Origin: Acidilutibacter cellobiosedens
GTDB taxonomy: Bacteria > Bacillota > Clostridia > Tissierellales > Acidilutibacteraceae
Assembly (NCBI RefSeq): GCF_004103715.1
Contig: NZ_CP035282.1
Span: 3,310,501-3,374,500 of the forward strand
Direction of reading: 5' to 3'
Length of the DNA: 64,000 bases
The position numbers were made by a program, and so were the translations under genes. Shown one piece after another: positions 1 to 64,000 of this stretch. The notes under the pieces were generated by a model. It ran no database searches. It was not told the DNA's origin and saw nothing but the letters and a program-made list of their open reading frames with translations. Positions within the stretch are counted from its first letter, which is position 1; the number at the start of each line of letters is the position of its first letter.

Positions 1-6
1 GTTATC

Positions 7-75
7 AAAGAGCCAGACGTTAAGACGCAGAGCCGATAACATGTGAGATCGCTCACAGTTACCGGCTCTTTCTTT
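7..75 (+). terminator. Terminator-like long-range hairpin
   Basis: Arms AAAGAGCC (7-14) and GGCTCTTT (64-71) are perfectly complementary and the right arm runs into a pyrimidine-rich tail. A smaller hairpin, GTGAG/CTCAC, lies inside. It probably ends a transcript of the element that continues left of the window. The loop is long for a classical terminator, so this is a moderate call. Confidence 0.4.
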
Positions 76-291
76 ATACTGACCGGACGTAATTACTGAT
101 ATTTTGCAACGTATTCAAAACCGTTGCTTGGGCGACAAGGTGATTTATGTCTATTCAATGGCGGTTTTGAAATAGAAGTCAAAGCCGCCGTTTTCCTTGT
201 CAAAAAGGAGTTTATGGAGGATACGATAAGTGCTCCTTTGTTATCCCTCACTTAATAGCGGCGGCTTTGGGATAGGAGGCTTTTTCATGTA

Positions 292-372
292 CTCGAAGTC
301 GCTGTTTTTTGTGCGTGGGGGGCCGACACCTTTCGCGTAATTTCGTGTAAAGGTGTTTTTTGTGACTTCGAG
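292..372 (+). terminator. Nested hairpin with intrinsic terminator
   Basis: An inner stem, ACACCTTT (326-333) with AAAGGTGT (349-356), is followed by a T run and looks like an intrinsic terminator. It is enclosed by a second perfect pair of arms, CTCGAAGTC (292-300) and GACTTCGAG (364-372). The rest of 85-449 (unusually GC-rich here) shows no convincing gene. Confidence 0.5.
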
Positions 373-449
373 GCTAAATATCATATCTGCTCCGGTTGCC
401 GCTCACCGCCTGCCTCTGTTTCGATCTGCCACAAACCCCAAAAATCGAA

Positions 450-641
450 ATGGATGAAAGACAAATGGCAAAGATCAATCTGCGGGATTACTACCCGTTT
501 TACAATGCTGACCTTTTTATTGACACACCCAATGAAGTGGCGGCTGTCTTATCGGAAGCCGAACGACTGGAACGAAACTATGGGTGTCAAACCGGTGGAC
601 GTCGCTCCATTTTCCGGAACATACTGTACAAGCGGTTTTAA
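450..641 (+). pseudogene. Sigma-70-like small regulator, truncated
   Basis: The reading frame from ATG 450 gives 63 residues. The start (KINLRDYYPFYNADLFIDTP, then EVAAVLSEAERLERNYG) matches my recollection of the N-terminus of sigma-70-like proteins on conjugative and integrative elements of Clostridia. In that family the sequence continues through a region-4-like helix-turn-helix, which is absent: after about residue 44 the frame turns into unrelated residues and stops. I read it as a 3'-truncated relic of the element's regulatory module. Family assignment is from memory of the N-terminal motif only. Confidence 0.5.
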
Positions 642-757
642 AGCTACGATGCCGTGGCAACTCACCATACCCCCTTTTGTTGGGGGTATGGCAAATGCGA
701 CAAACTTTTCATAAAGAAAACAACTGCTTATAATTTATATAAGCAATACACTTGGAG

Positions 758-877
758 GTGATTGCGAATGGAAAATATGCAAAGACGAAGGCATATCAGG
801 ATTTTATAAATGTACTTTCGCAGACTGTCAAAAAACATGGTGCAGAAGTTTTGGCTGAGATAAATTGTGCCAAGTAA
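758..877 (+). CDS. Small conserved-looking ORF upstream of recombinase
   Basis: A 39-aa frame starts at GTG 758 and ends 34 bp before the recombinase start. It encodes a hydrophilic helical peptide whose core (KYAKTKAYQDFINVLSQTV) looks like real protein. The nearby ATG at 769 reads out of this frame and stops after 13 codons. Either the GTG, which overlaps the GGAGG, is the start, or a small indel has separated the original ATG from the frame. Such peptides occur directly upstream of serine recombinases on related elements. Function unknown. Confidence 0.45.
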   Translation: MIANGKYAKTKAYQDFINVLSQTVKKHGAEVLAEINCAK

Positions 878-911
878 AAATGTTTTCCAATAATTTATTG
901 GAGGTATGGCT

Positions 912-2555
912 ATGAATAGGAGCGGAAGAAAATGTGTGCTTTATCCTTGCGTTAGTACCGAAATGCAGGTTGATGGTTTCAGCTTGGACGGGCAGAAAAA
1001 CAGCTTAAAGCGTTTTGCGGACAGGGAAGAAATGGAGATTGTAGACATTCACGAAGATCCCGGTAAATCCATAAAGGGCAGACCCGCCTTTAAACAAATG
1101 CTCTGTGATATTGAAAATGGCTTGGATATTGATTATATTTTAGTCTATAAGCTCCCCCGCTTTGGCAGAAACGCAGCCGATATTTTGAATTCCTTGGAAC
1201 ACGTTCAATCCTTTGGTGTGAACTTAATTTGCATTGAGGAAGAAATCGATTCCTCACAAACAAGCGGAAAGCTCTTAATCTCCGTGTTATCTGCCGTTGC
1301 TAAAATAGAGCGTGAAAATATCATTGAGCAGACAATGAACGGACGAAAAGAAAAAGCCCGTCAAGGCGGCTGGGACGGCGGGTCTGCTCCCTATGGTTAC
1401 TACCTCAAAGACAAGCAGCTCTATATTCAAGAAGATGAAGCCGAAGCGGTACGCATTATCTTTGACAAATATGTGAATGGTAATATGGGGTTTTATAAAA
1501 TTGCCAATTACCTTAATTTGCAGGGTATCCAAAAAATCAAATGTGCCAATGGTGCTCTCGCTGGGTGGAGTACGCATTTTGTCAGAATGATAATCGACAA
1601 TCCTGTGTACTCTGGAAAGATCGCCTTTGGCAGACGAACGAGAGAAAAGGTCAAAGGCACGAAAAATGAGTACATTATCACAGATGATCAGCACGATGCT
1701 ATTATATGTGAGGAACTATGGAACCAGGCACATGAAAAGCGAGAAATAGCAGGCATAAAATCCCCATCTAAAATTGGCCGGGACAGGGCACACTTATTAA
1801 GCGGCATTCTAAAATGCCCGAAATACGGTGGCCCGATGTACACCAACAAACACGCTTGGACAAACAAGGACAGTACATATAAAGAAATTTACTATTATAT
1901 GTTCAGTAAAGCTCGGATAGCGCGGGGAAAAAACTGTGACTATAAGTCTATGCTCAAAAAAACCGATATTGAACCGCTTGTCATTGAGGCAATCAGAGAA
2001 CTGATTAAAAATCAGGATTTTGTAACCGAAATCAAATCAAGGATAGGCAAGGAAATTGACACTTCCACCTTAAACAGAGAACCGAGCAATTATGAATCCA
2101 AGCTGCGTGAGGTCGAGCTTAATAAAACTTGTCTTGAAAATGAAATTGACAGCCTGCCGGAAGACACTCGTTTTAGGGAACGTAAGCTCCATGATATGAC
2201 CTTCCGGCTTGATGGATTATATGACATCATCGTAGAACTGGAAGAAAAAATTGAGGACGTTAAGCTGCGCCGCAAAGCCGTGGAGCAAGATGCCATCACA
2301 CCGGAAAACATCTACACCCTGTTGGCAAACTTTAATAATGTGTATGATAAAATCAGCGATGAAGAGAAAAAATCTCTGATTTCTTCGCTAATCAAAGAAA
2401 TAGAGATTTTCCCATGTGACAAGGCTGAACTGCCTTTGAAGTCTATTTTATTCAATTTTCCTGCTTATAAAGACGGTGGAGATGTTTGTGGGTTTTTGTG
2501 GGACAAAAGTACGCACGTCTCAACGTGCCTTGAGAGGATAATAATGATGTCGTAG
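912..2555 (+). CDS. Large serine recombinase, probably inactive
   Basis: This 547-aa protein has the large serine recombinase order: N-terminal resolvase domain (about 1-150), recombinase domain (about 165-280), zinc-ribbon region (about 295-350) and a C-terminal coiled coil. ATG 912 is preferred over ATG 906 because it lies 7 nt from GGAGG. The family normally integrates and excises elements through a serine-DNA intermediate. The catalytic serine survives in YPCVST, but the motif is normally Y-x-R-x-S and the arginine is cysteine here. The zinc ribbon reads CPKYG instead of CPxCG, and a later cysteine of the ribbon is phenylalanine (YYYMFSKAR). These changes in an unbroken frame suggest recent loss of function. 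The last ~15 residues run into an attachment-like repeat. Confidence 0.85.
   Translation: MNRSGRKCVLYPCVSTEMQVDGFSLDGQKNSLKRFADREEMEIVDIHEDPGKSIKGRPAFKQMLCDIENGLDIDYILVYKLPRFGRNAADILNSLEHVQSFGVNLICIEEEIDSSQTSGKLLISVLSAVAKIERENIIEQTMNGRKEKARQGGWDGGSAPYGYYLKDKQLYIQEDEAEAVRIIFDKYVNGNMGFYKIANYLNLQGIQKIKCANGALAGWSTHFVRMIIDNPVYSGKIAFGRRTREKVKGTKNEYIITDDQHDAIICEELWNQAHEKREIAGIKSPSKIGRDRAHLLSGILKCPKYGGPMYTNKHAWTNKDSTYKEIYYYMFSKARIARGKNCDYKSMLKKTDIEPLVIEAIRELIKNQDFVTEIKSRIGKEIDTSTLNREPSNYESKLREVELNKTCLENEIDSLPEDTRFRERKLHDMTFRLDGLYDIIVELEEKIEDVKLRRKAVEQDAITPENIYTLLANFNNVYDKISDEEKKSLISSLIKEIEIFPCDKAELPLKSILFNFPAYKDGGDVCGFLWDKSTHVSTCLERIIMMS
2520..2540. repeat. Attachment-like direct repeat, copy A
   Basis: This 21-bp sequence matches 3905-3925 at 19 of 21 positions, and both are followed by a similar AATGATGTC-like stretch. 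It lies in the last codons of the recombinase gene. Read on the minus strand it encodes LSRHVETCVLLSHK, which resembles the rlmD-type tail motif HVETVVLLS that I recall as a target of such recombinases. Confidence 0.45.
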
Positions 2556-2695
2556 AAAGATAGTAGTCCCTTGGTGACAGGGTATAATTCCAAATAGAAG
2601 CTCCAATATACATTTTGAAAACATGAAATAATAGGCTTTATTAACTTATCAATACTTTGTCTAGCCCATGATATCAATCTTTTCTACTAGTATAA

Positions 2696-3115
2696 TTAAT
2701 CTTTATTATTTCTCCTATATTCATCAATTCTAGTCTTATTATCATATGCAAGTAAATACTCATTATATTGAGAAACATCATAATCAGCCTTTAATATTTT
2801 TTGTACTTCTTTTGCAGATAATCCCTTTCTTTTATTAAATTTATCACAGGGATAGTTGGAACATTCTCCACAATGAGAAAATTCTTCATTAATATCACAT
2901 TTCCTTACGGGGCATTCAGTATCTATAAGTTTTGCTTCCGCTTTCTGGCATTTACAACCATCACAGTAAATATTTTCAGGTGGAATATCAAGGTCATAAC
3001 AGCTCTTCCACATTTCAGAAAGTCCTTTTCGCTGGTCATTCTTTAATATATTAGGTGAATACGCTTTACATAAATCACAACAATAACCGCATTTACTTAG
3101 ATTAGTCACATTCAT
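2696..3115 (-). CDS. DUF3795 cysteine-rich protein
   Basis: This 139-aa protein matches the DUF3795 pattern: an N-terminal CGYCCDLC motif followed by paired cysteines (CDGCKC, CPVRKC, CGECSNYPC), 14 or so Cys in all, consistent with metal or Fe-S binding. No reaction is established for the family. The gene starts 2 bp after the stop of the DUF3788 gene, so the two are one transcript and probably translationally linked. Both lie between attachment-like repeats, as cargo. The 140 bp between this gene and the recombinase show nothing recognisable. Confidence 0.7.
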   Translation of the reverse strand: MNVTNLSKCGYCCDLCKAYSPNILKNDQRKGLSEMWKSCYDLDIPPENIYCDGCKCQKAEAKLIDTECPVRKCDINEEFSHCGECSNYPCDKFNKRKGLSAKEVQKILKADYDVSQYNEYLLAYDNKTRIDEYRRNNKD

Positions 3116-3117
3116 CC

Positions 3118-3531
3118 CTACTTTCTATTAGGTTTTTTCTTTATTAAAATAAGCTTTTTAATATCTTCAATAGATAAATCACTATTATAATCTAAATATA
3201 ACCATTTCCCATCATGATATTGGTGTGTATTATCATAAAAATCTTTTATGTACTGAGTGAACTCTTGTCTTGAATCTTCAAATTTTTCCCGTTCTGCTTT
3301 TCCAAATATTATTAAAATCCGTATACCTAGTTCTCGTGGGTATAGCGCGCAAAGGGTTTTACCACCTTTACGATATTTGAGTTCGTAAATACCTGTTTTC
3401 CCCCCTTTGTTCCACATAGACTCAACATTGTAATTTTTCTCAATAAAACTATTAATTTCAGACCATGCTTTGAATTTCTCTCCACCCATAATTTGTTGTA
3501 GTTCTTCTTCCATCGGTATTTTTTCTAACAT
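3118..3531 (-). CDS. DUF3788 family protein
   Basis: This 137-aa soluble protein resembles the DUF3788 family: MWNKGGKTGIYELKYRKGGKTL, then a GIRILIIFGKAEREKFE block and a YHDGKWLYLD block. The family is an uncharacterised, probably ligand-binding alpha/beta fold. A strong AAGGAGG lies 10 nt before the ATG, making this the first gene of a two-gene cargo operon with DUF3795. DUF3788 and DUF3795 genes recur as cargo in Firmicutes; the pairing suggests a shared role that I cannot define. Confidence 0.65.
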   Translation of the reverse strand: MLEKIPMEEELQQIMGGEKFKAWSEINSFIEKNYNVESMWNKGGKTGIYELKYRKGGKTLCALYPRELGIRILIIFGKAEREKFEDSRQEFTQYIKDFYDNTHQYHDGKWLYLDYNSDLSIEDIKKLILIKKKPNRK

Positions 3532-3781
3532 TTCAATATACCTCCTTATCTATATCTATTTTATCAAGTTGAATATGACAGCAGTATGTCATGTTTGATA
3601 TAAAAAGTTAAACATACCATACAATTTAAAGTTCTATCATCCTTACTTATGTACATCATATTATATAATTCATCTGCTAATCTCTCAACTGATAATTCTA
3701 TCTTTTAAGCTCTATTTTCCAAACTTTCTTCTAAGATAACTCAAATTATTCTATGTCATCTATATTTTACCCTGTTTTTAA

Positions 3782-3819
3782 GGGTCGAAAAATGGTGTTT
3801 TTTTGCCGTTTTTCGACCC
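3782..3819. promoter_or_regulatory. Perfect 11-bp inverted repeat in intergenic gap
   Basis: Arms GGGTCGAAAAA (3782-3792) and TTTTTCGACCC (3809-3819) are perfectly inverted around a T-rich 16-nt spacer. It sits in the 370-bp gap between the DUF3788 gene start and attachment repeat B and could be a protein-binding or recombinase-subsite element, or a terminator. I see nothing else in 3532-3780. Confidence 0.4.
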
Positions 3820-3904
3820 AAATCTCACCACAAAACCACTATATGTTGTGGTCAAACCCTATTACTTTTTGTCCAAACCACAATACGTCATCAGAATTGC
3901 TGCT

Positions 3905-3925
3905 TCAACGTGGCTCGAGAGGATA
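3905..3925. repeat. Attachment-like direct repeat, copy B
   Basis: Partner of 2520-2540 with 19 of 21 identities. Read on the minus strand it encodes ILSSHVEAAILMTYCGLDKK. The HVE core is shared with copy A, as expected of attachment-site halves inside a conserved protein-coding target. Confidence 0.45.
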
Positions 3926-3931
3926 GAATGA

Positions 3932-4015
3932 ATGTCATTTGAGTATGTCCGTTCTCGGAAACATATCCACTGCATTTTTGACACTATCGGTAGACGGGAA
4001 CATATCGACTACATT
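3932..4015 (-). pseudogene. Remnant resembling the RlmD C-terminus
   Basis: On the minus strand the frame reads VVDMFPSTDSVKNAVDMFPR then TDILK and a stop, with HVEA continuing in a shifted frame at attachment repeat B. VDMFPRT followed by an HVE(T/A)VVL motif is how I remember the end of 23S rRNA (uracil-5-) methyltransferase RlmD/RumA in Firmicutes. VDMFP appears twice, suggesting successive insertions re-created the tail. Only about 30 residues remain, so this is a tentative call. Confidence 0.35.
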
Positions 4016-4065
4016 AGCTTAGTTAAATTGAACGTGCTCTTCAGCTTAAAATTGGAATCCGTTTG

Positions 4066-4560
4066 TTACTTGTATTCACTCGGAACAGGAATATTAAATC
4101 TCTCGCACAATAGTTTTACATCATGCATATCATTTTCATCATGCTCATAGCCTAGATGAAATAACACTTGATTTTCAGCATCAATACATCTGACCATTTT
4201 ATCGCCTATTTTCCCAATACCACTAAATACTTTTGGAGGATATGCTTCTCCTTCAAAAACAATGTATCCTTGTTCGTTGAACTTAAATATATGAAGGTCA
4301 ATTATCCTACCTTTAGTATCCTTCCAAACCGTGTGAGATGTGGTGGTATATGCTTCTGTAACTTCAACAAAACCTTTTTCTTTTAATATCTCAACAAACT
4401 TTTTACTATTACTTTCCTCCACAAATAAATCAATGTCGTTGTGTGCTCTTGTTTCTTCTTCTAATAATGCATCTACTCCCCAACCTCCATCAATCCATAT
4501 GTTAATTCCATTTTCTTCAGCGTATGTTATTATCTCAATGGCGTCAGTTTTACTTACCAT
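4066..4560 (-). CDS. Lincosamide nucleotidyltransferase-like (Lnu family)
   Basis: This 164-aa protein has the nucleotidyltransferase signature IWIDGGWGVDALL followed by TRAHNDIDLFV. The GG plus DxD-type acidic residues are the catalytic metal site of the Lnu/LinA and aminoglycoside 2''-adenylyltransferase-like group. Lnu(C)-type enzymes are about this length and adenylylate lincomycin and clindamycin. GGAGGG lies 6 nt before the ATG. It stands alone, divergent from nothing and next to mobile-element debris, as expected of transferred resistance cargo. The general family is clear; the substrate is inferred. Confidence 0.7.
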   Translation of the reverse strand: MVSKTDAIEIITYAEENGINIWIDGGWGVDALLEEETRAHNDIDLFVEESNSKKFVEILKEKGFVEVTEAYTTTSHTVWKDTKGRIIDLHIFKFNEQGYIVFEGEAYPPKVFSGIGKIGDKMVRCIDAENQVLFHLGYEHDENDMHDVKLLCERFNIPVPSEYK

Positions 4561-4660
4561 GTAATCCCTCCGTTCAAATTTCTATCTAATTTCATAACAT
4601 CCAGAAAAGTAGCCATGCTAAATTCCTCCCAGGTAATACTGTTAATTCACATAATCTAAC

Positions 4661-5239
4661 TTAATAGCGCCTTTTCATATCCTCTTCGTAGGCGGCTAGA
4701 ATACGCTGATATTCTTTTGGGTCATCATTCTCACAGTCCAGTTTTATCACTCGATCCACAATAGGGTCTAAAGAATCAGGGTTGTACCAAGGCTCCTTAA
4801 TTGTAAGATATATGATTTTTTTGGTTTTTTGACGTTCAGCCATTTCTTTTAACATCTGAATTTCTTTTTCATTTTTTGTTACACTTTGAATCGGCCATAT
4901 AATCATAAAGTCAAATTCATAATTATCGTATTTTTCACTATTGCCTTTAGTGGTTAGATTATCAAAGAAGATTGTAAGATTGGATAATTTCATTCCTTGC
5001 CCATATTTCTTCGGTACGTTAACTTTATAAAGTTCCGCCCATCGAAAAAAATTATCCATTCCATCTTTTGTTGTATGAATTAAATTAATTAGTCCTTTCA
5101 AGTTCCCTTGAGAATTCAAAGCTTTAAGAAGAGCCTGATGCTTTTCCTTGTCAGCAATACCTCGTAGTAATAATGTTTTTTCTGTTTCATTGTTCAAGAA
5201 ATCAATAATCTGATCATATGCATTTTTTACGTCGGACAT
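4661..5239 (-). CDS. Unknown protein, last gene of Abi-like operon
   Basis: I do not recognise this 192-aa protein. The ATG at 5239 is preferred because AAGGGG lies about 8 nt upstream; the in-frame ATG at 5260 has no comparable site. Hydrophobic strands such as KTLLLRG (N-terminal), FDFMIIWP and KKIIYLTI separated by helices suggest an alpha/beta, nucleotide-binding-like fold, but there is no GKT/GKS loop. It starts 27 bp after the stop of the Abi_C-like gene and ends the four-gene operon. The context suggests a partner in an abortive-infection or toxin-antitoxin device. Confidence 0.55.
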   Translation of the reverse strand: MSDVKNAYDQIIDFLNNETEKTLLLRGIADKEKHQALLKALNSQGNLKGLINLIHTTKDGMDNFFRWAELYKVNVPKKYGQGMKLSNLTIFFDNLTTKGNSEKYDNYEFDFMIIWPIQSVTKNEKEIQMLKEMAERQKTKKIIYLTIKEPWYNPDSLDPIVDRVIKLDCENDDPKEYQRILAAYEEDMKRRY

Positions 5240-5266
5240 ATTATTCACCCCTTCATTCAAAAATCA

Positions 5267-6181
5267 CTATTTGTTTTTTGAATATACCCAAAATAAAATG
5301 CTATCTGTTAGTCTCAAACAAAACAGTGCATCTTCAATTGTTGGCGATTCAATAGTATTCTCATTCCTATGAGTCCCGTAATCAGACATCATAGAGTAAA
5401 TCATATAAATTGTTTTGGTCTTTGTCAGCTTTCCATCTTTATTTTCGTTAAAAAAATCTGCTAAATCTTCTTTTTTTAGATCTGATTTAAGAGCCCTATC
5501 TAAGTCGGCGACCGTTGCAGTTGCACTGTCTCCGCTAGTGTTAAATACACCTCTCATCCACTTTGCGAAATTTTCAGTCCCTTTATATTTTGAAAATATA
5601 CTTACGATACTTGTCCTACATGATTCAATACAAGCTCCTGAATGACCTTGTGTATAAGCATCAATTGCCGATTTGTAAGCATCATATACTTCTTTGTGGT
5701 TACTTTTTATCCATGATTCAACAGAAAACATCTCACTTACTCTGGCAAAATCACTTTCCATGCAAGCAGAAACTTTAACTTTATCAAATTCAATGGTTAT
5801 ACTTAACCCTAAAATCTCGTATAGTTTAGCTAGTTCTTCAAAGTCTTCATCGCTTTCTTCAGAAATATATCTTACATTGAAAGATTTAGTTATTTCTTTT
5901 AGCAGATTGATGATATCCTCATGCCTGTTTTCCTTATATAAATCCGAGAAAATACTATCTAAACCTAGAAACACATCGTATTCCTCGTTATTATTCTCAA
6001 ATTTGTGTGCATAGCCTTGATTGTAGAAATAAGGTACTAGGTAGTCTATATATTTTTCGTAAAGGTCATTAAGCCCCAAGCATTTTAATCTGGCCTTAAA
6101 TTCTGAATTTTTCTTTATAAAAAATCCTGGTCTGCTAACAATCTCTGCAATTTTTGAAAGAATTATTTCTTTATCATTCAT
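5267..6181 (-). CDS. Abi_C-like abortive-infection protein
   Basis: This 304-aa protein has an unrecognised N-terminal half and a helical C-terminal part (about 155-300) resembling the Abi_C domain of abortive-infection proteins. The resemblance rests on AIDAYTQGHSGACIESCRTS, a later YSMMSDYGTHRNEN and the closing CLRLTDSILFWVY. The arginine and histidine in conserved polar positions (ESCRTS, YGTHRNEN) also recall HEPN-type RNases, which this region could be. The third gene of the operon, it starts 27 bp after the 278-aa gene. An RNA-targeting, cell-suicide role is inference from the family. Confidence 0.55.
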   Translation of the reverse strand: MNDKEIILSKIAEIVSRPGFFIKKNSEFKARLKCLGLNDLYEKYIDYLVPYFYNQGYAHKFENNNEEYDVFLGLDSIFSDLYKENRHEDIINLLKEITKSFNVRYISEESDEDFEELAKLYEILGLSITIEFDKVKVSACMESDFARVSEMFSVESWIKSNHKEVYDAYKSAIDAYTQGHSGACIESCRTSIVSIFSKYKGTENFAKWMRGVFNTSGDSATATVADLDRALKSDLKKEDLADFFNENKDGKLTKTKTIYMIYSMMSDYGTHRNENTIESPTIEDALFCLRLTDSILFWVYSKNK

Positions 6182-6208
6182 TTTTTCACCCCATCTATGT
6201 TCATAAAT

Positions 6209-7045
6209 CTATTGCTTTTTCAAAGCAGATAAAACCATCTCCAAATACTCCTGCCAATAATCACTATCGCCTTCTATGTCGTAAAGCCAATAATACATTA
6301 ACAGTATTTCAAATTCTTGCTTTCTTCCTTTTGTGAAGGATTTTTTCGGCATCTTTCTATATAGTGAATCAAGGTTAAAGAGATTACTTTTCTGCTTATA
6401 ATCGTAGTCGTACTTCCTCCAAGTATATTGACTCTTCTTTCTATGCGTTGATGGCCAAAGATCCTCGTTGTCATAAAAACTACTTATCCAACCATAGGCA
6501 AAGGCAAGAATATTAACCTGATACTTTGCCCAGGCTTTATCGATCCAATCAGTTATTTCTTCTGTTATTGATGGTATTCCGAAATTAAACCTTTGTTCGC
6601 TTTCTACCCTATGATAGTCTTTTATAAAAATAAAAAGCATCTCTGTTTGGTCCTTAAGAAACGGCAACTTTTTAATGAGCTGCGAATAGCAATCATAGGA
6701 AGCATTTCTAAATTCACTATCAGTACTATACAGAAAGAAAAACTCATTCGCCTTCATAATATTTCCAATGTGTTTGTGTATTTGCTTTCCGTATTCATTG
6801 TAAATACCAACAACCCATTCTCGAACTTCAGGGTCATACTCCCTAAGCTGCTTCCGATACTTATCTAGCTTTTGATCATGGAGTACCGTTTTTTCTTCGG
6901 CCTCGGTAATATTCAAATAATTACTAAAATACTCGAATACATAATCAACGCAAATTCTCATATTTTGTGTACGGGCATCAATGTCAAATTCATTGAGCTT
7001 ATCCTCTTTTTTTCTGCGTGCAATGTATTCCTCTATACTTAGCAT
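6209..7045 (-). CDS. Unknown helical protein in Abi-like operon
   Basis: I do not recognise this 278-aa protein. It starts at ATG 7045, with AAAGGCGG about 7 nt upstream, rather than at the in-frame ATG 7063. It is rich in charged and aromatic residues (for example YTWRKYDYDYKQKSNLFN and DSDYWQEYLEMV), predicted mostly helical, with no signal peptide or membrane segment. It lies between a DUF1413 gene and the Abi_C-like gene on one transcript. It may be a sensor or adaptor; that is position-based inference. Confidence 0.5.
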   Translation of the reverse strand: MLSIEEYIARRKKEDKLNEFDIDARTQNMRICVDYVFEYFSNYLNITEAEEKTVLHDQKLDKYRKQLREYDPEVREWVVGIYNEYGKQIHKHIGNIMKANEFFFLYSTDSEFRNASYDCYSQLIKKLPFLKDQTEMLFIFIKDYHRVESEQRFNFGIPSITEEITDWIDKAWAKYQVNILAFAYGWISSFYDNEDLWPSTHRKKSQYTWRKYDYDYKQKSNLFNLDSLYRKMPKKSFTKGRKQEFEILLMYYWLYDIEGDSDYWQEYLEMVLSALKKQ

Positions 7046-7104
7046 GTATTCACCGCCTTTCATATATGATTTTTCTATTCATTAATGAGATTTATAAAAA
7101 CTCA

Positions 7105-7344
7105 TTACAAATTAATCTTTTTGTATCTTTGCTGATTTGAAGAAGTCTTTTCAATAGCCTTTAAATTATCATTCATTTTACTAACCCGATTAAGAAATAA
7201 AGTTCCAAGCAAAAGCCGGTCCTTTCTTGGTATCCTGTTCCATACGTAACCCTTAAACAGATCCTTAACTAGAAAGACTTCACCTTCATTCAACTTTTCA
7301 GTTTCTCTGATAGCTTGTTCTAGTAACTCGTTAACATCAATCAT
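7105..7344 (-). CDS. DUF1413 small protein
   Basis: This 79-aa protein carries the DUF1413 signature GEVFLVKDLFKGYVWNRIPR followed by KDRLLLGTLFLNRV. Members are small, of unproven function, and often sit on mobile elements next to toxin-like or defence-like genes. It is the first gene of the operon, with AAGGAGAGG upstream of the ATG and a palindrome between promoter and start. By position and size it is the natural candidate for antitoxin or autorepressor, which is inference. Confidence 0.65.
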   Translation of the reverse strand: MIDVNELLEQAIRETEKLNEGEVFLVKDLFKGYVWNRIPRKDRLLLGTLFLNRVSKMNDNLKAIEKTSSNQQRYKKINL

Positions 7345-7369
7345 CTTGTCCTCTCCTTATCAATAATAA

Positions 7370-7420
7370 TATCAACAACATTGTTAATAATATTATATAC
7401 ACACTACTAACTTTTTTCAA
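7370..7420 (-). promoter_or_regulatory. Promoter and palindromic operator of Abi-like operon
   Basis: On the minus strand TTGAAA (7415-7420), a 17-bp spacer and TATAAT (7392-7397) form a near-consensus sigma-A promoter. Between it and the DUF1413 start lies a palindrome, AACAA-CA-TTGTT (7374-7385), with partly matching AT flanks (7370-7389). The position just downstream of the -10 fits an autorepressor operator. Confidence 0.7.
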
Positions 7421-7425
7421 TTACA

Positions 7426-7470
7426 AAATAAAAACCGCCAACCAAAAGAATTTATCTCCTGATTAACGGT
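7426..7470 (-). terminator. Terminator after DUF2268 gene
   Basis: Read on the minus strand, ACCGTTAATC pairs over 10 positions with GGTTGGCGGT (three G-U pairs), closes a 17-nt loop and is followed by TTTTTATTTT. The same element, diverged, recurs at 9236-9279. Confidence 0.65.
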
Positions 7471-7484
7471 CACAAATGAGTTAT

Positions 7485-8381
7485 TTATTTTGTAAATAGT
7501 TCGCAATTGTATAATATTTCCTTTGTATCAAGTAAGGTAGCTTCTTCTATTCCTACATTATTGACTTTCATAAAGGATTGTACCGCTTGGTAACCCACTG
7601 CATAACCAGCAAATGGTGATAAGCCAACAGGTTGATAGCCCTGTTCTTTTGCAATAGTGTCACCAAACATATAACTACTAACCTCAGCAAATCCTTTAAC
7701 ATCTAGTGACTCCTTTATTATCTCTGTTGAATATTCCAAGTCCTCTTTGTCAAAAGAAGTAACCCAAGGTCCTAAAAATTCATCACCATACAGTTCTCTT
7801 GCAAAAGACTCTGCCAACCCCTCTATAATTAAGTAATCACCAACAGTAACGTTCCCATGATCCCAATCAAAATATGAAAAACGGATATTATGATGAAATT
7901 CATGTGCAATTACAGCAGGTATCTTCGGAATATTATAGGAATTAGGATAAATAGATACTTGAATAAAACCTGGGATTCCACCGAACCCACAATATCCCTT
8001 TTGCAATTCGAGCTTTTTTGGATCAGCTATATACATTCCAAATTTTAACTCATCGGCATTTATTTTCAGATTATTTTTTTGAATAAAATTAACACAGATC
8101 TTCAAAGTGTCATAGGCAGTTTGAAGAGCTTGAATTTCTTTTAGCATCTCTAACGCAATCTTTCCAGTTTCGGTATTTGATATATCAAGGTAACCAAGCA
8201 TTTTTGTAGCCATTATTACGTCATATCCATTAGGTTGATTTGCCTTTAATGGAACGTTAATGATATTCCACATTTTTTCAAAGGGCTTCATCATTGAATA
8301 TCGATAGAAGTCTTCTCTCTCTTCTTCCATACTAAATAATTTTTCATATTGTTTAATTGTATCTTCAATTACTATTTGCAT
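7485..8381 (-). CDS. DUF2268-type putative zinc metalloprotease
   Basis: This 298-aa protein has AVIAHEFHHNIRF at about residues 155-167, a HExxH zinc-protease motif, followed by EGLAESFARELYG, whose glutamate is a plausible third ligand. That matches DUF2268 predicted Zn-dependent proteases. No signal peptide is seen, so it probably acts in the cytoplasm. ATG 8381, with AAAGGTGG upstream, lies inside the 3' end of the MerR gene, so the two are translationally coupled. The pairing suggests it is induced by whatever the regulator senses; its substrate is unknown. Confidence 0.75.
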   Translation of the reverse strand: MQIVIEDTIKQYEKLFSMEEEREDFYRYSMMKPFEKMWNIINVPLKANQPNGYDVIMATKMLGYLDISNTETGKIALEMLKEIQALQTAYDTLKICVNFIQKNNLKINADELKFGMYIADPKKLELQKGYCGFGGIPGFIQVSIYPNSYNIPKIPAVIAHEFHHNIRFSYFDWDHGNVTVGDYLIIEGLAESFARELYGDEFLGPWVTSFDKEDLEYSTEIIKESLDVKGFAEVSSYMFGDTIAKEQGYQPVGLSPFAGYAVGYQAVQSFMKVNNVGIEEATLLDTKEILYNCELFTK

Positions 8382-9141
8382 TGCTACCACCTTTCTTCTT
8401 TTGATTTACTGAAAAAATTTTCATTGCCTCACTCATAAACTTGGCCAATCCTTCACTATACTGATCAATGTTTTGTGTAAAGCGTTCATCTTCAATATAG
8501 AGTTGGCCTAATCCTTGGAAGGCATCAAGAGAATACTTACCAAAATTCTTATTTAAAAAGTCATACCATTCTTTAATCGTTTTTTGTACTTCTTGCGAGT
8601 TAGGAGAATAATTGCGAAGTTGTACAAGTTTATTGAAAATCACATCCCAATTTTGAGATAAATCTTGTTGTTCATCTATAGCCATGTCTCTTAATTTTGC
8701 GCTTATCTCATCAACAGGTTGATCCCCCCAACGCATGCGAGCCTCTTGTTCATACTGGTTGAGTCTAAAGTTAATACCCTCAAACCTTTCTTCGTTCGAC
8801 ATTTTAATTTCTCCCATCGTGTGTTTAATCGTTTTATCAATGGTTTCAATCATTTTATCGACTCTATTTCGTTTCTCAATTAACATTTTCCGTTGTAAGA
8901 TTAACGCTTCCTGTTGATTAAATGAAGGGCTATTGATAATCGTTTTAATCTCCTTCAAGGAGAAATCAAGCTCTCTGAAAAATAAAATTTGCTGTAATTT
9001 TTCAAGATCCTCTTCAGAATAAAGCCGATAGCCAGAATAGGTGGTTTCTTTTGGAGTTAATAACCCAATCTGATCATAATGATGAAGTGTACGAACACTA
9101 ACACCAACCAATTCAGCTACTTCTTTTACTTTCATACTCAT
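8365..9141 (-). CDS. MerR/TipAS-type transcriptional activator
   Basis: This 258-aa protein starts with a MerR helix-turn-helix (KVKEVAELVGVSVRTLHHYD, then GLLTP and SGYRLYSEEDL), a dimerisation helix around 75-110 and a C-terminal TipAS-like domain (about 130-250). In TipA and Mta this domain binds thiopeptides or other hydrophobic drugs. It drives its own promoter, which has the long spacer typical of MerR regulation, and the overlapping DUF2268 gene. The ligand cannot be told from sequence. It is a two-gene, drug-responsive-looking cassette within mobile DNA. Confidence 0.85.
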   Translation of the reverse strand: MSMKVKEVAELVGVSVRTLHHYDQIGLLTPKETTYSGYRLYSEEDLEKLQQILFFRELDFSLKEIKTIINSPSFNQQEALILQRKMLIEKRNRVDKMIETIDKTIKHTMGEIKMSNEERFEGINFRLNQYEQEARMRWGDQPVDEISAKLRDMAIDEQQDLSQNWDVIFNKLVQLRNYSPNSQEVQKTIKEWYDFLNKNFGKYSLDAFQGLGQLYIEDERFTQNIDQYSEGLAKFMSEAMKIFSVNQKKKGGSNANSN

Positions 9142-9168
9142 GTCTTATATGCACCTCCTTCAGTTGTC

Positions 9169-9199
9169 ATTATAAAGTATCACGTAACGTAAGGGTCAA
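9169..9199 (-). promoter_or_regulatory. MerR-type promoter with 19-bp spacer
   Basis: On the minus strand TTGACC (9194-9199) and TATAAT (9169-9174) are separated by exactly 19 bp, the overlong spacing that MerR-family activators correct by untwisting DNA. The spacer carries CTTACGTTACGTGATAC, an ACGT-rich near-dyad like those bound by TipA/Mta regulators. Autoactivation of the merR-DUF2268 operon is the obvious reading. Confidence 0.8.
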
Positions 9200-9235
9200 T
9201 AGTTAAATGAGGTAATTCAAACCCTGATCTTGCAG

Positions 9236-9279
9236 AAAAACCACCAACCAAGAGAATGATTTATCTCCTGACTGACGGT
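9236..9279 (-). terminator. Terminator after recombinase fragment
   Basis: On the minus strand ACCGTCAGTC pairs with GGTTGGTGGT over 10 positions including several G-U pairs, then TTTTTC. It is a diverged copy of 7426-7470; the two copies (9236-9281 and 7430-7472) are direct repeats bracketing the MerR-DUF2268 cassette. Confidence 0.55.
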
Positions 9280-9291
9280 CAGCCACTAATG

Positions 9292-9876
9292 TTATATTTC
9301 TATGCCTATCTCAATCCCAGACTTGAATTCAACGGTGAGCTTATCTTCATATATCGTTACTTTCTCAATAAGTCGCCTTACTAACTGTTCATCATACTCC
9401 TCCAATTCGCAGGATTGTTCATTCAAGAAATCAGTCATATCAGCGATTCGTTGCCTTTTCCCTTCTCGCTCTGCATTCTCTACAAGTGCATTTTGCTTCA
9501 ATTCACGAAGGTGGTAAATTTCATCAGCCATATCTTCATAGTCATTCTTGGACTTTGCTTGTATAAGAAGCCGTTGTTGTAATTTTTCCAATTTTCTATC
9601 AATATTATCTGTGGCATTATCATTTTCTTCATTAAGTACGGTGGCTATGTTTTTCTGTAACGTTGAGAGGAAGGGCTTTTTGTTAGCCAAAAGTTCGTTA
9701 ATAGCCTTGACCACTGCTGTCTGTAATGTTTCCTCGTTTATGGTAGGAGCCGTACATTCAGACCCTTTTTCCTCCAAACGGCTGACGCATCTCCAAACAA
9801 TAGACTTGTAGCCTCGGTTATTCCAATGTACCCGTCGGTAAATATCACCGCACTGTTTGAAACCGCGAATTTTCAC
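9292..9876 (-). pseudogene. C-terminal fragment of a serine recombinase
   Basis: The minus-strand frame keeps only the end of a large serine recombinase: part of the zinc ribbon (QCGDIYRRVHW, WRCVSRLEEKG, SECTAP) and the coiled-coil tail (for example EELVRRLIEKVTIYEDKL-like). The catalytic and recombinase domains are missing. The first ~6 residues (MKIRGF) are not recombinase sequence but the end of a phage-like non-coding stretch to which the fragment is fused, so the apparent start is an artefact. It is a second recombinase lineage, different from the one at 912-2555. Confidence 0.8.
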
Positions 9877-9935
9877 GCGTTACCCCACGCCCGTTTCCTG
9901 TGCAAAAAGTTGTAGAGATTTAGACCCCCCTACCA
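9870..9935 (-). other. Relic of a prophage cos/HNH-terminase intergenic region
   Basis: Read on the minus strand this starts GTAGGGGGGTC, TAAATCTCTACAACT, then GGAAACGGGCGTGGGG and CGCGTGAAAA. The same order of blocks follows the HNH gene of the intact prophage at 42001-42060 (GGGGGTAG, TAAATCTCTAGAACT, GGACAGCGGCGGGG, CGTGTAAAA). I recall this pattern downstream of HNH genes in many Firmicute siphophages. It implies a former prophage here. 9936-10075 shows no gene and may hold the istB-side IS end. Confidence 0.5.
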
Positions 9936-10075
9936 CAGAAACTGCAGAAAATCTCAAAAGTTAAGTAGTTCTTTAGTTTTCGTGAGATTTTTTGCATCTA
10001 TATAAAACCGTTAATCGGCATAGTTTTCAAATTTGAGTATTATCACTTTTTTAGAAAAGAGGTGAGTGTTTTAAT

Positions 10076-10762
10076 TTATCTGTCAGTCAAGCGAATGATC
10101 TGACAATTAGCTGTTATTCTATCTAACAGAGTCTGACAAAGATGTTTGTCTTCCACTGCATCTAACCATGCAGATATTTCACGATTGGTAATAAAAATCA
10201 TACTTCTTGTTTCATTAAGAAAAGTAACTGCTCGATAAAAAGCCTGCAGCTCTGACCTGGTTGGTTCTAGATAAAATACATCATCAATAATAATCAGGTT
10301 GCACTCCCTCATATAGGAGAAGGTTGCTCTTGCTTTTGGGTTTATATCTTTGTTCTCTACAATAGATATAAAAGTGTCAATGGATGCATAGTAGGTTTTA
10401 TGTCCATTGTCGATCACTGTTTCTCCAAGATGAACTGCAAGACTAGTTTTGCCTGTCCCGCATTTACCAAGCAGAATAACGTTTTGTTCTTCATTGAGCC
10501 ACGTCAAATGGGATAATTGTTTTATCTGCCATTCCAAACCTTTGTTTAAATTCGATAATTCAAATACCTTGTTGGGAAGTTTGCTTGCCCTTCTTAGTTT
10601 GGTCTGTTTTTGCCTGGCTCGTATCTCTAGTTCTTTATGTAATATCATCTGGAGATAATCTAGGTTGGACAGCTTCTCATCATTCAAATCAATATATCCC
10701 CTGGCAATATTCCATAGATTTAGCTTCTTAGCCAACTCGCGGATTTCAGTTATATCAGCCAT
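10076..10762 (-). CDS. istB: IS21 helper ATPase IstB
   Basis: This 228-aa AAA+ protein has a Walker A motif GKCGTGKTSLAVHL at about residues 102-115 and a Walker B motif LIIIDDVFYL at about 165. Both are typical of IstB, the DnaA/DnaC-related ATPase that helps the IS21 transposase select target DNA. Its start overlaps the end of istA by 8 bp. Length is slightly below the usual ~250 aa but all core motifs are present. Confidence 0.9.
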   Translation of the reverse strand: MADITEIRELAKKLNLWNIARGYIDLNDEKLSNLDYLQMILHKELEIRARQKQTKLRRASKLPNKVFELSNLNKGLEWQIKQLSHLTWLNEEQNVILLGKCGTGKTSLAVHLGETVIDNGHKTYYASIDTFISIVENKDINPKARATFSYMRECNLIIIDDVFYLEPTRSELQAFYRAVTFLNETRSMIFITNREISAWLDAVEDKHLCQTLLDRITANCQIIRLTDR

Positions 10763-12227
10763 CGATTTCCCTCCTTATCTCCTTGCTACGTGTCAGATGA
10801 TTGAAATACTGCTGATTTGGTAAGAACTTCTTTGCTATGTGCTCACCATACTTATACATTATGTAAGCCACAAGTTCATAGGCATTACAGCGTTCAGTCT
10901 CAATGCAGTATCTTATCCCATCAAGCATTTGCTCCATCGAATAGAACTTCGTCATGCGATTTAAGCGAATGCAATGGCTATTAAAATATTTTGGTTGTTC
11001 CTGTTCCATCCGCCGTATAAATTCCTGAGCGATTTCATGCTCTGCAAAATATTGTTTTATAATAGCATGAGAAACCCTGTTTCTGTTGTTTTTTTCCTCA
11101 GTTTTGAATATCTGTCCAGTATCTTCTGTTACTGGATACTTAGCTAATAATTCATTAGTATCAGTATCATAAAATAGAAGTATTTCACCATCATCCTCAA
11201 TACGTATACGTTGATGTGCACCCATCATACCTACATCAATCTGATAACGATTCCCTTTATAACTGACCACTCCATTGGAATCAAAGGATGCCACAGTACT
11301 TGATGCCTCTGAATATGGTTTGACATGAATCAGCTGTTTTTGTTCTTCAATAAACATTTCTCGTGGCACTTTTCTAGTCACAGTATGAACTCTCCCGTTG
11401 CCTTCTCTATCCAACCATGCAAGAGCTGCACTGTTGAGACTGTCAATTCCGGTATATACCCTCCCCTCTAGAAAACTTTGCTTGACATATCCAATTACCT
11501 CTTCTACCTTGCCTTTACTCTGAGGATCTCTAGGCCTGCATAACGAAACACTGTAGCCAATACGCTTAACATATTCTTCAAAGGCCGGTACGAATATGAT
11601 ATTCCCTAGATTTTCGCTAACTACATAGACCCGATCAAGATCATATAGAATTGTCTGAGGCCTTCCTCCAAAGTACTGGAAAGCATAATTGTGAGCTTTT
11701 ATAGCTGTTTTGGTTGTGAAGGGATCCGGTGAAAAGTAAACAAATTTCATTCTGCTATAACTCAGAACCATACAATAGAAATATACCCTCACAATTCGTC
11801 CATACATATCTTTAAGTTTGTACTGACCAAAATCAGCCTGCGCTTCATATCCTGGTGGCGAGACTTCACGTGGTGAGATTTTCCGCTTACTGGTATGCTG
11901 ATACCCGTGCTGTTCCCTTAAAGCTTTCATGTAGCGATAGAAAGTAGCTCGTTTAACTTGTAAATCAGGAAAGGCTTCAATTAATTTGAGATAAATATTG
12001 GTGTCCCTGATCTGCGGACATAATTTCAATTGTTCTAATATGTACTGCCGGTAATTATCCATATGATACTTTTCCTGCTCAGCTTCCCTGGCATAATCCT
12101 CTTTGCTCATATTCCAGTATTTACTGACAGAAGTATAGGTGATCCCCATCGCTTTAGCAGTTTTGGTCTGGGCGAGTCCAAGTGCTTTATATTCCTGGAT
12201 TTTTTGATATTGCTCTATACCAATCAT
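10755..12227 (-). CDS. istA: IS21-family transposase IstA
   Basis: This 490-aa protein has an N-terminal helix-turn-helix (KALGLAQTKTAKAMGITYTS) and an integrase-type DDE core. The visible catalytic acids are EAQADFGQY, ILYDLDRV and PQSKGKVEEV, the last carrying the glutamate. A strong AAAGGAGG precedes the ATG. Complete and probably active in coding terms. Its 5' flank is interrupted about 85 bp upstream by the IS1182-like element, which may separate it from its terminal repeat or promoter. Confidence 0.92.
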   Translation of the reverse strand: MIGIEQYQKIQEYKALGLAQTKTAKAMGITYTSVSKYWNMSKEDYAREAEQEKYHMDNYRQYILEQLKLCPQIRDTNIYLKLIEAFPDLQVKRATFYRYMKALREQHGYQHTSKRKISPREVSPPGYEAQADFGQYKLKDMYGRIVRVYFYCMVLSYSRMKFVYFSPDPFTTKTAIKAHNYAFQYFGGRPQTILYDLDRVYVVSENLGNIIFVPAFEEYVKRIGYSVSLCRPRDPQSKGKVEEVIGYVKQSFLEGRVYTGIDSLNSAALAWLDREGNGRVHTVTRKVPREMFIEEQKQLIHVKPYSEASSTVASFDSNGVVSYKGNRYQIDVGMMGAHQRIRIEDDGEILLFYDTDTNELLAKYPVTEDTGQIFKTEEKNNRNRVSHAIIKQYFAEHEIAQEFIRRMEQEQPKYFNSHCIRLNRMTKFYSMEQMLDGIRYCIETERCNAYELVAYIMYKYGEHIAKKFLPNQQYFNHLTRSKEIRREIDG

Positions 12228-12301
12228 GTTTTTCCTCCTTTAGTTTGTTATTAAAGCTAGAATACATGTACCAACGCAAGCATAGGCATCACCTCCTTAA
12301 C

Positions 12302-12312
12302 ATAATTTATAA
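12302..12312. repeat. Target-site repeat, left copy
   Basis: ATAATTTATAA abuts the left terminal inverted repeat of the IS1182-like element and is repeated exactly at 14044-14054. It is probably the target-site duplication, although 11 bp of AT-rich sequence could partly be chance. Confidence 0.65.
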
Positions 12313-12335
12313 TAGGCGTTTGCGAAACGCCAAAA

Positions 12336-12360
12336 CCCGTATAAATACGGGAATTTTTTT
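12336..12360 (+). terminator. Insulating terminator inside IS left end
   Basis: CCCGTAT-AA-ATACGGG is a perfect 7-bp stem followed by AATTTTTTT. Next to it the left inverted repeat itself folds as GGCGTTT-GCG-AAACGCC (12315-12331). Such terminators stop read-through into the transposase gene. Confidence 0.7.
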
Positions 12361-12444
12361 CTGCAAAAAAATATAACCCCTCACCGATTTATGGTAAAAT
12401 TGAAGTGCCGAGCAACAAATCCACCAAAACCCGAAAGGAGTTAT

Positions 12445-13902
12445 ATGTATATGATATCACATAATCAGCTTTCTTTGGCAGATATTTTTTCTGATTGCAA
12501 AGAGAAATTTGAAACCGACAAATATCAATTTCTTTCCTTACTGGAAAATACCATTAATCTCGATGAGTTTATTCCTACTTCTTTTTATAATCATTTTTAT
12601 GCTTCTACTGGACGTCCTCGTAAATACTATCTTCATTCTATGCTTTGGGCTTTGCTTCTTCAGCGAATCTTTTCTATCCCAACAGATACTCTTTTGATTA
12701 TTTTCCTTAAATATTCTAAGGAATTAAGAGATTTTTGTGGATTTGATAAAGTTCCTGATGGGTCTAAGTTTACCCGTTTTAAACAAGATTTTTTGCTGGA
12801 CTTACAATCTATGTTCGATACATTAGTTGATGTAACCGAACCGATATGCCAACGGATTGATGAATTTAAAGCATCTATGACTATCTTTGATACCTCTGGT
12901 ATTGAAGCTTTTGTTACAGAAAATAATCCTAAGTATGCAAACAGGATTATCAAACAGCTTAAAGCTTTTAAAAAGGTTCATGGCCTTGATGATTCTTATG
13001 ACCCATACAAAGCTGCATATAAATCTATGCCTTCTCATTCTTCTGCTAATCAGCAGATTAAGCAGCTCTACATTAACGGTCATTTCTGCTATGTTTATAA
13101 ATTTGGTATGATTACCAATGGCCTCGGCATTGTTCGAGATATTTCCTTTTATAATAAAGCTTTCTTAGAAGCTCATCCCGATATCATTGTTGATAAAAAA
13201 TCTGATTCTCCAGATGAAGATAAATCTCTCTATGATGCTAAGGCTGTGATTCCTGTATTAAAAGATTTCTTTGAAAAACATCCTCTTATTAATCCTAAGA
13301 CTTTTCTTGGAGATGCCGCCTTTGATAGCTGCACTATTTACAAATCTTTATTGCAGGATATTAAGTTTGAGAAAGCTTATATCCCCCTTAATCATCGTTC
13401 TAAGATTCAGAATGAACAATGTCCTATAAATGAAAATGGTATTCCTTGTTGCCCTCATGATCATTCTCTTCCTATGAAATCAGAAGGAACTGCAAAGAGA
13501 AAAAATGGATTGGTACGTTTTAAGTTTTGCTGTCCTAAAGTAAAGTGGGTTAGGCAAGAAAATAAAAAGTATAAGCGTCAATGCTATTGCGAAAATCCTT
13601 GCACTGATTCTTCCTGTGGAAGAATGTTTTACATATATCCTGAAAAGGACCTTCGGGCTTATCCTGGAACCCTTCGTGGTACGGATGAATGGGATGAGAC
13701 CTATAAAATACGTTGTGTTGTAGAACAATCCATCAACCATTTTAAAGAAAGCTTTTGCATTGCTAGTCGTAAAACTCAGAATGAAAAAACCCTTCATGCA
13801 GATTTACTTTTGGGTGGTATTACTCAATTAATTACAGTTGTTCTTGCTGATAAAATATATAAGCATGAATATATCAGAAGTTTAAAACCATTAATTGCCT
13901 AG
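12445..13902 (+). CDS. IS1182-family-like DDE transposase
   Basis: This 485-aa transposase has DDE residues visible in TIFDTSGIEAF, FLGDAAFDS and IRCVVEQSINHFKE, spaced as in IS1182-like enzymes. A cysteine-rich insertion (about 345-410: CCPHDH, FKFCCPKVKW, CYCENPCTDSSCGRMF) probably binds zinc. The start is ATG 12445 (or 12451) because AAAGGAG lies just upstream; the longer in-frame ATG at 12391 lacks a ribosome site. Frame intact, so the element may be mobile. Confidence 0.85.
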   Translation: MYMISHNQLSLADIFSDCKEKFETDKYQFLSLLENTINLDEFIPTSFYNHFYASTGRPRKYYLHSMLWALLLQRIFSIPTDTLLIIFLKYSKELRDFCGFDKVPDGSKFTRFKQDFLLDLQSMFDTLVDVTEPICQRIDEFKASMTIFDTSGIEAFVTENNPKYANRIIKQLKAFKKVHGLDDSYDPYKAAYKSMPSHSSANQQIKQLYINGHFCYVYKFGMITNGLGIVRDISFYNKAFLEAHPDIIVDKKSDSPDEDKSLYDAKAVIPVLKDFFEKHPLINPKTFLGDAAFDSCTIYKSLLQDIKFEKAYIPLNHRSKIQNEQCPINENGIPCCPHDHSLPMKSEGTAKRKNGLVRFKFCCPKVKWVRQENKKYKRQCYCENPCTDSSCGRMFYIYPEKDLRAYPGTLRGTDEWDETYKIRCVVEQSINHFKESFCIASRKTQNEKTLHADLLLGGITQLITVVLADKIYKHEYIRSLKPLIA

Positions 13903-14043
13903 GTATTTAATTTTTCGATTAATTCAATACTTTTATTTTTTGCACCCTTTTTTAAGAATATCTTAAGTGTAGATAGATATCTTTATCCTGCAAGCCTTAT
14001 TCTCCATTTATGCATTATTGATAGATAGTTTCGCAATCACCTA

Positions 14044-14054
14044 ATAATTTATAA
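14044..14054. repeat. Target-site repeat, right copy
   Basis: Exact copy of the 11-bp repeat at 12302-12312, directly outside the right inverted repeat. Confidence 0.65.
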
Positions 14055-14073
14055 ACATTATTTGCATACAACT

Positions 14074-14099
14074 AAAAAACACCCATTAGGGTGTTTTTT
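14074..14099. terminator. Bidirectional terminator
   Basis: AAAAAACACCC-ATTA-GGGTGTTTTTT is a perfect 11-bp stem with a 4-nt loop and runs of T in both directions. On the minus strand it lies directly after the last gene of the type I restriction operon. Confidence 0.85.
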
Positions 14100-14122
14100 T
14101 ACATTAGGTCATAATACTGATT

Positions 14123-15208
14123 TTAATCCTGCAAATTTGTTATCCAACGTGTAAAAGGCTCTCTATGTCGCTCATACCACTGGCTCGTAGCCAAAAACTT
14201 CATTCCGTTAAATTCAAAAATCTCTTTCCAATAGCGGCCATACATTCCATCCTTAATTTGAACAGAAATATCTTTATCATCTTCAACTTTTCTAAGAAGT
14301 GGATAATCTATGTTCAGTACTTCTTTTGACCATTGCTTTGACAACATTGAGTTTAATTCTTTATCAGTAAATCGGTATTGCCTATTTGAAAGTTGCCTCA
14401 GTGTTTGTCGGACTAATTTCCCAATTTTGTCCTCGTTATTGTAATCATATTGCATAGTATCAAATTCATCTTTCACCTTCCCATTTTTATGTAATGCAGT
14501 ATAATCTGCTCTTAGATAAACATAATAATTAGTCAATTTTATATTAAACTTCTTGAGCAGCTTCCTTATAAGATTTCTTATGCTGTTTGCACTCAAATTA
14601 GTCCAGACATAAATATCAATGTTTTTCATTTTGGCATTTTTTCTATCAACATGCTTTTTGCTGAAATAAGAAATCTTTCTTCCTCTCATGGCAGGGTCAT
14701 TAATAAACTCTGAAAACTTAGCAGCATCTATCTCTGCTAGCAAATCACATGTTTGCAGCAACACATCTTTCCAGTCTTTTGCTGGATGTCGATTATTATT
14801 AAATAAAAATGCAACAACCTTTTTATGGGTGAAATCTTCATAAAGGGTATGAGGTATAGAAGAATCAACTGCATAATCCGAATAATTTGGTATGGTTCTC
14901 TGCTCTTCTATTTCATCTGGTTCTTCTTCAGGCTCTTCTTCATCAATTTCAGCATCTATGCTTATCAAAGTTGAATATTCATTAATTTCTTCTTGGATCT
15001 CTGCCACCGATTTAGAAAACTCCCACAATTCCATTCCTTTGTCAAAATCCTTATTCTTATGGAATTCTGCTATAGTCGTATTTGTGCTACTCAGCAGTCC
15101 ATCCAATGCAAGGCTTAGTAAATCCAATGCATCAGAGATTTCAGTCGCATCCTCTGGAAAATACAGCTTAATAAAGTCGATCAATTTGTTGGCATCAATC
15201 TGAGCCAT
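14123..15208 (-). CDS. Unknown protein, last gene of type I R-M operon
   Basis: I do not recognise this 361-aa protein. The N-terminal ~100 residues are helical, ending in a very acidic linker (EIDEEEPEEEPDEIEEQ). The C-terminal part (about 110-235) has a recurrent-looking domain: HTLYEDFTHKKVVAFLFNN, WKDVLLQTCDLLAEID, RGRKISYFSKK and NIDIYVWTNLSANSIRNLIR. I have a vague memory of that last arrangement in proteins near restriction genes but cannot name it. It lies 59 bp after the HNH gene and before the operon terminator, so it is probably an accessory part of the island. Confidence 0.5.
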   Translation of the reverse strand: MAQIDANKLIDFIKLYFPEDATEISDALDLLSLALDGLLSSTNTTIAEFHKNKDFDKGMELWEFSKSVAEIQEEINEYSTLISIDAEIDEEEPEEEPDEIEEQRTIPNYSDYAVDSSIPHTLYEDFTHKKVVAFLFNNNRHPAKDWKDVLLQTCDLLAEIDAAKFSEFINDPAMRGRKISYFSKKHVDRKNAKMKNIDIYVWTNLSANSIRNLIRKLLKKFNIKLTNYYVYLRADYTALHKNGKVKDEFDTMQYDYNNEDKIGKLVRQTLRQLSNRQYRFTDKELNSMLSKQWSKEVLNIDYPLLRKVEDDKDISVQIKDGMYGRYWKEIFEFNGMKFLATSQWYERHREPFTRWITNLQD

Positions 15209-15267
15209 TTTACACCATCCCCCTTTTCAATAAATGAATAATGCTTACACCTTCTTTGTTCTATGAC

Positions 15268-16206
15268 TTATCCCAAATATATATTCTCATTATGCCATTC
15301 TAAATAGTGTGGACCTGGAAGTTGTTCTTTTTTCCCCGGCAAAATTATCAACTTACTTCCATGGTGTGCATAGTACTCTTTTCCATTTCCAAAGTCTTCC
15401 TTGATGCGGCGGCTTACCTCAACATTGAATTCTTTATCAATTGTTATGTACCCCCGATCAAACAAGGTATGAAAATCTCTTCTAAGCAGTAGACCATTAT
15501 TAATTTCATGAGGTCCATCAAGACTAAATGGTTTAATATGGGCTGCCTCTAATACGGGTAATGTCTTTTCACCAGTTATTGCACATCTTCTATGGTAAGC
15601 ATCAGTAATAAGGATCTTGAAAGCACCCTGCCCTATTCTTGGTTTTATCTTCTGTTCTTTACCATATCGGCTATTTACGGAGTCTTCTCTCAGTAGATTT
15701 TTATTGAATCTCTGGCTATATAACACTTCCTGTATTTGTTGATATAACAGCTTTCCATAATGTTCAGAAGTATCGTACATCTTACCTTGTACGATATTTT
15801 TGCTCCAATTGTCCGGAACAGTGATCCAGTCATCTTCTTCTAAATAAAAAGGCATCGATAATATAATACAGCCAATCTGAGGATCCGGATCAGATATACG
15901 ATTTGTCTTTCTATATTTATATATCCTGTCATGTAACTCGAATAGACTCCTAGCTCCATTAGCTAATCCAAAAGCTTCCCATGCTAATGAAGATGGTAAT
16001 ATTGAGAACTTCAGAAAAAAGCCACCGCCTACAATATAATCTTGTGGACTATGTAATTTAAATAAAAACAAATCCCCTTCATCAAGAGCTTTGAAATTTG
16101 TTTTTCCTCCAGGTTTCCAAAAGTTTACTTCGTCACATTTTGCCTGCTTTAAAGTTCTAAACCAGTCATAGTCCGTGATCCCAACATACATCTTCAATAT
16201 CTTCAC
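15268..16206 (-). CDS. HNH restriction endonuclease
   Basis: The protein has about 312 aa if it starts at GTG 16206, where AAAGGA lies 6 nt upstream. A C-terminal HNH nuclease (about 210-260) reads RRCAITGEKTLPVLEAAHIK and then NGLLLRRDFHTLFDRGYI. The N-terminal half (GDLFLFKLHSP, FFLKFSILPSSLAWEAFG) resembles PUA/EVE-type DNA-base-reading domains. Such fusions are often modification-dependent (type IV) nucleases, which would complement a type I system; that is inference. It starts just after hsdR in the same operon. Confidence 0.7.
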   Translation of the reverse strand: MKILKMYVGITDYDWFRTLKQAKCDEVNFWKPGGKTNFKALDEGDLFLFKLHSPQDYIVGGGFFLKFSILPSSLAWEAFGLANGARSLFELHDRIYKYRKTNRISDPDPQIGCIILSMPFYLEEDDWITVPDNWSKNIVQGKMYDTSEHYGKLLYQQIQEVLYSQRFNKNLLREDSVNSRYGKEQKIKPRIGQGAFKILITDAYHRRCAITGEKTLPVLEAAHIKPFSLDGPHEINNGLLLRRDFHTLFDRGYITIDKEFNVEVSRRIKEDFGNGKEYYAHHGSKLIILPGKKEQLPGPHYLEWHNENIYLG

Positions 16207-16248
16207 CAGCTTTCCTTTGTACACCAATAACGCTCGTCGTTAATGTTC

Positions 16249-19200
16249 CTACGCCGCCGGATAAGTAGTATATACAAACTCATAAATCTTTCGGCGATAT
16301 TCATTTAATAATCTATCATCGTAACTATCAGGTAGTTCACTCCATAGGGTATCTCTGATAAGTATATCGACTGCTGCCTGAGTTTCTTCCTTTTCTGTCC
16401 AATGATCCAATTCACTGATTTTATCCTTGATTCGTTCCAATAATACCTTGGCAAGCTTTTTAATCTTTTTAATCTCTGACGGAGTAAGCGAGTCCTTTAA
16501 AAGCAAATCGTACATAGCCAATTCTTCGTCATTGTTAAATCCTTCCCGTACGTACCTTTTTTCCTCATCATCCAGATCATTTACGAAGTTAGTTAAGTCA
16601 ATAAATGTTTTCTCTATGGCAGCTTTGTCCTGTTCAGCATTGTATTCCTCAATAATTTTCTGATATCGTTCATAATAGTTAATACGTGATGGGTTGCGCT
16701 TCATCATATTATCCAGCCTGTCATTGATAAGCTCCTGTAAATCTTTCATAAGAAGATTCTTATTCTTAACACGTGCAAATTCCTGCTGCAAGCGTTCAAA
16801 GTCAATATGGCTAATGTCAAAACGGCGACTTTCAACTAAGTATCCACTACCATCTTCGTTTACATGCTCTGGTAGCTTAACAACATTGATATATTCACTA
16901 ACTATATTGTGTAGCTGAATCATTAAATCTGTATTATCCGAATGCTTCCTTTTTTCCTGCATCTGGTCATAAACTGCACTGATAGCATTTTTATAAGCTC
17001 GGTACTGATCTGTGACTTCTTGTTTTTCGACATACTTAAACAGTTTGAATAATTCCCTAGCCATAACTTCAAAACGTTTCTTCACTTCCTCTGAGACGCA
17101 CATGGCATTGGCTCCCTCTTGAACCAAGGCCAACTTGTCAAAGTCAACTGCCTGAACGAGATCTAACAAGCTAAAACCATGCTGTTTCATGTATTCGATG
17201 ATATCATTGGTTAATGCAATGATACGAGCAATCAATTCTGCTTTATCAGGAGCAGGATCAGATCCATCAGTACCGCCTTTAGTTTTTGTATAATCAGCCA
17301 AAGCCTTCCTCAGTGCTTTAACAACACCAACATAATCAACAATTAGGCCATTGCTTTTTCCCTCATAAACACGATTCGCTCGTGCTATGGTTTGCATTAA
17401 GGTATGTGCCTTTAATGGCTTATCCAAATAGATTGTAGAAAGGCATTTCACATCAAACCCTGTCAGCCACATAGCGCAAACAAATACGATTCGAAATGGA
17501 TTATCAGGATCCTTAAATTCCTTGTCCATTTCTCGTTTTTCCATTTTGCTGCGATGGGGTTTAATATCCAGTCCCCATTTTTCAAAAGTAGCTACTTCAT
17601 TTTGTTCCTGACTGATAATAACCGCCATTTCTGTGTTTTTCATCCACTCTAGCCTACGGCTGATTTCCATGTATTCCTGCTGTGTGGCTCCAGATAGCGA
17701 AGATTCAATTTCTTTTATTTTTAGCTCCCAATATTTCTGAGCTAAATTAAACATTCGAACTGCAGTTACTTTATTGATGCAAACAAACATGGCTTTACCC
17801 GTTGTCCACAACTCAGAGTAATGCTCTACAAAATCCTTTGCAATGGTATCCAAACGTTTTTCACTGGTAAGGACATGAATGTCCTTAGCTAGTTCCTGTT
17901 CTAGTTTAGCCTGCTGATTAACATCCAGATCAGCCTGTTCTATTGCATCTAGTAGTTCATCATTAATTTCAGGATTGTCTATTTCCAGTAGATCAGCTCT
18001 ATTCTCATAATAAAGAGGAACCGTCGCTCCATCATCTACAGCACGCTTGAAATCATAAATGGAAACATAGCCGCCAAATGTTCTTTCGGTAATATTGTCA
18101 TAAGCGAACAGCGGTGTACCTGTAAATCCAATACGGGAAGCTGTAGGAAGCAATGTACACATATTATCAGCAAATATACCATTCTGTGTACGATGGGCTT
18201 CATCTGATAAGACAATGATGTCATGGTTGGGAATAATTGGTGGTTCATCTGGTTTATTAAACTTATGTATCAATGTAAAGATAAAGCTTGGATTTCCTTT
18301 TAATTTCTGAATTAAATCTTCACCACTAGTAGCAATAAACTGTTTTGCTTTAGTGGTACCAAGTAAGCCACAAGCTTCAAAGGTATCACTAATTTGCTTA
18401 TTCAACTCTTCACGATCTGTCAGAATAACAAAGGTTGGGGAGCCTGCAAATTTTCTGCGAATTTTTTGTGCAAGAAATACCATGGAATAACTTTTCCCGC
18501 TACCCTGAGTATGCCAGAAAACACCTAGCTTACCGTTGTTCAGTTTTCGATTCTTATAAGATTCAACAGCTTCGTTAACACCAAGGAACTGATGGTTTCT
18601 TGCCATAATTTTTGCCGTTGTACCACCAGAAGTATCAAAAAGTATAAAGTTTTCAAATAAATCCATAAAGTTTTTCTTATTACAAATACCTCTCAGCATG
18701 GTTGCCAGTTCCACAGAGCCGCTATCATCTTCATGTAGACGTTTCCAATCATTAAAAAATTCGTATTTACTACCCAAAGTACCTACTTTGGATTCCAAGC
18801 CATTGGACAACATAACAAAGGCATTGAAATGAAATAGCTGGGGAATGGTATCTAAATAGTCAGTGTAATTGCAGGTGTAGGCATCCTGTACATCTACATT
18901 TTGCTTTTTCAACTCTATAAAAAGCAGTGGAATGCCATTCACAAAGCCAACAATATCGGTTCTGCGACGATATAAATCACCGTGAATCTTCATCTCCTTT
19001 ACAGCAAGAAAATGGTTCTTTTCAGGATCAGAGAAATTAAACACCCGGACCAACCTATCCTCCTGATCGCCGTTAGCTTTCTTAACTTTTATAGGAATGC
19101 CATCTCGAAGCATCCCATATTTTTCGCGATTAATCTGCATTAAGCTACTAGAGGATGTATAAGCAAGAAGTGTTTTAATAGCAGAATCACAATATTCTTC

Positions 19201-19404
19201 AGTTAGCCAGTCGTTATTTTCAAACAGTGCCTTACGAAGGTATCTGGTAAAAACAATTTCTTTATAACTTTTACGCCCGAAGGTACCATTCTCGCCGAGG
19301 ACTTCCTTATTATAGGCAAACTGAACATCCCACTCTAATTCATCATGAAGTAGGTTTCCCGCACTATTTTGCACTAATATATTTTCAGAATATTCCCAGC
19401 TCAT
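16249..19404 (-). CDS. hsdR: Type I restriction enzyme R subunit
   Basis: This 1051-aa protein is a full-length HsdR. It has an N-terminal PD-(D/E)xK nuclease (TDIVGFVNGIPLLFIELKKQ, about 148-167), a superfamily 2 motor with Walker A TQGSGKS (about 298) and SDEAHR (about 400), GFTGTPL, and a C-terminal helical region. It translocates DNA and cuts at a distance when complexed with HsdM2-HsdS. ATG 19404 has GGAG 8 nt upstream and starts 1 bp after the DUF3644 stop. The subunit is intact although its methyltransferase partner is not. Confidence 0.95.
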   Translation of the reverse strand: MSWEYSENILVQNSAGNLLHDELEWDVQFAYNKEVLGENGTFGRKSYKEIVFTRYLRKALFENNDWLTEEYCDSAIKTLLAYTSSSSLMQINREKYGMLRDGIPIKVKKANGDQEDRLVRVFNFSDPEKNHFLAVKEMKIHGDLYRRRTDIVGFVNGIPLLFIELKKQNVDVQDAYTCNYTDYLDTIPQLFHFNAFVMLSNGLESKVGTLGSKYEFFNDWKRLHEDDSGSVELATMLRGICNKKNFMDLFENFILFDTSGGTTAKIMARNHQFLGVNEAVESYKNRKLNNGKLGVFWHTQGSGKSYSMVFLAQKIRRKFAGSPTFVILTDREELNKQISDTFEACGLLGTTKAKQFIATSGEDLIQKLKGNPSFIFTLIHKFNKPDEPPIIPNHDIIVLSDEAHRTQNGIFADNMCTLLPTASRIGFTGTPLFAYDNITERTFGGYVSIYDFKRAVDDGATVPLYYENRADLLEIDNPEINDELLDAIEQADLDVNQQAKLEQELAKDIHVLTSEKRLDTIAKDFVEHYSELWTTGKAMFVCINKVTAVRMFNLAQKYWELKIKEIESSLSGATQQEYMEISRRLEWMKNTEMAVIISQEQNEVATFEKWGLDIKPHRSKMEKREMDKEFKDPDNPFRIVFVCAMWLTGFDVKCLSTIYLDKPLKAHTLMQTIARANRVYEGKSNGLIVDYVGVVKALRKALADYTKTKGGTDGSDPAPDKAELIARIIALTNDIIEYMKQHGFSLLDLVQAVDFDKLALVQEGANAMCVSEEVKKRFEVMARELFKLFKYVEKQEVTDQYRAYKNAISAVYDQMQEKRKHSDNTDLMIQLHNIVSEYINVVKLPEHVNEDGSGYLVESRRFDISHIDFERLQQEFARVKNKNLLMKDLQELINDRLDNMMKRNPSRINYYERYQKIIEEYNAEQDKAAIEKTFIDLTNFVNDLDDEEKRYVREGFNNDEELAMYDLLLKDSLTPSEIKKIKKLAKVLLERIKDKISELDHWTEKEETQAAVDILIRDTLWSELPDSYDDRLLNEYRRKIYEFVYTTYPAA

Positions 19405-19405
19405 C

Positions 19406-20389
19406 TTATACACTCCCTTCGTCATACATTCTTATAACTTCATCAACTGCTTTCTCAGAATAAAAATACTTCTTTGTACCTGTTTTTATTTTGGGGTCTA
19501 AATATCTTGTCTGACATAATGTGTTATTCTTTTTTATTTCTTTCATAATATCATTGAATATACTATTAAACTTAATGTCTGGCCGATTCAGCTTAATTCG
19601 TTGCTGTAGTTCTTTATAGGATAACGGTAACAACTCAGGTTCCAATCGAACCAATGGTGCCTTCTCATCATCTGTAATTCGAACCGCTTTTATTAGTCTA
19701 ACATCAGCATTTGCTTGGTCTATAGCAGCAACTAAATCAGCGTTTTCTGCCTTCTTAACACTCGCTGTAAATAAATCAAAACCAACGATAATTGTGTCGT
19801 GAACTTGTTCTTTGTACAAGGTCTTAATGCTGTCAAGTACTTTATTCACGAATTTATTGCTTCCTTTGCCACCCTTTTGTTTAAGATATTCCACAGGGTC
19901 AAAAGGTAGTTTCAAACCAACAGGTAATATTATCAGGTTATCATTTTTAGTAATGTCTTTATTAAAGTACTCCTTCAGAAAATTATCATAATTCAGTACT
20001 GCTTTGCTAATAAGCATAAAAATGATAGGATCTAACTTTTCATCAGCATAATGAATATTAGAACATCGAAATTCATTCAATAATATGATGTTATCAAACA
20101 CAGCTTGAAATTCTTTGTTCTTTTTAACCGTATTTATATTATCTCGCACAAGCACTGCAGCTTTTGTTAATGAAATTGTATGCTCACTATTCTTTTCAAA
20201 GATTCTCTTTCTGCCTATAAACTTATATACATATGCTTTAAGCGCTAATTCCCAGGCGTTTACAATTAGTATAGTTGCCGTAGGATACCTATAAGGAATA
20301 TTAGGCTTATTATGTATCTCAATTCCTGCAAATAGTGCAGCCTGTGATGAATCTAAAAGTAGTTTTGTGATAGATTTTCCTCTTGGCAT
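19406..20389 (-). CDS. DUF3644 protein in type I R-M operon
   Basis: This 327-aa protein has an N-terminal DUF3644 domain: AALFAGIEIHNKPNIPYRY, then ILIVNAWELALKAYVYK and LNEFRCSNIHYADE. The RxxN/H polar pattern in the latter recalls HEPN-like helical bundles. The family often sits in restriction and other defence loci, and its activity is not established. It lies 2 bp from hsdS and 1 bp from hsdR, so it is embedded in the R-M transcript. A second effector or anti-restriction guard are both possible. Confidence 0.7.
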   Translation of the reverse strand: MPRGKSITKLLLDSSQAALFAGIEIHNKPNIPYRYPTATILIVNAWELALKAYVYKFIGRKRIFEKNSEHTISLTKAAVLVRDNINTVKKNKEFQAVFDNIILLNEFRCSNIHYADEKLDPIIFMLISKAVLNYDNFLKEYFNKDITKNDNLIILPVGLKLPFDPVEYLKQKGGKGSNKFVNKVLDSIKTLYKEQVHDTIIVGFDLFTASVKKAENADLVAAIDQANADVRLIKAVRITDDEKAPLVRLEPELLPLSYKELQQRIKLNRPDIKFNSIFNDIMKEIKKNNTLCQTRYLDPKIKTGTKKYFYSEKAVDEVIRMYDEGSV

Positions 20390-20391
20390 TA

Positions 20392-21522
20392 TTACACCTC
20401 AATTTCACCACTCATTAGTTTAGAAAGAAGTTTATCTCGTGCTTCTTTCAACTTCTCATTTTGCTTACTCAAAGCAAGAATATTGCTAAAGAATGGTTCA
20501 ACCAAATTGTTAAATTTTTTAAGAATCTCATTTTCTGGCTTTAGTAACTCAATATTTTCAAATTTTGTCTTATTAACATTCGTCATTGTTGCGCCATTGC
20601 TTCCAACACCTTCAAGCAATGATTTTATTCCCTTCATCTTAAAAAACATATAATATAAATGATCTTCGTCATTAAGGACTATAGAATTTATCTGCTGATT
20701 TGTTTGGCATACCTCGTGAGTTATGCAAACAAGACCTACTGTAGCTATGCAAGAAACCATAATACTCTTCGGTGGCAAAAATTTATTCTTCTGTGTGTTT
20801 GCTCCTCTCTCAGATAATTTCACTTCGGTTTTTAATGGGTAGATAACACCATGCATATCTGGAATTTTTACAAAGGGTATATCTTCACCATAATTTTCGA
20901 CTATCGCTGTAGATGGTGTTTTTCCAGTAATCACTTGTCCCATTCTCTTTACTCTAGTCAGTTTCCACCCCTCTGGTACACCATCTTCTATCTTAGTCTT
21001 TTCATGTCCAGGGAATCGCAACTTTACAAACCATTCTTTATATAACCACATGGCAGCCTCTTCCAGTAACTTAATCTGCTTTTGGTTATTTTCTATTAAA
21101 TCATCATAAGCAGAAAGGATGTCTGCAATTCGCTTTTGCGTGGTGAAATCCGGAACTCTAATACTAATTGAGCTAAGTGTATTTCGATTTAAAGTCGGAA
21201 CTGCAGAACCTCCCCCGTGCTTATCGGTAGAAAAATTCATTAAAAAATAATAAACAAATCTCGGATAGTTTCCTTTATAATCCTTTACATATAAGGTAGT
21301 ATTATGTGGCCAGTAGTTATCATTTATATATTGAGCTTTGCCAAGTGTTCCAGATCTTCCAATAACAACTCCGGGACCATCAGCTTTATACTGATTATGA
21401 TATCCCATTATTGATGTAGAACTTACAACTGGATAGGGGCCATCTATAAATTGTTCTCTAGTTAAATCATGACCTCTTTGAAGCTGTATAAAATCTATAA
21501 ACTTTTTATTCTCCCACTTCAT
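20392..21522 (-). CDS. hsdS: Type I restriction specificity subunit
   Basis: This 376-aa HsdS has two target-recognition domains (about 1-125 and 185-330), each followed by a conserved helix. The first helix contains TTQKRIADILSAYDDLIENN and the last reads KQNEKLKEARDKLLSKLMSGEI. It sets which bipartite sequence is bound by the type I complex. Its ATG overlaps the hsdM stop by 4 bp. The length is normal and the frame is intact. The recognition site cannot be predicted by eye. Confidence 0.92.
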   Translation of the reverse strand: MKWENKKFIDFIQLQRGHDLTREQFIDGPYPVVSSTSIMGYHNQYKADGPGVVIGRSGTLGKAQYINDNYWPHNTTLYVKDYKGNYPRFVYYFLMNFSTDKHGGGSAVPTLNRNTLSSISIRVPDFTTQKRIADILSAYDDLIENNQKQIKLLEEAAMWLYKEWFVKLRFPGHEKTKIEDGVPEGWKLTRVKRMGQVITGKTPSTAIVENYGEDIPFVKIPDMHGVIYPLKTEVKLSERGANTQKNKFLPPKSIMVSCIATVGLVCITHEVCQTNQQINSIVLNDEDHLYYMFFKMKGIKSLLEGVGSNGATMTNVNKTKFENIELLKPENEILKKFNNLVEPFFSNILALSKQNEKLKEARDKLLSKLMSGEIEV

Positions 21523-22928
21523 ATCCCCAGCTCCTCAAAATTCGCCGAAATAATATCCATTAACTGGTTTGCTTCTGCCTGCAAAGTTAAGAGTTCCTTA
21601 TGTATTTCAGTCATTCTTTCTTCAAAGTTTTCATCATCTTCTTCTACACGAGCTACTCCCACATATGCACCCGGAGTAAGGCTCCAGTTCTTTTCTTCTA
21701 TTTCATCTATAGTTGCAACTTTACAAAGTCCCAGAACATCGGTATATGTGCCGTCTCCGAATTTTTCAGTGAGCCACTTTGCTTCTTTTATAACTGTGCG
21801 GCAGGCCTTGATTTGAGATACAACCTCCTCAATGCTAGCAGAAACAGACTTTTTAAAGCGATCCCAAGTTGATGCGGTTTCATCTATAGATTTAGCAAAC
21901 TCCTTAGCCTCACCCTTCTCCAATCCATCACCGTACTCACAAAGAGCTTTTAACGAAGCATTAAGTTCTGTAGTATACTTTTTCAACAAATCATTCAGTG
22001 GCAACAGCTGGTTAATATCCTCTGCATTTTTTATGATATCTAAAATCTGAACTCGTAATGGTTTAAGTTTCTCGCCATAGCCTTTCAACAATACCGACAC
22101 ACTTTCAAACTCAGTATCGAGTTCTTTACAATCATTGATAATTTGAGTCCAATAATCCTGTAATAATTTTGCGTACTTTCCCTTTTCTCCACGATAGAGC
22201 CAGACTATAGCATTTAGGTTTTTCATCTGCCATTCACTCCACTCATTGAGTGTTCGATCCACTACGGTATAGTAATTACGTGAATCTATAAAAAGTACTT
22301 TATCCTTCAATTCTTCTTTCTTTCCCTTATCAAAGAACCACAGGGAGCAAGGTAATGAAACCTTGTAAAAGAAGTTATTAGCCACTGACATTAAACAGTC
22401 TACATGCCCGGTCTGAATAAGCTGTTTTCTTATTTCTCGATCCTTATTGCCGCTATCTGTAGCAGAAGCAGCCATAACAAAGCCAGCTCGTCCGCTATCA
22501 TTTAAATATGCATAGAAATATGAAATCCAAAGATAATTAGCGTTAGAGACTTCCTTTTTCTGATTAACCCCCGGCAGCCCAAAAGGTAAGCGTCCTGCAT
22601 TCTGAGTAGATTCTGCTTTTACTTTATCTACATTAAATGGAGGATTAGCCATTACATAATCGCAGCTACCTTCCAGATTATGAGCATCATGATAGAAGCT
22701 GTTAGCCTCATCACCAGATTTGATCTTTGCATTCAGACCATGTACAGCCATATTCATGATACATAACTTCGCATTAAACTCTACTTTTTCTTGTCCATAA
22801 AAAGTCATTACAGAATTAGCATTGATGCCTTCAGCATTAACAAAGTCACTGGAAGAAACAAACATCCCACCACTTCCACAGGCTGGATCTATGTTCTTAC
22901 CGTCTTTGATACAATTTAAGAAACTAGA
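21519..22928 (-). pseudogene. hsdM: Type I methyltransferase HsdM, 5'-truncated
   Basis: The frame keeps the SAM-binding domain from motif I and the catalytic NPPF motif (YVMANPPFNV) plus the C-terminal helices. Motif I itself, DPACGSGGMF, spans 22841-22886 and lies mostly upstream of the first ATG (22865). Homologous residues stop abruptly at about 22928, with an in-frame stop a few codons further out. The N-terminal helical domain (HsdM_N, usually ~130-170 aa) is gone. Without it and with motif I untranslated, the modification subunit should be dead. Confidence 0.8.
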
Positions 22929-23273
22929 CTTTATAAGATATTAAAGTTAAATTAACACTAAAGCCCTTGATATATGGGTTTTGTCTAATTTATATGTATT
23001 TAAAATTTCTAGATTCTTATGGCCAGTTAATAAATACAACCACCTATAACCTTTGACTTCTCCTATCATTTTTATTTTTGAACACACCATTCCTACACTT
23101 TATAGGAATAATTAAAATGTATATGCAAAATTAAAAGGTTCTCTATAGAGTGTATTATACTTGATATGTATGGGTTTAACCACCAGATTATAATAATTCT
23201 AATTTAAAATATTCTGCAAATAAAGTATACTAGAATTATAACCCTACTATTTATTTAAATTGGAGGAAGTCAA
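22929..23273. other. Gene-free AT-rich junction
   Basis: About 345 bp between the hsdM break and the next gene hold no ORF that I can support. One weak stem, AAAGCCC/GGGTTTT near 22960-22983, is present without a T run. This is the probable deletion or insertion junction that removed the start of hsdM and also contains the unseen promoter of the gene at 23274. Confidence 0.5.
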
Positions 23274-23837
23274 ATGAGAGAAAACGAATGGACAAATAGT
23301 ATAAAAGAATTACTCCAAGAATCTAACCTTGGAGATAATATTTACTTTGATACTCTAAATAAAGTACCCTATGCCCAGGAAATCCTATCCTATGATTTAG
23401 ACTTTGAAAATGATAAAGAGCATACAATGTCTTTTGAAACTGATTTACTTGTTTTTGAGAAAGAAGAATCAATAAAGCCACGTATCATCATTGAATCTAA
23501 AATTAATAGCATTACAACCCATGATGCTATTACATATAGTTATAAAGCACAGACCCATAAAAATGTAACTCCATATATTAGATATGGGATTATGCTAGGG
23601 AATAGAAAACACTACCCCTTGCCTGGTAGATTGTTTAGGCACGGCACTAACTTTGATTTTATGATTAGTTTTAGGGATTTTATACTATCAAATGATGAGA
23701 AAATGGTTTTTATAGAACTTATTAAGAAGGAAATCTCTTATTCACAAAAGATTGAAGAAATGATTTATGAAAGTCGTACTAAAAATAGAAAGCATTATTA
23801 TATTCTACAAAAGGAGCTACGACTTGAGGAAATGTAG
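23274..23837 (+). CDS. PD-(D/E)xK-like nuclease, putative
   Basis: This 187-aa protein is not a family I can name. It contains ETDLLVFEKEESIKPRIIIE followed directly by SKINS and a helix (AITYSYKAQTHK). The D...(I)ExK spacing is that of a PD-(D/E)xK nuclease core. A good ribosome site (GGAGGAA) precedes the ATG. It is followed after 21 bp by a broken gene on the same strand, and the two probably formed a small restriction-like pair. The nuclease call is motif-based and tentative. Confidence 0.5.
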   Translation: MRENEWTNSIKELLQESNLGDNIYFDTLNKVPYAQEILSYDLDFENDKEHTMSFETDLLVFEKEESIKPRIIIESKINSITTHDAITYSYKAQTHKNVTPYIRYGIMLGNRKHYPLPGRLFRHGTNFDFMISFRDFILSNDEKMVFIELIKKEISYSQKIEEMIYESRTKNRKHYYILQKELRLEEM

Positions 23838-23858
23838 ATAGTAGGAGGTCGATATCTG

Positions 23859-24280
23859 ATGGAAGATAGAACAAAATTAATAGGTGATATAAGAACTGTT
23901 TTGAATTTTTACCAATAATTATCACCTAATGAACTTTATTATAACCCCAAATATGAAGGAGATGACGATGGAAAATATCTCTATTTATGCCTAGAGCGTA
24001 CTGCAATTGACCAAGCACATAATGAAAGGGCAACATCTAGTAGGTATGCTATTTAGTCACATGATATTCGTTTTCTTATAAAAAGTGCCTTAGATTAGAT
24101 AATACGGAAAATAAAAACTCAGATTTAGTAAAAGAAAAATTGATTCTCGCACTTAATTCTATAGATGCCTTTGAAGATATTATGACTGTTTTTGATGGTG
24201 CGATATATAAACCTAAATACTCTGATAAACCACGAATATTTGACGGCTATTCTAGACACTTAGGAGAAAACAATAAATAG
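23859..24280 (+). pseudogene. Broken gene of unknown function
   Basis: From ATG 23859, behind TAGGAGG, the frame reads MEDRTKLIGDIRTVLNFYQ, stops, continues as SPNELYYNPKYEGDDDGKYL and ERTAIDQAHNERATSSRYAI, stops again, and after a frame change ends with LILALNSIDAFEDIMTVFDG and a normal stop at 24278. At least two nonsense codons and one frameshift are visible. The helical, charged product of about 140 aa is not recognisable. It was probably the partner of the preceding nuclease-like gene. Confidence 0.65.
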
Positions 24281-24386
24281 GATTTTTTATTGTTAAACTA
24301 AAGAAATAATTTTAGGTCGGGATTTAATTTACTTGAAAAAACAATGCCCTCATGTTATAATCATATTATTGAATGGAGGTATGAGT

Positions 24387-25889
24387 ATGCATGGAGGAAA
24401 TAGAAAAGGTGCTGGTAGAAAGAGCAGTATAAATAAAAAACAACCTGTAACGATTTACTTAAATAGCCAAGATAAAAAGTTCATTGAAGATGCACCATTG
24501 CCTGACTGCACTAGTTTTTCTGAGAAATGTAGAAAGCTACTTGAAATGGGTGTAGATAAATTAGAGTCAGAGCTTAATCAAGAAACAAATGAAGTAACTT
24601 ATATTGATTTATTCAGTGGACTAGGTGGAATAAGAATAGGCTTTGAACAAGCACTTAATGAATTTGGATTAAAAGGTAAGTGTGTATTTTCATCTGATAT
24701 AAAGCCCTCTGCAATTAAAGCATATGAATTTAATTTTGGAGAAAATCCAGAATGCGATGTAACAAAAATTAATCCTACCAATCTACCCAATTTTGATTTC
24801 TTATTAGCAGGTTTTCCTTGTCAGGCATTTTCACAAGCAGGGCTAGGATTAGGATTTCAAGATACGAGAGGGACACTTTTTTTTGATATCACTAAAATTT
24901 TATTAGCAAAAAGGCCAATTGGGTTTGTATTAGAGAATGTAGAAGGACTTGTACACCATGATCAAGGAAGAACTTTTAAGATAATACGTAAGACACTAGA
25001 AGACATGGGTTACTTTATACAAGCTAAAGTATTAAATGGAAAAGATTTTGGATTAGCACAGTCTAGAAATAGAATTTATATTATTGGACTTAAAGATATG
25101 CAAGTACAAGAATTGGTAGGGTTTAATAAGAAGACATCTGTGCTAGGGGATATTATAGATGAATCTACACCACCTATACAAACAGAATTTACTGAAAAGC
25201 TACTTTCCCATTACAAAATAGATGAATTATATGGGAAAGCTATAAAAGACAAACGTGGTGGTAGCAATAATATCCATAGTTGGGATATTGGATTAAAAGG
25301 TGAGGTAAGTAAAGAGCAAAAAGATCTTTTAGAATTGTTATTAAGACAGAGAAGAAATAAGAAGTGGGCAGACATAATAGGTATAAAATGGATGGATGGA
25401 ATGCCTTTAACAGCAGAAATGATATCTTCATTTTATCCACATCCTAAGCTGCAAACCTTATTAGATGATTTAGTTACTAAGGGATATCTTGCTTATGAAC
25501 ATCCCAAGCAATTAATTAATAATAGAAGAGTAATAGATACTTCACTAGAGAAAGGATATAATATCATTACTGGAAAGCTTTCATTTGAATTTACCAAGAT
25601 ACTTTGCCCCAACAGTGTAACACCTACAATAGTTGCAACAGATGTTCATAAGCTAGCAGTACCAGTTAATGGAGGAATTCGAACCCTAACTATTAATGAA
25701 GGTCTAAAATTGTTTGGTTTTCCAGATAATTACCAGCTTGACTTTATGAAAGAAAGTGATGCATTCGATTTACTTGGTAATACAGTTTGTGTTCCAGTTA
25801 TAAAAGCAGTGTCTGAAAAATTATTAGAATCATATTTAAAATCTACAAGTCGTATAGAGTATATGGAGAAAAAGAAAATGGTGCTATAG
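24387..25889 (+). CDS. DNA (cytosine-5) methyltransferase, NgoBV/NlaIV-type
   Basis: This 500-aa enzyme has the C5-methyltransferase motifs in order: DLFSGLGGIRIGFE (I), GFPCQAFSQAG (IV, catalytic Cys), LENVEG (VI), QSRNRIYIIG (VIII) and DLLGNTVCVPV (X). ATG 24387 is chosen because GGAGG lies 7 nt upstream. An N-terminal ~75-residue extension starts HGGNRKGAGRKS and looks like a DNA-binding or ribbon-helix-helix arm (VTIYLNSQDKKFI). It is convergent with the nuclease gene at 25911 and protects the host DNA from it. Confidence 0.92.
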   Translation: MHGGNRKGAGRKSSINKKQPVTIYLNSQDKKFIEDAPLPDCTSFSEKCRKLLEMGVDKLESELNQETNEVTYIDLFSGLGGIRIGFEQALNEFGLKGKCVFSSDIKPSAIKAYEFNFGENPECDVTKINPTNLPNFDFLLAGFPCQAFSQAGLGLGFQDTRGTLFFDITKILLAKRPIGFVLENVEGLVHHDQGRTFKIIRKTLEDMGYFIQAKVLNGKDFGLAQSRNRIYIIGLKDMQVQELVGFNKKTSVLGDIIDESTPPIQTEFTEKLLSHYKIDELYGKAIKDKRGGSNNIHSWDIGLKGEVSKEQKDLLELLLRQRRNKKWADIIGIKWMDGMPLTAEMISSFYPHPKLQTLLDDLVTKGYLAYEHPKQLINNRRVIDTSLEKGYNIITGKLSFEFTKILCPNSVTPTIVATDVHKLAVPVNGGIRTLTINEGLKLFGFPDNYQLDFMKESDAFDLLGNTVCVPVIKAVSEKLLESYLKSTSRIEYMEKKKMVL

Positions 25890-25912
25890 TTAAAAGCACC
25901 ATTTCCTTTTTT
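25876..25912. terminator. Bidirectional terminator between M and R genes
   Basis: AAATGGTGCT (25876-25885) and AGCACCATTT (25895-25904) form a perfect 10-bp stem with a 9-nt loop, followed by CCTTTTTT on the plus strand and a T-rich tract on the minus strand. The methyltransferase stop codon lies inside the loop. Confidence 0.85.
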
Positions 25913-26567
25913 AATAAGAGAGTACTTTTTCGAGCCATTCATCTGCTGAAAAAGGTATAGTAGTATTTGGGAATATTTCAAAAGTCTTTTTAACGGCATG
26001 TATAAATTCATTTTTATTTTTAAAACTTTTGTCTTCATCACGTGCAAAGTTAAAAGGTCTCATTGCATACGGCTGTCCACGTTTTACTTGCAAACCTATA
26101 GGATACTTTCTTGAAGGAGAAGTGATTTCCCAAATATACTTTAGATATACCTTTTTTACAATAAACCCTTGTGAAAATCCATCATCCATTGGCTGGTAAC
26201 CTAAAATAAAGTAATGAGCATCTAATTTCCCAGGACTTTCATATGTTGTAGCTAGAAAGCTTGAAAAGTTTGCTAGGTCAAAAGCAGGTGAATTATTATA
26301 GTTCCATGCTTTAACCTCAACATCATGACTAGTGTTTCCAAACATAGCTACAAAATCGGGGAAAGCTTGGGTATTGTCTCCTGGTCTTATATCAATTCCC
26401 AGATGCTGAAACCAATTAGGTAACCACTCCTGTAAGCAATTACCTATAACATCATTTCCAGAATATACATGAGTTTTGTTTGCAAAATTAATTGTTATTG
26501 TTCCATGTTGCCCCTCGAGTTTATCCTGAGTTATTGAAAATAATTCTTCTAAATTTTTGATTTTCAT
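25911..26567 (-). CDS. Type II restriction endonuclease, NgoBV/NlaIV-like
   Basis: This 218-aa protein matches my memory of the NgoBV restriction endonuclease family along its length: LEGQHGTITINF near the start, IGNCLQEWLPNW, FPDFVAMFGN then DVEVKAWN (the PD...ExK catalytic core, about 80-105), AFDLANFSSFL and WEITSPSR. NgoBV and NlaIV cut GGNNCC. The neighbouring 5mC methyltransferase and small HTH gene complete a standard R-M-C layout. GGNNCC specificity is inferred from the family. Confidence 0.8.
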   Translation of the reverse strand: MKIKNLEELFSITQDKLEGQHGTITINFANKTHVYSGNDVIGNCLQEWLPNWFQHLGIDIRPGDNTQAFPDFVAMFGNTSHDVEVKAWNYNNSPAFDLANFSSFLATTYESPGKLDAHYFILGYQPMDDGFSQGFIVKKVYLKYIWEITSPSRKYPIGLQVKRGQPYAMRPFNFARDEDKSFKNKNEFIHAVKKTFEIFPNTTIPFSADEWLEKVLSY

Positions 26568-26581
26568 AAAATCCTCCTATG

Positions 26582-26788
26582 TCATTCTTTTATCGTTTCC
26601 ATAATATCCTCTAGATTACAATCTAAAGTTTCACATATTTTTAGCAACACTGCTGTTGTTATATTATCGCCCCTACCAAGCTTAGCTATTGAAGCAGAGC
26701 TTATACCAGTGGCAATTTTTAAATCTTGTTTATTCATATTTTTATCAATTAACAATTTCCACAACTTGTTATAGCTAATTCGTAGCAT
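26582..26788 (-). CDS. Small Cro/CI-type regulator of the R-M system
   Basis: This 68-aa helix-turn-helix protein reads KLWKLLIDKNMNKQDLKIAT then GISSASIAKLGRG and ends CNLEDIMETI, typical of short Cro/CI-family regulators. It lies 14 bp upstream of the nuclease gene on the same strand, the position of restriction controller proteins that delay nuclease expression until methylation is complete. Its operator is not obvious by eye. Confidence 0.8.
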   Translation of the reverse strand: MLRISYNKLWKLLIDKNMNKQDLKIATGISSASIAKLGRGDNITTAVLLKICETLDCNLEDIMETIKE

Positions 26789-26818
26789 TTTGCCACCTCC
26801 GTTTTATCAATTGCTTCT

Positions 26819-28651
26819 TTAGTCACTATAAACATCATGTAAAAATCCATAACGGCTTTCTTTATATTTACTTTCGTACTTATTTTGAGTAAACTCTATT
26901 ACTTTAGCACCACTTATTTCATACTCTAAATCTGGTAAGTCCTTTGTGTTTTCTACAACTATCATTTGTCCCTCTGATTGATTATCTATAAAATATTGGA
27001 ATAGTGCTGTTCTCATACTAGTAGGAGCATTATCTTCAACCCCCTGATCCAAACCAAGTAAAGGTGTATCAACAACAAAAAGGCCAAGTTTATATAGGGC
27101 ATCTTCTTGTAGATATTTTCTAAAAGTTAGTCCTAAGACAGTATTAATAAAAGCCCAATAACCTTTACCATGGCTATCTTCTTTTGCATATCCATTTACC
27201 TCTAAATCAAAGGTCCCCATGTTAAAATGAGCAGTATTTAAATTCTCGTATTTGCAATCAGTTAAAATTGAATATGCTATTTCATCTATCCGAGAATTAA
27301 AATTTACTGGAAAATGTTCCTTTGGTTTAAACTTGGGTTTATTTGAATCTTGGTTATTCTCTTGCTTTTGTAACTCTGTAATCCACTCTTGTGATACATT
27401 ATGTAATACATCTGATTCTTGTTGAATTTGTATATAAGTGCGATACTGCTGTATCCCTTCTTTTAATTTATCTGCAAGTGGTGTAAGTTCTGAATTTATC
27501 CAATCTTCAATTTCTGTTCTTCGTTCTTCAATATTTTTAATTTTTTGTTCAGTATCATTTAAAATCGAAACAACATCATTTTCACTTTCAGATAAACCTT
27601 GTAATTGCTTTATGATGCGATTCAACTCAGCCCTTGAAGCTTCGATATAAGATTCTTTTTCTTTAGGCTGAAAGTTTCCATCACAAAAGGGACATTTTTT
27701 ATTTTTATCTAACGAGTGTATATGTTTTTCACCATCAACTATAAAAGTAAGTCTTTTTATATCAGCTGTATACTGGGTTTTAAGGGATTGAAAATGTGAA
27801 TATGTTACCTTAGTTTCTGATTCTTTCTCCTTGAAATCAAGTAGGGTGCTAAGCAAATCTTTACTTTCAGCTGTAGCAGCTACAATGGCTTCTTCAGTTT
27901 CTGTTAAATTATCAATTAATTTCTGCATTTCTAATTCAATATCAAAATTATCAAAAGAAAATAATACTTTTTGAAGTTCTTCTCTTTTTTTAGACATTTG
28001 AGTAATCCTACCATTTACAAATTGCCGAACAGCATCTCTTTTTGCTTTACTTATTTCGTCTTTATCTTGCTCCTCAGCATCTGGATAATCATTACCAGCA
28101 AGGAGGAAAAGTAATACTGCAAAAAAGTAAGGTTCTTGAGTAGGCGATGAGGGCAAAAGTACAGATTTTGGATTTTCAATATCTTGTTCCTTTAACCAGA
28201 AAAGTCGCATGATAGTATTCCATTTTAAACGTTGTCTAGTGAAATCTTGAGTGCTTATTATCATCGGTAGCTTATTAATTCCTATTAATTTAAGCCATAG
28301 CTCATTTAAAACAGGTCTTTTATTTCCACTCCCTTTATATTCAATATCATAATCTCCTGAATCTATTGAAGCTATATCTGATACTACATTAACTATATTT
28401 CTCCCTATTGATCGGGAAAGCTTTAAAGAACCATTAGGGGTTGTGATATCTAAGCTGACTCTATCGTATCCGGTTTGTTCTTTTTCAAAAGGTTTTCTTA
28501 TAACTCCCATAGCAAATTGGATGGATTTTAAAACACAAGTCTTGCCAGAATCAGAAACACCACAAATAATATTTAATCCTCTATTAAATGTTACTATGGC
28601 AGGAGTTTTTCCAGTACCAGTTGCTGTAACTTTAGATATATAAAATGACAT
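26819..28651 (-). CDS. ABC-three-component SMC-like ATPase
   Basis: This 610-aa Rad50/SMC-like ATPase has Walker A GVSDSGKT (about 30), a long coiled coil, a zinc-hook-like KKCPFCDG (about 320), then Walker B LGLFVVDTPLLGLD (about 522) and a terminal MIVVENT strand. It is the motor and sensor of an ABC-three-component (ABC-3C) defence system, as described by Aravind and colleagues for such gene triads. It begins 3 bp after the middle-component gene. What it senses is unknown; DNA structure is a guess from the Rad50-like design. Confidence 0.85.
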   Translation of the reverse strand: MSFYISKVTATGTGKTPAIVTFNRGLNIICGVSDSGKTCVLKSIQFAMGVIRKPFEKEQTGYDRVSLDITTPNGSLKLSRSIGRNIVNVVSDIASIDSGDYDIEYKGSGNKRPVLNELWLKLIGINKLPMIISTQDFTRQRLKWNTIMRLFWLKEQDIENPKSVLLPSSPTQEPYFFAVLLFLLAGNDYPDAEEQDKDEISKAKRDAVRQFVNGRITQMSKKREELQKVLFSFDNFDIELEMQKLIDNLTETEEAIVAATAESKDLLSTLLDFKEKESETKVTYSHFQSLKTQYTADIKRLTFIVDGEKHIHSLDKNKKCPFCDGNFQPKEKESYIEASRAELNRIIKQLQGLSESENDVVSILNDTEQKIKNIEERRTEIEDWINSELTPLADKLKEGIQQYRTYIQIQQESDVLHNVSQEWITELQKQENNQDSNKPKFKPKEHFPVNFNSRIDEIAYSILTDCKYENLNTAHFNMGTFDLEVNGYAKEDSHGKGYWAFINTVLGLTFRKYLQEDALYKLGLFVVDTPLLGLDQGVEDNAPTSMRTALFQYFIDNQSEGQMIVVENTKDLPDLEYEISGAKVIEFTQNKYESKYKESRYGFLHDVYSD

Positions 28652-28654
28652 TTG

Positions 28655-29116
28655 TTACTCCTCCTTCCGTAGTAATTTAGATGCCTCTTGGCTAATCAAA
28701 TTAAGAATTTCTTTTTCAGTTTTTGAATTTATATATTTAATGGCATTATCTACATTGGATTTATACTCTATAGCATAATCTGAAGTTAATTTATTACATA
28801 GTGATTGTCCTTTATCTGTAATAGAATAAAGAAATCCTTTCTTGGTGCATGATACTTTTACCATATCTTCTAGAACTAGTTCTTTTATTGCCTTTTGGCC
28901 TAATGCTCGCCTGATAGAAAATTCGGAGAAGCTAAATTCATTATTCCCATGAAGATTGTTGTCAGATAATCCAAACTCTTTAGAATAATTTGCAATAAAA
29001 TCAACTGTGACAAGATTATCTAAAGTAAATCTACTATTTTTACACACAGATAAAACTAATAATAGTCTTATTGATATTTCAAATGTGGTATTAAAAACTA
29101 TATCACTCATCTTCAT
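28655..29116 (-). CDS. ABC-3C middle component 2
   Basis: This 153-aa protein matches the ABC-3C middle component 2 pattern: FNTTFEISIRLLLVLSV, a LDNLVTVDFIANYS block, SFSEFSIRRALGQKAIKELV and FLYSITDKGQSLC, a winged-helix-like layout. It is thought to bridge the ATPase and the effector protein. It overlaps the effector gene by 14 bp and abuts the ATPase gene, showing a tight three-gene operon. Confidence 0.8.
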   Translation of the reverse strand: MKMSDIVFNTTFEISIRLLLVLSVCKNSRFTLDNLVTVDFIANYSKEFGLSDNNLHGNNEFSFSEFSIRRALGQKAIKELVLEDMVKVSCTKKGFLYSITDKGQSLCNKLTSDYAIEYKSNVDNAIKYINSKTEKEILNLISQEASKLLRKEE

Positions 29117-30104
29117 TTACCCAGCGAATGCTACCTTCATTTACTAATAAATGACAAGTTCCTTTCTTTTCTTTTGGCCCTACAAGGTTTTGCATGTTAC
29201 TAATAATAGAAGTCGTAGAACAATCTACAACTTTTTTCATCACAGCTAATAGACGTTTATACCCATCATCATAATCATCCCATAAAGTATCTTTTATATA
29301 GTCGTGGGTTTCAGATTTCCATTTCTTTGCATGTTCCTCTCCTTGGAAAATGGATTCTCTAATAAATCTATCTATACGAATAGCACTATAATAGTTGATT
29401 CTTTGGTCAGAGAAATTTCTTTTATATTTCATAGGCAGAGAGTCTAAATCAGCTTTTGATATTTCACCTTTTTTTATAGATTCAGCATAAGCAGCAAGTA
29501 GTTCACGAACATAGGCTTCTTCTTCAGGAGCAATATCTTTTGGTGGTTCAATTTCTTTTGGAATAAAAATTTCTGCATCACCAATATGTAATTTACCGTC
29601 TGATTCATCATAATAAATATTTTGACTAGGGAAGGATTTAAGTTTTTGAGTAGAACTAATATTACCTGAAAGCTTTTTACTAGAAGCTTCTCGACCTTCA
29701 TAAATATCATCTAAAATTTGTAAGAATAAATCAGCACATGCATACCCTAAGTTATCATCAGAGTTAAAATCTGGAATCATTGTTTTAATTTCATCTTCTA
29801 TAGCCATTTGATTATGCTCATTATATTCATTAATATAACTAGCAAATTTGTCTGTATTTTTACGACTAATGGCTTTATGTACTTTACTTGGATTTAAAGG
29901 GTTTGTACCATTAAATAGCCTGTCCAATGTATCTGGCTTTAACCCACCAAAAGGATTATATTTGTCACCATTAAATAATATTAATTCTTCATTAGTTTGT
30001 GGCTCCCTCATAATATTGTCGAAAAGTGACAGAAAGAACTCATGTGGTTTGTATGTGGTGTCACTGTGTTTAAACAATACATTAGCAAATTCACTAAAAA
30101 GCAT
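29103..30104 (-). CDS. ABC-3C effector with C-terminal ABC-3C domain
   Basis: The 333-aa protein starts at ATG 30104 behind GGAGGTGG. Its C-terminal ~110 residues (YYSAIRIDRFIRES, DDGYKRLLAVMKKVVDC, then KGTCHLLVNEGSIRWV) are the C-terminal domain that marks effector subunits of ABC-three-component systems. The N-terminal ~130 residues are a helical domain (FNGDKYNPFGGLKPDTLDRL, then a KVHKAISRKN block) that resembles the N-terminus of various accessory Firmicute proteins. I see no nuclease or membrane motif, so the toxic activity is unknown and may be new. Confidence 0.75.
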   Translation of the reverse strand: MLFSEFANVLFKHSDTTYKPHEFFLSLFDNIMREPQTNEELILFNGDKYNPFGGLKPDTLDRLFNGTNPLNPSKVHKAISRKNTDKFASYINEYNEHNQMAIEDEIKTMIPDFNSDDNLGYACADLFLQILDDIYEGREASSKKLSGNISSTQKLKSFPSQNIYYDESDGKLHIGDAEIFIPKEIEPPKDIAPEEEAYVRELLAAYAESIKKGEISKADLDSLPMKYKRNFSDQRINYYSAIRIDRFIRESIFQGEEHAKKWKSETHDYIKDTLWDDYDDGYKRLLAVMKKVVDCSTTSIISNMQNLVGPKEKKGTCHLLVNEGSIRWVNEDE

Positions 30105-30126
30105 TATCTGCCACCTCCAACTATAA

Positions 30127-30162
30127 TTCCGAATCATTCCGAACCCTTCCGAGTCCTTCCTT
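30127..30162. promoter_or_regulatory. Four 10-bp-phased TTCC repeats upstream of ABC-3C operon
   Basis: TTCCGA occurs at 30127, 30137 and 30147 and TTCCTT at 30157, spaced exactly 10 bp, one helical turn. They lie 23 bp upstream of the effector start codon. Phased repeats are typical of cooperative regulator binding, so this may be the operator that keeps the defence operon quiet. Confidence 0.5.
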
Positions 30163-30181
30163 AATGGAAGGATCTTTTTTT
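30154..30181 (+). terminator. Terminator-like hairpin left of prophage
   Basis: TCCTTCC (30154-30160) and GGAAGGA (30166-30172) flank a 5-nt loop and are followed by TCTTTTTTT on the plus strand. It overlaps the last TTCC repeat. Confidence 0.55.
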
Positions 30182-30347
30182 ATATAATTTTATTAAGAAT
30201 TAAGTGATATTAAAAAGGATTCAAGGATTAATAAAGTCCGTTTAAATTATATCACAAATATTCACGCAATACTAGAAACAAAAATTCACGAATGTAAATA
30301 TAAAAACAACATTTGATGAGATTTTCTTTAAAAAATAACAAATGCCT

Positions 30348-30368
30348 GATTTGCAATAAAGGCAAATC
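30348..30368 (+). promoter_or_regulatory. Inverted repeat in leader of first prophage gene
   Basis: GATTTGC and GCAAATC are perfect arms around 7 nt, 24 bp upstream of the first early gene. A plausible promoter (TTGATG, 17 bp, TAACAA) ends just before it, at about 30313-30341, so the repeat may be an operator or a leader hairpin. Two ATTCACG repeats lie further upstream near 30258 and 30285. Confidence 0.4.
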
Positions 30369-30391
30369 GTGGAAAAAAGGAGGAAACCACC

Positions 30392-30550
30392 ATGGAAGAA
30401 GTCAGAAATATTAATAAAAAACGTGTGGGTGATATAAGTCCTGACAAAAAAGTTTTTCAAATCTGCATAAAAGGTTGTCTAACTACAATCACTGCAAATC
30501 CAGATGGGACTTTAAACATCACCCATCAACATAAAAAAGATGTAGCTTAA
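30392..30550 (+). CDS. Small phage early protein, unknown
   Basis: A 52-aa frame follows AAAGGAGG at a good distance. It ends with FQICIKGCLTTITANPDGTL and NITHQHKK, a beta-rich pattern of small proteins at the start of phage early operons in Clostridia. I cannot assign a function. It is the first gene of the prophage and is followed by a strong terminator-like structure, so it may be expressed separately from the replication genes. Confidence 0.6.
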   Translation: MEEVRNINKKRVGDISPDKKVFQICIKGCLTTITANPDGTLNITHQHKKDVA

Positions 30551-30575
30551 AATTTAGTCACAACTTGATAACTGG

Positions 30576-30672
30576 AATCCGCCAGAACGCTAAGACGGCC
30601 GTGCGGGACACATTTATATGTGTTCCCCCATGCCGTCTTTTTGTTTTGAGGATTTCTTTCCTCTGGTGGATT
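30576..30672 (+). ncRNA. Triple-nested RNA hairpin in early leader
   Basis: Three concentric stems are visible. The outer is AATCCGCCAG (30576-30585) with CTGGTGGATT (30663-30672). The middle is AAGACGGC (30592-30599) with GCCGTCTT (30632-30639). The inner is GGGACACAT (30605-30613) with ATGTGTTCC (30618-30626). The middle stem is followed by a TTTGTTTTG tract and so could terminate transcription, while the outer stem could act as an antagonist or leader regulator. It sits between the 52-aa gene and the GTG of the next. Confidence 0.6.
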
Positions 30673-30701
30673 TCAAATTGAAAACCTAAGGAGGAAATAA
30701 A

Positions 30702-31340
30702 GTGAAAAACTATCAAAACATTTATTACAAAGAATACTATGCACAAAATGAAAAAGGCGAATATGTAAAGGTAGACAGAAAAGTTTGTTTTGCCCCTGCT
30801 GAACCGCCAACCAAAGAAAACCCTTATAAGCAACGCTGGTTCTATGATGAAGAAGCTGGGTATGCTGTAAGACTTATTAGAAATCAAACCAATGAAGACA
30901 TTCATCGTTTTAATAGCACTTCTTTAAAAAGAGAAGAAAGATATGAATATAGAAAATTCTCTTGTATATGGGAAAAAACCAAAAACTGTGACCAAAACTG
31001 TGAGCAATGTAATAGAAAAAACAAAAGTAGAACTGTTGAGCTGGATAAAACTTGGACAGGTAATGATGATGAAATGGAAAGTTCCTTCACCCCTATTGAT
31101 ACATCTCAAAATGTTTTAAAAAGTATAGAAGATAAAGAATTAATGGCAGCTCTCCTTGTAGCCTATGATGGCTTATCTTCTGAGGATAAATTACTTTTTA
31201 ATGCCCTTATTAATAAAGAGAAGAAAAAAGTAATAGCAGAAAATTTAAATATTACCGTTGATGGAGTTAGATACAGAGAACTTCAGCTTCGTAAAAAACT
31301 CCTTTCACATAAAGACTTAAAAGATGTTTTAGAAAAATAA
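30702..31340 (+). CDS. Sigma-like phage regulator
   Basis: This 212-aa protein starts at GTG behind AAGGAGG. The C-terminal ~80 residues resemble sigma-70 region 4: LVAYDGLSSEDKLLFNALIN, then KKKVIAENLNITVDGVRYRE. The middle has CDQNCEQCNRKNKSRTVELD, a Cys cluster that may bind metal. This gene type stands ahead of DUF2800/DUF2815/DNA polymerase in related prophages. A role in early transcription is inferred from the HTH. Confidence 0.65.
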   Translation: MKNYQNIYYKEYYAQNEKGEYVKVDRKVCFAPAEPPTKENPYKQRWFYDEEAGYAVRLIRNQTNEDIHRFNSTSLKREERYEYRKFSCIWEKTKNCDQNCEQCNRKNKSRTVELDKTWTGNDDEMESSFTPIDTSQNVLKSIEDKELMAALLVAYDGLSSEDKLLFNALINKEKKKVIAENLNITVDGVRYRELQLRKKLLSHKDLKDVLEK

Positions 31341-31356
31341 AAAGTTTTACTACGTA

Positions 31357-31395
31357 TTTTGCCCTTCAGTGTCCTTTAGATATTGAAGGGCAAAA
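31357..31395 (+). promoter_or_regulatory. Intergenic hairpin
   Basis: TTTTGCCCTTCA (31357-31368) and TGAAGGGCAAAA (31384-31395) form a perfect 12-bp stem, followed by AAATT and then the ribosome site of the next gene. Its upstream context (CTACG) and loop (GTCCTTTAG) recur at 35455-35485. It could attenuate transcription. Confidence 0.55.
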
Positions 31396-31419
31396 AAATT
31401 ATGAAAGGAGAAAATCTAT

Positions 31420-31752
31420 ATGAGTAAAATGAACGAACTATCTCAAACCGTAGATGAATTAAAAACTGCTGCTAATATGCTTTTATCTGTAGCTAACTCA
31501 CTTCTAGACTTATTCTCTGGAACTGGTGAAGTTTCAAATGCAACTATCGAACCAAAAAAGCAACCTGCAGTTAATAAAGAAAAACTTACTTTAGAAATGG
31601 TTAGGGCTGTTCTAGCAGAAAAATCTCGTAACGGTTATACGGATGAAATCAAAGCTTTATTAGAAAAACATGGTGCAAGCAAATTAAGTGAAATCGATCC
31701 TAAAAAGTATAAAAAACTACTAGAAGAAGTGAAGGTATTAGGAAATGAGTAA
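31420..31752 (+). CDS. Phage early protein, coiled-coil, unknown
   Basis: This 110-aa protein has an N-terminal amphipathic helix (MNELSQTVDELKTAANMLLS) and a C-terminal block (KLTLEMVRAVLAEKSRNGY, then KALLEKHGASKLSEID) of the kind seen in phage genes directly before DUF2800. Homologues carry misleading names such as DNA ligase; no enzymatic motif is present. Its stop overlaps the DUF2800 start by 8 bp. A scaffold or single-strand-annealing accessory role would fit the neighbourhood but is a guess. Confidence 0.6.
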   Translation: MSKMNELSQTVDELKTAANMLLSVANSLLDLFSGTGEVSNATIEPKKQPAVNKEKLTLEMVRAVLAEKSRNGYTDEIKALLEKHGASKLSEIDPKKYKKLLEEVKVLGNE

Positions 31753-32866
31753 ACATGCCCTCCTCTCCCCTTCTTCAAGTCATCGCTGGTTAAACTGCCC
31801 TCCCTCTCTAAGACTCGGCCAGAAATACGATGATACAACAAGTAGTTATGCAGCTGAAGGAACTGAAGCTCATCTATTAGGAGAGTATAAATTAAAAACC
31901 CTTTTAGGTATGAGAGCTAAAGACCCTACTGCTAATCTTGAATACTACAATGAAGAAATGGAAGAATGTGCTGAAAGCTATGCTACCTATATTCTAGAAC
32001 TTTTAGAGGATGCAAAAACAAGATGCTCTGACCCTTTAATCCTAATAGAGCAAAGATTAGATTATTCAAAGTATGCTGAAGGCGGCTATGGTACTGGGGA
32101 CTGTATTATTGTTTCAGATGACACACTTCATGTAATTGATTATAAGCATGGTACAGGAATTCTAGTTGATGCCAATGACAACTCGCAGATGAAATTATAT
32201 GGGCTTGGAGCATTAGAGCTTTTTGATGGTATTTATGATATTGAAACTGTATCTATGACCATCTATCAGCCCAGAAGAAACAATATAAGCACCTTCACCC
32301 TTTCAAAAAATGAACTTTATAAATGGGCTAATGAGGTTTTAATACCTACAGCTAAGCTTGCCCTTGATGGAGAAGGAGAATTTAAATGTGGTGATTGGTG
32401 TGTTTTCTGTAAAAGTAAGCATGAATGCAGACATAGAGCTGAATATAATCTTGAGCTTGCTAAGTATGAATTTAAGCTACCACCTATTTTAGAAGATGAA
32501 GATGTAGAAGAAATTCTAAGTAAAATCGATGAACTTGTATCCTGGGCATCTAATATTAAAGACTATGCTTTACAATCCGCACTTCGTGGCAAACAGTGGC
32601 ACGGCTTTAAACTAGTCGAAGGAAGAAGTAACAGAAAATATATTAATGAAGAAGAAGTTATTAAATTAGTTAAAACAAATGGCTATGACCCTTATGACCA
32701 TAAAATCAAAGGAATCACAGCTATGGAGAAAACATTAGGAAAAGCTAGGTTTTCAGAATTGTTATCAGACCTAGTAGAAAAACCAAAAGGTAAACCTACT
32801 CTCGTTCCTGAGAGTGATAAACGACCAGCTATTAATACAGCTGTAGATGATTTTAAAGAAAATTAA
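31745..32866 (+). CDS. DUF2800 Cas4/RecB-like nuclease
   Basis: This 373-aa protein belongs to DUF2800. It opens with HALLSPSSSHRWLNCPPSLR, has a RecB-type nuclease core (DCIIVSDDTLHVIDYKHG, about 118-136) and a cysteine cluster CGDWCVFCKSKHEC (about 217-230). That cluster resembles the Fe-S-binding cysteines of Cas4 and AddB nucleases. It is expected to process DNA ends during phage replication or recombination, together with the DUF2815 protein downstream, to which it is translationally linked. Complete. Confidence 0.85.
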   Translation: MSKHALLSPSSSHRWLNCPPSLRLGQKYDDTTSSYAAEGTEAHLLGEYKLKTLLGMRAKDPTANLEYYNEEMEECAESYATYILELLEDAKTRCSDPLILIEQRLDYSKYAEGGYGTGDCIIVSDDTLHVIDYKHGTGILVDANDNSQMKLYGLGALELFDGIYDIETVSMTIYQPRRNNISTFTLSKNELYKWANEVLIPTAKLALDGEGEFKCGDWCVFCKSKHECRHRAEYNLELAKYEFKLPPILEDEDVEEILSKIDELVSWASNIKDYALQSALRGKQWHGFKLVEGRSNRKYINEEEVIKLVKTNGYDPYDHKIKGITAMEKTLGKARFSELLSDLVEKPKGKPTLVPESDKRPAINTAVDDFKEN

Positions 32867-32879
32867 GGAGGACAAATTT

Positions 32880-33443
32880 ATGAGTAAAAATACTAATCCA
32901 ATGAAAGTTATAACAGGACCAGAAACAAGATGGTCATTTGCAAATGTATGGGAGGCAAAATCAATAAACGGTGGTACACCTAAGTTTTCAGTATCACTAA
33001 TAATTCCAAAGTCAGATACTAGAACTCTTAACAAAATTAAGGCTGCTATTGAGGCTGCTTATAAAGAAGGCGAAGGTAAATTAAAAGGTAATGGTAAAAC
33101 TGTACCCCCTCTATCTTCTATTAAGCAACCTTTAAGAGATGGCGATGTTGAAAGACCAGATGACGAAGCTTATGCTAATTCATATTTTGTAAATGCAAAT
33201 TCAGCAACTGCTCCAGGTATTGTAGATAGTAATCTTGACCCTATTCTTGATCGCTCTGAAGTTTATAGTGGTGTATATGGCAGAGCTAGTATTAACTTCT
33301 ATGCCTTTAATAGTAACGGAAATAAGGGAATTGCCTGTGGTCTTAACAATCTACAAAAGATTAAAGATGGAGAATCTCTTGGTGGCAAATCAAGAGCTGA
33401 GGATGACTTTGCAACTGATGTAGATGATGATTTCCTTTCATAA
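32880..33443 (+). CDS. DUF2815 phage DNA-binding protein
   Basis: This 187-aa protein starts at ATG 32880 behind AAGGAGG. It matches DUF2815: MKVITGPETRWSFANVWEAK, KFSVSLIIPKSDTRTL, YFVNANSATAPGIVD and VYGRASINFYAFN. The family has an OB-fold-like single-strand-DNA-binding character and is constantly paired with DUF2800 and a family A polymerase. The acidic C-terminal tail (EDDFATDVDDDFLS) resembles SSB tails that recruit partners. Role in replication is inferred. Confidence 0.8.
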   Translation: MSKNTNPMKVITGPETRWSFANVWEAKSINGGTPKFSVSLIIPKSDTRTLNKIKAAIEAAYKEGEGKLKGNGKTVPPLSSIKQPLRDGDVERPDDEAYANSYFVNANSATAPGIVDSNLDPILDRSEVYSGVYGRASINFYAFNSNGNKGIACGLNNLQKIKDGESLGGKSRAEDDFATDVDDDFLS

Positions 33444-33453
33444 AACTTTGAGG

Positions 33454-33476
33454 GCAGCAGGATTGAATCTTGCTGC
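33454..33476 (+). promoter_or_regulatory. Intergenic hairpin before DNA polymerase
   Basis: GCAGCAGGATT and AATCTTGCTGC are near-perfect arms (one G-U pair) between the DUF2815 stop and the polymerase ribosome site. It joins a set of stable hairpins at early-gene boundaries, probably setting relative expression. Confidence 0.5.
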
Positions 33477-33505
33477 TTTATCTATATCTAAGAAAGGAGA
33501 GTTTA

Positions 33506-35446
33506 ATGAAAACATTAGAAATTGATATAGAAACTTTTAGTAGCATCAATCTTTCAAAATCTGGAGTTTATAGATATGTTGAGGCTCTTGATTTTGAAAT
33601 TTTACTATTTGCTTATTCCATTGATGGCGGGGATGTTAAAGTCATTGATTTAGCAATGGGTGAAAAGATACCAAAAGAAATTTTAGATGCATTAACTGAC
33701 CCTAATATTATTAAATGGGCCTTCAATGCTAATTTTGAACGCATTTGTCTATCTAGGTATCTGGGATACCCTACTGGAAAATATCTTGACCCTTCATCAT
33801 GGAGATGCTCTATGATTTTGTCTGCTTATATGGGACTTCCCCTTTCTCTTGAAGGTGTTGGTACAGTTTTAGGACTTGAAAAACAAAAGCTTAAAGAAGG
33901 AAAAGATTTAATAAGGTACTTTTGTACTCCTTGTAAGCCTACTAAAACTAATGGGAAAAGGACTAGAAATCATCCCTACCATGACCTTGAGAAATGGTCA
34001 GCTTTTAAAGAATATAACAAACGTGATGTGGAGACGGAACTAGAAATTCAAATGAAACTCTCGAAATTTCCTGTTCCTGAACATATATGGCATGAATATC
34101 ATTTAGACCAAGAAATTAATGATAGAGGTGTACTTCTTGATTTAGATTTTATAAAGAATGCAATAGAAATTGGCGACCACTCTCGCACTAAATTAATTGA
34201 TGAAATGAAAGCATTAACAAATCTTGAAAACCCAAATTCAGTACAACAATTAAAAGGTTGGCTTGCTGAAAATGGTCTTGAAACTGAAAGCCTTGGAAAA
34301 AAGATTGTTTCAGAATTATTAGAAACAGCTACTGGAGATTTATCAAAGGTATTAACTCTTAGGCAACAAATTTCAAAATCATCCGTTAAGAAATATCAAA
34401 CTATGGAAAATGCTGTAGGCTCTGATAATCGTGCTAGAGGAATGTTTCAATTTTATGGTGCAAATAGGACAGGAAGATTTGCAGGTAGAATTTTGCAACC
34501 TCAGAACCTTCCTAGAAACAATATTCCTGATTTATATGAAGCTAGGGAATTAGTTCACACAAACAATATAACTGCATTAGATATGCTTTATGATTCTATA
34601 CCAGAAGTTTTATCCCAGCTTATTCGTACATCCTTTATTCCAAAGGCTAATCACAAATTTATAGTCGCAGATTTTTCTTCTATTGAAAGAGTTGTTCTAG
34701 CTTGGCTTGCAGGTGAAAAGTGGGTTCTTGATGCCTATGAAAGAAAAGAAGATTTATATATTGCTACTGCAAGTCAAATGTTTGATGTACCTATTGAAAA
34801 AATAGACAAAAAGAGTCCCTTAAGAGATAAAGGGAAAGTAGCTGACTTGGCCTGCGGTTATGGTGGCTCCGTTGGTGCATTAATTTCCATGGGTGCTCTT
34901 GATATGGGACTTGAAGAATATGAGCTTAAACCCCTAGTTGACTCCTGGAGACTTGCCAATTCTAATATAGTTAATTTTTGGTGGGATGTTGATAGAGCAG
35001 TTCTTAAAACTGTCAGAGAAAGAACTACTACCACTACTCATGGCATTGAGTTTTCTTATAAAAGTGGAATGTTATTTATTACACTCCCATCTGGTAGGCA
35101 ACTATCCTATGTTAAACCCAAAATTGGGGTCAGTAAGTTTGGCTCGGATTGTGTAACTTATGAGGGTCTTGGTGGAACTAAGAAATGGGAAAGGATACAG
35201 TCCTATGGACCAAAGTTTGTGGAAAATATTGTTCAAGCAATTAGTAGGGATATTCTAATTTTTTCTATGGAGAAATTAAGACATTTTTCTATAGTAATGC
35301 ATATTCATGATGAGATTATTATTGAGGCTGAAAAACATATAACTGTAGATGAGATTTGTAAAATAATGTGTCAAACTCCTCCATGGTCAAAGGGCTTAAA
35401 ACTCCGAGCTGAAGGCTTTGAAGGAGACTTTTACAAAAAAGATTAA
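33506..35446 (+). CDS. Phage family A DNA polymerase
   Basis: This 646-aa polymerase starts at ATG 33506 behind AAAGGAG. It has an N-terminal 3'-5' exonuclease (EIDIETFSS at 4-12; WAFNANFERICL around 75) and a Pol I-type polymerase domain: YGANRTGRFAGR, motif A VADFSSIERVVLAW (about 386), motif B region ADLACGYGGS and motif C MHIHDEIIIE (about 598). No 5'-3' exonuclease domain is present, as usual for phage enzymes. It is the replicative polymerase of the prophage. Confidence 0.93.
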   Translation: MKTLEIDIETFSSINLSKSGVYRYVEALDFEILLFAYSIDGGDVKVIDLAMGEKIPKEILDALTDPNIIKWAFNANFERICLSRYLGYPTGKYLDPSSWRCSMILSAYMGLPLSLEGVGTVLGLEKQKLKEGKDLIRYFCTPCKPTKTNGKRTRNHPYHDLEKWSAFKEYNKRDVETELEIQMKLSKFPVPEHIWHEYHLDQEINDRGVLLDLDFIKNAIEIGDHSRTKLIDEMKALTNLENPNSVQQLKGWLAENGLETESLGKKIVSELLETATGDLSKVLTLRQQISKSSVKKYQTMENAVGSDNRARGMFQFYGANRTGRFAGRILQPQNLPRNNIPDLYEARELVHTNNITALDMLYDSIPEVLSQLIRTSFIPKANHKFIVADFSSIERVVLAWLAGEKWVLDAYERKEDLYIATASQMFDVPIEKIDKKSPLRDKGKVADLACGYGGSVGALISMGALDMGLEEYELKPLVDSWRLANSNIVNFWWDVDRAVLKTVRERTTTTTHGIEFSYKSGMLFITLPSGRQLSYVKPKIGVSKFGSDCVTYEGLGGTKKWERIQSYGPKFVENIVQAISRDILIFSMEKLRHFSIVMHIHDEIIIEAEKHITVDEICKIMCQTPPWSKGLKLRAEGFEGDFYKKD

Positions 35447-35464
35447 AAAACTACTACGGAATTT

Positions 35465-35504
35465 GGCAGGTACTGTCCTTTAGTTAATAAGGGCATTACC
35501 TGCC
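35465..35504 (+). promoter_or_regulatory. Intergenic hairpin after DNA polymerase
   Basis: GGCAGGTA (35465-35472) and TACCTGCC (35497-35504) form the outer stem; GTCCTT and AAGGGC pair inside. It shares the CTACTACG...GTCCTTTAG skeleton with the hairpin at 31357. Confidence 0.5.
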
Positions 35505-35527
35505 TATTAAATTTTGGAGGTGTTTTT

Positions 35528-35761
35528 ATGTTTTATGTAAAAGAAAAAGTCAGCCCTTCAGTTGATGTAACTGTAGATATTCATGATGACAATGTCTTTT
35601 GTACCTGTCCTAATTGTGGGTGCGAAGTAGAAATTGACTTAGTGGAGCTCTTTGGTAATGGCGAAGGTGATTTGTATGGCACATCTGTATATTGCAGTGA
35701 ATGTAGCAAAACAAAATTAAAAGAGTTAAAGAAGCGAGGTATCCAATATGACAATAAGTAA
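35528..35761 (+). CDS. Small zinc-ribbon protein
   Basis: This 77-aa protein has two CxxC-type pairs (CTCPNCGCE and YCSECSK), so it probably binds one zinc. Small zinc-ribbon proteins are common between polymerase and primase genes in phages; no specific role is known. It overlaps the next gene by 14 bp, indicating coupled translation. Confidence 0.6.
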   Translation: MFYVKEKVSPSVDVTVDIHDDNVFCTCPNCGCEVEIDLVELFGNGEGDLYGTSVYCSECSKTKLKELKKRGIQYDNK

Positions 35762-36143
35762 ATTTAATCAAGAAGGATACTATGACCCTACTCCTTATGA
35801 AGCTTTAAAGAAAAAATATCTTCCCCTTGTTTATATTGCCTCTCCCTTCTCAGGTGATATGGAAAGAAATATTAAAAAGGCTCAGGGCTATTGTAGGTTT
35901 GCTATAAGTAAAGGATATATTCCTATAGCTCCTCACCTTCATTACCCTCAATTTTTAGATGATAAGGATATGGATGAACGAGAACTTGGACTCCGCTTTG
36001 CTCTTATACTACTTGGCAAATGTGAAGAATTGTGGGCCTTTGATAGAGTTTCTAAGGGAATGGCTGAAGAAATTGCTAAAGCCAAAAGAAGAAATATGCC
36101 AATAAGATACTTTAATTCTAGATGTGAGGAGGTTTCAAAATGA
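35748..36143 (+). CDS. DUF4406-like nucleoside deoxyribosyltransferase fold
   Basis: This 131-aa protein reads VYIASPFSGDMERNIKKAQG, then GYIPIAPHLHYPQFL and CEELWAFDRVSKGMAEEI. This is the signature of the DUF4406/DUF7768 group within the nucleoside 2-deoxyribosyltransferase fold. These phage proteins presumably bind or hydrolyse nucleotides during replication, but no activity is proven. It is tightly linked to both neighbours by overlaps of 14 and 4 bp. Confidence 0.75.
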   Translation: MTISKFNQEGYYDPTPYEALKKKYLPLVYIASPFSGDMERNIKKAQGYCRFAISKGYIPIAPHLHYPQFLDDKDMDERELGLRFALILLGKCEELWAFDRVSKGMAEEIAKAKRRNMPIRYFNSRCEEVSK

Positions 36144-36778
36144 ATGAACTAATTGTAATTGATTATAAAAATAATATTCCTACAGTAAATGGTCGTGAAC
36201 TTCATGAGGCATTAAAAGTTGAAACTAGATATAATGATTGGTTTTCAAGAATGTGCAAATACGGCTTTATAGAGGGAAAAGACTATTACTCAATTTTGAG
36301 TAATAGGTCTGACGGTCTTCCTGGTAAGCCTAGAATTGACCACTCCCTAACCATTTCTATGGCAAAAGAAATCTGTATGCTCCAAAGAAGTGAAATGGGG
36401 AAAAAGTTTAGGCAGTATTTTATCTCCATTGAAGAAGCATGGAACTCCCCTGAAAAAATTATGGAACGTGCTTTATTAATAGCTCAGCAAAAAGCAAGGG
36501 AAGCTGAAATAAAAATACTTGCTTTATCAGAAGAAAATGAAAGTCTTGAAATTGCTTTAAATACCTCCCTCAAGTTTTATACCGTAGCCAAGTACAATAA
36601 TGTTTTCAACATGGGTTGGAATTTAAAAGAATGTCAAAGTATCGGTAAAAGATTATCTGCATACTGTAGGTGCCACTCTATTGAAATAAGAAAATGTGAA
36701 ACAAATGATGAAAGATTTGGAACAGTAAATAGTTATCCATTAACTGCTTGGGAGGACTTTTTGGAGGTGCTTGAATGA
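36140..36778 (+). CDS. AntA/AntB-type phage antirepressor
   Basis: This 212-aa protein has an N-terminal AntA/AntB domain (NGRELHEALKVETRYNDWFS, then FIEGKDYYSI and HSLTISMAKEICMLQRSEMG) and a C-terminal KilA-C-like region with ECQSIGKRLSAYCR. Antirepressors of this kind relieve lysogenic repression, though those lying among replication genes may serve another regulatory role. Overlaps with flanking genes are 4 bp each. Confidence 0.85.
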   Translation: MNELIVIDYKNNIPTVNGRELHEALKVETRYNDWFSRMCKYGFIEGKDYYSILSNRSDGLPGKPRIDHSLTISMAKEICMLQRSEMGKKFRQYFISIEEAWNSPEKIMERALLIAQQKAREAEIKILALSEENESLEIALNTSLKFYTVAKYNNVFNMGWNLKECQSIGKRLSAYCRCHSIEIRKCETNDERFGTVNSYPLTAWEDFLEVLE

Positions 36779-39021
36779 TTAAATTTACCCTATACTCATC
36801 AAATGTTACAGGTAATCTTTCAAACTGCATCTACCCTAAAGAAGTTTTAATAACGGATGAAGTATCTATGGCAGATGCAATTAAATATGACCATGTTTCA
36901 GCTAAATTTAAAAATAATTATAGAAGTTCAGCCAACTTTATTAAGGCTGATAATACTGTACTTGATTGTGATAATGACCATTCAGACGATCCAAATGACT
37001 GGATTACTGTTAAAGATGTGGCTACAACTTTTGAAGATATCCCTTTTGTGGCTGTCTATAGTAGAAACCATATGAAACAAAAAGGAAAAAAATCTCCAAG
37101 GCCAAGGTTTCATATTTATTTCATGATTAAAGAAATTACTGATTCAAATTCATATACAAATTTAAAACAAAAAATTGCTAGGGCCTTCCCCTACTTTGAT
37201 AATAATGCTCTTGATAGTGCTAGATTTATATTTGGTACTAGCACTCCAAATATAGAAATTCATGACGGTAATAAAAGTATTGAAGAATATCTTGATGCTG
37301 CAAGTTTTGAAGATTGGGATGACTCTACTGAAGAAATACAGGAAGGTTCTAGAAATAGTACCCTGTCCCGTTATGCTGGAAAAATTATAGTACGTCTTGG
37401 AAATACAGATGAAGCCTATGCCCTCTTTTTAAAAGAAGCAGAAAAATGTAATCCACCCTTAGATGAAGATGAATTAGATCTTATATGGCATAGTGCTATT
37501 AATTTTGGCAAAAGAATTTCTTCACAAGAAGGATATATTCCTCCAGAAGATTATGGCAGTGAAATACTTCTTAAACCTAGTGATTTTTCAGATGTAGGTC
37601 AAGCTATTGTACTTTCTGAAGAATATAAAGAATTTCTTAGATACTCCCCTTCTACCGATTTCTTAGTATATAACGGTAGCTTTTGGGAGGAATCAAAACC
37701 AAAAGCACAGGCTATTGCACAAGAATTAACCACCAGACAGCTTAAAGAAGCAGAAATTGAAATTAATAATGCTTTAAATGAAATGTCTGATAGTGGTGCT
37801 TTAAATATTGTTATGGAAAAGGGAACTAAAAAGGCAGCAAAGGATTTTAATGAAGTTCAAGATGAATCTTTTAAAAGATATGAATCTGCTATGGCCTATA
37901 AAAAATATGTAATTACTAGAAGGGATTCTAAGAAAATATCATCAGCATTAAAGGAAGCACAGCCTATGCTTGAGATTTTACCTAAGGATCTTGATATTGA
38001 TGGTTTTTTATTAAATACACCAAAGGCTACCTTCGACCTTAGAAAAGGTATTGATTCCAAAATGGATCCTAGCTATTCTCACTTTATTACAAAGCAAACA
38101 AGTGTAAACCCTAATGATAAAGGCATGGACAAATGGCTTGATGCCATTGATGTATTCTTTTGTAAGGATAAAAGTTTAATTGAATATGTTCAAAGAATTG
38201 TAGGACTTGCTGCCATAGGCAAAGTTTATGTAGAAGCCTTAATCATAGCCTACGGTGAAGGCCGTAATGGTAAATCAACTTTTTGGAATGCCATCGCCAG
38301 GGTTCTAGGAAGCTATAGTGGCAATATTTCAGCCGACATTTTAACTGTTGGTTGTAGAAGGAATGTTAAACCAGAACTGGCTGAAGCAAAGGGCAAAAGG
38401 CTCCTTATTGCTGCAGAGCTTGAGGAAGGCATGAGGCTTAATACTTCTAATATTAAACAGCTTTGTTCTACAGATGAAATCTATGCAGAAAAAAAATATA
38501 AAGATCCTTTCAGCTATATCCCTACCCACACCTTAGTTTTATATACAAACCACCTGCCAAAGGTTGGAGCTATTGATGAGGGAACTTGGCGAAGGCTTAT
38601 AGTTATTCCCTTTGAAGCAAAAATTGAAGGAAGTAATGATATAAAGAATTACACTGACTATCTAGTTGAAAATGCAGGTGGTGCAATTCTTACTTGGATA
38701 ATTGAGGGTGCAAAAAAGGTTATTGATGATGATTACAACATAAGTCCACCTAAAAAAGTTAAAGACGCCATTAATATTTACAAGGAAAATAATAACTGGC
38801 TTCATCATTTTTTAGAAGAATGTTGTGAAATTGATGAAACCTATATGGCTAAATCGGGAGAGGTCTATGATGAATACCGAGCCTTTTGCCTTAGAATCGG
38901 TGAATTTACAAGAAGTACAACTGACTTCTATACTACTCTGGATTCACAGAACTTTGAAAGAAAAAGAACCAGTAAAGGGGTCATGGTAAAAGGATTAAGA
39001 TTAAAATCAGAATTCCTATAA
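36775..39021 (+). CDS. P4-family primase-helicase
   Basis: This 748-aa protein has an N-terminal primase-like region (LDCDNDHSDDPNDWITVKD, about 60-80), a zinc-free linker and a C-terminal superfamily 3 helicase. The helicase has Walker A IIAYGEGRNGKST (about 490), Walker B-type LLIAAELEEG and sensor VLYTNHLPK. It primes and unwinds at the phage origin. The AT-rich repeat region directly downstream is a plausible origin for it. Confidence 0.88.
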   Translation: MIKFTLYSSNVTGNLSNCIYPKEVLITDEVSMADAIKYDHVSAKFKNNYRSSANFIKADNTVLDCDNDHSDDPNDWITVKDVATTFEDIPFVAVYSRNHMKQKGKKSPRPRFHIYFMIKEITDSNSYTNLKQKIARAFPYFDNNALDSARFIFGTSTPNIEIHDGNKSIEEYLDAASFEDWDDSTEEIQEGSRNSTLSRYAGKIIVRLGNTDEAYALFLKEAEKCNPPLDEDELDLIWHSAINFGKRISSQEGYIPPEDYGSEILLKPSDFSDVGQAIVLSEEYKEFLRYSPSTDFLVYNGSFWEESKPKAQAIAQELTTRQLKEAEIEINNALNEMSDSGALNIVMEKGTKKAAKDFNEVQDESFKRYESAMAYKKYVITRRDSKKISSALKEAQPMLEILPKDLDIDGFLLNTPKATFDLRKGIDSKMDPSYSHFITKQTSVNPNDKGMDKWLDAIDVFFCKDKSLIEYVQRIVGLAAIGKVYVEALIIAYGEGRNGKSTFWNAIARVLGSYSGNISADILTVGCRRNVKPELAEAKGKRLLIAAELEEGMRLNTSNIKQLCSTDEIYAEKKYKDPFSYIPTHTLVLYTNHLPKVGAIDEGTWRRLIVIPFEAKIEGSNDIKNYTDYLVENAGGAILTWIIEGAKKVIDDDYNISPPKKVKDAINIYKENNNWLHHFLEECCEIDETYMAKSGEVYDEYRAFCLRIGEFTRSTTDFYTTLDSQNFERKRTSKGVMVKGLRLKSEFL

Positions 39022-39041
39022 ATAGCTATTTCCCTCAAAAG

Positions 39042-39230
39042 TGTAGATCAATGTATCTCTCTATTACAACTTTTTCATATAGATAAAAATAAAATATAAA
39101 AATATATATATAAGTTATATAGGTAACCTTCATTGATCTACATACCTACAAAAATTACTGATGAATCTAACTCCCCCAAACACTGATGAATAAAGGGTTT
39201 GGAGATATAAATCAAATTTGAAATTCATCA
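39042..39230. other. Candidate prophage replication origin
   Basis: A perfect 12-bp inverted repeat, TGTAGATCAATG (39042-39053) and CATTGATCTACA (39131-39142), brackets a tract of nearly pure A/T. Then ACTGATGAAT occurs twice (39157-39166 and 39182-39191, 25 bp apart) and ATTCATCA inverted at 39223-39230. Direct iterons plus a melt-prone AT tract next to the primase-helicase gene are the layout of a phage origin. 39022-39257 holds no gene. Confidence 0.5.
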
Positions 39231-39257
39231 TTAAAATATTTAGCAAGGTGAATGTCT

Positions 39258-39548
39258 ATGAAAGAAAAAGCAATCGAACAAAAGCTTGTAAAAGAAATTA
39301 AATTATTAAAGGGTCTATGTTTAAAGCTTTCTTGTCCTGGATTTGCTGGAATGCCTGATAGACTTATCCTTCTTCCTAAAAGAAAGATTGGGTTTGTAGA
39401 AGTTAAAAGACAAGGTGAAAAGCCTAGACCCCTTCAAGTGTCAAGACATAATCTTTTGAAGAAATTAGGTTTTAAAGTTTTTGTCCTTGATGATGAAAAG
39501 CAAATAAAAGAAATAATTGAAGAAATCCTAGGAGGTGATGCCAAATGA
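39258..39548 (+). CDS. VRR-NUC nuclease
   Basis: This 96-aa protein is a stand-alone VRR-NUC domain: FAGMPDRLILLP then IGFVEVKRQGEKPRPLQV, the PD...ExK catalytic residues. Start ATG 39258 is 9 nt from AAGG. Phage VRR-NUC proteins cut branched DNA and usually precede the SNF2-like helicase, as here. Its stop overlaps the helicase start by 4 bp. Confidence 0.88.
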   Translation: MKEKAIEQKLVKEIKLLKGLCLKLSCPGFAGMPDRLILLPKRKIGFVEVKRQGEKPRPLQVSRHNLLKKLGFKVFVLDDEKQIKEIIEEILGGDAK

Positions 39549-40914
39549 AGTTCATACCCCATGATTATCAGAGATATGCTACTGAATATATTGAAAGTAA
39601 GCCTATCTCAGCTATATTTTTGGATATGGGCTTAGGTTAGGAAAAACAGTTCTAACTCTTACAGCTTTAAATAATTTGTTATTTGATAGCTTTGATGCAC
39701 ATAAGGTTTTAGTTATAGCACCACTTCGGGTTGCCAGGGATACATGGCCTGCAGAAATTGAAAAATGGAATCACCTAAAAGATTTAAAATATTCTATTGC
39801 CATAGGAAGTGAAAAGAAAAGAATATCAGCTTTAATGGAAAAAGCAGATATTTATATTATAAATCGTGAAAATGTAAAGTGGCTTATAGAAGATAGCTCT
39901 CTCCCCTTTGACTTTGACACAGTAATTATTGATGAACTTTCATCCTTTAAAAATCACCAGGCCAAACGCTTCCGTTCCTTAATGAAAGTAAGACCAAAGA
40001 TTAAAAGGATTGTAGGACTTACTGGAACCCCAGCATCTAATGGACTTATGGATTTATGGGCTGAATTTAGGCTTTTAGATATGGGAGAAAGACTTGGTAA
40101 ATTCATTGGAAAATATAGAGAAGAATATTTTGTCCCTGATAAAAGAAATCAGCAAATTATCTTTTCATATAAGCCAAAGCTTGGTGCTGAAAAAGCTATA
40201 TATAAAAAGATTTCAGATATAACCATCAGTATGAAAGGGTCTGATTATCTTAAACTTCCAGACTTAATTGTAAATAAGGTAGAAGTTAATCTTTCTGAAA
40301 AAGAAATTAAGACCCTAGATACAATGAAAAAAGATTTAGTGGCAACTATTGATGAAGATGAAATCACTGCTTCTAATGCTGCAGCTCTTTCTAACAAACT
40401 TCTTCAAATGGCAAATGGAGCTGTTTATGATGATAACCAAAACGTGATACACATTCACGATAGAAAGCTAGATGCTTTAGAAGATTTGATTGAAGCTGCC
40501 AATGGTAAACCTGTTTTAATAGCCTATTGGTTTAAACATGACTTAGCAAGAATTACTAAAAGGTTTAAAGTAGAAAGCCTTAATACATCCGATTCCATTA
40601 AAAGATGGAACAATGGACAAATACCAATAGCTCTTATCCACCCTGCTTCTGCTGGACATGGGCTTAATCTACAAACTGGTGGCTCCACTCTTATATGGTT
40701 TGGCCTTACCTGGAGTCTAGAGTTATATCAGCAAACCAATGCAAGACTCTGGAGGCAAGGGCAAACAGACACCGTTGTTATCCACCACCTATTATCAAAA
40801 GATACTATTGATGAACAGGTAATGAAAGCACTTCAAGGTAAAGATGATATCCAATCCGCTTTAATAAATGCTGTTAAAGTAAATCTACAGACTGGAGGAA
40901 ATAAAAATGGATGA
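39545..40914 (+). pseudogene. SNF2-type phage helicase, frameshifted
   Basis: The gene starts at ATG 39545 behind AGGAGGTG and reads MKFIPHDYQRYATEYIES and FLDMGLG, then hits a stop at 39638. The rest (to 40914) continues in another frame with TVLTLTAL, VIIDELSSFKN (DE motif), GLTGTPASNGL and LWRQGQTD, all typical of SNF2/DEAD helicases. The cause is visible: TTAGG is duplicated in tandem (39632-39641) exactly in the Walker A motif; removing one copy restores GLGKT. The protein is therefore split and lacks an intact ATP-binding loop. Confidence 0.88.
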
Positions 40915-41125
40915 TAAATATGAAGATTTAGCAAATGCCATTGTTATTACAGCAGTTAAAGATTATAGGGATGTATTAAAAAAACTAAAAAAGCATCCAA
41001 ATAGTAACTATTTGCAGCATACAAAGAATGAAATTGAACGGTTTTTTCACTCTAAATGGTACTCCGTGCTTACTGATATAGGCCCAGAATTCCTTATAAA
41101 AAAGCTTAATGAGGAGGTCATATAA
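40907..41125 (+). CDS. Small phage protein, unknown
   Basis: This 72-aa protein contains ANAIVITAVKDYRDVLKKLK and EIERFFHSKWYSVLTDIGPE, a pattern recurring in short phage proteins between the SNF2 helicase and the ArpU-like regulator. Probably helical; function unknown. It overlaps its neighbours by 8 and 1 bp, within the same transcript. Confidence 0.6.
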   Translation: MDDKYEDLANAIVITAVKDYRDVLKKLKKHPNSNYLQHTKNEIERFFHSKWYSVLTDIGPEFLIKKLNEEVI

Positions 41126-41541
41126 TGACAGCAAAAGAATATTTAAGTAAGGCCTATAGGCTAGACCAAAGGATAAACAGTAAACTTGAACAAGTGGCTT
41201 CACTTAATGAATTGGCTATGAAAGCCACTTCTACCCTATCAGATATGCCAAAGAATCCAAGTGGGACAACTTCTAAAATGGAAGATGTAATCTGTAAGAT
41301 TATAGATTTACAGAATGAGATTAATAAAGACATTGATGAATTAGTAGATTTAAAGAAAAATATAGTAAATATAGTTAAGGTTGTTCCTAATTCAGAGCAT
41401 CAAATGGTTTTAGAACTTCGTTACCTCTGCTTTAAAACATGGGAGGAAATTGCTGTTGAGATGGGTTATAGTGTTAGAAATATTTATAATTTACATGGTG
41501 CAGCTTTAAAAGAAATTCCCCCAATAAAAACTTTGCAGTGA
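41125..41541 (+). CDS. ArpU-like/DUF1492 late-transcription regulator
   Basis: This 138-aa protein has an N-terminal coiled coil and a C-terminal sigma region 4-like HTH: MVLELRYLCFKTWEEIAVEM followed by GYSVRNIYNLHGAAL. ArpU/DUF1492 proteins stand at the end of the early operon and are thought to switch on late genes. The late operon starts 115 bp downstream, after a palindrome and a terminator, which fits. It could act on 41538-41600. Confidence 0.8.
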   Translation: MTAKEYLSKAYRLDQRINSKLEQVASLNELAMKATSTLSDMPKNPSGTTSKMEDVICKIIDLQNEINKDIDELVDLKKNIVNIVKVVPNSEHQMVLELRYLCFKTWEEIAVEMGYSVRNIYNLHGAALKEIPPIKTLQ

Positions 41542-41548
41542 ATTTCAC
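41538..41548. promoter_or_regulatory. Palindrome at early/late boundary
   Basis: GTGAATTTCAC is a perfect 5+1+5 palindrome overlapping the stop codon of the ArpU-like gene. TTTGCA occurs on both sides (near 41532 and 41552). It lies upstream of an AT-rich TTGCAT...TATAAT stretch (41553-41577, non-ideal 19-bp spacer) that could be the late promoter. A candidate binding site for the late regulator. Confidence 0.4.
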
Positions 41549-41598
41549 TATTTTGCATTAGCCTTTTATGATATTATTATAATTAGGAAAATATATTT

Positions 41599-41636
41599 AA
41601 AACCTTCACGGGAAAATCTGTGGAGGTTTTTTTATT
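41599..41636 (+). terminator. Early/late boundary terminator
   Basis: AAAACCTTCAC (41599-41609) pairs with GTGGAGGTTTT (41620-41630) through 11 pairs including one G-U, and is followed by TTTATTT. It separates the early operon from the HNH-terminase block. Confidence 0.8.
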
Positions 41637-41656
41637 TAAAAAATCGAGGTGATTCA

Positions 41657-42010
41657 ATGCCAAGGAAACCTAAGAGACCTTGTTCCTATCCTGGGTGTCC
41701 TATCCTAACCGATGATAGGTACTGTGAAGAACATAATAGTTTGATGAACAGGAACTACAACAAGTACCAGCGGGACCCAGAGTCAAACAAAAGGTATGGT
41801 AGGTCTTGGAAGCGGATTAGGGACAGATATATTAAACTTCACCCCCTCTGCGAAGAATGTGAGAAACATGGCCGACTAACTAAGGCTGAAGAAGTCCATC
41901 ATATCCTCCCCCTATCCAAAGGTGGAAGCAATGACTTCTCTAACCTAATGAGTCTATGCAAGAGCTGCCACTCAAGCATAACAGCCAAGAGCGGTGACAG
42001 GTGGGGGTAG
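41657..42010 (+). CDS. Phage HNH endonuclease next to terminase
   Basis: This 117-aa protein has the packaging-type HNH fold: two zinc-binding CxxC pairs (PLCEECEK and SLCKSCHS) around EEVHHILPLSKGGSNDFSNL. In HK97-like phages this endonuclease works with the terminase at cos sites. It is the first late gene and stands directly left of the conserved cos-like block. Its stop lies within the G-run of that block. Confidence 0.9.
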   Translation: MPRKPKRPCSYPGCPILTDDRYCEEHNSLMNRNYNKYQRDPESNKRYGRSWKRIRDRYIKLHPLCEECEKHGRLTKAEEVHHILPLSKGGSNDFSNLMSLCKSCHSSITAKSGDRWG

Positions 42011-42070
42011 TAAATCTCTAGAACTAAGCATCCTGGACAGCGGCGGGGAGTTCCGTGTAAAAAAATGCAG
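42001..42070 (+). other. Putative cos (packaging) site
   Basis: The HNH-TerS gap starts with GGGGGTAG, TAAATCTCTAGAACT, GGACAGCGGCGGGG and CGTGTAAAAAAATGC. A diverged copy with the same block order is fused to the recombinase fragment at 9870-9935. GC-rich blocks in otherwise AT-rich DNA, next to HNH and small terminase genes, are what a cos region should look like. The cleavage position is not predictable by eye. Confidence 0.55.
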
Positions 42071-42117
42071 TTTCAAAGGGGGGAATAGGGCAGCAAAAAA
42101 GTGAGGTGTTTTAATAT

Positions 42118-42669
42118 ATGGCAAAAGACGGTACTAATAGAGGTGGTGCTCGTATTGGAGCAGGGGCTAAAAAGAAACCACTAGCAGATAAAATCGCTGA
42201 AGGAAATCCTGGTGGCAGAGCCCTTACAGTTATGGAATTTAAAAATACAGCAGACCTAGAAGGTGAAGAAATGCCAGAGCCAAATAAGATGCTAGAGGCT
42301 ATTCAAAAGGATGGTAAAACCTTAGTTGCTGGTGAAGTTTTTAGAGACACTTGGAAATGGCTACATGAAAGAGGTTGTTCCTCCCTCGTATCCCCTCAGC
42401 TTTTAGAAAGGTATGCCATGAGTGTAGCTAGATGGATTCAATGCGAGGAAGCTATAACTGAATTTGGATTTCTAGCAAAGCATCCTACAACTGGAAATGC
42501 TATTCAAAGTCCATATGTTGCTATGGGACAAAACTATATGGCCCAAACTAATAGGTTATGGCTTGAGATATTCCAGATTGTAAAGGAAAATTCTCTAGCC
42601 GAATATTCTGGCGCAAATCCTCAAGATAATGTTATGGAAAGACTTCTTACTGCTAGAAATAATAAATAA
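42118..42669 (+). CDS. Terminase small subunit, P27 family
   Basis: This 183-aa protein matches the P27-type small terminase: NRGGARIGAGAKKKPLADKI near the start, a NPGGRALTVMEF block, TWKWLHERGCSSLVSPQLLE and a C-terminal NPQDNVMERLL. It binds the packaging site and regulates the large subunit. Its usual partner TerL is not next door but 6.6 kb downstream, separated by accessory genes. Confidence 0.9.
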   Translation: MAKDGTNRGGARIGAGAKKKPLADKIAEGNPGGRALTVMEFKNTADLEGEEMPEPNKMLEAIQKDGKTLVAGEVFRDTWKWLHERGCSSLVSPQLLERYAMSVARWIQCEEAITEFGFLAKHPTTGNAIQSPYVAMGQNYMAQTNRLWLEIFQIVKENSLAEYSGANPQDNVMERLLTARNNK

Positions 42670-42682
42670 TTGGAGGTATAAA

Positions 42683-43855
42683 ATGAAAAAACAGTTAACA
42701 GCTGAAAGTGTATGTATTGGTCATCCTGATAAGCTATGCGATTTAATTGCTGATAATATTTTAGATGCGGCTTTTAGAAAAGATAAATCTTCTAGGGTAG
42801 CTTGTGAGGTAATGGCAACCAAAGGAAAAATTATCGTGGCGGGCGAAATCACCTGTAGCGAAAAACTAGATATTAAATACATTGTTAGACGAACTTTAAA
42901 AGATGTAGGATATAACCCTCGTAAGTTTTCAATTTATGTATTTTTAAATAATCAAAGTGCTGATATTGCTGCTGGAGTAGATAATGCCATTGAAATAAGA
43001 AATGGCGAAAAGGATCCATATAGCTTAATTGGTGCTGGGGATCAAGGGACTATGTATGGTTATGCGACAAATGAAACTAAAGAGATGCTTCCCCTCCCTC
43101 TTGTCTTATCTCATAGAATTGTAAAAAGACTTGATAAGGCAAGAAAGGATAAATTAATAAAGGGAATCTTTCCAGATGGTAAAGCTCAGGTTACTGTAGA
43201 ATACGATAGGGATAAACCAGTAAGAGTAAAAACTATAGTTATATCTATCCATCACCATAAAGATAAATCTTATGAGGAATTAAAAAAAGAAATTTTAAAT
43301 CTTGTCCTCTACCCTGCTTTTGAAGATTTTCCTTTTGATGATGATACTGAAATATTAATAAACCCTTCTGGCAGATTTGTTATTGGTGGACCTACTGCTG
43401 ATACAGGTTTAACAGGAAGAAAGCTAATGGTTGATACCTACGGTGGCCTTGCCTCCCACGGTGGCGGTGCTCTTTGTGGGAAAGATCCAACCAAAGTTGA
43501 TAGAAGTGGTGCTTATATGGCTAGATATATAGCGAAACATATAATATGGAGCGATTTTGCAGATAAATGTGAAGTCGCTCTTTCTTATGCCATTGGGAAA
43601 GCAAATCCAGTTGCTTTTTCAATTAATACCTTTGGAACTAGTAAAGTTCCCGATGAAATATTAACCCTTGCTGCAGAGGAAGTATTTAATTTAAAACCTG
43701 CAGCAATTATTGAAAACCTAAGGCTTAGGGATATACATTATTCTGATACTTCCACTTATGGACATTTCAATAGCCCCTTATTCCCTTGGGAAAATGTTGA
43801 TAAATACAATGAATTAAAAAAGGCGGTGGAAAAATATGCAGATAGAAAAAATTAG
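42683..43855 (+). CDS. metK: S-adenosylmethionine synthetase, phage-encoded
   Basis: This 390-aa protein is a full-length MetK: IGHPDKLCDLIADN, GAGDQGTMYGYATNET, GGPTADTGLTGRKLMVDTYG and GGGALCGKDPTKVDRSGAYM, with the ATP- and methionine-binding residues in place. It makes SAM from ATP and methionine. Start ATG 42683 has GGAGG 8 nt upstream. Its 3' end overlaps the following DNA methyltransferase by 20 bp and a second methyltransferase follows, so it probably supplies their cofactor during infection. Confidence 0.95.
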   Translation: MKKQLTAESVCIGHPDKLCDLIADNILDAAFRKDKSSRVACEVMATKGKIIVAGEITCSEKLDIKYIVRRTLKDVGYNPRKFSIYVFLNNQSADIAAGVDNAIEIRNGEKDPYSLIGAGDQGTMYGYATNETKEMLPLPLVLSHRIVKRLDKARKDKLIKGIFPDGKAQVTVEYDRDKPVRVKTIVISIHHHKDKSYEELKKEILNLVLYPAFEDFPFDDDTEILINPSGRFVIGGPTADTGLTGRKLMVDTYGGLASHGGGALCGKDPTKVDRSGAYMARYIAKHIIWSDFADKCEVALSYAIGKANPVAFSINTFGTSKVPDEILTLAAEEVFNLKPAAIIENLRLRDIHYSDTSTYGHFNSPLFPWENVDKYNELKKAVEKYADRKN

Positions 43856-45077
43856 TGTTGATAAGCTTAATCCTGCTCCATATAATCCAAGGAAAGATTT
43901 AAAGCCTGGAGACCCCGAATATGAAAAATTAAAAAACTCTATTCTTACCTTTGGATATGTTGAACCAGTTCTGTGGAATAAAAGAACTGGAAATATCATA
44001 GGTGGTCATCAACGATTTAAAATATTAGTGGAGCTTGGCAAAACTGAAATAGATTGTGTTGTAGTAGATATAGATGCAGAAAATGAAAAGGCATTAAATA
44101 TTGCTCTTAATAAAGTAAGCGGTGATTGGGATAAGGATAAATTAATGCTTTTAATTACAGATTTACAAGGAGTAGATTTTGATGTCTCACTTACAGGCTT
44201 TGACCCTGCTGAACTAGATGACCTTTTTAAAGATTCGCTAAAGGATAATATTAAAGAAGATAATTTTGATATAGAAGAAGAACTTAAAAAAACTGCCATT
44301 TCAAAGCTTGGTGATTTATGGCTTCTTGGCAATCACAGGCTTATCTGTGGTGATAGTACCAACCCTAAAACCTACGAAGATTTAATGGATGGCAAACTAG
44401 CAAACCTAACAGTTACAGACCCACCCTATAATGTTAATTATGAAGGAAGTGCTGGAAAAATTAAAAATGACAATATGGAGAATGATGCCTTTTACAACTT
44501 TCTGCTTGCTTCCTTTCAAGGTATGGAAAGTGTGATGGCAAAAGATGCTTCTATTTATGTATTCCATGCAGATACCGAAGGCTTAAATTTTAGAAAGGCA
44601 TTCTCTGAGGCTGGTTTTTATCTTTCTGGAACTTGTATATGGAAAAAGCAATCCTTAGTTTTGGGTCGCTCTCCTTACCAATGGCAACACGAACCAGTTC
44701 TCTTTGGATGGAAAAAGAAAGGTAAGCATAATTGGTACTCTGATAGAAAACAAACCACCATTTGGGAATTTGAAAAGCCCAAAAGAAACAAAGACCATCC
44801 AACTATGAAGCCAGTGGCACTTATAGCCTACCCTATTTTAAATTCAAGTTTGACTAATTGTATTGTTCTCGACCCCTTCGGAGGTTCTGGAAGTACACTT
44901 ATTGCCTGCGAGCAAACAGATAGGATTTGCCATATAATTGAACTTGATGAAAAATATACAGATGTAATTGTTAAAAGATATATTGAGCAAGTCGGCTCCC
45001 ATGAAGAAGTTTATTTAATTAGAAATGGAGAGAAGATTAAATATAAAGATATAGAAGGTGTTCTAAATGAAGCATAA
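43836..45077 (+). CDS. ParB-domain DNA N6-adenine/N4-cytosine methyltransferase
   Basis: This 413-aa protein joins an N-terminal ParB/Srx-like nuclease-fold domain (PAPYNPRKDLKPGD, NIIGGHQRFKIL, about 10-75) to an N6/N4 DNA methyltransferase. The catalytic motif IV TDPPYNVNYEG (about 195) precedes motif I LDPFGGSGST (about 350), a beta-class order. It methylates phage DNA, probably against host restriction. It is placed between metK and a C5 methyltransferase with overlapping ends. Confidence 0.9.
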   Translation: MQIEKISVDKLNPAPYNPRKDLKPGDPEYEKLKNSILTFGYVEPVLWNKRTGNIIGGHQRFKILVELGKTEIDCVVVDIDAENEKALNIALNKVSGDWDKDKLMLLITDLQGVDFDVSLTGFDPAELDDLFKDSLKDNIKEDNFDIEEELKKTAISKLGDLWLLGNHRLICGDSTNPKTYEDLMDGKLANLTVTDPPYNVNYEGSAGKIKNDNMENDAFYNFLLASFQGMESVMAKDASIYVFHADTEGLNFRKAFSEAGFYLSGTCIWKKQSLVLGRSPYQWQHEPVLFGWKKKGKHNWYSDRKQTTIWEFEKPKRNKDHPTMKPVALIAYPILNSSLTNCIVLDPFGGSGSTLIACEQTDRICHIIELDEKYTDVIVKRYIEQVGSHEEVYLIRNGEKIKYKDIEGVLNEA

Positions 45078-46230
45078 GGAATTAACCTTCATAGACTTCT
45101 TTGCAGGAGTTGGCGGTTTTAGGCTAGGATTTGAACAAGCTGGATTTAAATGTATAGGCTTTTGTGAAAAAGACAAATTTGCAGTTAATTCATATAGAGC
45201 CATGTTTGATACAGAAGGAGAGTGGTTTAGGGATGACATTACAAAAATCAAATCAGAAGAAATCCCATATGCAGATATTTGGTGTGGAGGAACTCCTTGC
45301 CAGGATGTTTCAATTGCAGGACAAAGAAAAGGATTATCAGGAGACCGAAGTGGTCTCTTTTTTAAATTCATTGAACTCCTCAAAAGTAAAGATGAAAAAG
45401 ATAAACCCACATTCATTGTCCTTGAAAATGTTAAAGGACTTCTATCAAGTCACAGAGGATTCGATTTTACAGAATATCTCCATCAAGTTTCCCAAGCTGG
45501 GTATGATGCAATCTGGCAAGTGCTTAACTCTAAAGACTTTGGAGTCCCCCAAAACCGAGAAAGAGTATTCATTATTGGATATCTTAGAAACAGAGGTAGA
45601 CGAAAAATATTACCTATCGAAGGAGAAAACCAATCAGCTATTAAGCAAATTATAGGTGGATGCCAAGGTGATAGACTATTAGACCCCAAAGGAATATCCT
45701 GCACCCTTACTGGAAATGGTGGTGGCTGGGGTGGAAAAACTGGACTTTACTTTATAGATCAATCCAATACTAAGACAAAAATTACAGAAAACTCAAGATG
45801 TATAACTTCAAGATATACTGCAGGAATAGTAAATAGAACTGCATCTAATAGTGCTGTTTTAGAAAGTCCTGTAATTAAAGTTAGAAACGGAACTAAAAAA
45901 GGATATGCCAAGGCTTGCCTTGGAGATGGTATAAGTTTAGCTTACCCTAATAGCAAAACAAGAAGAGGAAGGGTTGGAAAAGGTGTAGCACAAACTCTTG
46001 ACACATCTTGTATGCAAGGAACTTTAACTAAAGACTGCAGAATTAGAAGGCTTACACCAAAGGAATGCTTTAGACTTCAAGGGTTTCCAGATGAATTATT
46101 TGAAAAGGCTAAAGAATTAAACTCTGATGCCCAACTATATAAACAAGCTGGAAATGCAGTTACTGTAAATGTGGCCTATGAGATTGCCAATTCTATTAAA
46201 AACTCAAAATCTAAAGAAACTCCTAAATAA
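45067..46230 (+). CDS. Phage DNA (cytosine-5) methyltransferase
   Basis: This 387-aa enzyme has motif I FIDFFAGVGGFRLGFE, the catalytic GGTPCQDVSIAG, LENVKGLL, VPQNRERVFIIG and a C-terminal YKQAGNAVTVNVA. The target-recognition region lies around 205-320. It is the second methyltransferase in the accessory block and overlaps the first by 11 bp. It is distinct from the island enzyme at 24387, whose recognition region differs. Confidence 0.92.
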   Translation: MKHKELTFIDFFAGVGGFRLGFEQAGFKCIGFCEKDKFAVNSYRAMFDTEGEWFRDDITKIKSEEIPYADIWCGGTPCQDVSIAGQRKGLSGDRSGLFFKFIELLKSKDEKDKPTFIVLENVKGLLSSHRGFDFTEYLHQVSQAGYDAIWQVLNSKDFGVPQNRERVFIIGYLRNRGRRKILPIEGENQSAIKQIIGGCQGDRLLDPKGISCTLTGNGGGWGGKTGLYFIDQSNTKTKITENSRCITSRYTAGIVNRTASNSAVLESPVIKVRNGTKKGYAKACLGDGISLAYPNSKTRRGRVGKGVAQTLDTSCMQGTLTKDCRIRRLTPKECFRLQGFPDELFEKAKELNSDAQLYKQAGNAVTVNVAYEIANSIKNSKSKETPK

Positions 46231-46234
46231 TCAA

Positions 46235-46257
46235 GGCCACAGTTTGCCCTGTGTGCC
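46235..46257 (+). promoter_or_regulatory. Intergenic ACAG hairpin 1
   Basis: GGCCACAG-TTTGCC-CTGTG(T)GCC is a short stem with a bulged T, directly after the methyltransferase stop. ACAGYTTGCCCTGT recurs at 48951-48964, and nearly its reverse complement at 48447-48460. Confidence 0.45.
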
Positions 46258-46304
46258 CTTTAAAGAAAGCTTTCGAACATTACCTCGGCCAATATTTAAA
46301 TATA

Positions 46305-46340
46305 ACTTGCTATTTACATCCCTTTGAGTGATATATGGTA
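46305..46340 (+). promoter_or_regulatory. Repeated promoter-like element, copy 1
   Basis: ACTTGCTATTTACATCCC then TTTGAGTGATATATGGTA. Nearly the same string precedes the amidoligase gene at 47409-47449. In both, TTGCTA is 19 bp from TATATG or 16 bp from TGATAT. A shared phage promoter or operator is the simplest reading. Confidence 0.55.
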
Positions 46341-46366
46341 CAACTACATTATTTGGAGGGATTAGA

Positions 46367-47026
46367 GTGGATAGAAAAGAATTAGTTAAAATCCTAGGTG
46401 AACACTTAGGAGTAAAACCAAAATATCTAGGAGTACCAAACTTTAACTACCAAGTCGGGGAATTTATAATAGACAGAGAAGGGAGAATTCTAACAAAGGC
46501 AGGTGATGAATTGAAACTTGAAGAAATATTGAATTCAGCTGAAAAAGAAACTACAACTGTTGAAATAACCATCCCTTTAGAAGGTCATAGTGAGAATACA
46601 TTAAAGACTTTAATTAATATGATTTATAGCAAACAAACTCTTATTAAACAATCATTTCAACTCAATAAAAACCTAGTGGAAAAAGAAACAGTCGAAAAAT
46701 TAAATGCAGCTGAAACCATGGAGGAATTTAAAGATATTCTTGTAAGTCAAAATATTAAAATAGATGATGAAAATATTATTTTTACAATAAACACAGATTT
46801 AGTTAGAGCTGCCACCCTATTCTTTGGACTATTAAATGAGAAATCAAAGGAATTAAAATATGCATCATCAAAGCCAACTGAAACAGATAATGAAAAATAT
46901 GCTTTTAGAACCTGGCTTATGAGACTTGGAATGATTGGTGATGAATATAAGGAAACCAGAAAAGAATTACTACAAAATCTCAATGGAAACTCTGCCTTTA
47001 GAAATGTAGGTGAAAGCCATGAATAG
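46367..47026 (+). CDS. Divergent, probably inactive amidoligase paralogue
   Basis: This 219-aa protein starts at GTG 46367 behind GGAGGG. Its last ~75 residues (YASSKPTETDNEKYAFRTWL, then MRLGMIGDEYKETRKELL) parallel the end of the amidoligase at 47480 (ASSK..., FAMRTWLNRIGFIGEDFK...). LKTLINMIYSKQTLI likewise parallels LRNFVNIIYSRNDLL. Where the amidoligase has GIHIHLNG, this protein has EITIPLEG, so the active-site histidines are lost. I infer a duplicated, non-catalytic partner or regulator. It is not a recognised family to me. Confidence 0.6.
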   Translation: MDRKELVKILGEHLGVKPKYLGVPNFNYQVGEFIIDREGRILTKAGDELKLEEILNSAEKETTTVEITIPLEGHSENTLKTLINMIYSKQTLIKQSFQLNKNLVEKETVEKLNAAETMEEFKDILVSQNIKIDDENIIFTINTDLVRAATLFFGLLNEKSKELKYASSKPTETDNEKYAFRTWLMRLGMIGDEYKETRKELLQNLNGNSAFRNVGESHE

Positions 47027-47201
47027 AAGAAAACTAAAAGTATATGAAGCACCTACTGGAACAACTAAAAGAATTCCTTATATAAGACTTCAAGGTAAAT
47101 GGCTTCTAGAACTTGGCTTTGAAACTGGGGATAATATAATAGTTAAAGAAGAAGAAGGTAAATTAATAATAGAGCATGGAGATGTGCTAGAAAATGAATA
47201 A
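47019..47201 (+). CDS. SymE-like small protein
   Basis: This 60-aa protein starts at ATG 47019 within the end of the previous gene. It reads RRKLKVYEAPTGTTKRIPYI followed by LQGKWLLELGFETGDNIIVK, the AbrB-like swapped-hairpin pattern of the SymE family. SymE in E. coli is an SOS-induced toxin with an antisense RNA partner. In phages the role is unknown, and no antisense RNA is evident here. It overlaps the next gene by 8 bp. Confidence 0.75.
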   Translation: MNRRKLKVYEAPTGTTKRIPYIRLQGKWLLELGFETGDNIIVKEEEGKLIIEHGDVLENE

Positions 47202-47382
47202 ACCTAAATGTAAATTAATCGGTGAAGATGGAAATGTTTTTAATCTTATGGGCATCGCTTATAAAACTTTAAAAAGAGCAAATTTAAAAGAAGAAGCCGA
47301 TGAAATGATAAAAAGAATAATGGAATCTGGATCTTATATGAAGGCCCTAGCCATTATTTCTGAGTATGTTGAAATAGTATAA
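47194..47382 (+). CDS. Small phage protein, unknown
   Basis: This 62-aa protein (KCKLIGEDGNVFNLMGIAYK, then ADEMIKRIMESGSY and ALAIISEYVEIV) resembles short proteins that often accompany SymE-like and amidoligase genes in phages of Clostridia. Mixed alpha/beta; no motif of known function. It closes the small operon that begins with the inactive amidoligase paralogue. Confidence 0.6.
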   Translation: MNKPKCKLIGEDGNVFNLMGIAYKTLKRANLKEEADEMIKRIMESGSYMKALAIISEYVEIV

Positions 47383-47408
47383 AACACTGTGTTTCTTTTG
47401 AAAATAGT

Positions 47409-47449
47409 ACTTGCTATTTATCCCTTTCTGAGTGATATATGTATGTAAC
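47409..47449 (+). promoter_or_regulatory. Repeated promoter-like element, copy 2
   Basis: ACTTGCTATTTATCCC then TTTCTGAGTGATATATG, closely matching 46305-46340, with the same TTGCTA-TATATG spacing. It lies about 30 bp upstream of the amidoligase start. Confidence 0.55.
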
Positions 47450-47479
47450 AAAAAAACACACAGGAAGGGGATAGGAACA

Positions 47480-48373
47480 ATGCTTACAAGGAACTTTGGA
47501 ATTGAAATTGAACTTACAGGAATAACAAGGGAAAAGGCTGCAAGAGTTATAGCTGAACATTTAGAAGGAATCATTAGAAAGGATAGCGGAAACTACAAGG
47601 TTACTACACCAGACGGAAGAACCTGGCAGGTAGTTTATGACGGAAGCCTAAGATGCCAAAGAAAAGCAAATGGCCAAAAGGTTGCAGCAGAAAGAGAATA
47701 CAGTGTAGAAATAGTTAGCCCAATCTTAACCTACAAAAAAGACATAGAGAGTTTACAAGAGTTAGTGAGAAAAATAAGAAAGGCTGGAGGATTTGCAAAC
47801 AGCTCTGCGGGAATACACATTCACCTAAATGGAGCCGACCATACACCAAGAAGCCTTAGAAACTTTGTAAACATTATCTACTCAAGGAACGACCTGCTTT
47901 ACTCAAGCCTACAGATAGAGCCAAGCAGAATGAGATATTGTAAAGCCCTAGACGAGAAATTAGTGGAAAGAATGAACAAGAAAAAACCTACAACTTTTAA
48001 AGAAATTGAGGACATTTGGTACGAAGGCTACTACTCAAGTAGGGGTAGACATTACCATGACAGTCGCTACCACTTCCTAAACTTACACAGTTTTTTCAAC
48101 GGGGTAGGAACAGTAGAGCTTAGGGGTTTCAACGGAACCCTTCACGCAGGAAAAATTAGAACCTACATCCTTTTGGCCCTAGCCATGAACAACCAAGCCT
48201 TAACTCAAAAGAGTGCCAGTAGCAAAAATCCACAGATAGAAAACCCAAAGTTCGCCATGAGAACCTGGCTTAACAGAATAGGATTTATTGGGGAAGACTT
48301 CAAAAACCCAAGGGAACATTTAGTAAAGCACCTAGAAGGAAGTGCAGCTTGGAGGTTTCAAGAACTAGCTTAA
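47480..48373 (+). CDS. Phage amidoligase (ATP-dependent COOH-NH2 ligase)
   Basis: This 297-aa protein matches the amidoligase family (glutamine-synthetase-like fold) described by Aravind's group in phages: FGIEIELTGITREKA at the N-terminus, YSVEIVSPILTYKKDIESLQ, GIHIHLNGADHTPRSL and VELRGFNGTLH. E-x-E and H-x-H residues are the predicted metal/ATP site. Family members form amide bonds, presumably on peptides or cell-wall precursors. Its gamma-glutamylcyclotransferase-fold partner follows at 48484, a known association. Start ATG 47480 is preceded by GGAAGGGG. Confidence 0.85.
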   Translation: MLTRNFGIEIELTGITREKAARVIAEHLEGIIRKDSGNYKVTTPDGRTWQVVYDGSLRCQRKANGQKVAAEREYSVEIVSPILTYKKDIESLQELVRKIRKAGGFANSSAGIHIHLNGADHTPRSLRNFVNIIYSRNDLLYSSLQIEPSRMRYCKALDEKLVERMNKKKPTTFKEIEDIWYEGYYSSRGRHYHDSRYHFLNLHSFFNGVGTVELRGFNGTLHAGKIRTYILLALAMNNQALTQKSASSKNPQIENPKFAMRTWLNRIGFIGEDFKNPREHLVKHLEGSAAWRFQELA

Positions 48374-48379
48374 AACCAC

Positions 48380-48463
48380 GAGGGGGAAACCCCTCTTAAG
48401 CTGGTAGAAGGGTATAAAATGTACCAACCTAAAACAAAAAGCCTACACAGGCGAAACTGTGGC
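48380..48463 (+). ncRNA. Structured intergenic RNA candidate
   Basis: The gap between amidoligase and cyclotransferase genes holds GAGGGG-GAAA-CCCCTC (48380-48395), a GNRA-type tetraloop hairpin without a T run. Next comes a possible GGTA...TACC pairing (48402-48425), then CACAG-GCGAAA-CTGTG (48446-48461). Successive stable stems without a terminator tail suggest a structured leader of the downstream gene, not a simple terminator. Confidence 0.4.
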
Positions 48464-48483
48464 GAGTGAAAGGATGATAAAGA

Positions 48484-48939
48484 ATGGATAAAAGGTTATA
48501 TGTAGCCTATGGTTCAAATCTCAATGTAGAGCAGATGAAATACAGGTGTCCTACTGCTAAGGTTTATGGAATGGGAATATTAAAAGATTACAAACTTTTA
48601 TTTAAAGGTACACCACATAATGCTTACCTAACCATAGAATCTGCAGAAGGCTCTAGAGTACCCGTTGTTGTTTGGGATATAAATCCTAGTGATGAACTAT
48701 CACTGGATAGATATGAAGGTTACCCTAACTTTTATTACAAGAAAGATATACCAGTAGAACTTAAAACAGGCGAAGTGGTAACAGCCATGGTTTATATTAT
48801 GACAGATAAAATTAAAGATAGAATAAACTTAAACCTTCCAAGTGAATATTATTTAAATGCAGTAAGTAAAGGTTATGAGTATTTTGGATTTAATTTTAAA
48901 TATATTGAAGAAGCACTTAAGATAAGCAAAAATAATTAA
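48484..48939 (+). CDS. Gamma-glutamylcyclotransferase-fold (AIG2-like) enzyme
   Basis: This 151-aa protein has the family hallmarks: VAYGSNLNVEQM at the N-terminus (substrate-binding loop) and LDRYEGYPNFYYKK, whose glutamate is the catalytic acid. Family enzymes cleave gamma-glutamyl-amine bonds by cyclisation. With the amidoligase it probably forms a make/break pair acting on glutamyl-linked peptides, as proposed for such phage neighbourhoods. Complete. Confidence 0.88.
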   Translation: MDKRLYVAYGSNLNVEQMKYRCPTAKVYGMGILKDYKLLFKGTPHNAYLTIESAEGSRVPVVVWDINPSDELSLDRYEGYPNFYYKKDIPVELKTGEVVTAMVYIMTDKIKDRINLNLPSEYYLNAVSKGYEYFGFNFKYIEEALKISKNN

Positions 48940-48945
48940 AATCTA

Positions 48946-48970
48946 GGCCCACAGCTTGCCCTGTAAGGCT
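48946..48970 (+). promoter_or_regulatory. Intergenic ACAG hairpin 2
   Basis: GCCCACAG-CTTGCC-CTGTAAGGC, a second copy of the hairpin at 46235-46257, located just after the cyclotransferase stop codon. Confidence 0.45.
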
Positions 48971-49028
48971 TTTATATAGAGCTATTGGTACAATTACCCT
49001 ACCAAGATAAAGGAAGGAAGCGGTTTTG

Positions 49029-49235
49029 ATGGATAAATTTTTTAGTCAGAAATATTGTGATAGGTGTGGAAAAGATTTAAAAGGCGGAAGAATAATGTCT
49101 ATGTTTAATGAGGATTGCATCTGTATGGAATGTAAAGAGAAAGAAACAAAGGATAAAAGTTATAAAAAAGCCAGAGATAAAGAAATTGAAGAAATTAGAA
49201 AAGGAAATTACAACTTTAAAGGAATAGGGAAATAA
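49029..49235 (+). CDS. Small zinc-ribbon phage protein
   Basis: This 68-aa protein has KYCDRCGKDLKGGRIMSMF then CICMECKEKE, two CxxC pairs that should bind zinc, and ends with KEIEEIRKGNYNFKGIG. It is a common companion just upstream of the large terminase in Clostridia phages. No function is known. ATG 49029 has GGAAGG upstream. Confidence 0.65.
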   Translation: MDKFFSQKYCDRCGKDLKGGRIMSMFNEDCICMECKEKETKDKSYKKARDKEIEEIRKGNYNFKGIGK

Positions 49236-49256
49236 AAAAGTTAAACAGAATTTTAT

Positions 49257-49280
49257 AAGAGGCCTTCGGGCTTCTTTTTA
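49257..49280 (+). terminator. UUCG-loop terminator before TerL
   Basis: AAGAGGCC-TTCG-GGCTTCTT is an 8-bp stem with the very stable UUCG tetraloop, followed by TTTTA. It ends the accessory block directly upstream of the large terminase. Confidence 0.8.
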
Positions 49281-49303
49281 CTTATAGAAAGGAGGCGGCA
49301 CTA

Positions 49304-50905
49304 ATTAGAAAACTGAAAGATTATAAACCTACTAAATTTATGGCCAAGGATTCAGTCTATGATGAAGATGCCGCTGATTATGCTGTTTCATTTATTCAAG
49401 CACTTACTCATACTAAAGGTAGATGGGCAGGAAAGCCCTTTGAATTAATAGACTGGCAAGAACAAATTATAAGGGATATTTTTGGAACTATAAAACCTAA
49501 TGGATATCGCCAATTTAATACAGCCTATGTTGAAATTCCAAAGAAAATGGGAAAATCTGAATTAGCTGCAGCTATTGCTCTCCTTCTTACCTGTGGAGAT
49601 GGCGAGCAACGGGCTGAGGTTTATGGCTGTGCTGCTGATAGAAATCAAGCTTCTATTGTTTTCAATGTTGCAGCTGATATGGTAAGAATGTGTCCTCCTC
49701 TAGCCAAAAGAGTCAAGATTTTAGATTCTATGAAAAGATTAATCTATCAGCCTACAGGAAGTGTATATCAAGTCCTCTCTGCTGATGTTAAAAATAAACA
49801 CGGATTTAATACACATGGTGTTGTATTTGATGAACTTCACACTCAACCAAATAGAAAACTTTACGATGTTATGACCAAAGGAAGTGGTGATGCTAGAACC
49901 CAACCTCTTTATTTTTTAATAACTACTGCTGGGGATAATCAAAATAGTATCTGCTGGGAAGTCCATCAAAAAGCTGTAGATTTACTTGAAGGTAGAAAAA
50001 CTGACCCGACCTTCTACCCTGTTATTTATGGTGCTAATATGGATGATGATTGGACAGACCCTAATGTTTGGAAAAAAGCTAATCCTTCCCTTGGAATAAC
50101 TGTTACTATGGATAAGGTTAAAGCTGCCTTCGAGTCTGCAAGGCAAAACCCTGCAGAAGAAAACAGCTTCAGACAGTTACGATTAAACCAATGGGTAAAA
50201 CAGGCAATTAGATGGATGCCTATGGATAAGTGGGATGCCTGTGCTTTTAAAGTAGACCCAGAAGATTTAAAAGGTAGGGTTTGCTATGGTGGACTTGACC
50301 TTTCTTCTTCTACTGATATTACAGCCTTTGTTTTGGTCTTTCCACCTATTGATGAAGATGATAAATATAGCATCCTCCCCTACTTTTGGATACCAGAAGA
50401 AAATATTGACCTTAGAGTAAGACGAGATCATGTAAATTATGATTTATGGGAAAGGCAAGGTTTTATAAAAACTACTGAGGGTAATGTTGTTCATTATGGA
50501 TTTATAGAGAATTTTATTGAAGAATTAGGTATGGAATATAATATAAGAGAAATCGCCTTTGACCGCTGGGGAGCTATTCAAATGACACAGAACCTTGAGG
50601 GTATGGGTTTTACAGTAGTACCATTCGGTCAAGGTTTTAAAGATATGAGCCCTCCTACTAAAGAATTAATGAAACTTACTTTAGAAGAAAAACTAGCTCA
50701 TAGTGGCCATCCTGTCCTTCGCTGGATGATGGATAATATCTTTGTTAGAACTGATCCTGCTGGAAATATAAAGCCTGATAAAGAAAAGTCTAGTGAGAAA
50801 ATTGATGGTGCTGTTGCTACTATAATGGCTCTTGATAGGGCTTTAAGAAATGATGGCAATACTGGCAGCAGTGTTTATGATGATAGAGGGATACTCATTC
50901 TATAA
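49304..50905 (+). CDS. Terminase large subunit, apparent ATT start
   Basis: This protein of about 533 aa has an ATPase with PKKMGKSELAAA (about 79) and VVFDELHTQ (about 173), and a C-terminal nuclease with GGLDLSSSTDITAF (about 327). The first ATG in frame (49341 region) would lose RKLKDYKPTKF, the normal N-terminus of this family. The frame leads instead to ATT at 49304, placed 8 nt after AAAGGAGG, with no ATG, GTG or TTG available in frame. It packages DNA into proheads. Confidence 0.9.
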   Translation: MRKLKDYKPTKFMAKDSVYDEDAADYAVSFIQALTHTKGRWAGKPFELIDWQEQIIRDIFGTIKPNGYRQFNTAYVEIPKKMGKSELAAAIALLLTCGDGEQRAEVYGCAADRNQASIVFNVAADMVRMCPPLAKRVKILDSMKRLIYQPTGSVYQVLSADVKNKHGFNTHGVVFDELHTQPNRKLYDVMTKGSGDARTQPLYFLITTAGDNQNSICWEVHQKAVDLLEGRKTDPTFYPVIYGANMDDDWTDPNVWKKANPSLGITVTMDKVKAAFESARQNPAEENSFRQLRLNQWVKQAIRWMPMDKWDACAFKVDPEDLKGRVCYGGLDLSSSTDITAFVLVFPPIDEDDKYSILPYFWIPEENIDLRVRRDHVNYDLWERQGFIKTTEGNVVHYGFIENFIEELGMEYNIREIAFDRWGAIQMTQNLEGMGFTVVPFGQGFKDMSPPTKELMKLTLEEKLAHSGHPVLRWMMDNIFVRTDPAGNIKPDKEKSSEKIDGAVATIMALDRALRNDGNTGSSVYDDRGILIL

Positions 50906-50974
50906 TAATATAATATAGTTATGATATACTTTAATTAAATAAATGTCGATATTTAATTAAAGGGGGAGAGAACA

Positions 50975-52924
50975 ATTGACTGGGAAAAAATATATGATTA
51001 TTTGAAAAATGAAAAATACTACGGTACTGGTATTACAGGCCCTAAATACTTAAAACTATTGAAAGAGGTTAATGAGGATAACAGGATTTTATTTATTGAT
51101 TTTCACAAATATAATGTTTCTAACCTTCCTAAATACGATGATATATATAGTTTATATTATATTAATGCAAAAAATGATATAAAGGATGCAGAAACCAGTT
51201 TAACACCACTTAAAAGACATAATTTTAGCACCGATGAAGATTTTGAAAAATATATTGATAAATGTGTGCAAGGTAATTTAAAGTCTACTTTACAACAATA
51301 TAAAATAAGCCGAAATTATCTATTTCAATTTTTATTAGATAACGAAATTAATAGTACTAAATTAACTGAATTGAATCAGAAACAGATTGATAATTATATA
51401 TGTAGATTAGTTAATACTACAAGTGATAGAGTAATAGAAAGATATTTAAATAGTATAAATAACTTATTAGTATTTCATCAAGATAGCATGATGAATGAAA
51501 TTTCTTTAGACATAAATAAAATAATGAAAGATGTACCTATGTGGGAAGGTTTCCCCTGGACTATCGATGAAGCCACAAAAGAACATATTCAGTTTTATAA
51601 TTATTGGCTTAGTAATTATGGAAAAAATGTTTTTATTGAAGTAAACGGAGTTTTGAGTTATTTATTTTTTTATATATATACTATTATTGCCGATTTCATT
51701 AAAACCAAGGACATAACTAAATTAAATAATGAATTTGAAAAAATGTATAAAAATTACGGCCATTATGAATCTATAAGAGCATACTTATCTTCCTGGTGGA
51801 TGGATGCCTACTTGTGGGTAGGAGATGATAGAAAGTACTTAGAATACAAGATCAAAAACTTTTTAAGAACAGATAATACTCTAAATAGTTCGATTAGTCT
51901 TGATAAAATTATCGATGAAGTAAATACATCAAATGATATAGACTTAATAAATGAGTCATTCTTTCTAGTTATGAAAAATACAAAATCTCTCACAAATTAT
52001 GGATTAAATAATTTAGAGGGGATGATAGAATCTGCTAAAATGTATCTAACGGACTTTAAGGTAGAAAAAGGAATGTATATACGAGATTATTTTTATAATA
52101 AATTTGATATTTGGAACCTATCTGAAAAAGATTATAAGGAGTTAGAAGAATATATAGCCGGTGATAACTTTAAAGTATATCAAGATAAAAATTATAAAAC
52201 AAAATCAGAATGGTTCCATATACTAAAAGCGAACCATGAAAAAATTTCAAAATATAAAAGATCAGAGATTAAAGATTTAAATAAAATAATAAAGAATCCA
52301 GAGAAATACTCATATGAAAAAAGAAATTATTTTGATGATGATAAGAGTTATCGTGATTATCTTGAAGAACAAGTAGAATATGCAAAAGAAAAATTATTTT
52401 ATATGAAATACAGGAAGTCATATTTATTTGGTGGAGTACCAAAGGATTTTTTAAGTGATGATTGTTACATTATCAAAAAAGAAATTCCTCAAATTTTAGA
52501 AGAAGCTTTTATTGAAAAAGAGAGTAGAATTGCAAAAGAATGTGAAAACTTGTTAAGAGAAGAAAGAGGTATCCCAAAAATTGGGGAAGGTTGGATAAGT
52601 GAAACTATTTTATATAAACAAGTTATAGAAGCCTTCCCTGATGAAAAGGTAATCCATCATGGAAGACCACCTTGGTTAGGTAAACAGCATTTGGATATAT
52701 ATTTTCCAGAGAAAAATATTGGTATCGAATATCAAGGACAACAACATAACGAACCTATTGAATATTTTGGTGGAATAGAAGCTTTTAAGAAACAACAAAA
52801 AAGAGATAACAAGAAAAAAATGTTATGTGATAAGAATAATTGTAGCTTAATATACGTTTATCCTGATTATAATTTTGAAGATATCAAAAATGAGATTGAA
52901 ACTCTTCTATTATCTAATAATTAA
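50975..52924 (+). CDS. Accessory protein with C-terminal PD-(D/E)xK-like nuclease
   Basis: About 649 aa, placed between TerL and portal where phages normally have nothing. The N-terminal ~500 residues are helical and unrecognised. The C-terminal ~110 residues read GEGWISETILYKQVIEAFPD, LDIYFPEKNIGIEYQGQQHN, then a YFGG motif and RDNKKKMLCDKNNCSLIYVY, a PD-(D/E)xK-type nuclease core (D...E-x-Q/K). The coding frame begins at ATT 50975 (MDWEKIYDYL), 6 nt after GGGGGAG; TTG 51002 is a poorer start. It has its own terminator. Probably a moron, possibly a defence gene. Confidence 0.6.
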   Translation: MDWEKIYDYLKNEKYYGTGITGPKYLKLLKEVNEDNRILFIDFHKYNVSNLPKYDDIYSLYYINAKNDIKDAETSLTPLKRHNFSTDEDFEKYIDKCVQGNLKSTLQQYKISRNYLFQFLLDNEINSTKLTELNQKQIDNYICRLVNTTSDRVIERYLNSINNLLVFHQDSMMNEISLDINKIMKDVPMWEGFPWTIDEATKEHIQFYNYWLSNYGKNVFIEVNGVLSYLFFYIYTIIADFIKTKDITKLNNEFEKMYKNYGHYESIRAYLSSWWMDAYLWVGDDRKYLEYKIKNFLRTDNTLNSSISLDKIIDEVNTSNDIDLINESFFLVMKNTKSLTNYGLNNLEGMIESAKMYLTDFKVEKGMYIRDYFYNKFDIWNLSEKDYKELEEYIAGDNFKVYQDKNYKTKSEWFHILKANHEKISKYKRSEIKDLNKIIKNPEKYSYEKRNYFDDDKSYRDYLEEQVEYAKEKLFYMKYRKSYLFGGVPKDFLSDDCYIIKKEIPQILEEAFIEKESRIAKECENLLREERGIPKIGEGWISETILYKQVIEAFPDEKVIHHGRPPWLGKQHLDIYFPEKNIGIEYQGQQHNEPIEYFGGIEAFKKQQKRDNKKKMLCDKNNCSLIYVYPDYNFEDIKNEIETLLLSNN

Positions 52925-53021
52925 AGTTGACATAACCCTCGTGCAATGTGAACTGAAGGAACACTGGAAATTATAAAACGTTAAATGTTAATGCTTTTAT
53001 ATACACAAAATAGATATTTTT

Positions 53022-53050
53022 AAGCACCCTCACCTTGAAGGTGCTTTTTC
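53022..53050 (+). terminator. Terminator after accessory nuclease gene
   Basis: AAGCACC (53022-53028) and GGTGCTT (53040-53046), followed by TTTC, form a terminator that insulates the accessory gene from the portal gene. The rest of 52925-53075 shows nothing else. Confidence 0.75.
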
Positions 53051-53075
53051 ATGCTCATTTTAAGGAGGTGATTGT

Positions 53076-54323
53076 ATTAGCATTTTTTCAAGAGTATTTA
53101 AAAGGGAAGCTAGGCCAAAAAACTCCTTCTTTGGTTCTACCTATAGCTTCTTCTTTGGTTCAACTCCCAGTGGAAAAACAGTAAACGAAAGAACAGCTAT
53201 GCAAACAACAGCAGTTTATGCCTGTGTTAGGATACTGGCTGAAACCATAGCCTCCCTCCCACTACACACCTATATTAATACTGAAAATGGAAAGGAAAAA
53301 GCAATGGATCATCCACTCTATCCCCTGCTATCTTCTTCTCCTAATCCTGAGATGACTTCATTTGTGTTTAGAGAAACACTCATGGGTCATCTTTTATTAT
53401 GGGGAAATTCCTATTCACAAATAATTAGAGATGGTAGAGGAAAAATCATAGCTATCTATCCCCTGCTTCCAGATAAAATGACTGTAAGTAGAAGTGAAAA
53501 AGGGGAAATCTACTATGTATATAACAAAGAAGGCCATGACTATATTTTGAGAAAAGAAGAAGTCCTTCACATTCCAGGACTAGGCTTTGATGGCCTTATT
53601 GGCTACTCACCAATTGCTATGGCTAAGAATGCAATAGGAATGGCAATAGCTACTGAAGAATATGGTGCTAAGTTCTTTGCTAACGGAGCAAATCCAGGTG
53701 GAGTGCTAGAGCATCCTGGAATTGTAAAAGACCCACAGAGGATTAGGGATAGTTGGAACTCTGTATATCAAGGAACATCCAATGCCCATAGAGTCGCAGT
53801 TTTAGAAGAAGGTATGAAGTTCTCCCCTATTGGTATTCCACCAGAGCAAGCACAGTTTTTAGAAACAAGAAAATACCAAACAGAAGAAATATGTAGGATA
53901 TTTAGAGTCCCCCCTCACTTGGTTGGTGATTTAGAAAGGGCTACATTTTCAAATATTGAACATCAATCTATAAGCTTTGTAGTTCATACAATTAGACCTT
54001 GGCTGGTTAGAATTGAGCAATCTATTAATAAGTCTTTATTTACAGATAAAGAAAAACAGAAATACTTTGTAAGCTTTGTAGTTGAGGGTCTTCTACGTGG
54101 AGATTATGAATCAAGAATGAGGGGTTATTCTATAGGAATACAGAATGGTTTCATGTCTCCAAATGATATTAGAAGATTAGAAAACTTGAATCCTATCCCT
54201 TCTGAAGAAGGCGGAAACACATATATGGTTAATGGTAATATGCTTAAACTTAAAGATGTCGGTGCATTTGTAAAAGAAAATACTGGAGGTGATGAAAATA
54301 AAGAAGTTTTGGAACTGGATTAA
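53076..54323 (+). CDS. HK97-family portal protein, apparent ATT start
   Basis: This protein of about 415 aa has portal hallmarks: TAVYACVRILAETIASLPLH, LLLWGNSYSQIIRDG, and YQTEEICRIFRVPPHLVGDL. The N-terminus SIFSRVFKREARP is typical but the frame has no ATG, GTG or TTG there; it opens at ATT 53076, 7 nt after AAGGAGG. Portals form the dodecameric DNA gate of the head. A later ATG (53199) would remove a conserved 41-residue section. Confidence 0.9.
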   Translation: MSIFSRVFKREARPKNSFFGSTYSFFFGSTPSGKTVNERTAMQTTAVYACVRILAETIASLPLHTYINTENGKEKAMDHPLYPLLSSSPNPEMTSFVFRETLMGHLLLWGNSYSQIIRDGRGKIIAIYPLLPDKMTVSRSEKGEIYYVYNKEGHDYILRKEEVLHIPGLGFDGLIGYSPIAMAKNAIGMAIATEEYGAKFFANGANPGGVLEHPGIVKDPQRIRDSWNSVYQGTSNAHRVAVLEEGMKFSPIGIPPEQAQFLETRKYQTEEICRIFRVPPHLVGDLERATFSNIEHQSISFVVHTIRPWLVRIEQSINKSLFTDKEKQKYFVSFVVEGLLRGDYESRMRGYSIGIQNGFMSPNDIRRLENLNPIPSEEGGNTYMVNGNMLKLKDVGAFVKENTGGDENKEVLELD

Positions 54324-54993
54324 AAATGAAGAAGGAGAAAGAACCCTATATTTCGATGGATATATTGCACAAGATAGTTGGTTTGATGATGATATAACTC
54401 CTAAAAAATTTAAAGCTGAATTAATGGAATCAGATGGAGACATTTCAGTATGGATTAACTCCCCAGGTGGCGATGTGTTTGCTGCCAGCCAAATCTACAA
54501 TATGCTAAAAGAATACAAGGGAAAAGTTACTGTAAAGATTGATGGTTTAGCTGCCTCTGCTGCTTCAGTTATTGCCATGGCAGGAGATGAAATTTTAATG
54601 TCCCCTGTCGCCATGCTTATGATTCATAACCCCTCTACCCTTATTTGGGGCGAAGAAACAGATATGGTAAAGGCTAAAGAAATGCTATCTGAGGTTAAGG
54701 AAAGTATTATAAATGCCTATGAAGTAAAAACAAATCTACCAAGAAATAAGATCTCTAAAATGATGGATAATGAAACCTGGATGAGTTCAAATAAAGCTGT
54801 TGAACTTGGCTTTGCAGATAAGGTTTTATATGAAGAATACCCTTCTAATAATCTAATAGAAGATGGTTTTATCTTCGATAAAGTAACGGTAATAAACACA
54901 CTAATTAATAAGTTTCCTAAAAAGGAAGATCCACCAATTAGTAATGGTACTTCTTATGAAGAATTAAGTAAAAGATTAAATCTAATAAAATAA
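54292..54993 (+). CDS. ClpP-like prohead protease
   Basis: This 233-aa protein is a phage ClpP-type maturation protease: INSPGGDVFAASQIYNML, then GLAASAASVIAMAGDEILMS with the nucleophilic serine, and MLMIHNPST with the histidine. It trims the capsid protein during head maturation. ATG 54292 is only 2 nt from GGAGG; an ATA two codons on (54298) has ideal spacing and matches the usual KKFWNW start, so the true start is uncertain. It overlaps the portal end by 32 bp. Confidence 0.9.
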   Translation: MKIKKFWNWIKNEEGERTLYFDGYIAQDSWFDDDITPKKFKAELMESDGDISVWINSPGGDVFAASQIYNMLKEYKGKVTVKIDGLAASAASVIAMAGDEILMSPVAMLMIHNPSTLIWGEETDMVKAKEMLSEVKESIINAYEVKTNLPRNKISKMMDNETWMSSNKAVELGFADKVLYEEYPSNNLIEDGFIFDKVTVINTLINKFPKKEDPPISNGTSYEELSKRLNLIK

Positions 54994-55007
54994 ATGGAGG
55001 GATTAAT

Positions 55008-56204
55008 TTGAATAAAATAATAGAACTAAGAGAAAAAAGAGCGAAGCTTTGGGAATCTACCAAGGCTTTTTTAGATTCAAGAAGAAATGAAAATGGCCTT
55101 CTTTCAGCTGAAGATACAGCTACCTATGAAAGAATGGAACAAGATGTGGTAGATTTAGGTAAGGAAATAGAAAGACTTGAAAGACAAGCGGTACTTGATT
55201 TAGAACTTTCAAAGCCTACCTCTTCCCCACTCTTCAACACCCCTAATAACAATATTGGAGAAGAAAAGAAAGGCCGAGCTTCTGATGAGTATAAAAAAGC
55301 TTTCTGGAACACCATGAGAAATAACCCTACACCTGAGATAAGAAATTCTCTTAAAATTGGAACAGATAGCGAAGGTGGATATTTAGTACCAGATGAATTT
55401 GAAAAAACTTTAGTTGAAGGCTTATTAGAAGAAAATATATTTAGGACACTAGCTACAATAATTAACACATCCTCAGGAGATAGGAAAATTCCAGTAGTAG
55501 CTTCAAAAGGTAATGCATCGTGGGTAGATGAAGAAGCACCAATTCCAGAGTCTGACGATAGTTTTGGACAAATTTCAATAGGTGCTTTTAAATTAGCAAC
55601 AATAATTAAAATATCAGAAGAACTTCTAAATGACAGTGTATTTAATTTAGAATCATACATTGCTAAAGAGTTCGCTAGAAGGATTGGTTCAGCTGAAGAA
55701 GAAGCATTTTTAATTGGAAATGGAACAGGTAGACCTACTGGAATATTCAATAATACAGGTGGTGCAGGTGTAGGAACAACAGCATCCACTCAATCAACCA
55801 TTAAAATTGATGAGATAATAGATTTATTCTATTCCTTAAAATCTCCATATAGGAAAAAAGCTACTTTTATAATGAATGATTCTACTGTGAAGGAAATTAG
55901 AAAGCTTAAAGATGGAAATGGTCAATATATCTGGCAACCTTCTATCACTGCAGGCGAACCAGATACAATTCTTAATAGACCAGTTAAAACTTCCTCTTAT
56001 GTTCCTGGTTTAGCAGCAGGTGCAAAGCCTATAGCTTTTGGAGACTTTTCATATTACTGGATAGCTGATAGACAAGGCAGATCTTTCCAAAGACTTAATG
56101 AGCTTTATGCTGTAACAGGACAAATTGGATTTAAAGCAAGCCAGAGAGTTGATGGAAAGTTAATCCTTCCTGAAGCTATAAAAGTATTACAAATGAAAGC
56201 CTAG
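55008..56204 (+). CDS. HK97-type major capsid protein
   Basis: This 398-aa protein starts at TTG 55008, 8 nt after GGAGG. An N-terminal coiled coil (about 1-65, delta/scaffold domain, removed by the protease) precedes the HK97 fold, with GGYLVPDEFEKTLVEGLLEE, SSGDRKIPVVASKG, ISEELLNDSVFNLESYIAKE and a C-terminal FSYYWIADRQG. It forms the capsid shell. Confidence 0.93.
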   Translation: MNKIIELREKRAKLWESTKAFLDSRRNENGLLSAEDTATYERMEQDVVDLGKEIERLERQAVLDLELSKPTSSPLFNTPNNNIGEEKKGRASDEYKKAFWNTMRNNPTPEIRNSLKIGTDSEGGYLVPDEFEKTLVEGLLEENIFRTLATIINTSSGDRKIPVVASKGNASWVDEEAPIPESDDSFGQISIGAFKLATIIKISEELLNDSVFNLESYIAKEFARRIGSAEEEAFLIGNGTGRPTGIFNNTGGAGVGTTASTQSTIKIDEIIDLFYSLKSPYRKKATFIMNDSTVKEIRKLKDGNGQYIWQPSITAGEPDTILNRPVKTSSYVPGLAAGAKPIAFGDFSYYWIADRQGRSFQRLNELYAVTGQIGFKASQRVDGKLILPEAIKVLQMKA

Positions 56205-56213
56205 GTGATGAAT

Positions 56214-56435
56214 ATGAGTAATGTAAAAAACTACAAAGAACAAGGCAGTGAAAAATGGGTTGTTAATGGAATACTTGAAATAACTGAAGAAGGAGTACTT
56301 CTTTTAAATGGCAAACCCTTAATTAGGGCAGAATTTCAAGAGGAAAGTACAGCTACTACCATTGCCGATTTAAAGGCTGACTTTAATTCTTTACTAGAAA
56401 AGCTTAAGTACGCAGGATTAATGGAAATAAAATAA
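56214..56435 (+). CDS. Head-fibre-like small protein
   Basis: This 73-aa protein (KNYKEQGSEKWVVNGILEIT, then a TATTIADLKADFNSLLEKLK helix) matches short proteins after the capsid gene that are often named head fibre protein. It probably decorates the capsid. ATG 56214 sits about 8 nt after AGG; ATG 56208 is an alternative. Confidence 0.6.
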   Translation: MSNVKNYKEQGSEKWVVNGILEITEEGVLLLNGKPLIRAEFQEESTATTIADLKADFNSLLEKLKYAGLMEIK

Positions 56436-56453
56436 TGGCAAGGTGATGGGTGT

Positions 56454-56756
56454 ATGGTAATAACTTTAGATGAAGCAAAACTATATTTAAAAATAGATAG
56501 TGATGAGGAAGATACACTCATCACTTCTTTTATTCTTACAGCAGAGGAAATCTGTGAGGAAATACTAAGGTTTCCCCTATCTGAATTTGAAGAAACACCA
56601 AAATTGGTAAAACAAGCTATCCTCTACTGCGTTGCTAATATGTATGAGAAAAGAGAAGGCTCCTACTACTATATGAAAAATGAAAGTGGTAATATTTCTG
56701 AAACCATTGAGATTATGAAACTAATTCTTGGTAATCTTCGTAAGGAAAGCTGGTGA
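56454..56756 (+). CDS. Head-tail connector (gp6-like)
   Basis: This 100-aa helical protein reads ITLDEAKLYLKIDSDEEDTL, then SFILTAEEICEEIL and VKQAILYCVANMYEKREG, the pattern of phage gp6-like connectors that form the ring below the portal. It lies directly before the head-closure gene in standard late-gene order. Confidence 0.85.
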   Translation: MVITLDEAKLYLKIDSDEEDTLITSFILTAEEICEEILRFPLSEFEETPKLVKQAILYCVANMYEKREGSYYYMKNESGNISETIEIMKLILGNLRKESW

Positions 56757-56760
56757 TTCT

Positions 56761-57087
56761 ATGGAAATAGGTTCTTTAAACAAGAGAATAACCCTTCAAG
56801 AATTAAAGTTAACTGTTAATGAAAATGGCTTTGAAGTTGAAGAATGGATCCCTTTTAAAACAGTATGGGCAGGGGTTTCTAATCTTCATGGAAGAGAATA
56901 TTTTGATGCTGCAGCTATCCAAATGGAAAATACAGTTAAGTTCACTATTAGGTATCTTCCTGGAATTGACACAGCTATGAGAATATCATTTAAAGATAAA
57001 TATTACAATATTACATCCATAGACAATATTAAATACAGAAATAAATTTATTGAAATAAAAGCTATGGAGGTTGATTTAAGTGGCTAA
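56761..57087 (+). CDS. Head closure (stopper) protein
   Basis: The 108-aa protein starts at ATG 56761. It matches phage head-tail adaptors of the SPP1 gp16 type: MEIGSLNKRITLQE, VWAGVSNLHGREYFDAA and FTIRYLPGIDTAMRISFKDK. It seals the filled head. It overlaps the next gene by 8 bp. Confidence 0.85.
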   Translation: MEIGSLNKRITLQELKLTVNENGFEVEEWIPFKTVWAGVSNLHGREYFDAAAIQMENTVKFTIRYLPGIDTAMRISFKDKYYNITSIDNIKYRNKFIEIKAMEVDLSG

Positions 57088-57451
57088 GCTTGAAGTAGAT
57101 GGAATGGAAAATTTACTAAATGAGTTAGATAAATTAGGACAAAAAGGATCTAGGATTGAAAACACAGCCTTAAAGGAAGCTGGAAATATAGTTAAAGAAT
57201 CCATAGTAAACGAAGTACCCGTAAGAACAGGAAAGTTAAAGGAAAATATTACTGTATCTAGGGTGAAAACTAAAGATGGTGTAAAAAAAGTAGAAGTTGG
57301 ACCAGGTAAAGATGAGTATTATGCTGCTTTCTTAGAATTTGGAACTACTAATATGGATGCAAATCCATTTATAAGTAGAGGTTATGAAAATTCAAGAGAA
57401 GAAGCTGAAAAAGTAATTGTAGAAGAAATCAAGAAAGGATTAGGACTATGA
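57080..57451 (+). CDS. HK97 gp10-family tail-component protein
   Basis: This 123-aa protein starts at GTG and has GMENLLNELDKLGQKGSRIE, EVPVRTGKLKENITVSR and YYAAFLEFGTTNMDANPFIS, the gp10-family signature. It belongs to the neck between head closure and tail terminator genes and is coupled to both by 4-8 bp overlaps. Confidence 0.88.
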   Translation: MAKLEVDGMENLLNELDKLGQKGSRIENTALKEAGNIVKESIVNEVPVRTGKLKENITVSRVKTKDGVKKVEVGPGKDEYYAAFLEFGTTNMDANPFISRGYENSREEAEKVIVEEIKKGLGL

Positions 57452-57777
57452 ACATAAATAATGAAATAATAACTGCACTTAATGGAATTAAAGTACCAGT
57501 ATCCTTTCAAACATCAAAGTCTGAAAAATACCCTTATATCACCTTTTTCACATATTTAGATAGGCCTACTCTCCACTCTGATGATAAGGAGATTATCACA
57601 GGATATTTTATTCAAATAGATATATGGTCTAAAACAGACTATACTAATTTAGCAAAAGAAGTACACCAAAGTATGCTAGCAGCCAATTTTATAAAACAAA
57701 GATACTTTGATTTATATGAAAAAGATACTAAGGTTTACCATAAAGTAATGAGATTTTTAAAGGAGGTCGAAAAATGA
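57448..57777 (+). CDS. Tail completion protein (DUF3168/gp17-like)
   Basis: This 109-aa protein contains VPVSFQTSKSEKYPYITFFT and TGYFIQIDIWSKTDYTNLAK, the usual pattern of tail-terminator or completion proteins. It is placed immediately before the major tail protein and overlaps it by 4 bp. Confidence 0.8.
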   Translation: MNINNEIITALNGIKVPVSFQTSKSEKYPYITFFTYLDRPTLHSDDKEIITGYFIQIDIWSKTDYTNLAKEVHQSMLAANFIKQRYFDLYEKDTKVYHKVMRFLKEVEK

Positions 57778-58577
57778 GCCAATATGGATTAAAAGATATA
57801 CATTTTGCAATACTTGAAAGAGATACTAAATCTGAGGTTAGTTACTATGATGTTGAAGAAATTTTAGGTGCAATTAATGCAAAGATAAACCCAAATGTTA
57901 ATACACAGGAATTATATGCTGATGATCAATTATGGGAGTCAATATCTGCCCTTGGGAAAATAGAAGTTGAAATTGAAACAGCAGATCTTCCACTTAAAAC
58001 TAGGGCCAAGGTACTTGGAAATAAATATGAGAATGGAATCTTGATCGAGAATAAAGATGATACTCCTCCCTACCTTGCACTTGGATTTAAATCCCTTAGA
58101 AAAGGTGGAAAATACAGATATGTGTGGCTACTTAAAGGTGTAGCACAACCCATGGGTGAAGATTTTACTACAAAAAAGGATAATGTGGAACATAAAACAC
58201 CTGTTATTAAGTTTACCTTTATGCCTAGAAATTATGATGGGGATTGGAAAAGGACTGCAGATGAAGATAGTTTAGAATTTACAGGAGCAAATTCATGGTT
58301 TAGTGAAGTTCCAATTGATAGCCCTCCCCTCTCCCCTGCTGATAAATCCGAACTATTATCAGCAATAGGAGTTGCACAAAATGTATTGGAAACAGCAAAT
58401 ATTGGAACTGAAATTGGAAAATATCCAGAAGAAGCTTATGAAGTCTTTAGTAATGCAATAGATGATGCACAAATAGTAGCAAATAATAATAATGCTACTC
58501 AAAGAGATGTGGATAAGGCTAAGGTAAATTTATCCCTTGCCCTTCTTACATTTCAAGGTACAAAAATACTAGAATAA
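57774..58577 (+). CDS. Major tail protein with C-terminal FIVAR-like domain
   Basis: This 267-aa protein has a tail-tube domain (about 1-180: KDIHFAILERDTK, INPNVNTQELYADDQLWESI, TRAKVLGNKY). After a proline-rich linker (PPLSPADKSEL) comes a 70-residue helical domain resembling FIVAR modules of Gram-positive surface proteins (AYEVFSNAIDDAQIVANN, then ATQRDVDKAKVNLSLAL). The added domain would project from the tail surface and may bind carbohydrate; that is inference. Confidence 0.85.
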   Translation: MSQYGLKDIHFAILERDTKSEVSYYDVEEILGAINAKINPNVNTQELYADDQLWESISALGKIEVEIETADLPLKTRAKVLGNKYENGILIENKDDTPPYLALGFKSLRKGGKYRYVWLLKGVAQPMGEDFTTKKDNVEHKTPVIKFTFMPRNYDGDWKRTADEDSLEFTGANSWFSEVPIDSPPLSPADKSELLSAIGVAQNVLETANIGTEIGKYPEEAYEVFSNAIDDAQIVANNNNATQRDVDKAKVNLSLALLTFQGTKILE

Positions 58578-58590
58578 AAGGAGAATTTTT

Positions 58591-58905
58591 ATGGAGATTA
58601 AACTTTTAATAAACGATAAAGAAAAAACCTTTGTTTCTAATTTTATCTCAGCTCGAATGCTAAGAAGAACTCTTGAAATATCAAAGAAAGTAAATTTTAA
58701 TGATATGTCCCCTGAAGAATTAGACACTATGGTTGATTTTATTGTAGAAATATTTAAGGGTCAATTTACTCGTGATGATGTATATGATGGCGTAGCCTCT
58801 AAAGAATTAATACCTACAATAACAAAATGTATAAATGAAATTGTAGGTGAAGTAGCTGTTGCTACTGGGGTAGATGAAAAAAACGAAGTAAGGGAAATTC
58901 AGTAG
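58591..58905 (+). CDS. Tail assembly chaperone gpG-like
   Basis: This 104-aa protein (ISARMLRRTLEISKKVNFND, then ELDTMVDFIVEIFKGQFTRD) is the short form of the tail chaperone that accompanies tape-measure genes. A slippery heptamer, A-AAA-AAC, in frame at 58878-58884 near its end, allows a -1 shift into the downstream frame. It is needed for tail assembly but absent from the virion in known phages. Confidence 0.85.
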   Translation: MEIKLLINDKEKTFVSNFISARMLRRTLEISKKVNFNDMSPEELDTMVDFIVEIFKGQFTRDDVYDGVASKELIPTITKCINEIVGEVAVATGVDEKNEVREIQ

Positions 58906-59057
58906 ACCCAGAAGAATTTATCGACAGTATCTACATTTCCCTTCTTGAGAATAATTGGACACTTAATGATATAGATTCCATGGATATAATTTATTATTTA
59001 AAGCTACTAGATAAGAAAGTTCAAAAAGAAAGAAAATATATAGATGATATTTTATAA
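58591..59057 (+). CDS. Frameshifted tail chaperone gpGT-like
   Basis: Slippage by -1 on AAAAAAC (58878-58884) would join 98 residues of the short form to 57 residues read in the overlapping frame (after the shift: VDPEEFIDSIYISLLENNWT, then YYLKLLDKKVQKERKYIDDI), ending at 59057. The product has about 155 aa. The extension has no start codon of its own and is predicted helical, as in lambda gpGT. It links the tail tube and tape measure during assembly. Confidence 0.8.
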
Positions 59058-59098
59058 CACCTATAATAGGTGTATTTTTTATGCCAGGAGGTGAAAAA

Positions 59099-61798
59099 TT
59101 GGCAAGGGAAATAGGAAGTTTAAATGTAAAGATAGGCCTAGATAGCAGTGGTTTCCAAAATGGAATAGCAAGTTTAAATAGAGAAATGAGAGTTTTATAC
59201 TCCCAGTTCAAAGCATCTACTGCTGCCCTTGGAGAACATGGTAAAGGATTAGAGGGACTTAAGTTAAAGTCAGATAGTTTAACTAAGCAAACTGATATAC
59301 AAAAACAAAGAGTTGAAGCCTTGGATGCTGCCCATAAAAAATCAGTAGAAACAAAGGGTCAAGATGCAAAGGCAACTAAAGACTTGGAAATTAAACTTAA
59401 TAATGCAAAGGCAAAGTTAAGCTCCATGGAGCAGGATTTAAAGAATGTAAATAAAGAAATAGAAACCCAATCTAGCTCTTGGTATAAACTAGGTCAAGCT
59501 TTAGAGCCTATAGGAAATAAGATGCAGGATATTGGTAAAGGAATGGAAAGTGTAGGTAAAGATTTAACCAAAACTGTCACCTTGCCAATTGCAGGAATTG
59601 GAGCTGCAGCTATAAAAATTGGCATGGATTTTGAAGAATCTATGAGCAAGGTTAAGGCAATGTCTGGAGCAACAGGTGAAGAAATGGTTTTACTTGAACA
59701 AGCTGCAAGAGATGCTGGGGCAAGTACATCTAAATCTGCAAAGGATGCTGCTGATGCTTTAGGCTTTATGGCTCTAGCAGGATGGGACTCTACTACTTCT
59801 ATGGAGGCATTAATGCCAGTTCTTCGTTTATCTGAAGCAGGAAATATAGATCTTGCAAAGGCATCTAGCTTAGTAACAGATTCCATGTCTGCTATGGGTC
59901 TTACTACACAGGAATTACCTGGATACTTAAATATTGTAGCACAAACTGCAAGGTCTAGTAATACAGATATAGACCAAATGGCTGAAGCATATCTAAAAGT
60001 TGGAGGTACTTTAAGAGGCCTTGGAGTTCCTCTTGAGGAGTCTGCCTTGGCTCTTGGACTATTAGCCAACTCTGGTATCAAAGGCTCGGAAGCTGGAACG
60101 GCACTTAATGCTGTAATGACAAACCTTACAGCACCAACTGGTCGGGCAAAACAGGCACTTGAAGAACTTTCTTTTTCTGCCTTTGATAGTGAAGGAAACT
60201 TTAAGGGATTAGAAAATGTGTTATTTGATTTAAAAGATAAATTAGCTGGAATGACAGAGGAGCAAAGAAACACCTATCTTGCTATGATTGGTGGAAAAGA
60301 ACATGTTAAAGATTTAAATGCACTTCTTAATGGGTTAGATGATAGTTATGATGATTTAACCGCTAGTATTAAAGAGTCCGATGGAGCCCTAGAAGATGTT
60401 GCAAAAACTATGCAGGATAATAATAAAGGATCTTTAACAGCTCTTAAATCTGCCATAGAAGAATTAGGGCTTAAAATCTATGATGTTTTAAAACCTTCTA
60501 TAGCTAATATTATAGAAGCTATTCAAGGTTTTATTGATAAACTTAATAGCCTCTCCCCTGCTCAACAAGAAACTATAGTTAAGCTTGGATTACTTGTTGC
60601 TGCAATTGGCCCAGCCCTTCTTATCTTCGGGAAGATAATAACTGTAGTAGGTAGTGCAATAACTGCCTTTTCCACCATATCAACAGCTGTTGCAGGTGCA
60701 GGTGGTGCTATAGCAGCTTTAACAGGCCCTATTGGAATTGCCATTGCAGCTATTACAGCTATCATTGGGATTGGTGTCACACTTTATATGAATTGGGATA
60801 CCATCAAAGAAAAAGCAGGATTGTTAAAAGAAACTATCTCCGAAAAATGGAATGATATAAAAGAAAACACATCTGAAGCTTGGGAGAATGTAAAGATTAC
60901 TGTATCTGAAAAATGGGATGATGTTAAGACTAATACCAGCGAGACTCTTACAAATATTAAAACTGGTGTTTCTGAAGGTTGGGAAAATATAAAGACTAAT
61001 ACATCAGAAACTTGGGACACTATAAAAACTAATACATCTGAGTCCTGGGATAATATAAAAACTACTATTTCAGATAAATGGGAAACTATTAAAACCAACA
61101 CATCAGATACACTAAATAACATTAACTCAAGTATTTCTGAAAAGTGGGATAGTGTAAAGACCAAAACTTCAGAAACCTGGGAGAACTTAAAAACTGATAC
61201 TTCCACCTCTTGGGGTTTCATAAAGGATAAGATTGATGAGCATGGTGGTGGAATTAAAGGTATTCTTGGAACTTACATGGATGGATATAAATTAGTGTGG
61301 GAAACTGGTTTAAATGCAATGAACACTATTACAGGCGGTAAGTTTAATGATATGGCAGAGAAAGTTAAAGGAGCTTTTAATAGGATAAAAGAAGGCATCC
61401 AAAGTGGATTAGATAAAATTAAGGATTGGAATAATCAAAGAGTAGAAAATAAAGAAGCGACATTCACTACTAGGATAAGAGAAGTATTTGAAACCGTTGG
61501 AAATAAAGTAAAGAACATAGGAAGAAATGCTCAAGGTACAGATTATTGGAGAGGTGGACTTACTTGGGTAGGTGAAAGAGGACCAGAATTAGTAAATCTC
61601 CCACGAGGTTCTAAAGTTTTAAGCAATGAGAAATTAATGGAAATGATAAAAGGCAAAGGGCAAACAAATACCAATAACTCAAACCTAACAATCCACATAG
61701 ATAACTTTAACAATAATACAGATAAGGATATAGAACAACTTGCTTATGAATTAGAATTCTACAGACAAAGAGTTGCTATGGGAAGGGGTGGTATTTAG
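59099..61798 (+). CDS. Tape measure protein
   Basis: This 899-aa protein starts at TTG 59099 behind AGGAGGTG. A coiled-coil N-terminus (about 20-130), a TP901-type core (SMSKVKAMSGATGEEMVLLE, SSLVTDSMSAMGLTTQELPG), a hydrophobic stretch with likely membrane segments (about 500-570) and then twelve 11-residue repeats (580-711). It sets tail length and probably helps DNA cross the membrane. The small size fits a tail of moderate length. Confidence 0.93.
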   Translation: MAREIGSLNVKIGLDSSGFQNGIASLNREMRVLYSQFKASTAALGEHGKGLEGLKLKSDSLTKQTDIQKQRVEALDAAHKKSVETKGQDAKATKDLEIKLNNAKAKLSSMEQDLKNVNKEIETQSSSWYKLGQALEPIGNKMQDIGKGMESVGKDLTKTVTLPIAGIGAAAIKIGMDFEESMSKVKAMSGATGEEMVLLEQAARDAGASTSKSAKDAADALGFMALAGWDSTTSMEALMPVLRLSEAGNIDLAKASSLVTDSMSAMGLTTQELPGYLNIVAQTARSSNTDIDQMAEAYLKVGGTLRGLGVPLEESALALGLLANSGIKGSEAGTALNAVMTNLTAPTGRAKQALEELSFSAFDSEGNFKGLENVLFDLKDKLAGMTEEQRNTYLAMIGGKEHVKDLNALLNGLDDSYDDLTASIKESDGALEDVAKTMQDNNKGSLTALKSAIEELGLKIYDVLKPSIANIIEAIQGFIDKLNSLSPAQQETIVKLGLLVAAIGPALLIFGKIITVVGSAITAFSTISTAVAGAGGAIAALTGPIGIAIAAITAIIGIGVTLYMNWDTIKEKAGLLKETISEKWNDIKENTSEAWENVKITVSEKWDDVKTNTSETLTNIKTGVSEGWENIKTNTSETWDTIKTNTSESWDNIKTTISDKWETIKTNTSDTLNNINSSISEKWDSVKTKTSETWENLKTDTSTSWGFIKDKIDEHGGGIKGILGTYMDGYKLVWETGLNAMNTITGGKFNDMAEKVKGAFNRIKEGIQSGLDKIKDWNNQRVENKEATFTTRIREVFETVGNKVKNIGRNAQGTDYWRGGLTWVGERGPELVNLPRGSKVLSNEKLMEMIKGKGQTNTNNSNLTIHIDNFNNNTDKDIEQLAYELEFYRQRVAMGRGGI
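60836..61231 (+). repeat. Twelve tandem 33-bp coding repeats in tape measure
   Basis: Twelve consecutive 11-residue units of the form (T/I/V)-S-(E/D)-x-W-(D/E/N)-x-(I/V)-K-T-N, e.g. TSETWDTIKTN and TSESWDNIKTT. Trp recurs every 11 residues except in two units with Leu. They predict an extended amphipathic helix or coiled coil. Such repeats can expand or contract and so tune tail length. Confidence 0.9.
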
Positions 61799-62502
61799 TG
61801 ATTAGCTTTAACTTTGCAGGAAAGGATAGTTATAAAGACTATGGAATAATAATATCTAAAAGACCAAATCTCCCCTCACCGAAAAGAAGAACTTCATATA
61901 TAGACATTCCAGGAAGAGATTCAAGTTTAGTTTATGATGAGGAAACTTATGAGAATATAACCATAGGAGTAGAGTGTAAAATCAAAGATGGTAATTTGAT
62001 AGATAAAATAGATGATATTAAAGCATGGCTATTTTCAGCGGGAGAGAGTGACTTAATATTTAGCTCCCAAGATGATAAAAAGTATAGAGCACAAGTGGTT
62101 AATAGTATTGATTTTTCTCAGGTAGTTAAGATTTTCTCGGAATTTATAATAATATTTAATTGTAGGCCCTTTAAATATGCAACTTATAATAATATATTTA
62201 CAATTGTAGAGTCAGGCTCATCCATAATAAATGTAGGAAGTATAAAAAGTGAGCCTATAATATCGGTATATGGTGAAGGGAATATTGAATTAACAGTAAA
62301 TGAAACTAAGGTTAATTTAATTAATATAAAAGATAAGATTATACTTAATTCAGTAATTCAAGACTCTTATAATGATTTAGGAGAGAATTTAAATAATGAA
62401 GTAAAAGGTGAATTTATATATCTAAATCCTGGCTCTAATAGGGTTGAATGGACTGGTAACGTAAGTAAAATTGAAATCCTCCCAAACTGGAGGTGGCTAT
62501 AA
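61798..62502 (+). CDS. Distal tail protein (Dit)
   Basis: This 234-aa protein starts at GTG, overlapping the tape-measure stop. It has the Dit/siphovirus tail-component pattern: SYKDYGIIISKRPNLPSPKR, then YIDIPGRDSSLVYDEETYEN and a C-terminal NPGSNRVEWTG. It forms the hexameric hub at the tail tip that carries the receptor-binding or endopeptidase module encoded next. Confidence 0.87.
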   Translation: MISFNFAGKDSYKDYGIIISKRPNLPSPKRRTSYIDIPGRDSSLVYDEETYENITIGVECKIKDGNLIDKIDDIKAWLFSAGESDLIFSSQDDKKYRAQVVNSIDFSQVVKIFSEFIIIFNCRPFKYATYNNIFTIVESGSSIINVGSIKSEPIISVYGEGNIELTVNETKVNLINIKDKIILNSVIQDSYNDLGENLNNEVKGEFIYLNPGSNRVEWTGNVSKIEILPNWRWL

Positions 62503-64000
62503 TGATTACTATTTATGATAAGAAAACAGGGAAAGGAAACTTTGAAAATAACGGACTTTGTGTTTTAGATGAATGCATAATGGCTGAAATTACTCATGAA
62601 TTAAATGGAGAATACAGTTTGGAAATTGAGTATCCAGTAGTGTCTCATAAGGCTCAATACTTGGAGGAATTAAATATTATTAAAGCTGATGGCCAGCTTT
62701 TTAGAATATATAAGGTTGAAAGAATTCAAGATAAGATAAGTAAAATTAAAGTGTGGGCAAGACATATTTTTTATGATCTTGCCTATTATTTTATAGAATC
62801 TGTAAGGATATTAAATGCTAATACTAAGGAAGCTTTAGAAGGAACAATCCCCCCTGAACTTCAAGCTGTATATGACTTTACAGCACCTGAAGGTGGTATT
62901 GCACCTTTTATTGCAAAGGAAATTAATGCAGCAGATGCAATGTATAGGCTAATTGAAGTTTATGGTGGCGAGATATACAGAGATAATTATAAGGCACATA
63001 TTAAAGATAAGGTAGGCACTGATAAAGGAATATTAATTAAATATGGTAAAAACATTAGAGGAATGAAGGTCATAGAAGATACCAGTGAAATGGCTACAAA
63101 AATATATCCAGTTGGTGCAAATGGGCTATTACTTTCTGAAAGATATATTGAAGTTTCAGGAGATAAGGCTGATATTTTACCTTTTCCTATAGTTAAGAAA
63201 GTTGAATTTAAAGAATGTAAGGATGTTGACACACTAAGAGTTAAAGCAAAGGAATATGCTGAAAAAGTATCTCTTCCTAAGATATTTATTACTATTGATT
63301 TTTTAGAATTAAGTAAGATAGAAGAATATAAGGATTTTAAGTGCCTTACAGAAGTAGATGTTGGAGATATTGTAAAGGTAAAAAACGAAAGGCTAGGATT
63401 TACTACAGAACTTAGAGTAATAAAAAAGAAAGTAGATTTAATAAATCCTATAAACACTAAAATAGAATTAGGAGACCCACTAAATACTATAATAGAAAAA
63501 ATAGATACATCTAGACTATTAGATGAAATTAATAGTGCCATAACTGGAACCTTAAGCAGCATGATAATTAAGAAAAATACTGAAGTTATAAATGTTACTA
63601 CAACTAAATTTGCTGCCATGGTGTTTGGAATTACTGCAAAAGCAGATACAAATTTAAACTGTAATATTACTATGACAGGCAAGGCAAGTGAGGATTGCTC
63701 CATAAAGATATTATTTTCTCTTGATGGAGTATATTATGATTTTAAGCCTATTCAAAAATTAGCTAAGGGTGACAATGTTATAGGACTTCCCCTTCCTATG
63801 CCACAGGTTACTGCAGGAGATCATACCTTTATGGTGGAGTTAGAAGTAACTAATGGAAGTTTTGTTATTGAAAAGGGAAATCTTCAAGTAACTGTTGAAG
63901 GTAGAGACTTAGAAGGTGGACTTAGTGCTAGTATTCCTAGAGCAGAAGTAATTTATAGTTTCTTATATAATTTGTTTTATATAAAGTTTTCTAAATATAA
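62502..64000 (+). CDS. Tail-tip endopeptidase/tail spike (Tal), partial
   Basis: The frame opens at ATG 62502 overlapping the Dit stop and stays open to the window edge: 499 complete codons. The N-terminal ~340 residues match prophage endopeptidase-tail (Tal) proteins: DECIMAEITHELNGEYSLEI, KVWARHIFYDLAYYF, LIEVYGGEIYRDNYKAHIKD and FKCLTEVDVGDIVKVK. Later residues (about 370-480) look like a beta-sandwich module. It is the tail-tip plug that contacts the host wall. The end lies outside the window. Confidence 0.88.
   Translation, partial: MITIYDKKTGKGNFENNGLCVLDECIMAEITHELNGEYSLEIEYPVVSHKAQYLEELNIIKADGQLFRIYKVERIQDKISKIKVWARHIFYDLAYYFIESVRILNANTKEALEGTIPPELQAVYDFTAPEGGIAPFIAKEINAADAMYRLIEVYGGEIYRDNYKAHIKDKVGTDKGILIKYGKNIRGMKVIEDTSEMATKIYPVGANGLLLSERYIEVSGDKADILPFPIVKKVEFKECKDVDTLRVKAKEYAEKVSLPKIFITIDFLELSKIEEYKDFKCLTEVDVGDIVKVKNERLGFTTELRVIKKKVDLINPINTKIELGDPLNTIIEKIDTSRLLDEINSAITGTLSSMIIKKNTEVINVTTTKFAAMVFGITAKADTNLNCNITMTGKASEDCSIKILFSLDGVYYDFKPIQKLAKGDNVIGLPLPMPQVTAGDHTFMVELEVTNGSFVIEKGNLQVTVEGRDLEGGLSASIPRAEVIYSFLYNLFYIKFSKY

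What the first reader, a model, noticed from the sequence alone, without database searches (positions are those of the whole stretch)
49304..53078. Three late genes apparently initiate at ATT
TerL (49304), the accessory nuclease (50975) and the portal (53076) each have family-like or coding N-termini that extend upstream of any ATG, GTG or TTG to an ATT placed 6-8 nt after a strong ribosome site. AUU is known as a start only in rare cases such as infC, where it lowers and autoregulates translation. Three in one late block (with an ATA possible for the protease) suggests deliberate dosage control of packaging proteins.
Basis: partly seen in the sequence, partly recalled or inferred. Interest (0 to 1): 0.8.

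Follow-up and report, generated by a model that had tools for sequence, protein, structure and literature searches.

The report
Conserved non-AUG starts in phage packaging genes
In this prophage, and in many related phages of Firmicutes, the gene for the DNA-packaging motor begins at a codon that bacteria rarely use as a start, next to a very strong ribosome-binding site, which probably keeps this low-copy protein scarce.

Summary
ATT stands at 49304 (TerL) and 53076 (portal), 8 and 7 nt after strong Shine-Dalgarno (SD) sites, with no ATG/GTG/TTG in frame from the upstream stop to residue 13 and 42. The protease may use ATA (54298), but an ATG two codons earlier leaves this open. The nuclease ATT (50975) has a weaker SD and no N-terminal relatives: undetermined.

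Of 243 distinct TerL relatives, 115 have a near-cognate start (ATC, ATA, ATT, CTG, ACG) with an SD, against 14 of 302 portals (at least three doubtful) and 0 of 211 capsids. Codons 2-12 evolve like the rest of the gene (90% of single-base differences synonymous), upstream codons do not (10-12%), and the next canonical codon lacks an SD. Sequencing error, prophage decay and downstream starts are unlikely.

Best reading: a weak start under an extended SD throttles low-copy packaging proteins, as for infC, cvfC1 and ccpN. Drift under a strong SD is a live rival. Neither dosage nor IF3 sensitivity was measured. Ten full-text searches of an open-access library listed no such report for phage packaging genes. 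Two GenBank phages annotate such a TerL 12 residues short.

The parts
49257..49279 (+). terminator-like hairpin with UUCG loop and T tract, just upstream of the TerL SD
   Evidence: the region as a whole has no more terminator-like sites than shuffles (6 against a mean of 6.4)
49286..49295 (+). extended Shine-Dalgarno sequence AGAAAGGAGG of TerL
49304..49306 (+). ATT start codon of TerL
   Evidence: SD 10-nt match at 8 nt; ATT also in close relatives; near-cognate in 115 of 243 distinct relatives
49304..50905 (+). terminase large subunit (TerL), 533 aa when read from the ATT
   Evidence: PF03354 E 5.9e-23 and PF20441 E 1.2e-49; PDB 6z6d E 1.3e-69
50959..50968 (+). purine-rich AAAGGGGGAG, possible SD of the nuclease
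   Evidence: only a 5-nt match
50975..50977 (+). ATT, possible start codon of the nuclease; undetermined
   Evidence: N-terminus has no relatives to compare; alternative TTG at 51002
50975..52924 (+). accessory protein whose C-terminal part resembles phage homing endonucleases, in the TerL-portal gap
53022..53049 (+). terminator-like hairpin with T tract, upstream of the portal SD
53062..53072 (+). extended Shine-Dalgarno sequence AAGGAGGTGAT of the portal gene
53076..53078 (+). ATT start codon of the portal gene
   Evidence: SD 11-nt match at 7 nt; ATT, ATA or ATC in the nine close relatives compared, window included
53076..54323 (+). portal protein, 415 aa when read from the ATT
   Evidence: PF04860 E 1.8e-127
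54285..54293 (+). Shine-Dalgarno sequence GGAGGTGAT of the protease; overlaps an in-frame ATG at 54292
54298..54300 (+). ATA, probable start codon of the protease
   Evidence: 9-nt SD match at 8 nt; ATA in close relatives, two of which (L165, L005) lack the ATG but have a GTG overlapping the SD
54298..54993 (+). ClpP-like head maturation protease
55008..56204 (+). major capsid protein, canonical (TTG) start; contrast gene
   Evidence: PF05065 E 1.7e-89; 208 of 211 distinct relatives called canonical, 0 near-cognate, 3 neither

Best explanation
TerL and portal of this prophage (and probably the protease) are translated from AUU/AUA, chosen by an extended Shine-Dalgarno helix 7-8 nt upstream; for TerL and portal this is supported by comparison. 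Because the initiator tRNA then pairs with only two of three codon bases, initiation should be slow and sensitive to IF3 although ribosome binding is strong, so yield is a fraction of what AUG would give (inferred from infC, ccpN, cvfC1 and sigR). The phage thereby keeps low-copy packaging proteins, above all the TerL nuclease-ATPase, scarce relative to the capsid protein encoded just downstream (inferred from the gradient of start codons across genes).
For: Coding constraint begins at the near-cognate codon: 90% of single-base codon differences are synonymous in codons 2-12, 89% in codons 30-60, 10-12% upstream, 14% and 2% in the other frames (97 loci). In these 97 the first canonical codon downstream within 49 codons has an SD match of only 2-4 nt in all 85 that have one, and no out-of-frame canonical codon lies 4-12 nt after the SD in any. 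Near-cognate starts: TerL 115 of 243, portal 14 of 302, capsid 0 of 211; 45 of 119 loci pair a near-cognate TerL with an ATG capsid, none the reverse. Clustered at 90% identity, 22 of 70 called TerL clusters. S. aureus AUU/AUA sites with extended SD give about 10%, up to 30%, of AUG (PMC13009471, passages); clostridia initiate at an engineered AUU (PMC11040787, passages); IF3 represses the GTC start of sigR (PMC5472188, passages).
Against: No expression data. The near-cognate state is labile: at least 30 changes on the TerL tree, and changes among ATA/ATC/ATT (about 15) do not clearly exceed changes between these and ATG (about 11). The stronger SD of near-cognate starts is significant pooled but not on independent pairs (median p 0.51). 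The window's own count is not significant against the host (p 0.11). ATG capsids may simply reflect selection for high yield of capsid, not for low yield of TerL.
Confidence: 0.58

Rival explanations
1. Tolerance, not tuning: the SD is so strong and TerL is needed in so few copies that start codon identity is nearly neutral and drifts among all codons with some activity.
For: Eight codons are used in TerL, nearly the whole set with known activity; labile on the tree; SD strength does not follow the codon on independent pairs.
Against: Portals, which share the extended SD and often the leader hairpin, are mostly ATG (246 of 302); the state is still inherited (30 changes against a shuffled mean of 80).
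Confidence: 0.3
2. A regulated switch rather than a fixed setting: the near-cognate start makes late packaging genes respond to IF3 or growth state, like infC or ccpN.
For: The host's infC seems to have the same layout: hairpin with T tract, strong SD, ATA; ccpN AUA rises from about 10% to 30% of AUG in rich medium (PMC13009471, passages).
Against: Nothing tested here speaks for a response; cvfC1 AUU showed no medium effect in the same paper. The only infC match of the genome is outside the window.
Confidence: 0.15
3. The real starts are canonical codons downstream (TerL residue 13, portal residue 42), as some GenBank records have it for TerL.
For: phi1605, Javan630 and NatCom_3357 are annotated from residue 13; residue 13 is Met in 67 of 97 near-cognate loci.
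Against: No SD there (2-4 nt match); residues 2-12 are under coding constraint; 28 of 97 loci have no canonical codon before residue 23.
Confidence: 0.03
4. Sequencing error or a decayed prophage.
For: None found.
Against: The same kind of start recurs in many separate viral and genome contigs with coding constraint downstream.
Confidence: 0.01

Closest known systems
infC, cvfC1 (AUU), ccpN (AUA) and citZ (AUA) start sites of Staphylococcus aureus (PMC13009471, passages read)
   Same: AUU or AUA start; for infC, cvfC1 and ccpN an extended SD; conserved among relatives for cvfC1 and ccpN
   Different: cellular genes with measured initiation (ribosome peaks, luciferase); here phage genes, comparative evidence only
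infC of Escherichia coli and other bacteria (described in PMC5472188, passages read)
   Same: near-cognate start; the host of this prophage seems to have ATA at infC after a strong SD and a hairpin
   Different: autoregulation by its own product IF3; TerL and portal are not initiation factors
sigR of Streptomyces, GTC start (PMC5472188, passages read)
   Same: non-canonical start used to keep one protein scarce relative to its partner; misannotated to a canonical codon in genomes
   Different: IF3 control shown by experiment; GTC, single cellular gene
Borrelia burgdorferi PncA (BBE22), AUU start (PMC13398362, passages read)
   Same: databases list a truncated protein because the AUU start is overlooked
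   Different: confirmed by crystal structure; plasmid-borne enzyme gene
TerL of phage HK97 (PDB 6z6d)
   Same: homologous TerL, query residues 27-513 aligned, E 1.3e-69
   Different: its N-terminal residues do not align and its start codon was not examined

Membership tests
genes with near-cognate start and extended SD (infC, cvfC1, ccpN type) | start codon is neither AUG, GUG nor UUG and no such codon is available in frame nearby | tested here: met
   TerL and portal. Protease: ATG and GTG in frame just upstream, so inconclusive there. Nuclease: next canonical codon at residue 10.
genes with near-cognate start and extended SD (infC, cvfC1, ccpN type) | strong, extended SD at proper distance | tested here: met
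   TerL 10 nt at 8 nt, portal 11 nt at 7 nt, protease 9 nt at 8 nt; nuclease only 5 nt
genes with near-cognate start and extended SD (infC, cvfC1, ccpN type) | coding constraint begins at that codon and the usage is conserved | tested here: met
   TerL 97 loci; portal nine close relatives, 294 synonymous to 110 other differences in codons 2-30 and 10 to 48 upstream
genes with near-cognate start and extended SD (infC, cvfC1, ccpN type) | initiation is measurably lower than from AUG | not testable with these tools
   needs reporter fusions
genes with near-cognate start and extended SD (infC, cvfC1, ccpN type) | repression by IF3 | not testable with these tools
   needs IF3 level or fidelity mutants
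terminase large subunit (PF03354, PF20441) | ATPase and nuclease domains above Pfam's cut-offs | tested here: met
   81.9 and 169.5 bits against cut-offs 23.7 and 24
phage portal protein (PF04860) | portal domain above Pfam's cut-off | tested here: met
   425.4 bits against 39.1

The most novel reading that the evidence does not exclude
A wide lineage of Firmicutes phages uses the infC recipe (leader hairpin, extended SD, AUH start) as an IF3-gated valve: TerL, and in this prophage's own lineage portal and protease, are translated well only when the IF3 to 30S ratio or growth state changes late in infection, so that packaging enzymes lag behind capsid assembly and leak little in lysogens.
Probability: 0.12. 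Interest if true: 0.85.

Novelty: new variant of a known kind. Interest (0 to 1): 0.6.

Why it matters
The near-cognate starts described in the papers seen here are single cellular genes. Here phages use them again and again in one essential gene, in hosts of several Firmicutes genera, while the capsid gene just downstream keeps canonical starts. That is a natural experiment on what sets start codon strength (dosage, drift or IF3 control). It also shows that some annotations cut 12 conserved residues off a common phage marker protein, and it suggests that translation tuning may help set head assembly stoichiometry.

Tried and rejected
Leader hairpin as the cause: it is about as frequent before canonical TerL starts (95 of 126) as before near-cognate ones (96 of 115), and a simple scan finds no excess of terminator-like sites in the window region (6 against a shuffled mean of 6.4). 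Extended codon-anticodon pairing (T at -1): 65 of 97 near-cognate against 41 of 77 canonical, p 0.085: not taken as evidence. SD compensation: strong pooled (-17.1 against -14.4 kcal/mol, p 1.6e-11, 205 rows) but not on independent pairs. First host scan too noisy, refined. Nuclease relatives: no confirmed one in viral contigs, C-terminal part only in phages, plasmids and 19 other genomes of 398 searched. AlphaFold model of TerL: mean pLDDT 47.7, uninformative. Rfam: no match in the window. tRNA genes: none in the window.

Caveats of the counts. Each scan keeps the best 80 loci; four of the five viral scans that found something used TerL queries. 105 of 446 TerL loci were dropped because the N-terminus did not align or was cut, 98 as duplicates, so 115 of 243 describes this TerL clade, not phages at large. 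The caller looks from at most 12 codons upstream to residue 11 and lets any canonical codon with an SD match of 4 nt win, which makes TerL counts conservative; conversely at least 3 of the 14 portal calls (L170, L012, L026) have an ATG two codons before the aligned residue, and a CTG group of 9 TerL rows has an SD match of only 5 nt. Protease relatives: 9 of 256 distinct called near-cognate, five of them doubtful, 20 not called; the same caller counts the window's own protease as canonical because of its ATG.

Papers. Ten searches listed no report of near-cognate starts in phage terminase or portal genes. Several lists were capped (20 of 1,383, 40 of 136 and 20 of 550), most papers were seen only as listings, and the library lacks most subscription journals. 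Passages were read in five papers; PMC13072308 only mentions in its methods that non-canonical start codons are prevalent in phage genomes. Virion copy numbers of TerL, portal and capsid are recalled.

Full report
What is there. The window lies in a 3.74 Mb single-contig genome and holds a prophage late region: TerL, an accessory nuclease, portal, ClpP-like protease, capsid. ATT stands at 49304, 50975 and 53076 as reported. Upstream of the TerL ATT the frame holds 15 codons, and of the portal ATT 4, none of them ATG, GTG or TTG, before a stop; SD matches are 10 and 11 nt long at 8 and 7 nt. For the nuclease the match is 5 nt, and the alternative TTG at residue 10 has one of 4 nt. The protease has an ATA 8 nt after GGAGGTGAT, and an ATG that overlaps this SD.

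Is it more than chance? Counting alone is modest evidence: 3 of 55 window frames against 5 of 308 in a host sample, Fisher p 0.11, although the three are head and packaging genes in a row, with only the nuclease between. Comparison settles it for TerL and portal. Relatives came from viral contigs and genome contigs and from ten annotated phages. The TerL start is ATC, ATA, ATT, CTG or ACG with an SD in 115 of 243 distinct loci (446 with a hit; 105 dropped because the N-terminus did not align or was cut, 98 duplicates), ATG in 56, TTG in 50, GTG in 20, not called in 2. In 84 of the 115 the scanned frame holds no canonical codon at all. Clustered at 90% identity, 22 of 70 called clusters are near-cognate. 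Among genome contigs, 10 of 28 called loci are near-cognate, in records titled Haloimpatiens, Clostridium, Syntrophomonas, Pelotomaculum, Thermoclostridium, Mobilitalea and others.

The main proof is the boundary of coding constraint. In the 97 loci with the near-cognate codon at residue 1, single-base codon differences are synonymous in 90% for codons 2-12, 89% for codons 30-60, 12% for codons -12 to -5 and 10% for codons -4 to -1; the other frames give 14% and 2%. R2, K3, L4, K5, Y7, P9 and T10 are each kept in at least 93 of 97 rows. In 58 of 97 a stop is met upstream before any canonical codon. The first downstream canonical codon is residue 13 in 66, residue 4 in 3, residues 23 to 48 in 16, and absent within 49 codons in 12; its SD match is 2-4 nt in all 85. 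No out-of-frame canonical codon lies 4-12 nt after the SD in any of the 97. At the portal, nine close relatives, window included, read ATT, ATA or ATC, with 294 synonymous to 110 other differences in codons 2-30 and 10 to 48 upstream.

The protease ATA is found in L162, L163, L164, L166 and L002, together with the ATG; L165 and L005 keep the ATA without the ATG, but have a GTG that overlaps the SD; L003 and L004 have CTG in its place. ATA is the likelier start but not certain. The nuclease start cannot be tested: no collection searched gave a relative of its N-terminal part; the C-terminal part resembles phage homing endonucleases.

How it probably works. The gradient among genes is the main clue. 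Near-cognate plus GTG/TTG starts make up 185 of 241 called TerLs, 52 of 298 called portals and 8 of 208 called capsids. In 119 loci with both genes, 45 combine a near-cognate TerL with an ATG capsid and none has a near-cognate capsid. This follows copies per virion (about five, twelve and several hundred; recalled) and fits weak starts as a dosage setting. AUU and AUA sites of S. aureus give about 10%, up to 30%, of AUG (PMC13009471, passages); IF3 represses the GTC start of sigR (PMC5472188, passages); clostridia initiate at an engineered AUU (PMC11040787, passages). The host's infC seems to begin with ATA after a strong SD and a hairpin with T tract (the start is placed by resemblance, recalled). 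No tRNA gene is in the window and the only infC match of the genome is outside it, so the ordinary initiator tRNA and host IF3 are the likely players. That expression is low, and that low expression is selected, is inferred.

Results against tuning. On a TerL tree built from residue 14 on, the near-cognate state changes at least 30 times, against a shuffled mean of 80: inherited, but labile. Changes among ATA/ATC/ATT (about 15) do not clearly outnumber those between these and ATG (about 11). SD energies are stronger at near-cognate starts when pooled (p 1.6e-11) but not on independent pairs (median p 0.51). Drift under a strong SD therefore stays a live rival, at 0.3.

Surroundings. A hairpin followed by a T tract lies 8-85 nt upstream of 192 of 243 TerL and 167 of 302 portal starts, against 19 of 211 capsids; shuffles give 25, 13 and 3. 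In the window region itself, terminator-like sites are no more frequent than in shuffles, but two of the six are these two hairpins. The TerL-portal gap carries cargo in relatives: an annotated aminoglycoside nucleotidyltransferase in phi1605, a MerR regulator in Javan105, other genes in Javan422. Of nine annotated phages whose TerL start could be called, two have ATC, phi1605 and Javan630, and both annotate TerL from codon 13; NatCom_3357 does so although its residue 1 is GTG.

Standing. The claim is strong for TerL and portal, fair for the protease, open for the nuclease. By mechanism it belongs with infC, ccpN, cvfC1 and sigR. What looks new, within ten capped searches of an open-access library, is its recurrence in one essential phage gene across hosts and its absence from the capsid gene.

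Noticed in passing
49257-49279 and 53022-53049; TerL and portal leaders of related loci: A hairpin with T tract sits just upstream of the SD of TerL (192 of 243) and portal (167 of 302) but rarely of the capsid (19 of 211). If these are terminators, late transcription must pass them.
   Followed up: partly
50906-53075 (TerL-portal gap); L244, L249, L253: The gap between TerL and portal is a cargo slot: an endonuclease-like gene here, an annotated aminoglycoside nucleotidyltransferase in phi1605, MerR in Javan105, other genes in Javan422.
   Followed up: partly
L242 (host infC, G000:C1:1470711-1471211): The host's infC seems to start at ATA after a strong SD, preceded by a hairpin with T tract: the same layout as the phage TerL and portal leaders.
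   Followed up: partly
L244, L245, L246: GenBank annotation of TerL begins at codon 13 in phi1605, NatCom_3357 and Javan630, losing 12 residues that are conserved in relatives.
   Followed up: yes
L226, L108, L115, L136, upstream of TerL: A stretch CTCGTACAGATAG lies before the TerL hairpin in 4 of the 15 TerL leaders printed; meaning unknown.
   Followed up: no
58591-59056: A 104-aa ORF before the tape measure gene is followed at once by a short unlisted open stretch, the usual place of a tail-chaperone frameshift (recalled); not examined.
   Followed up: no
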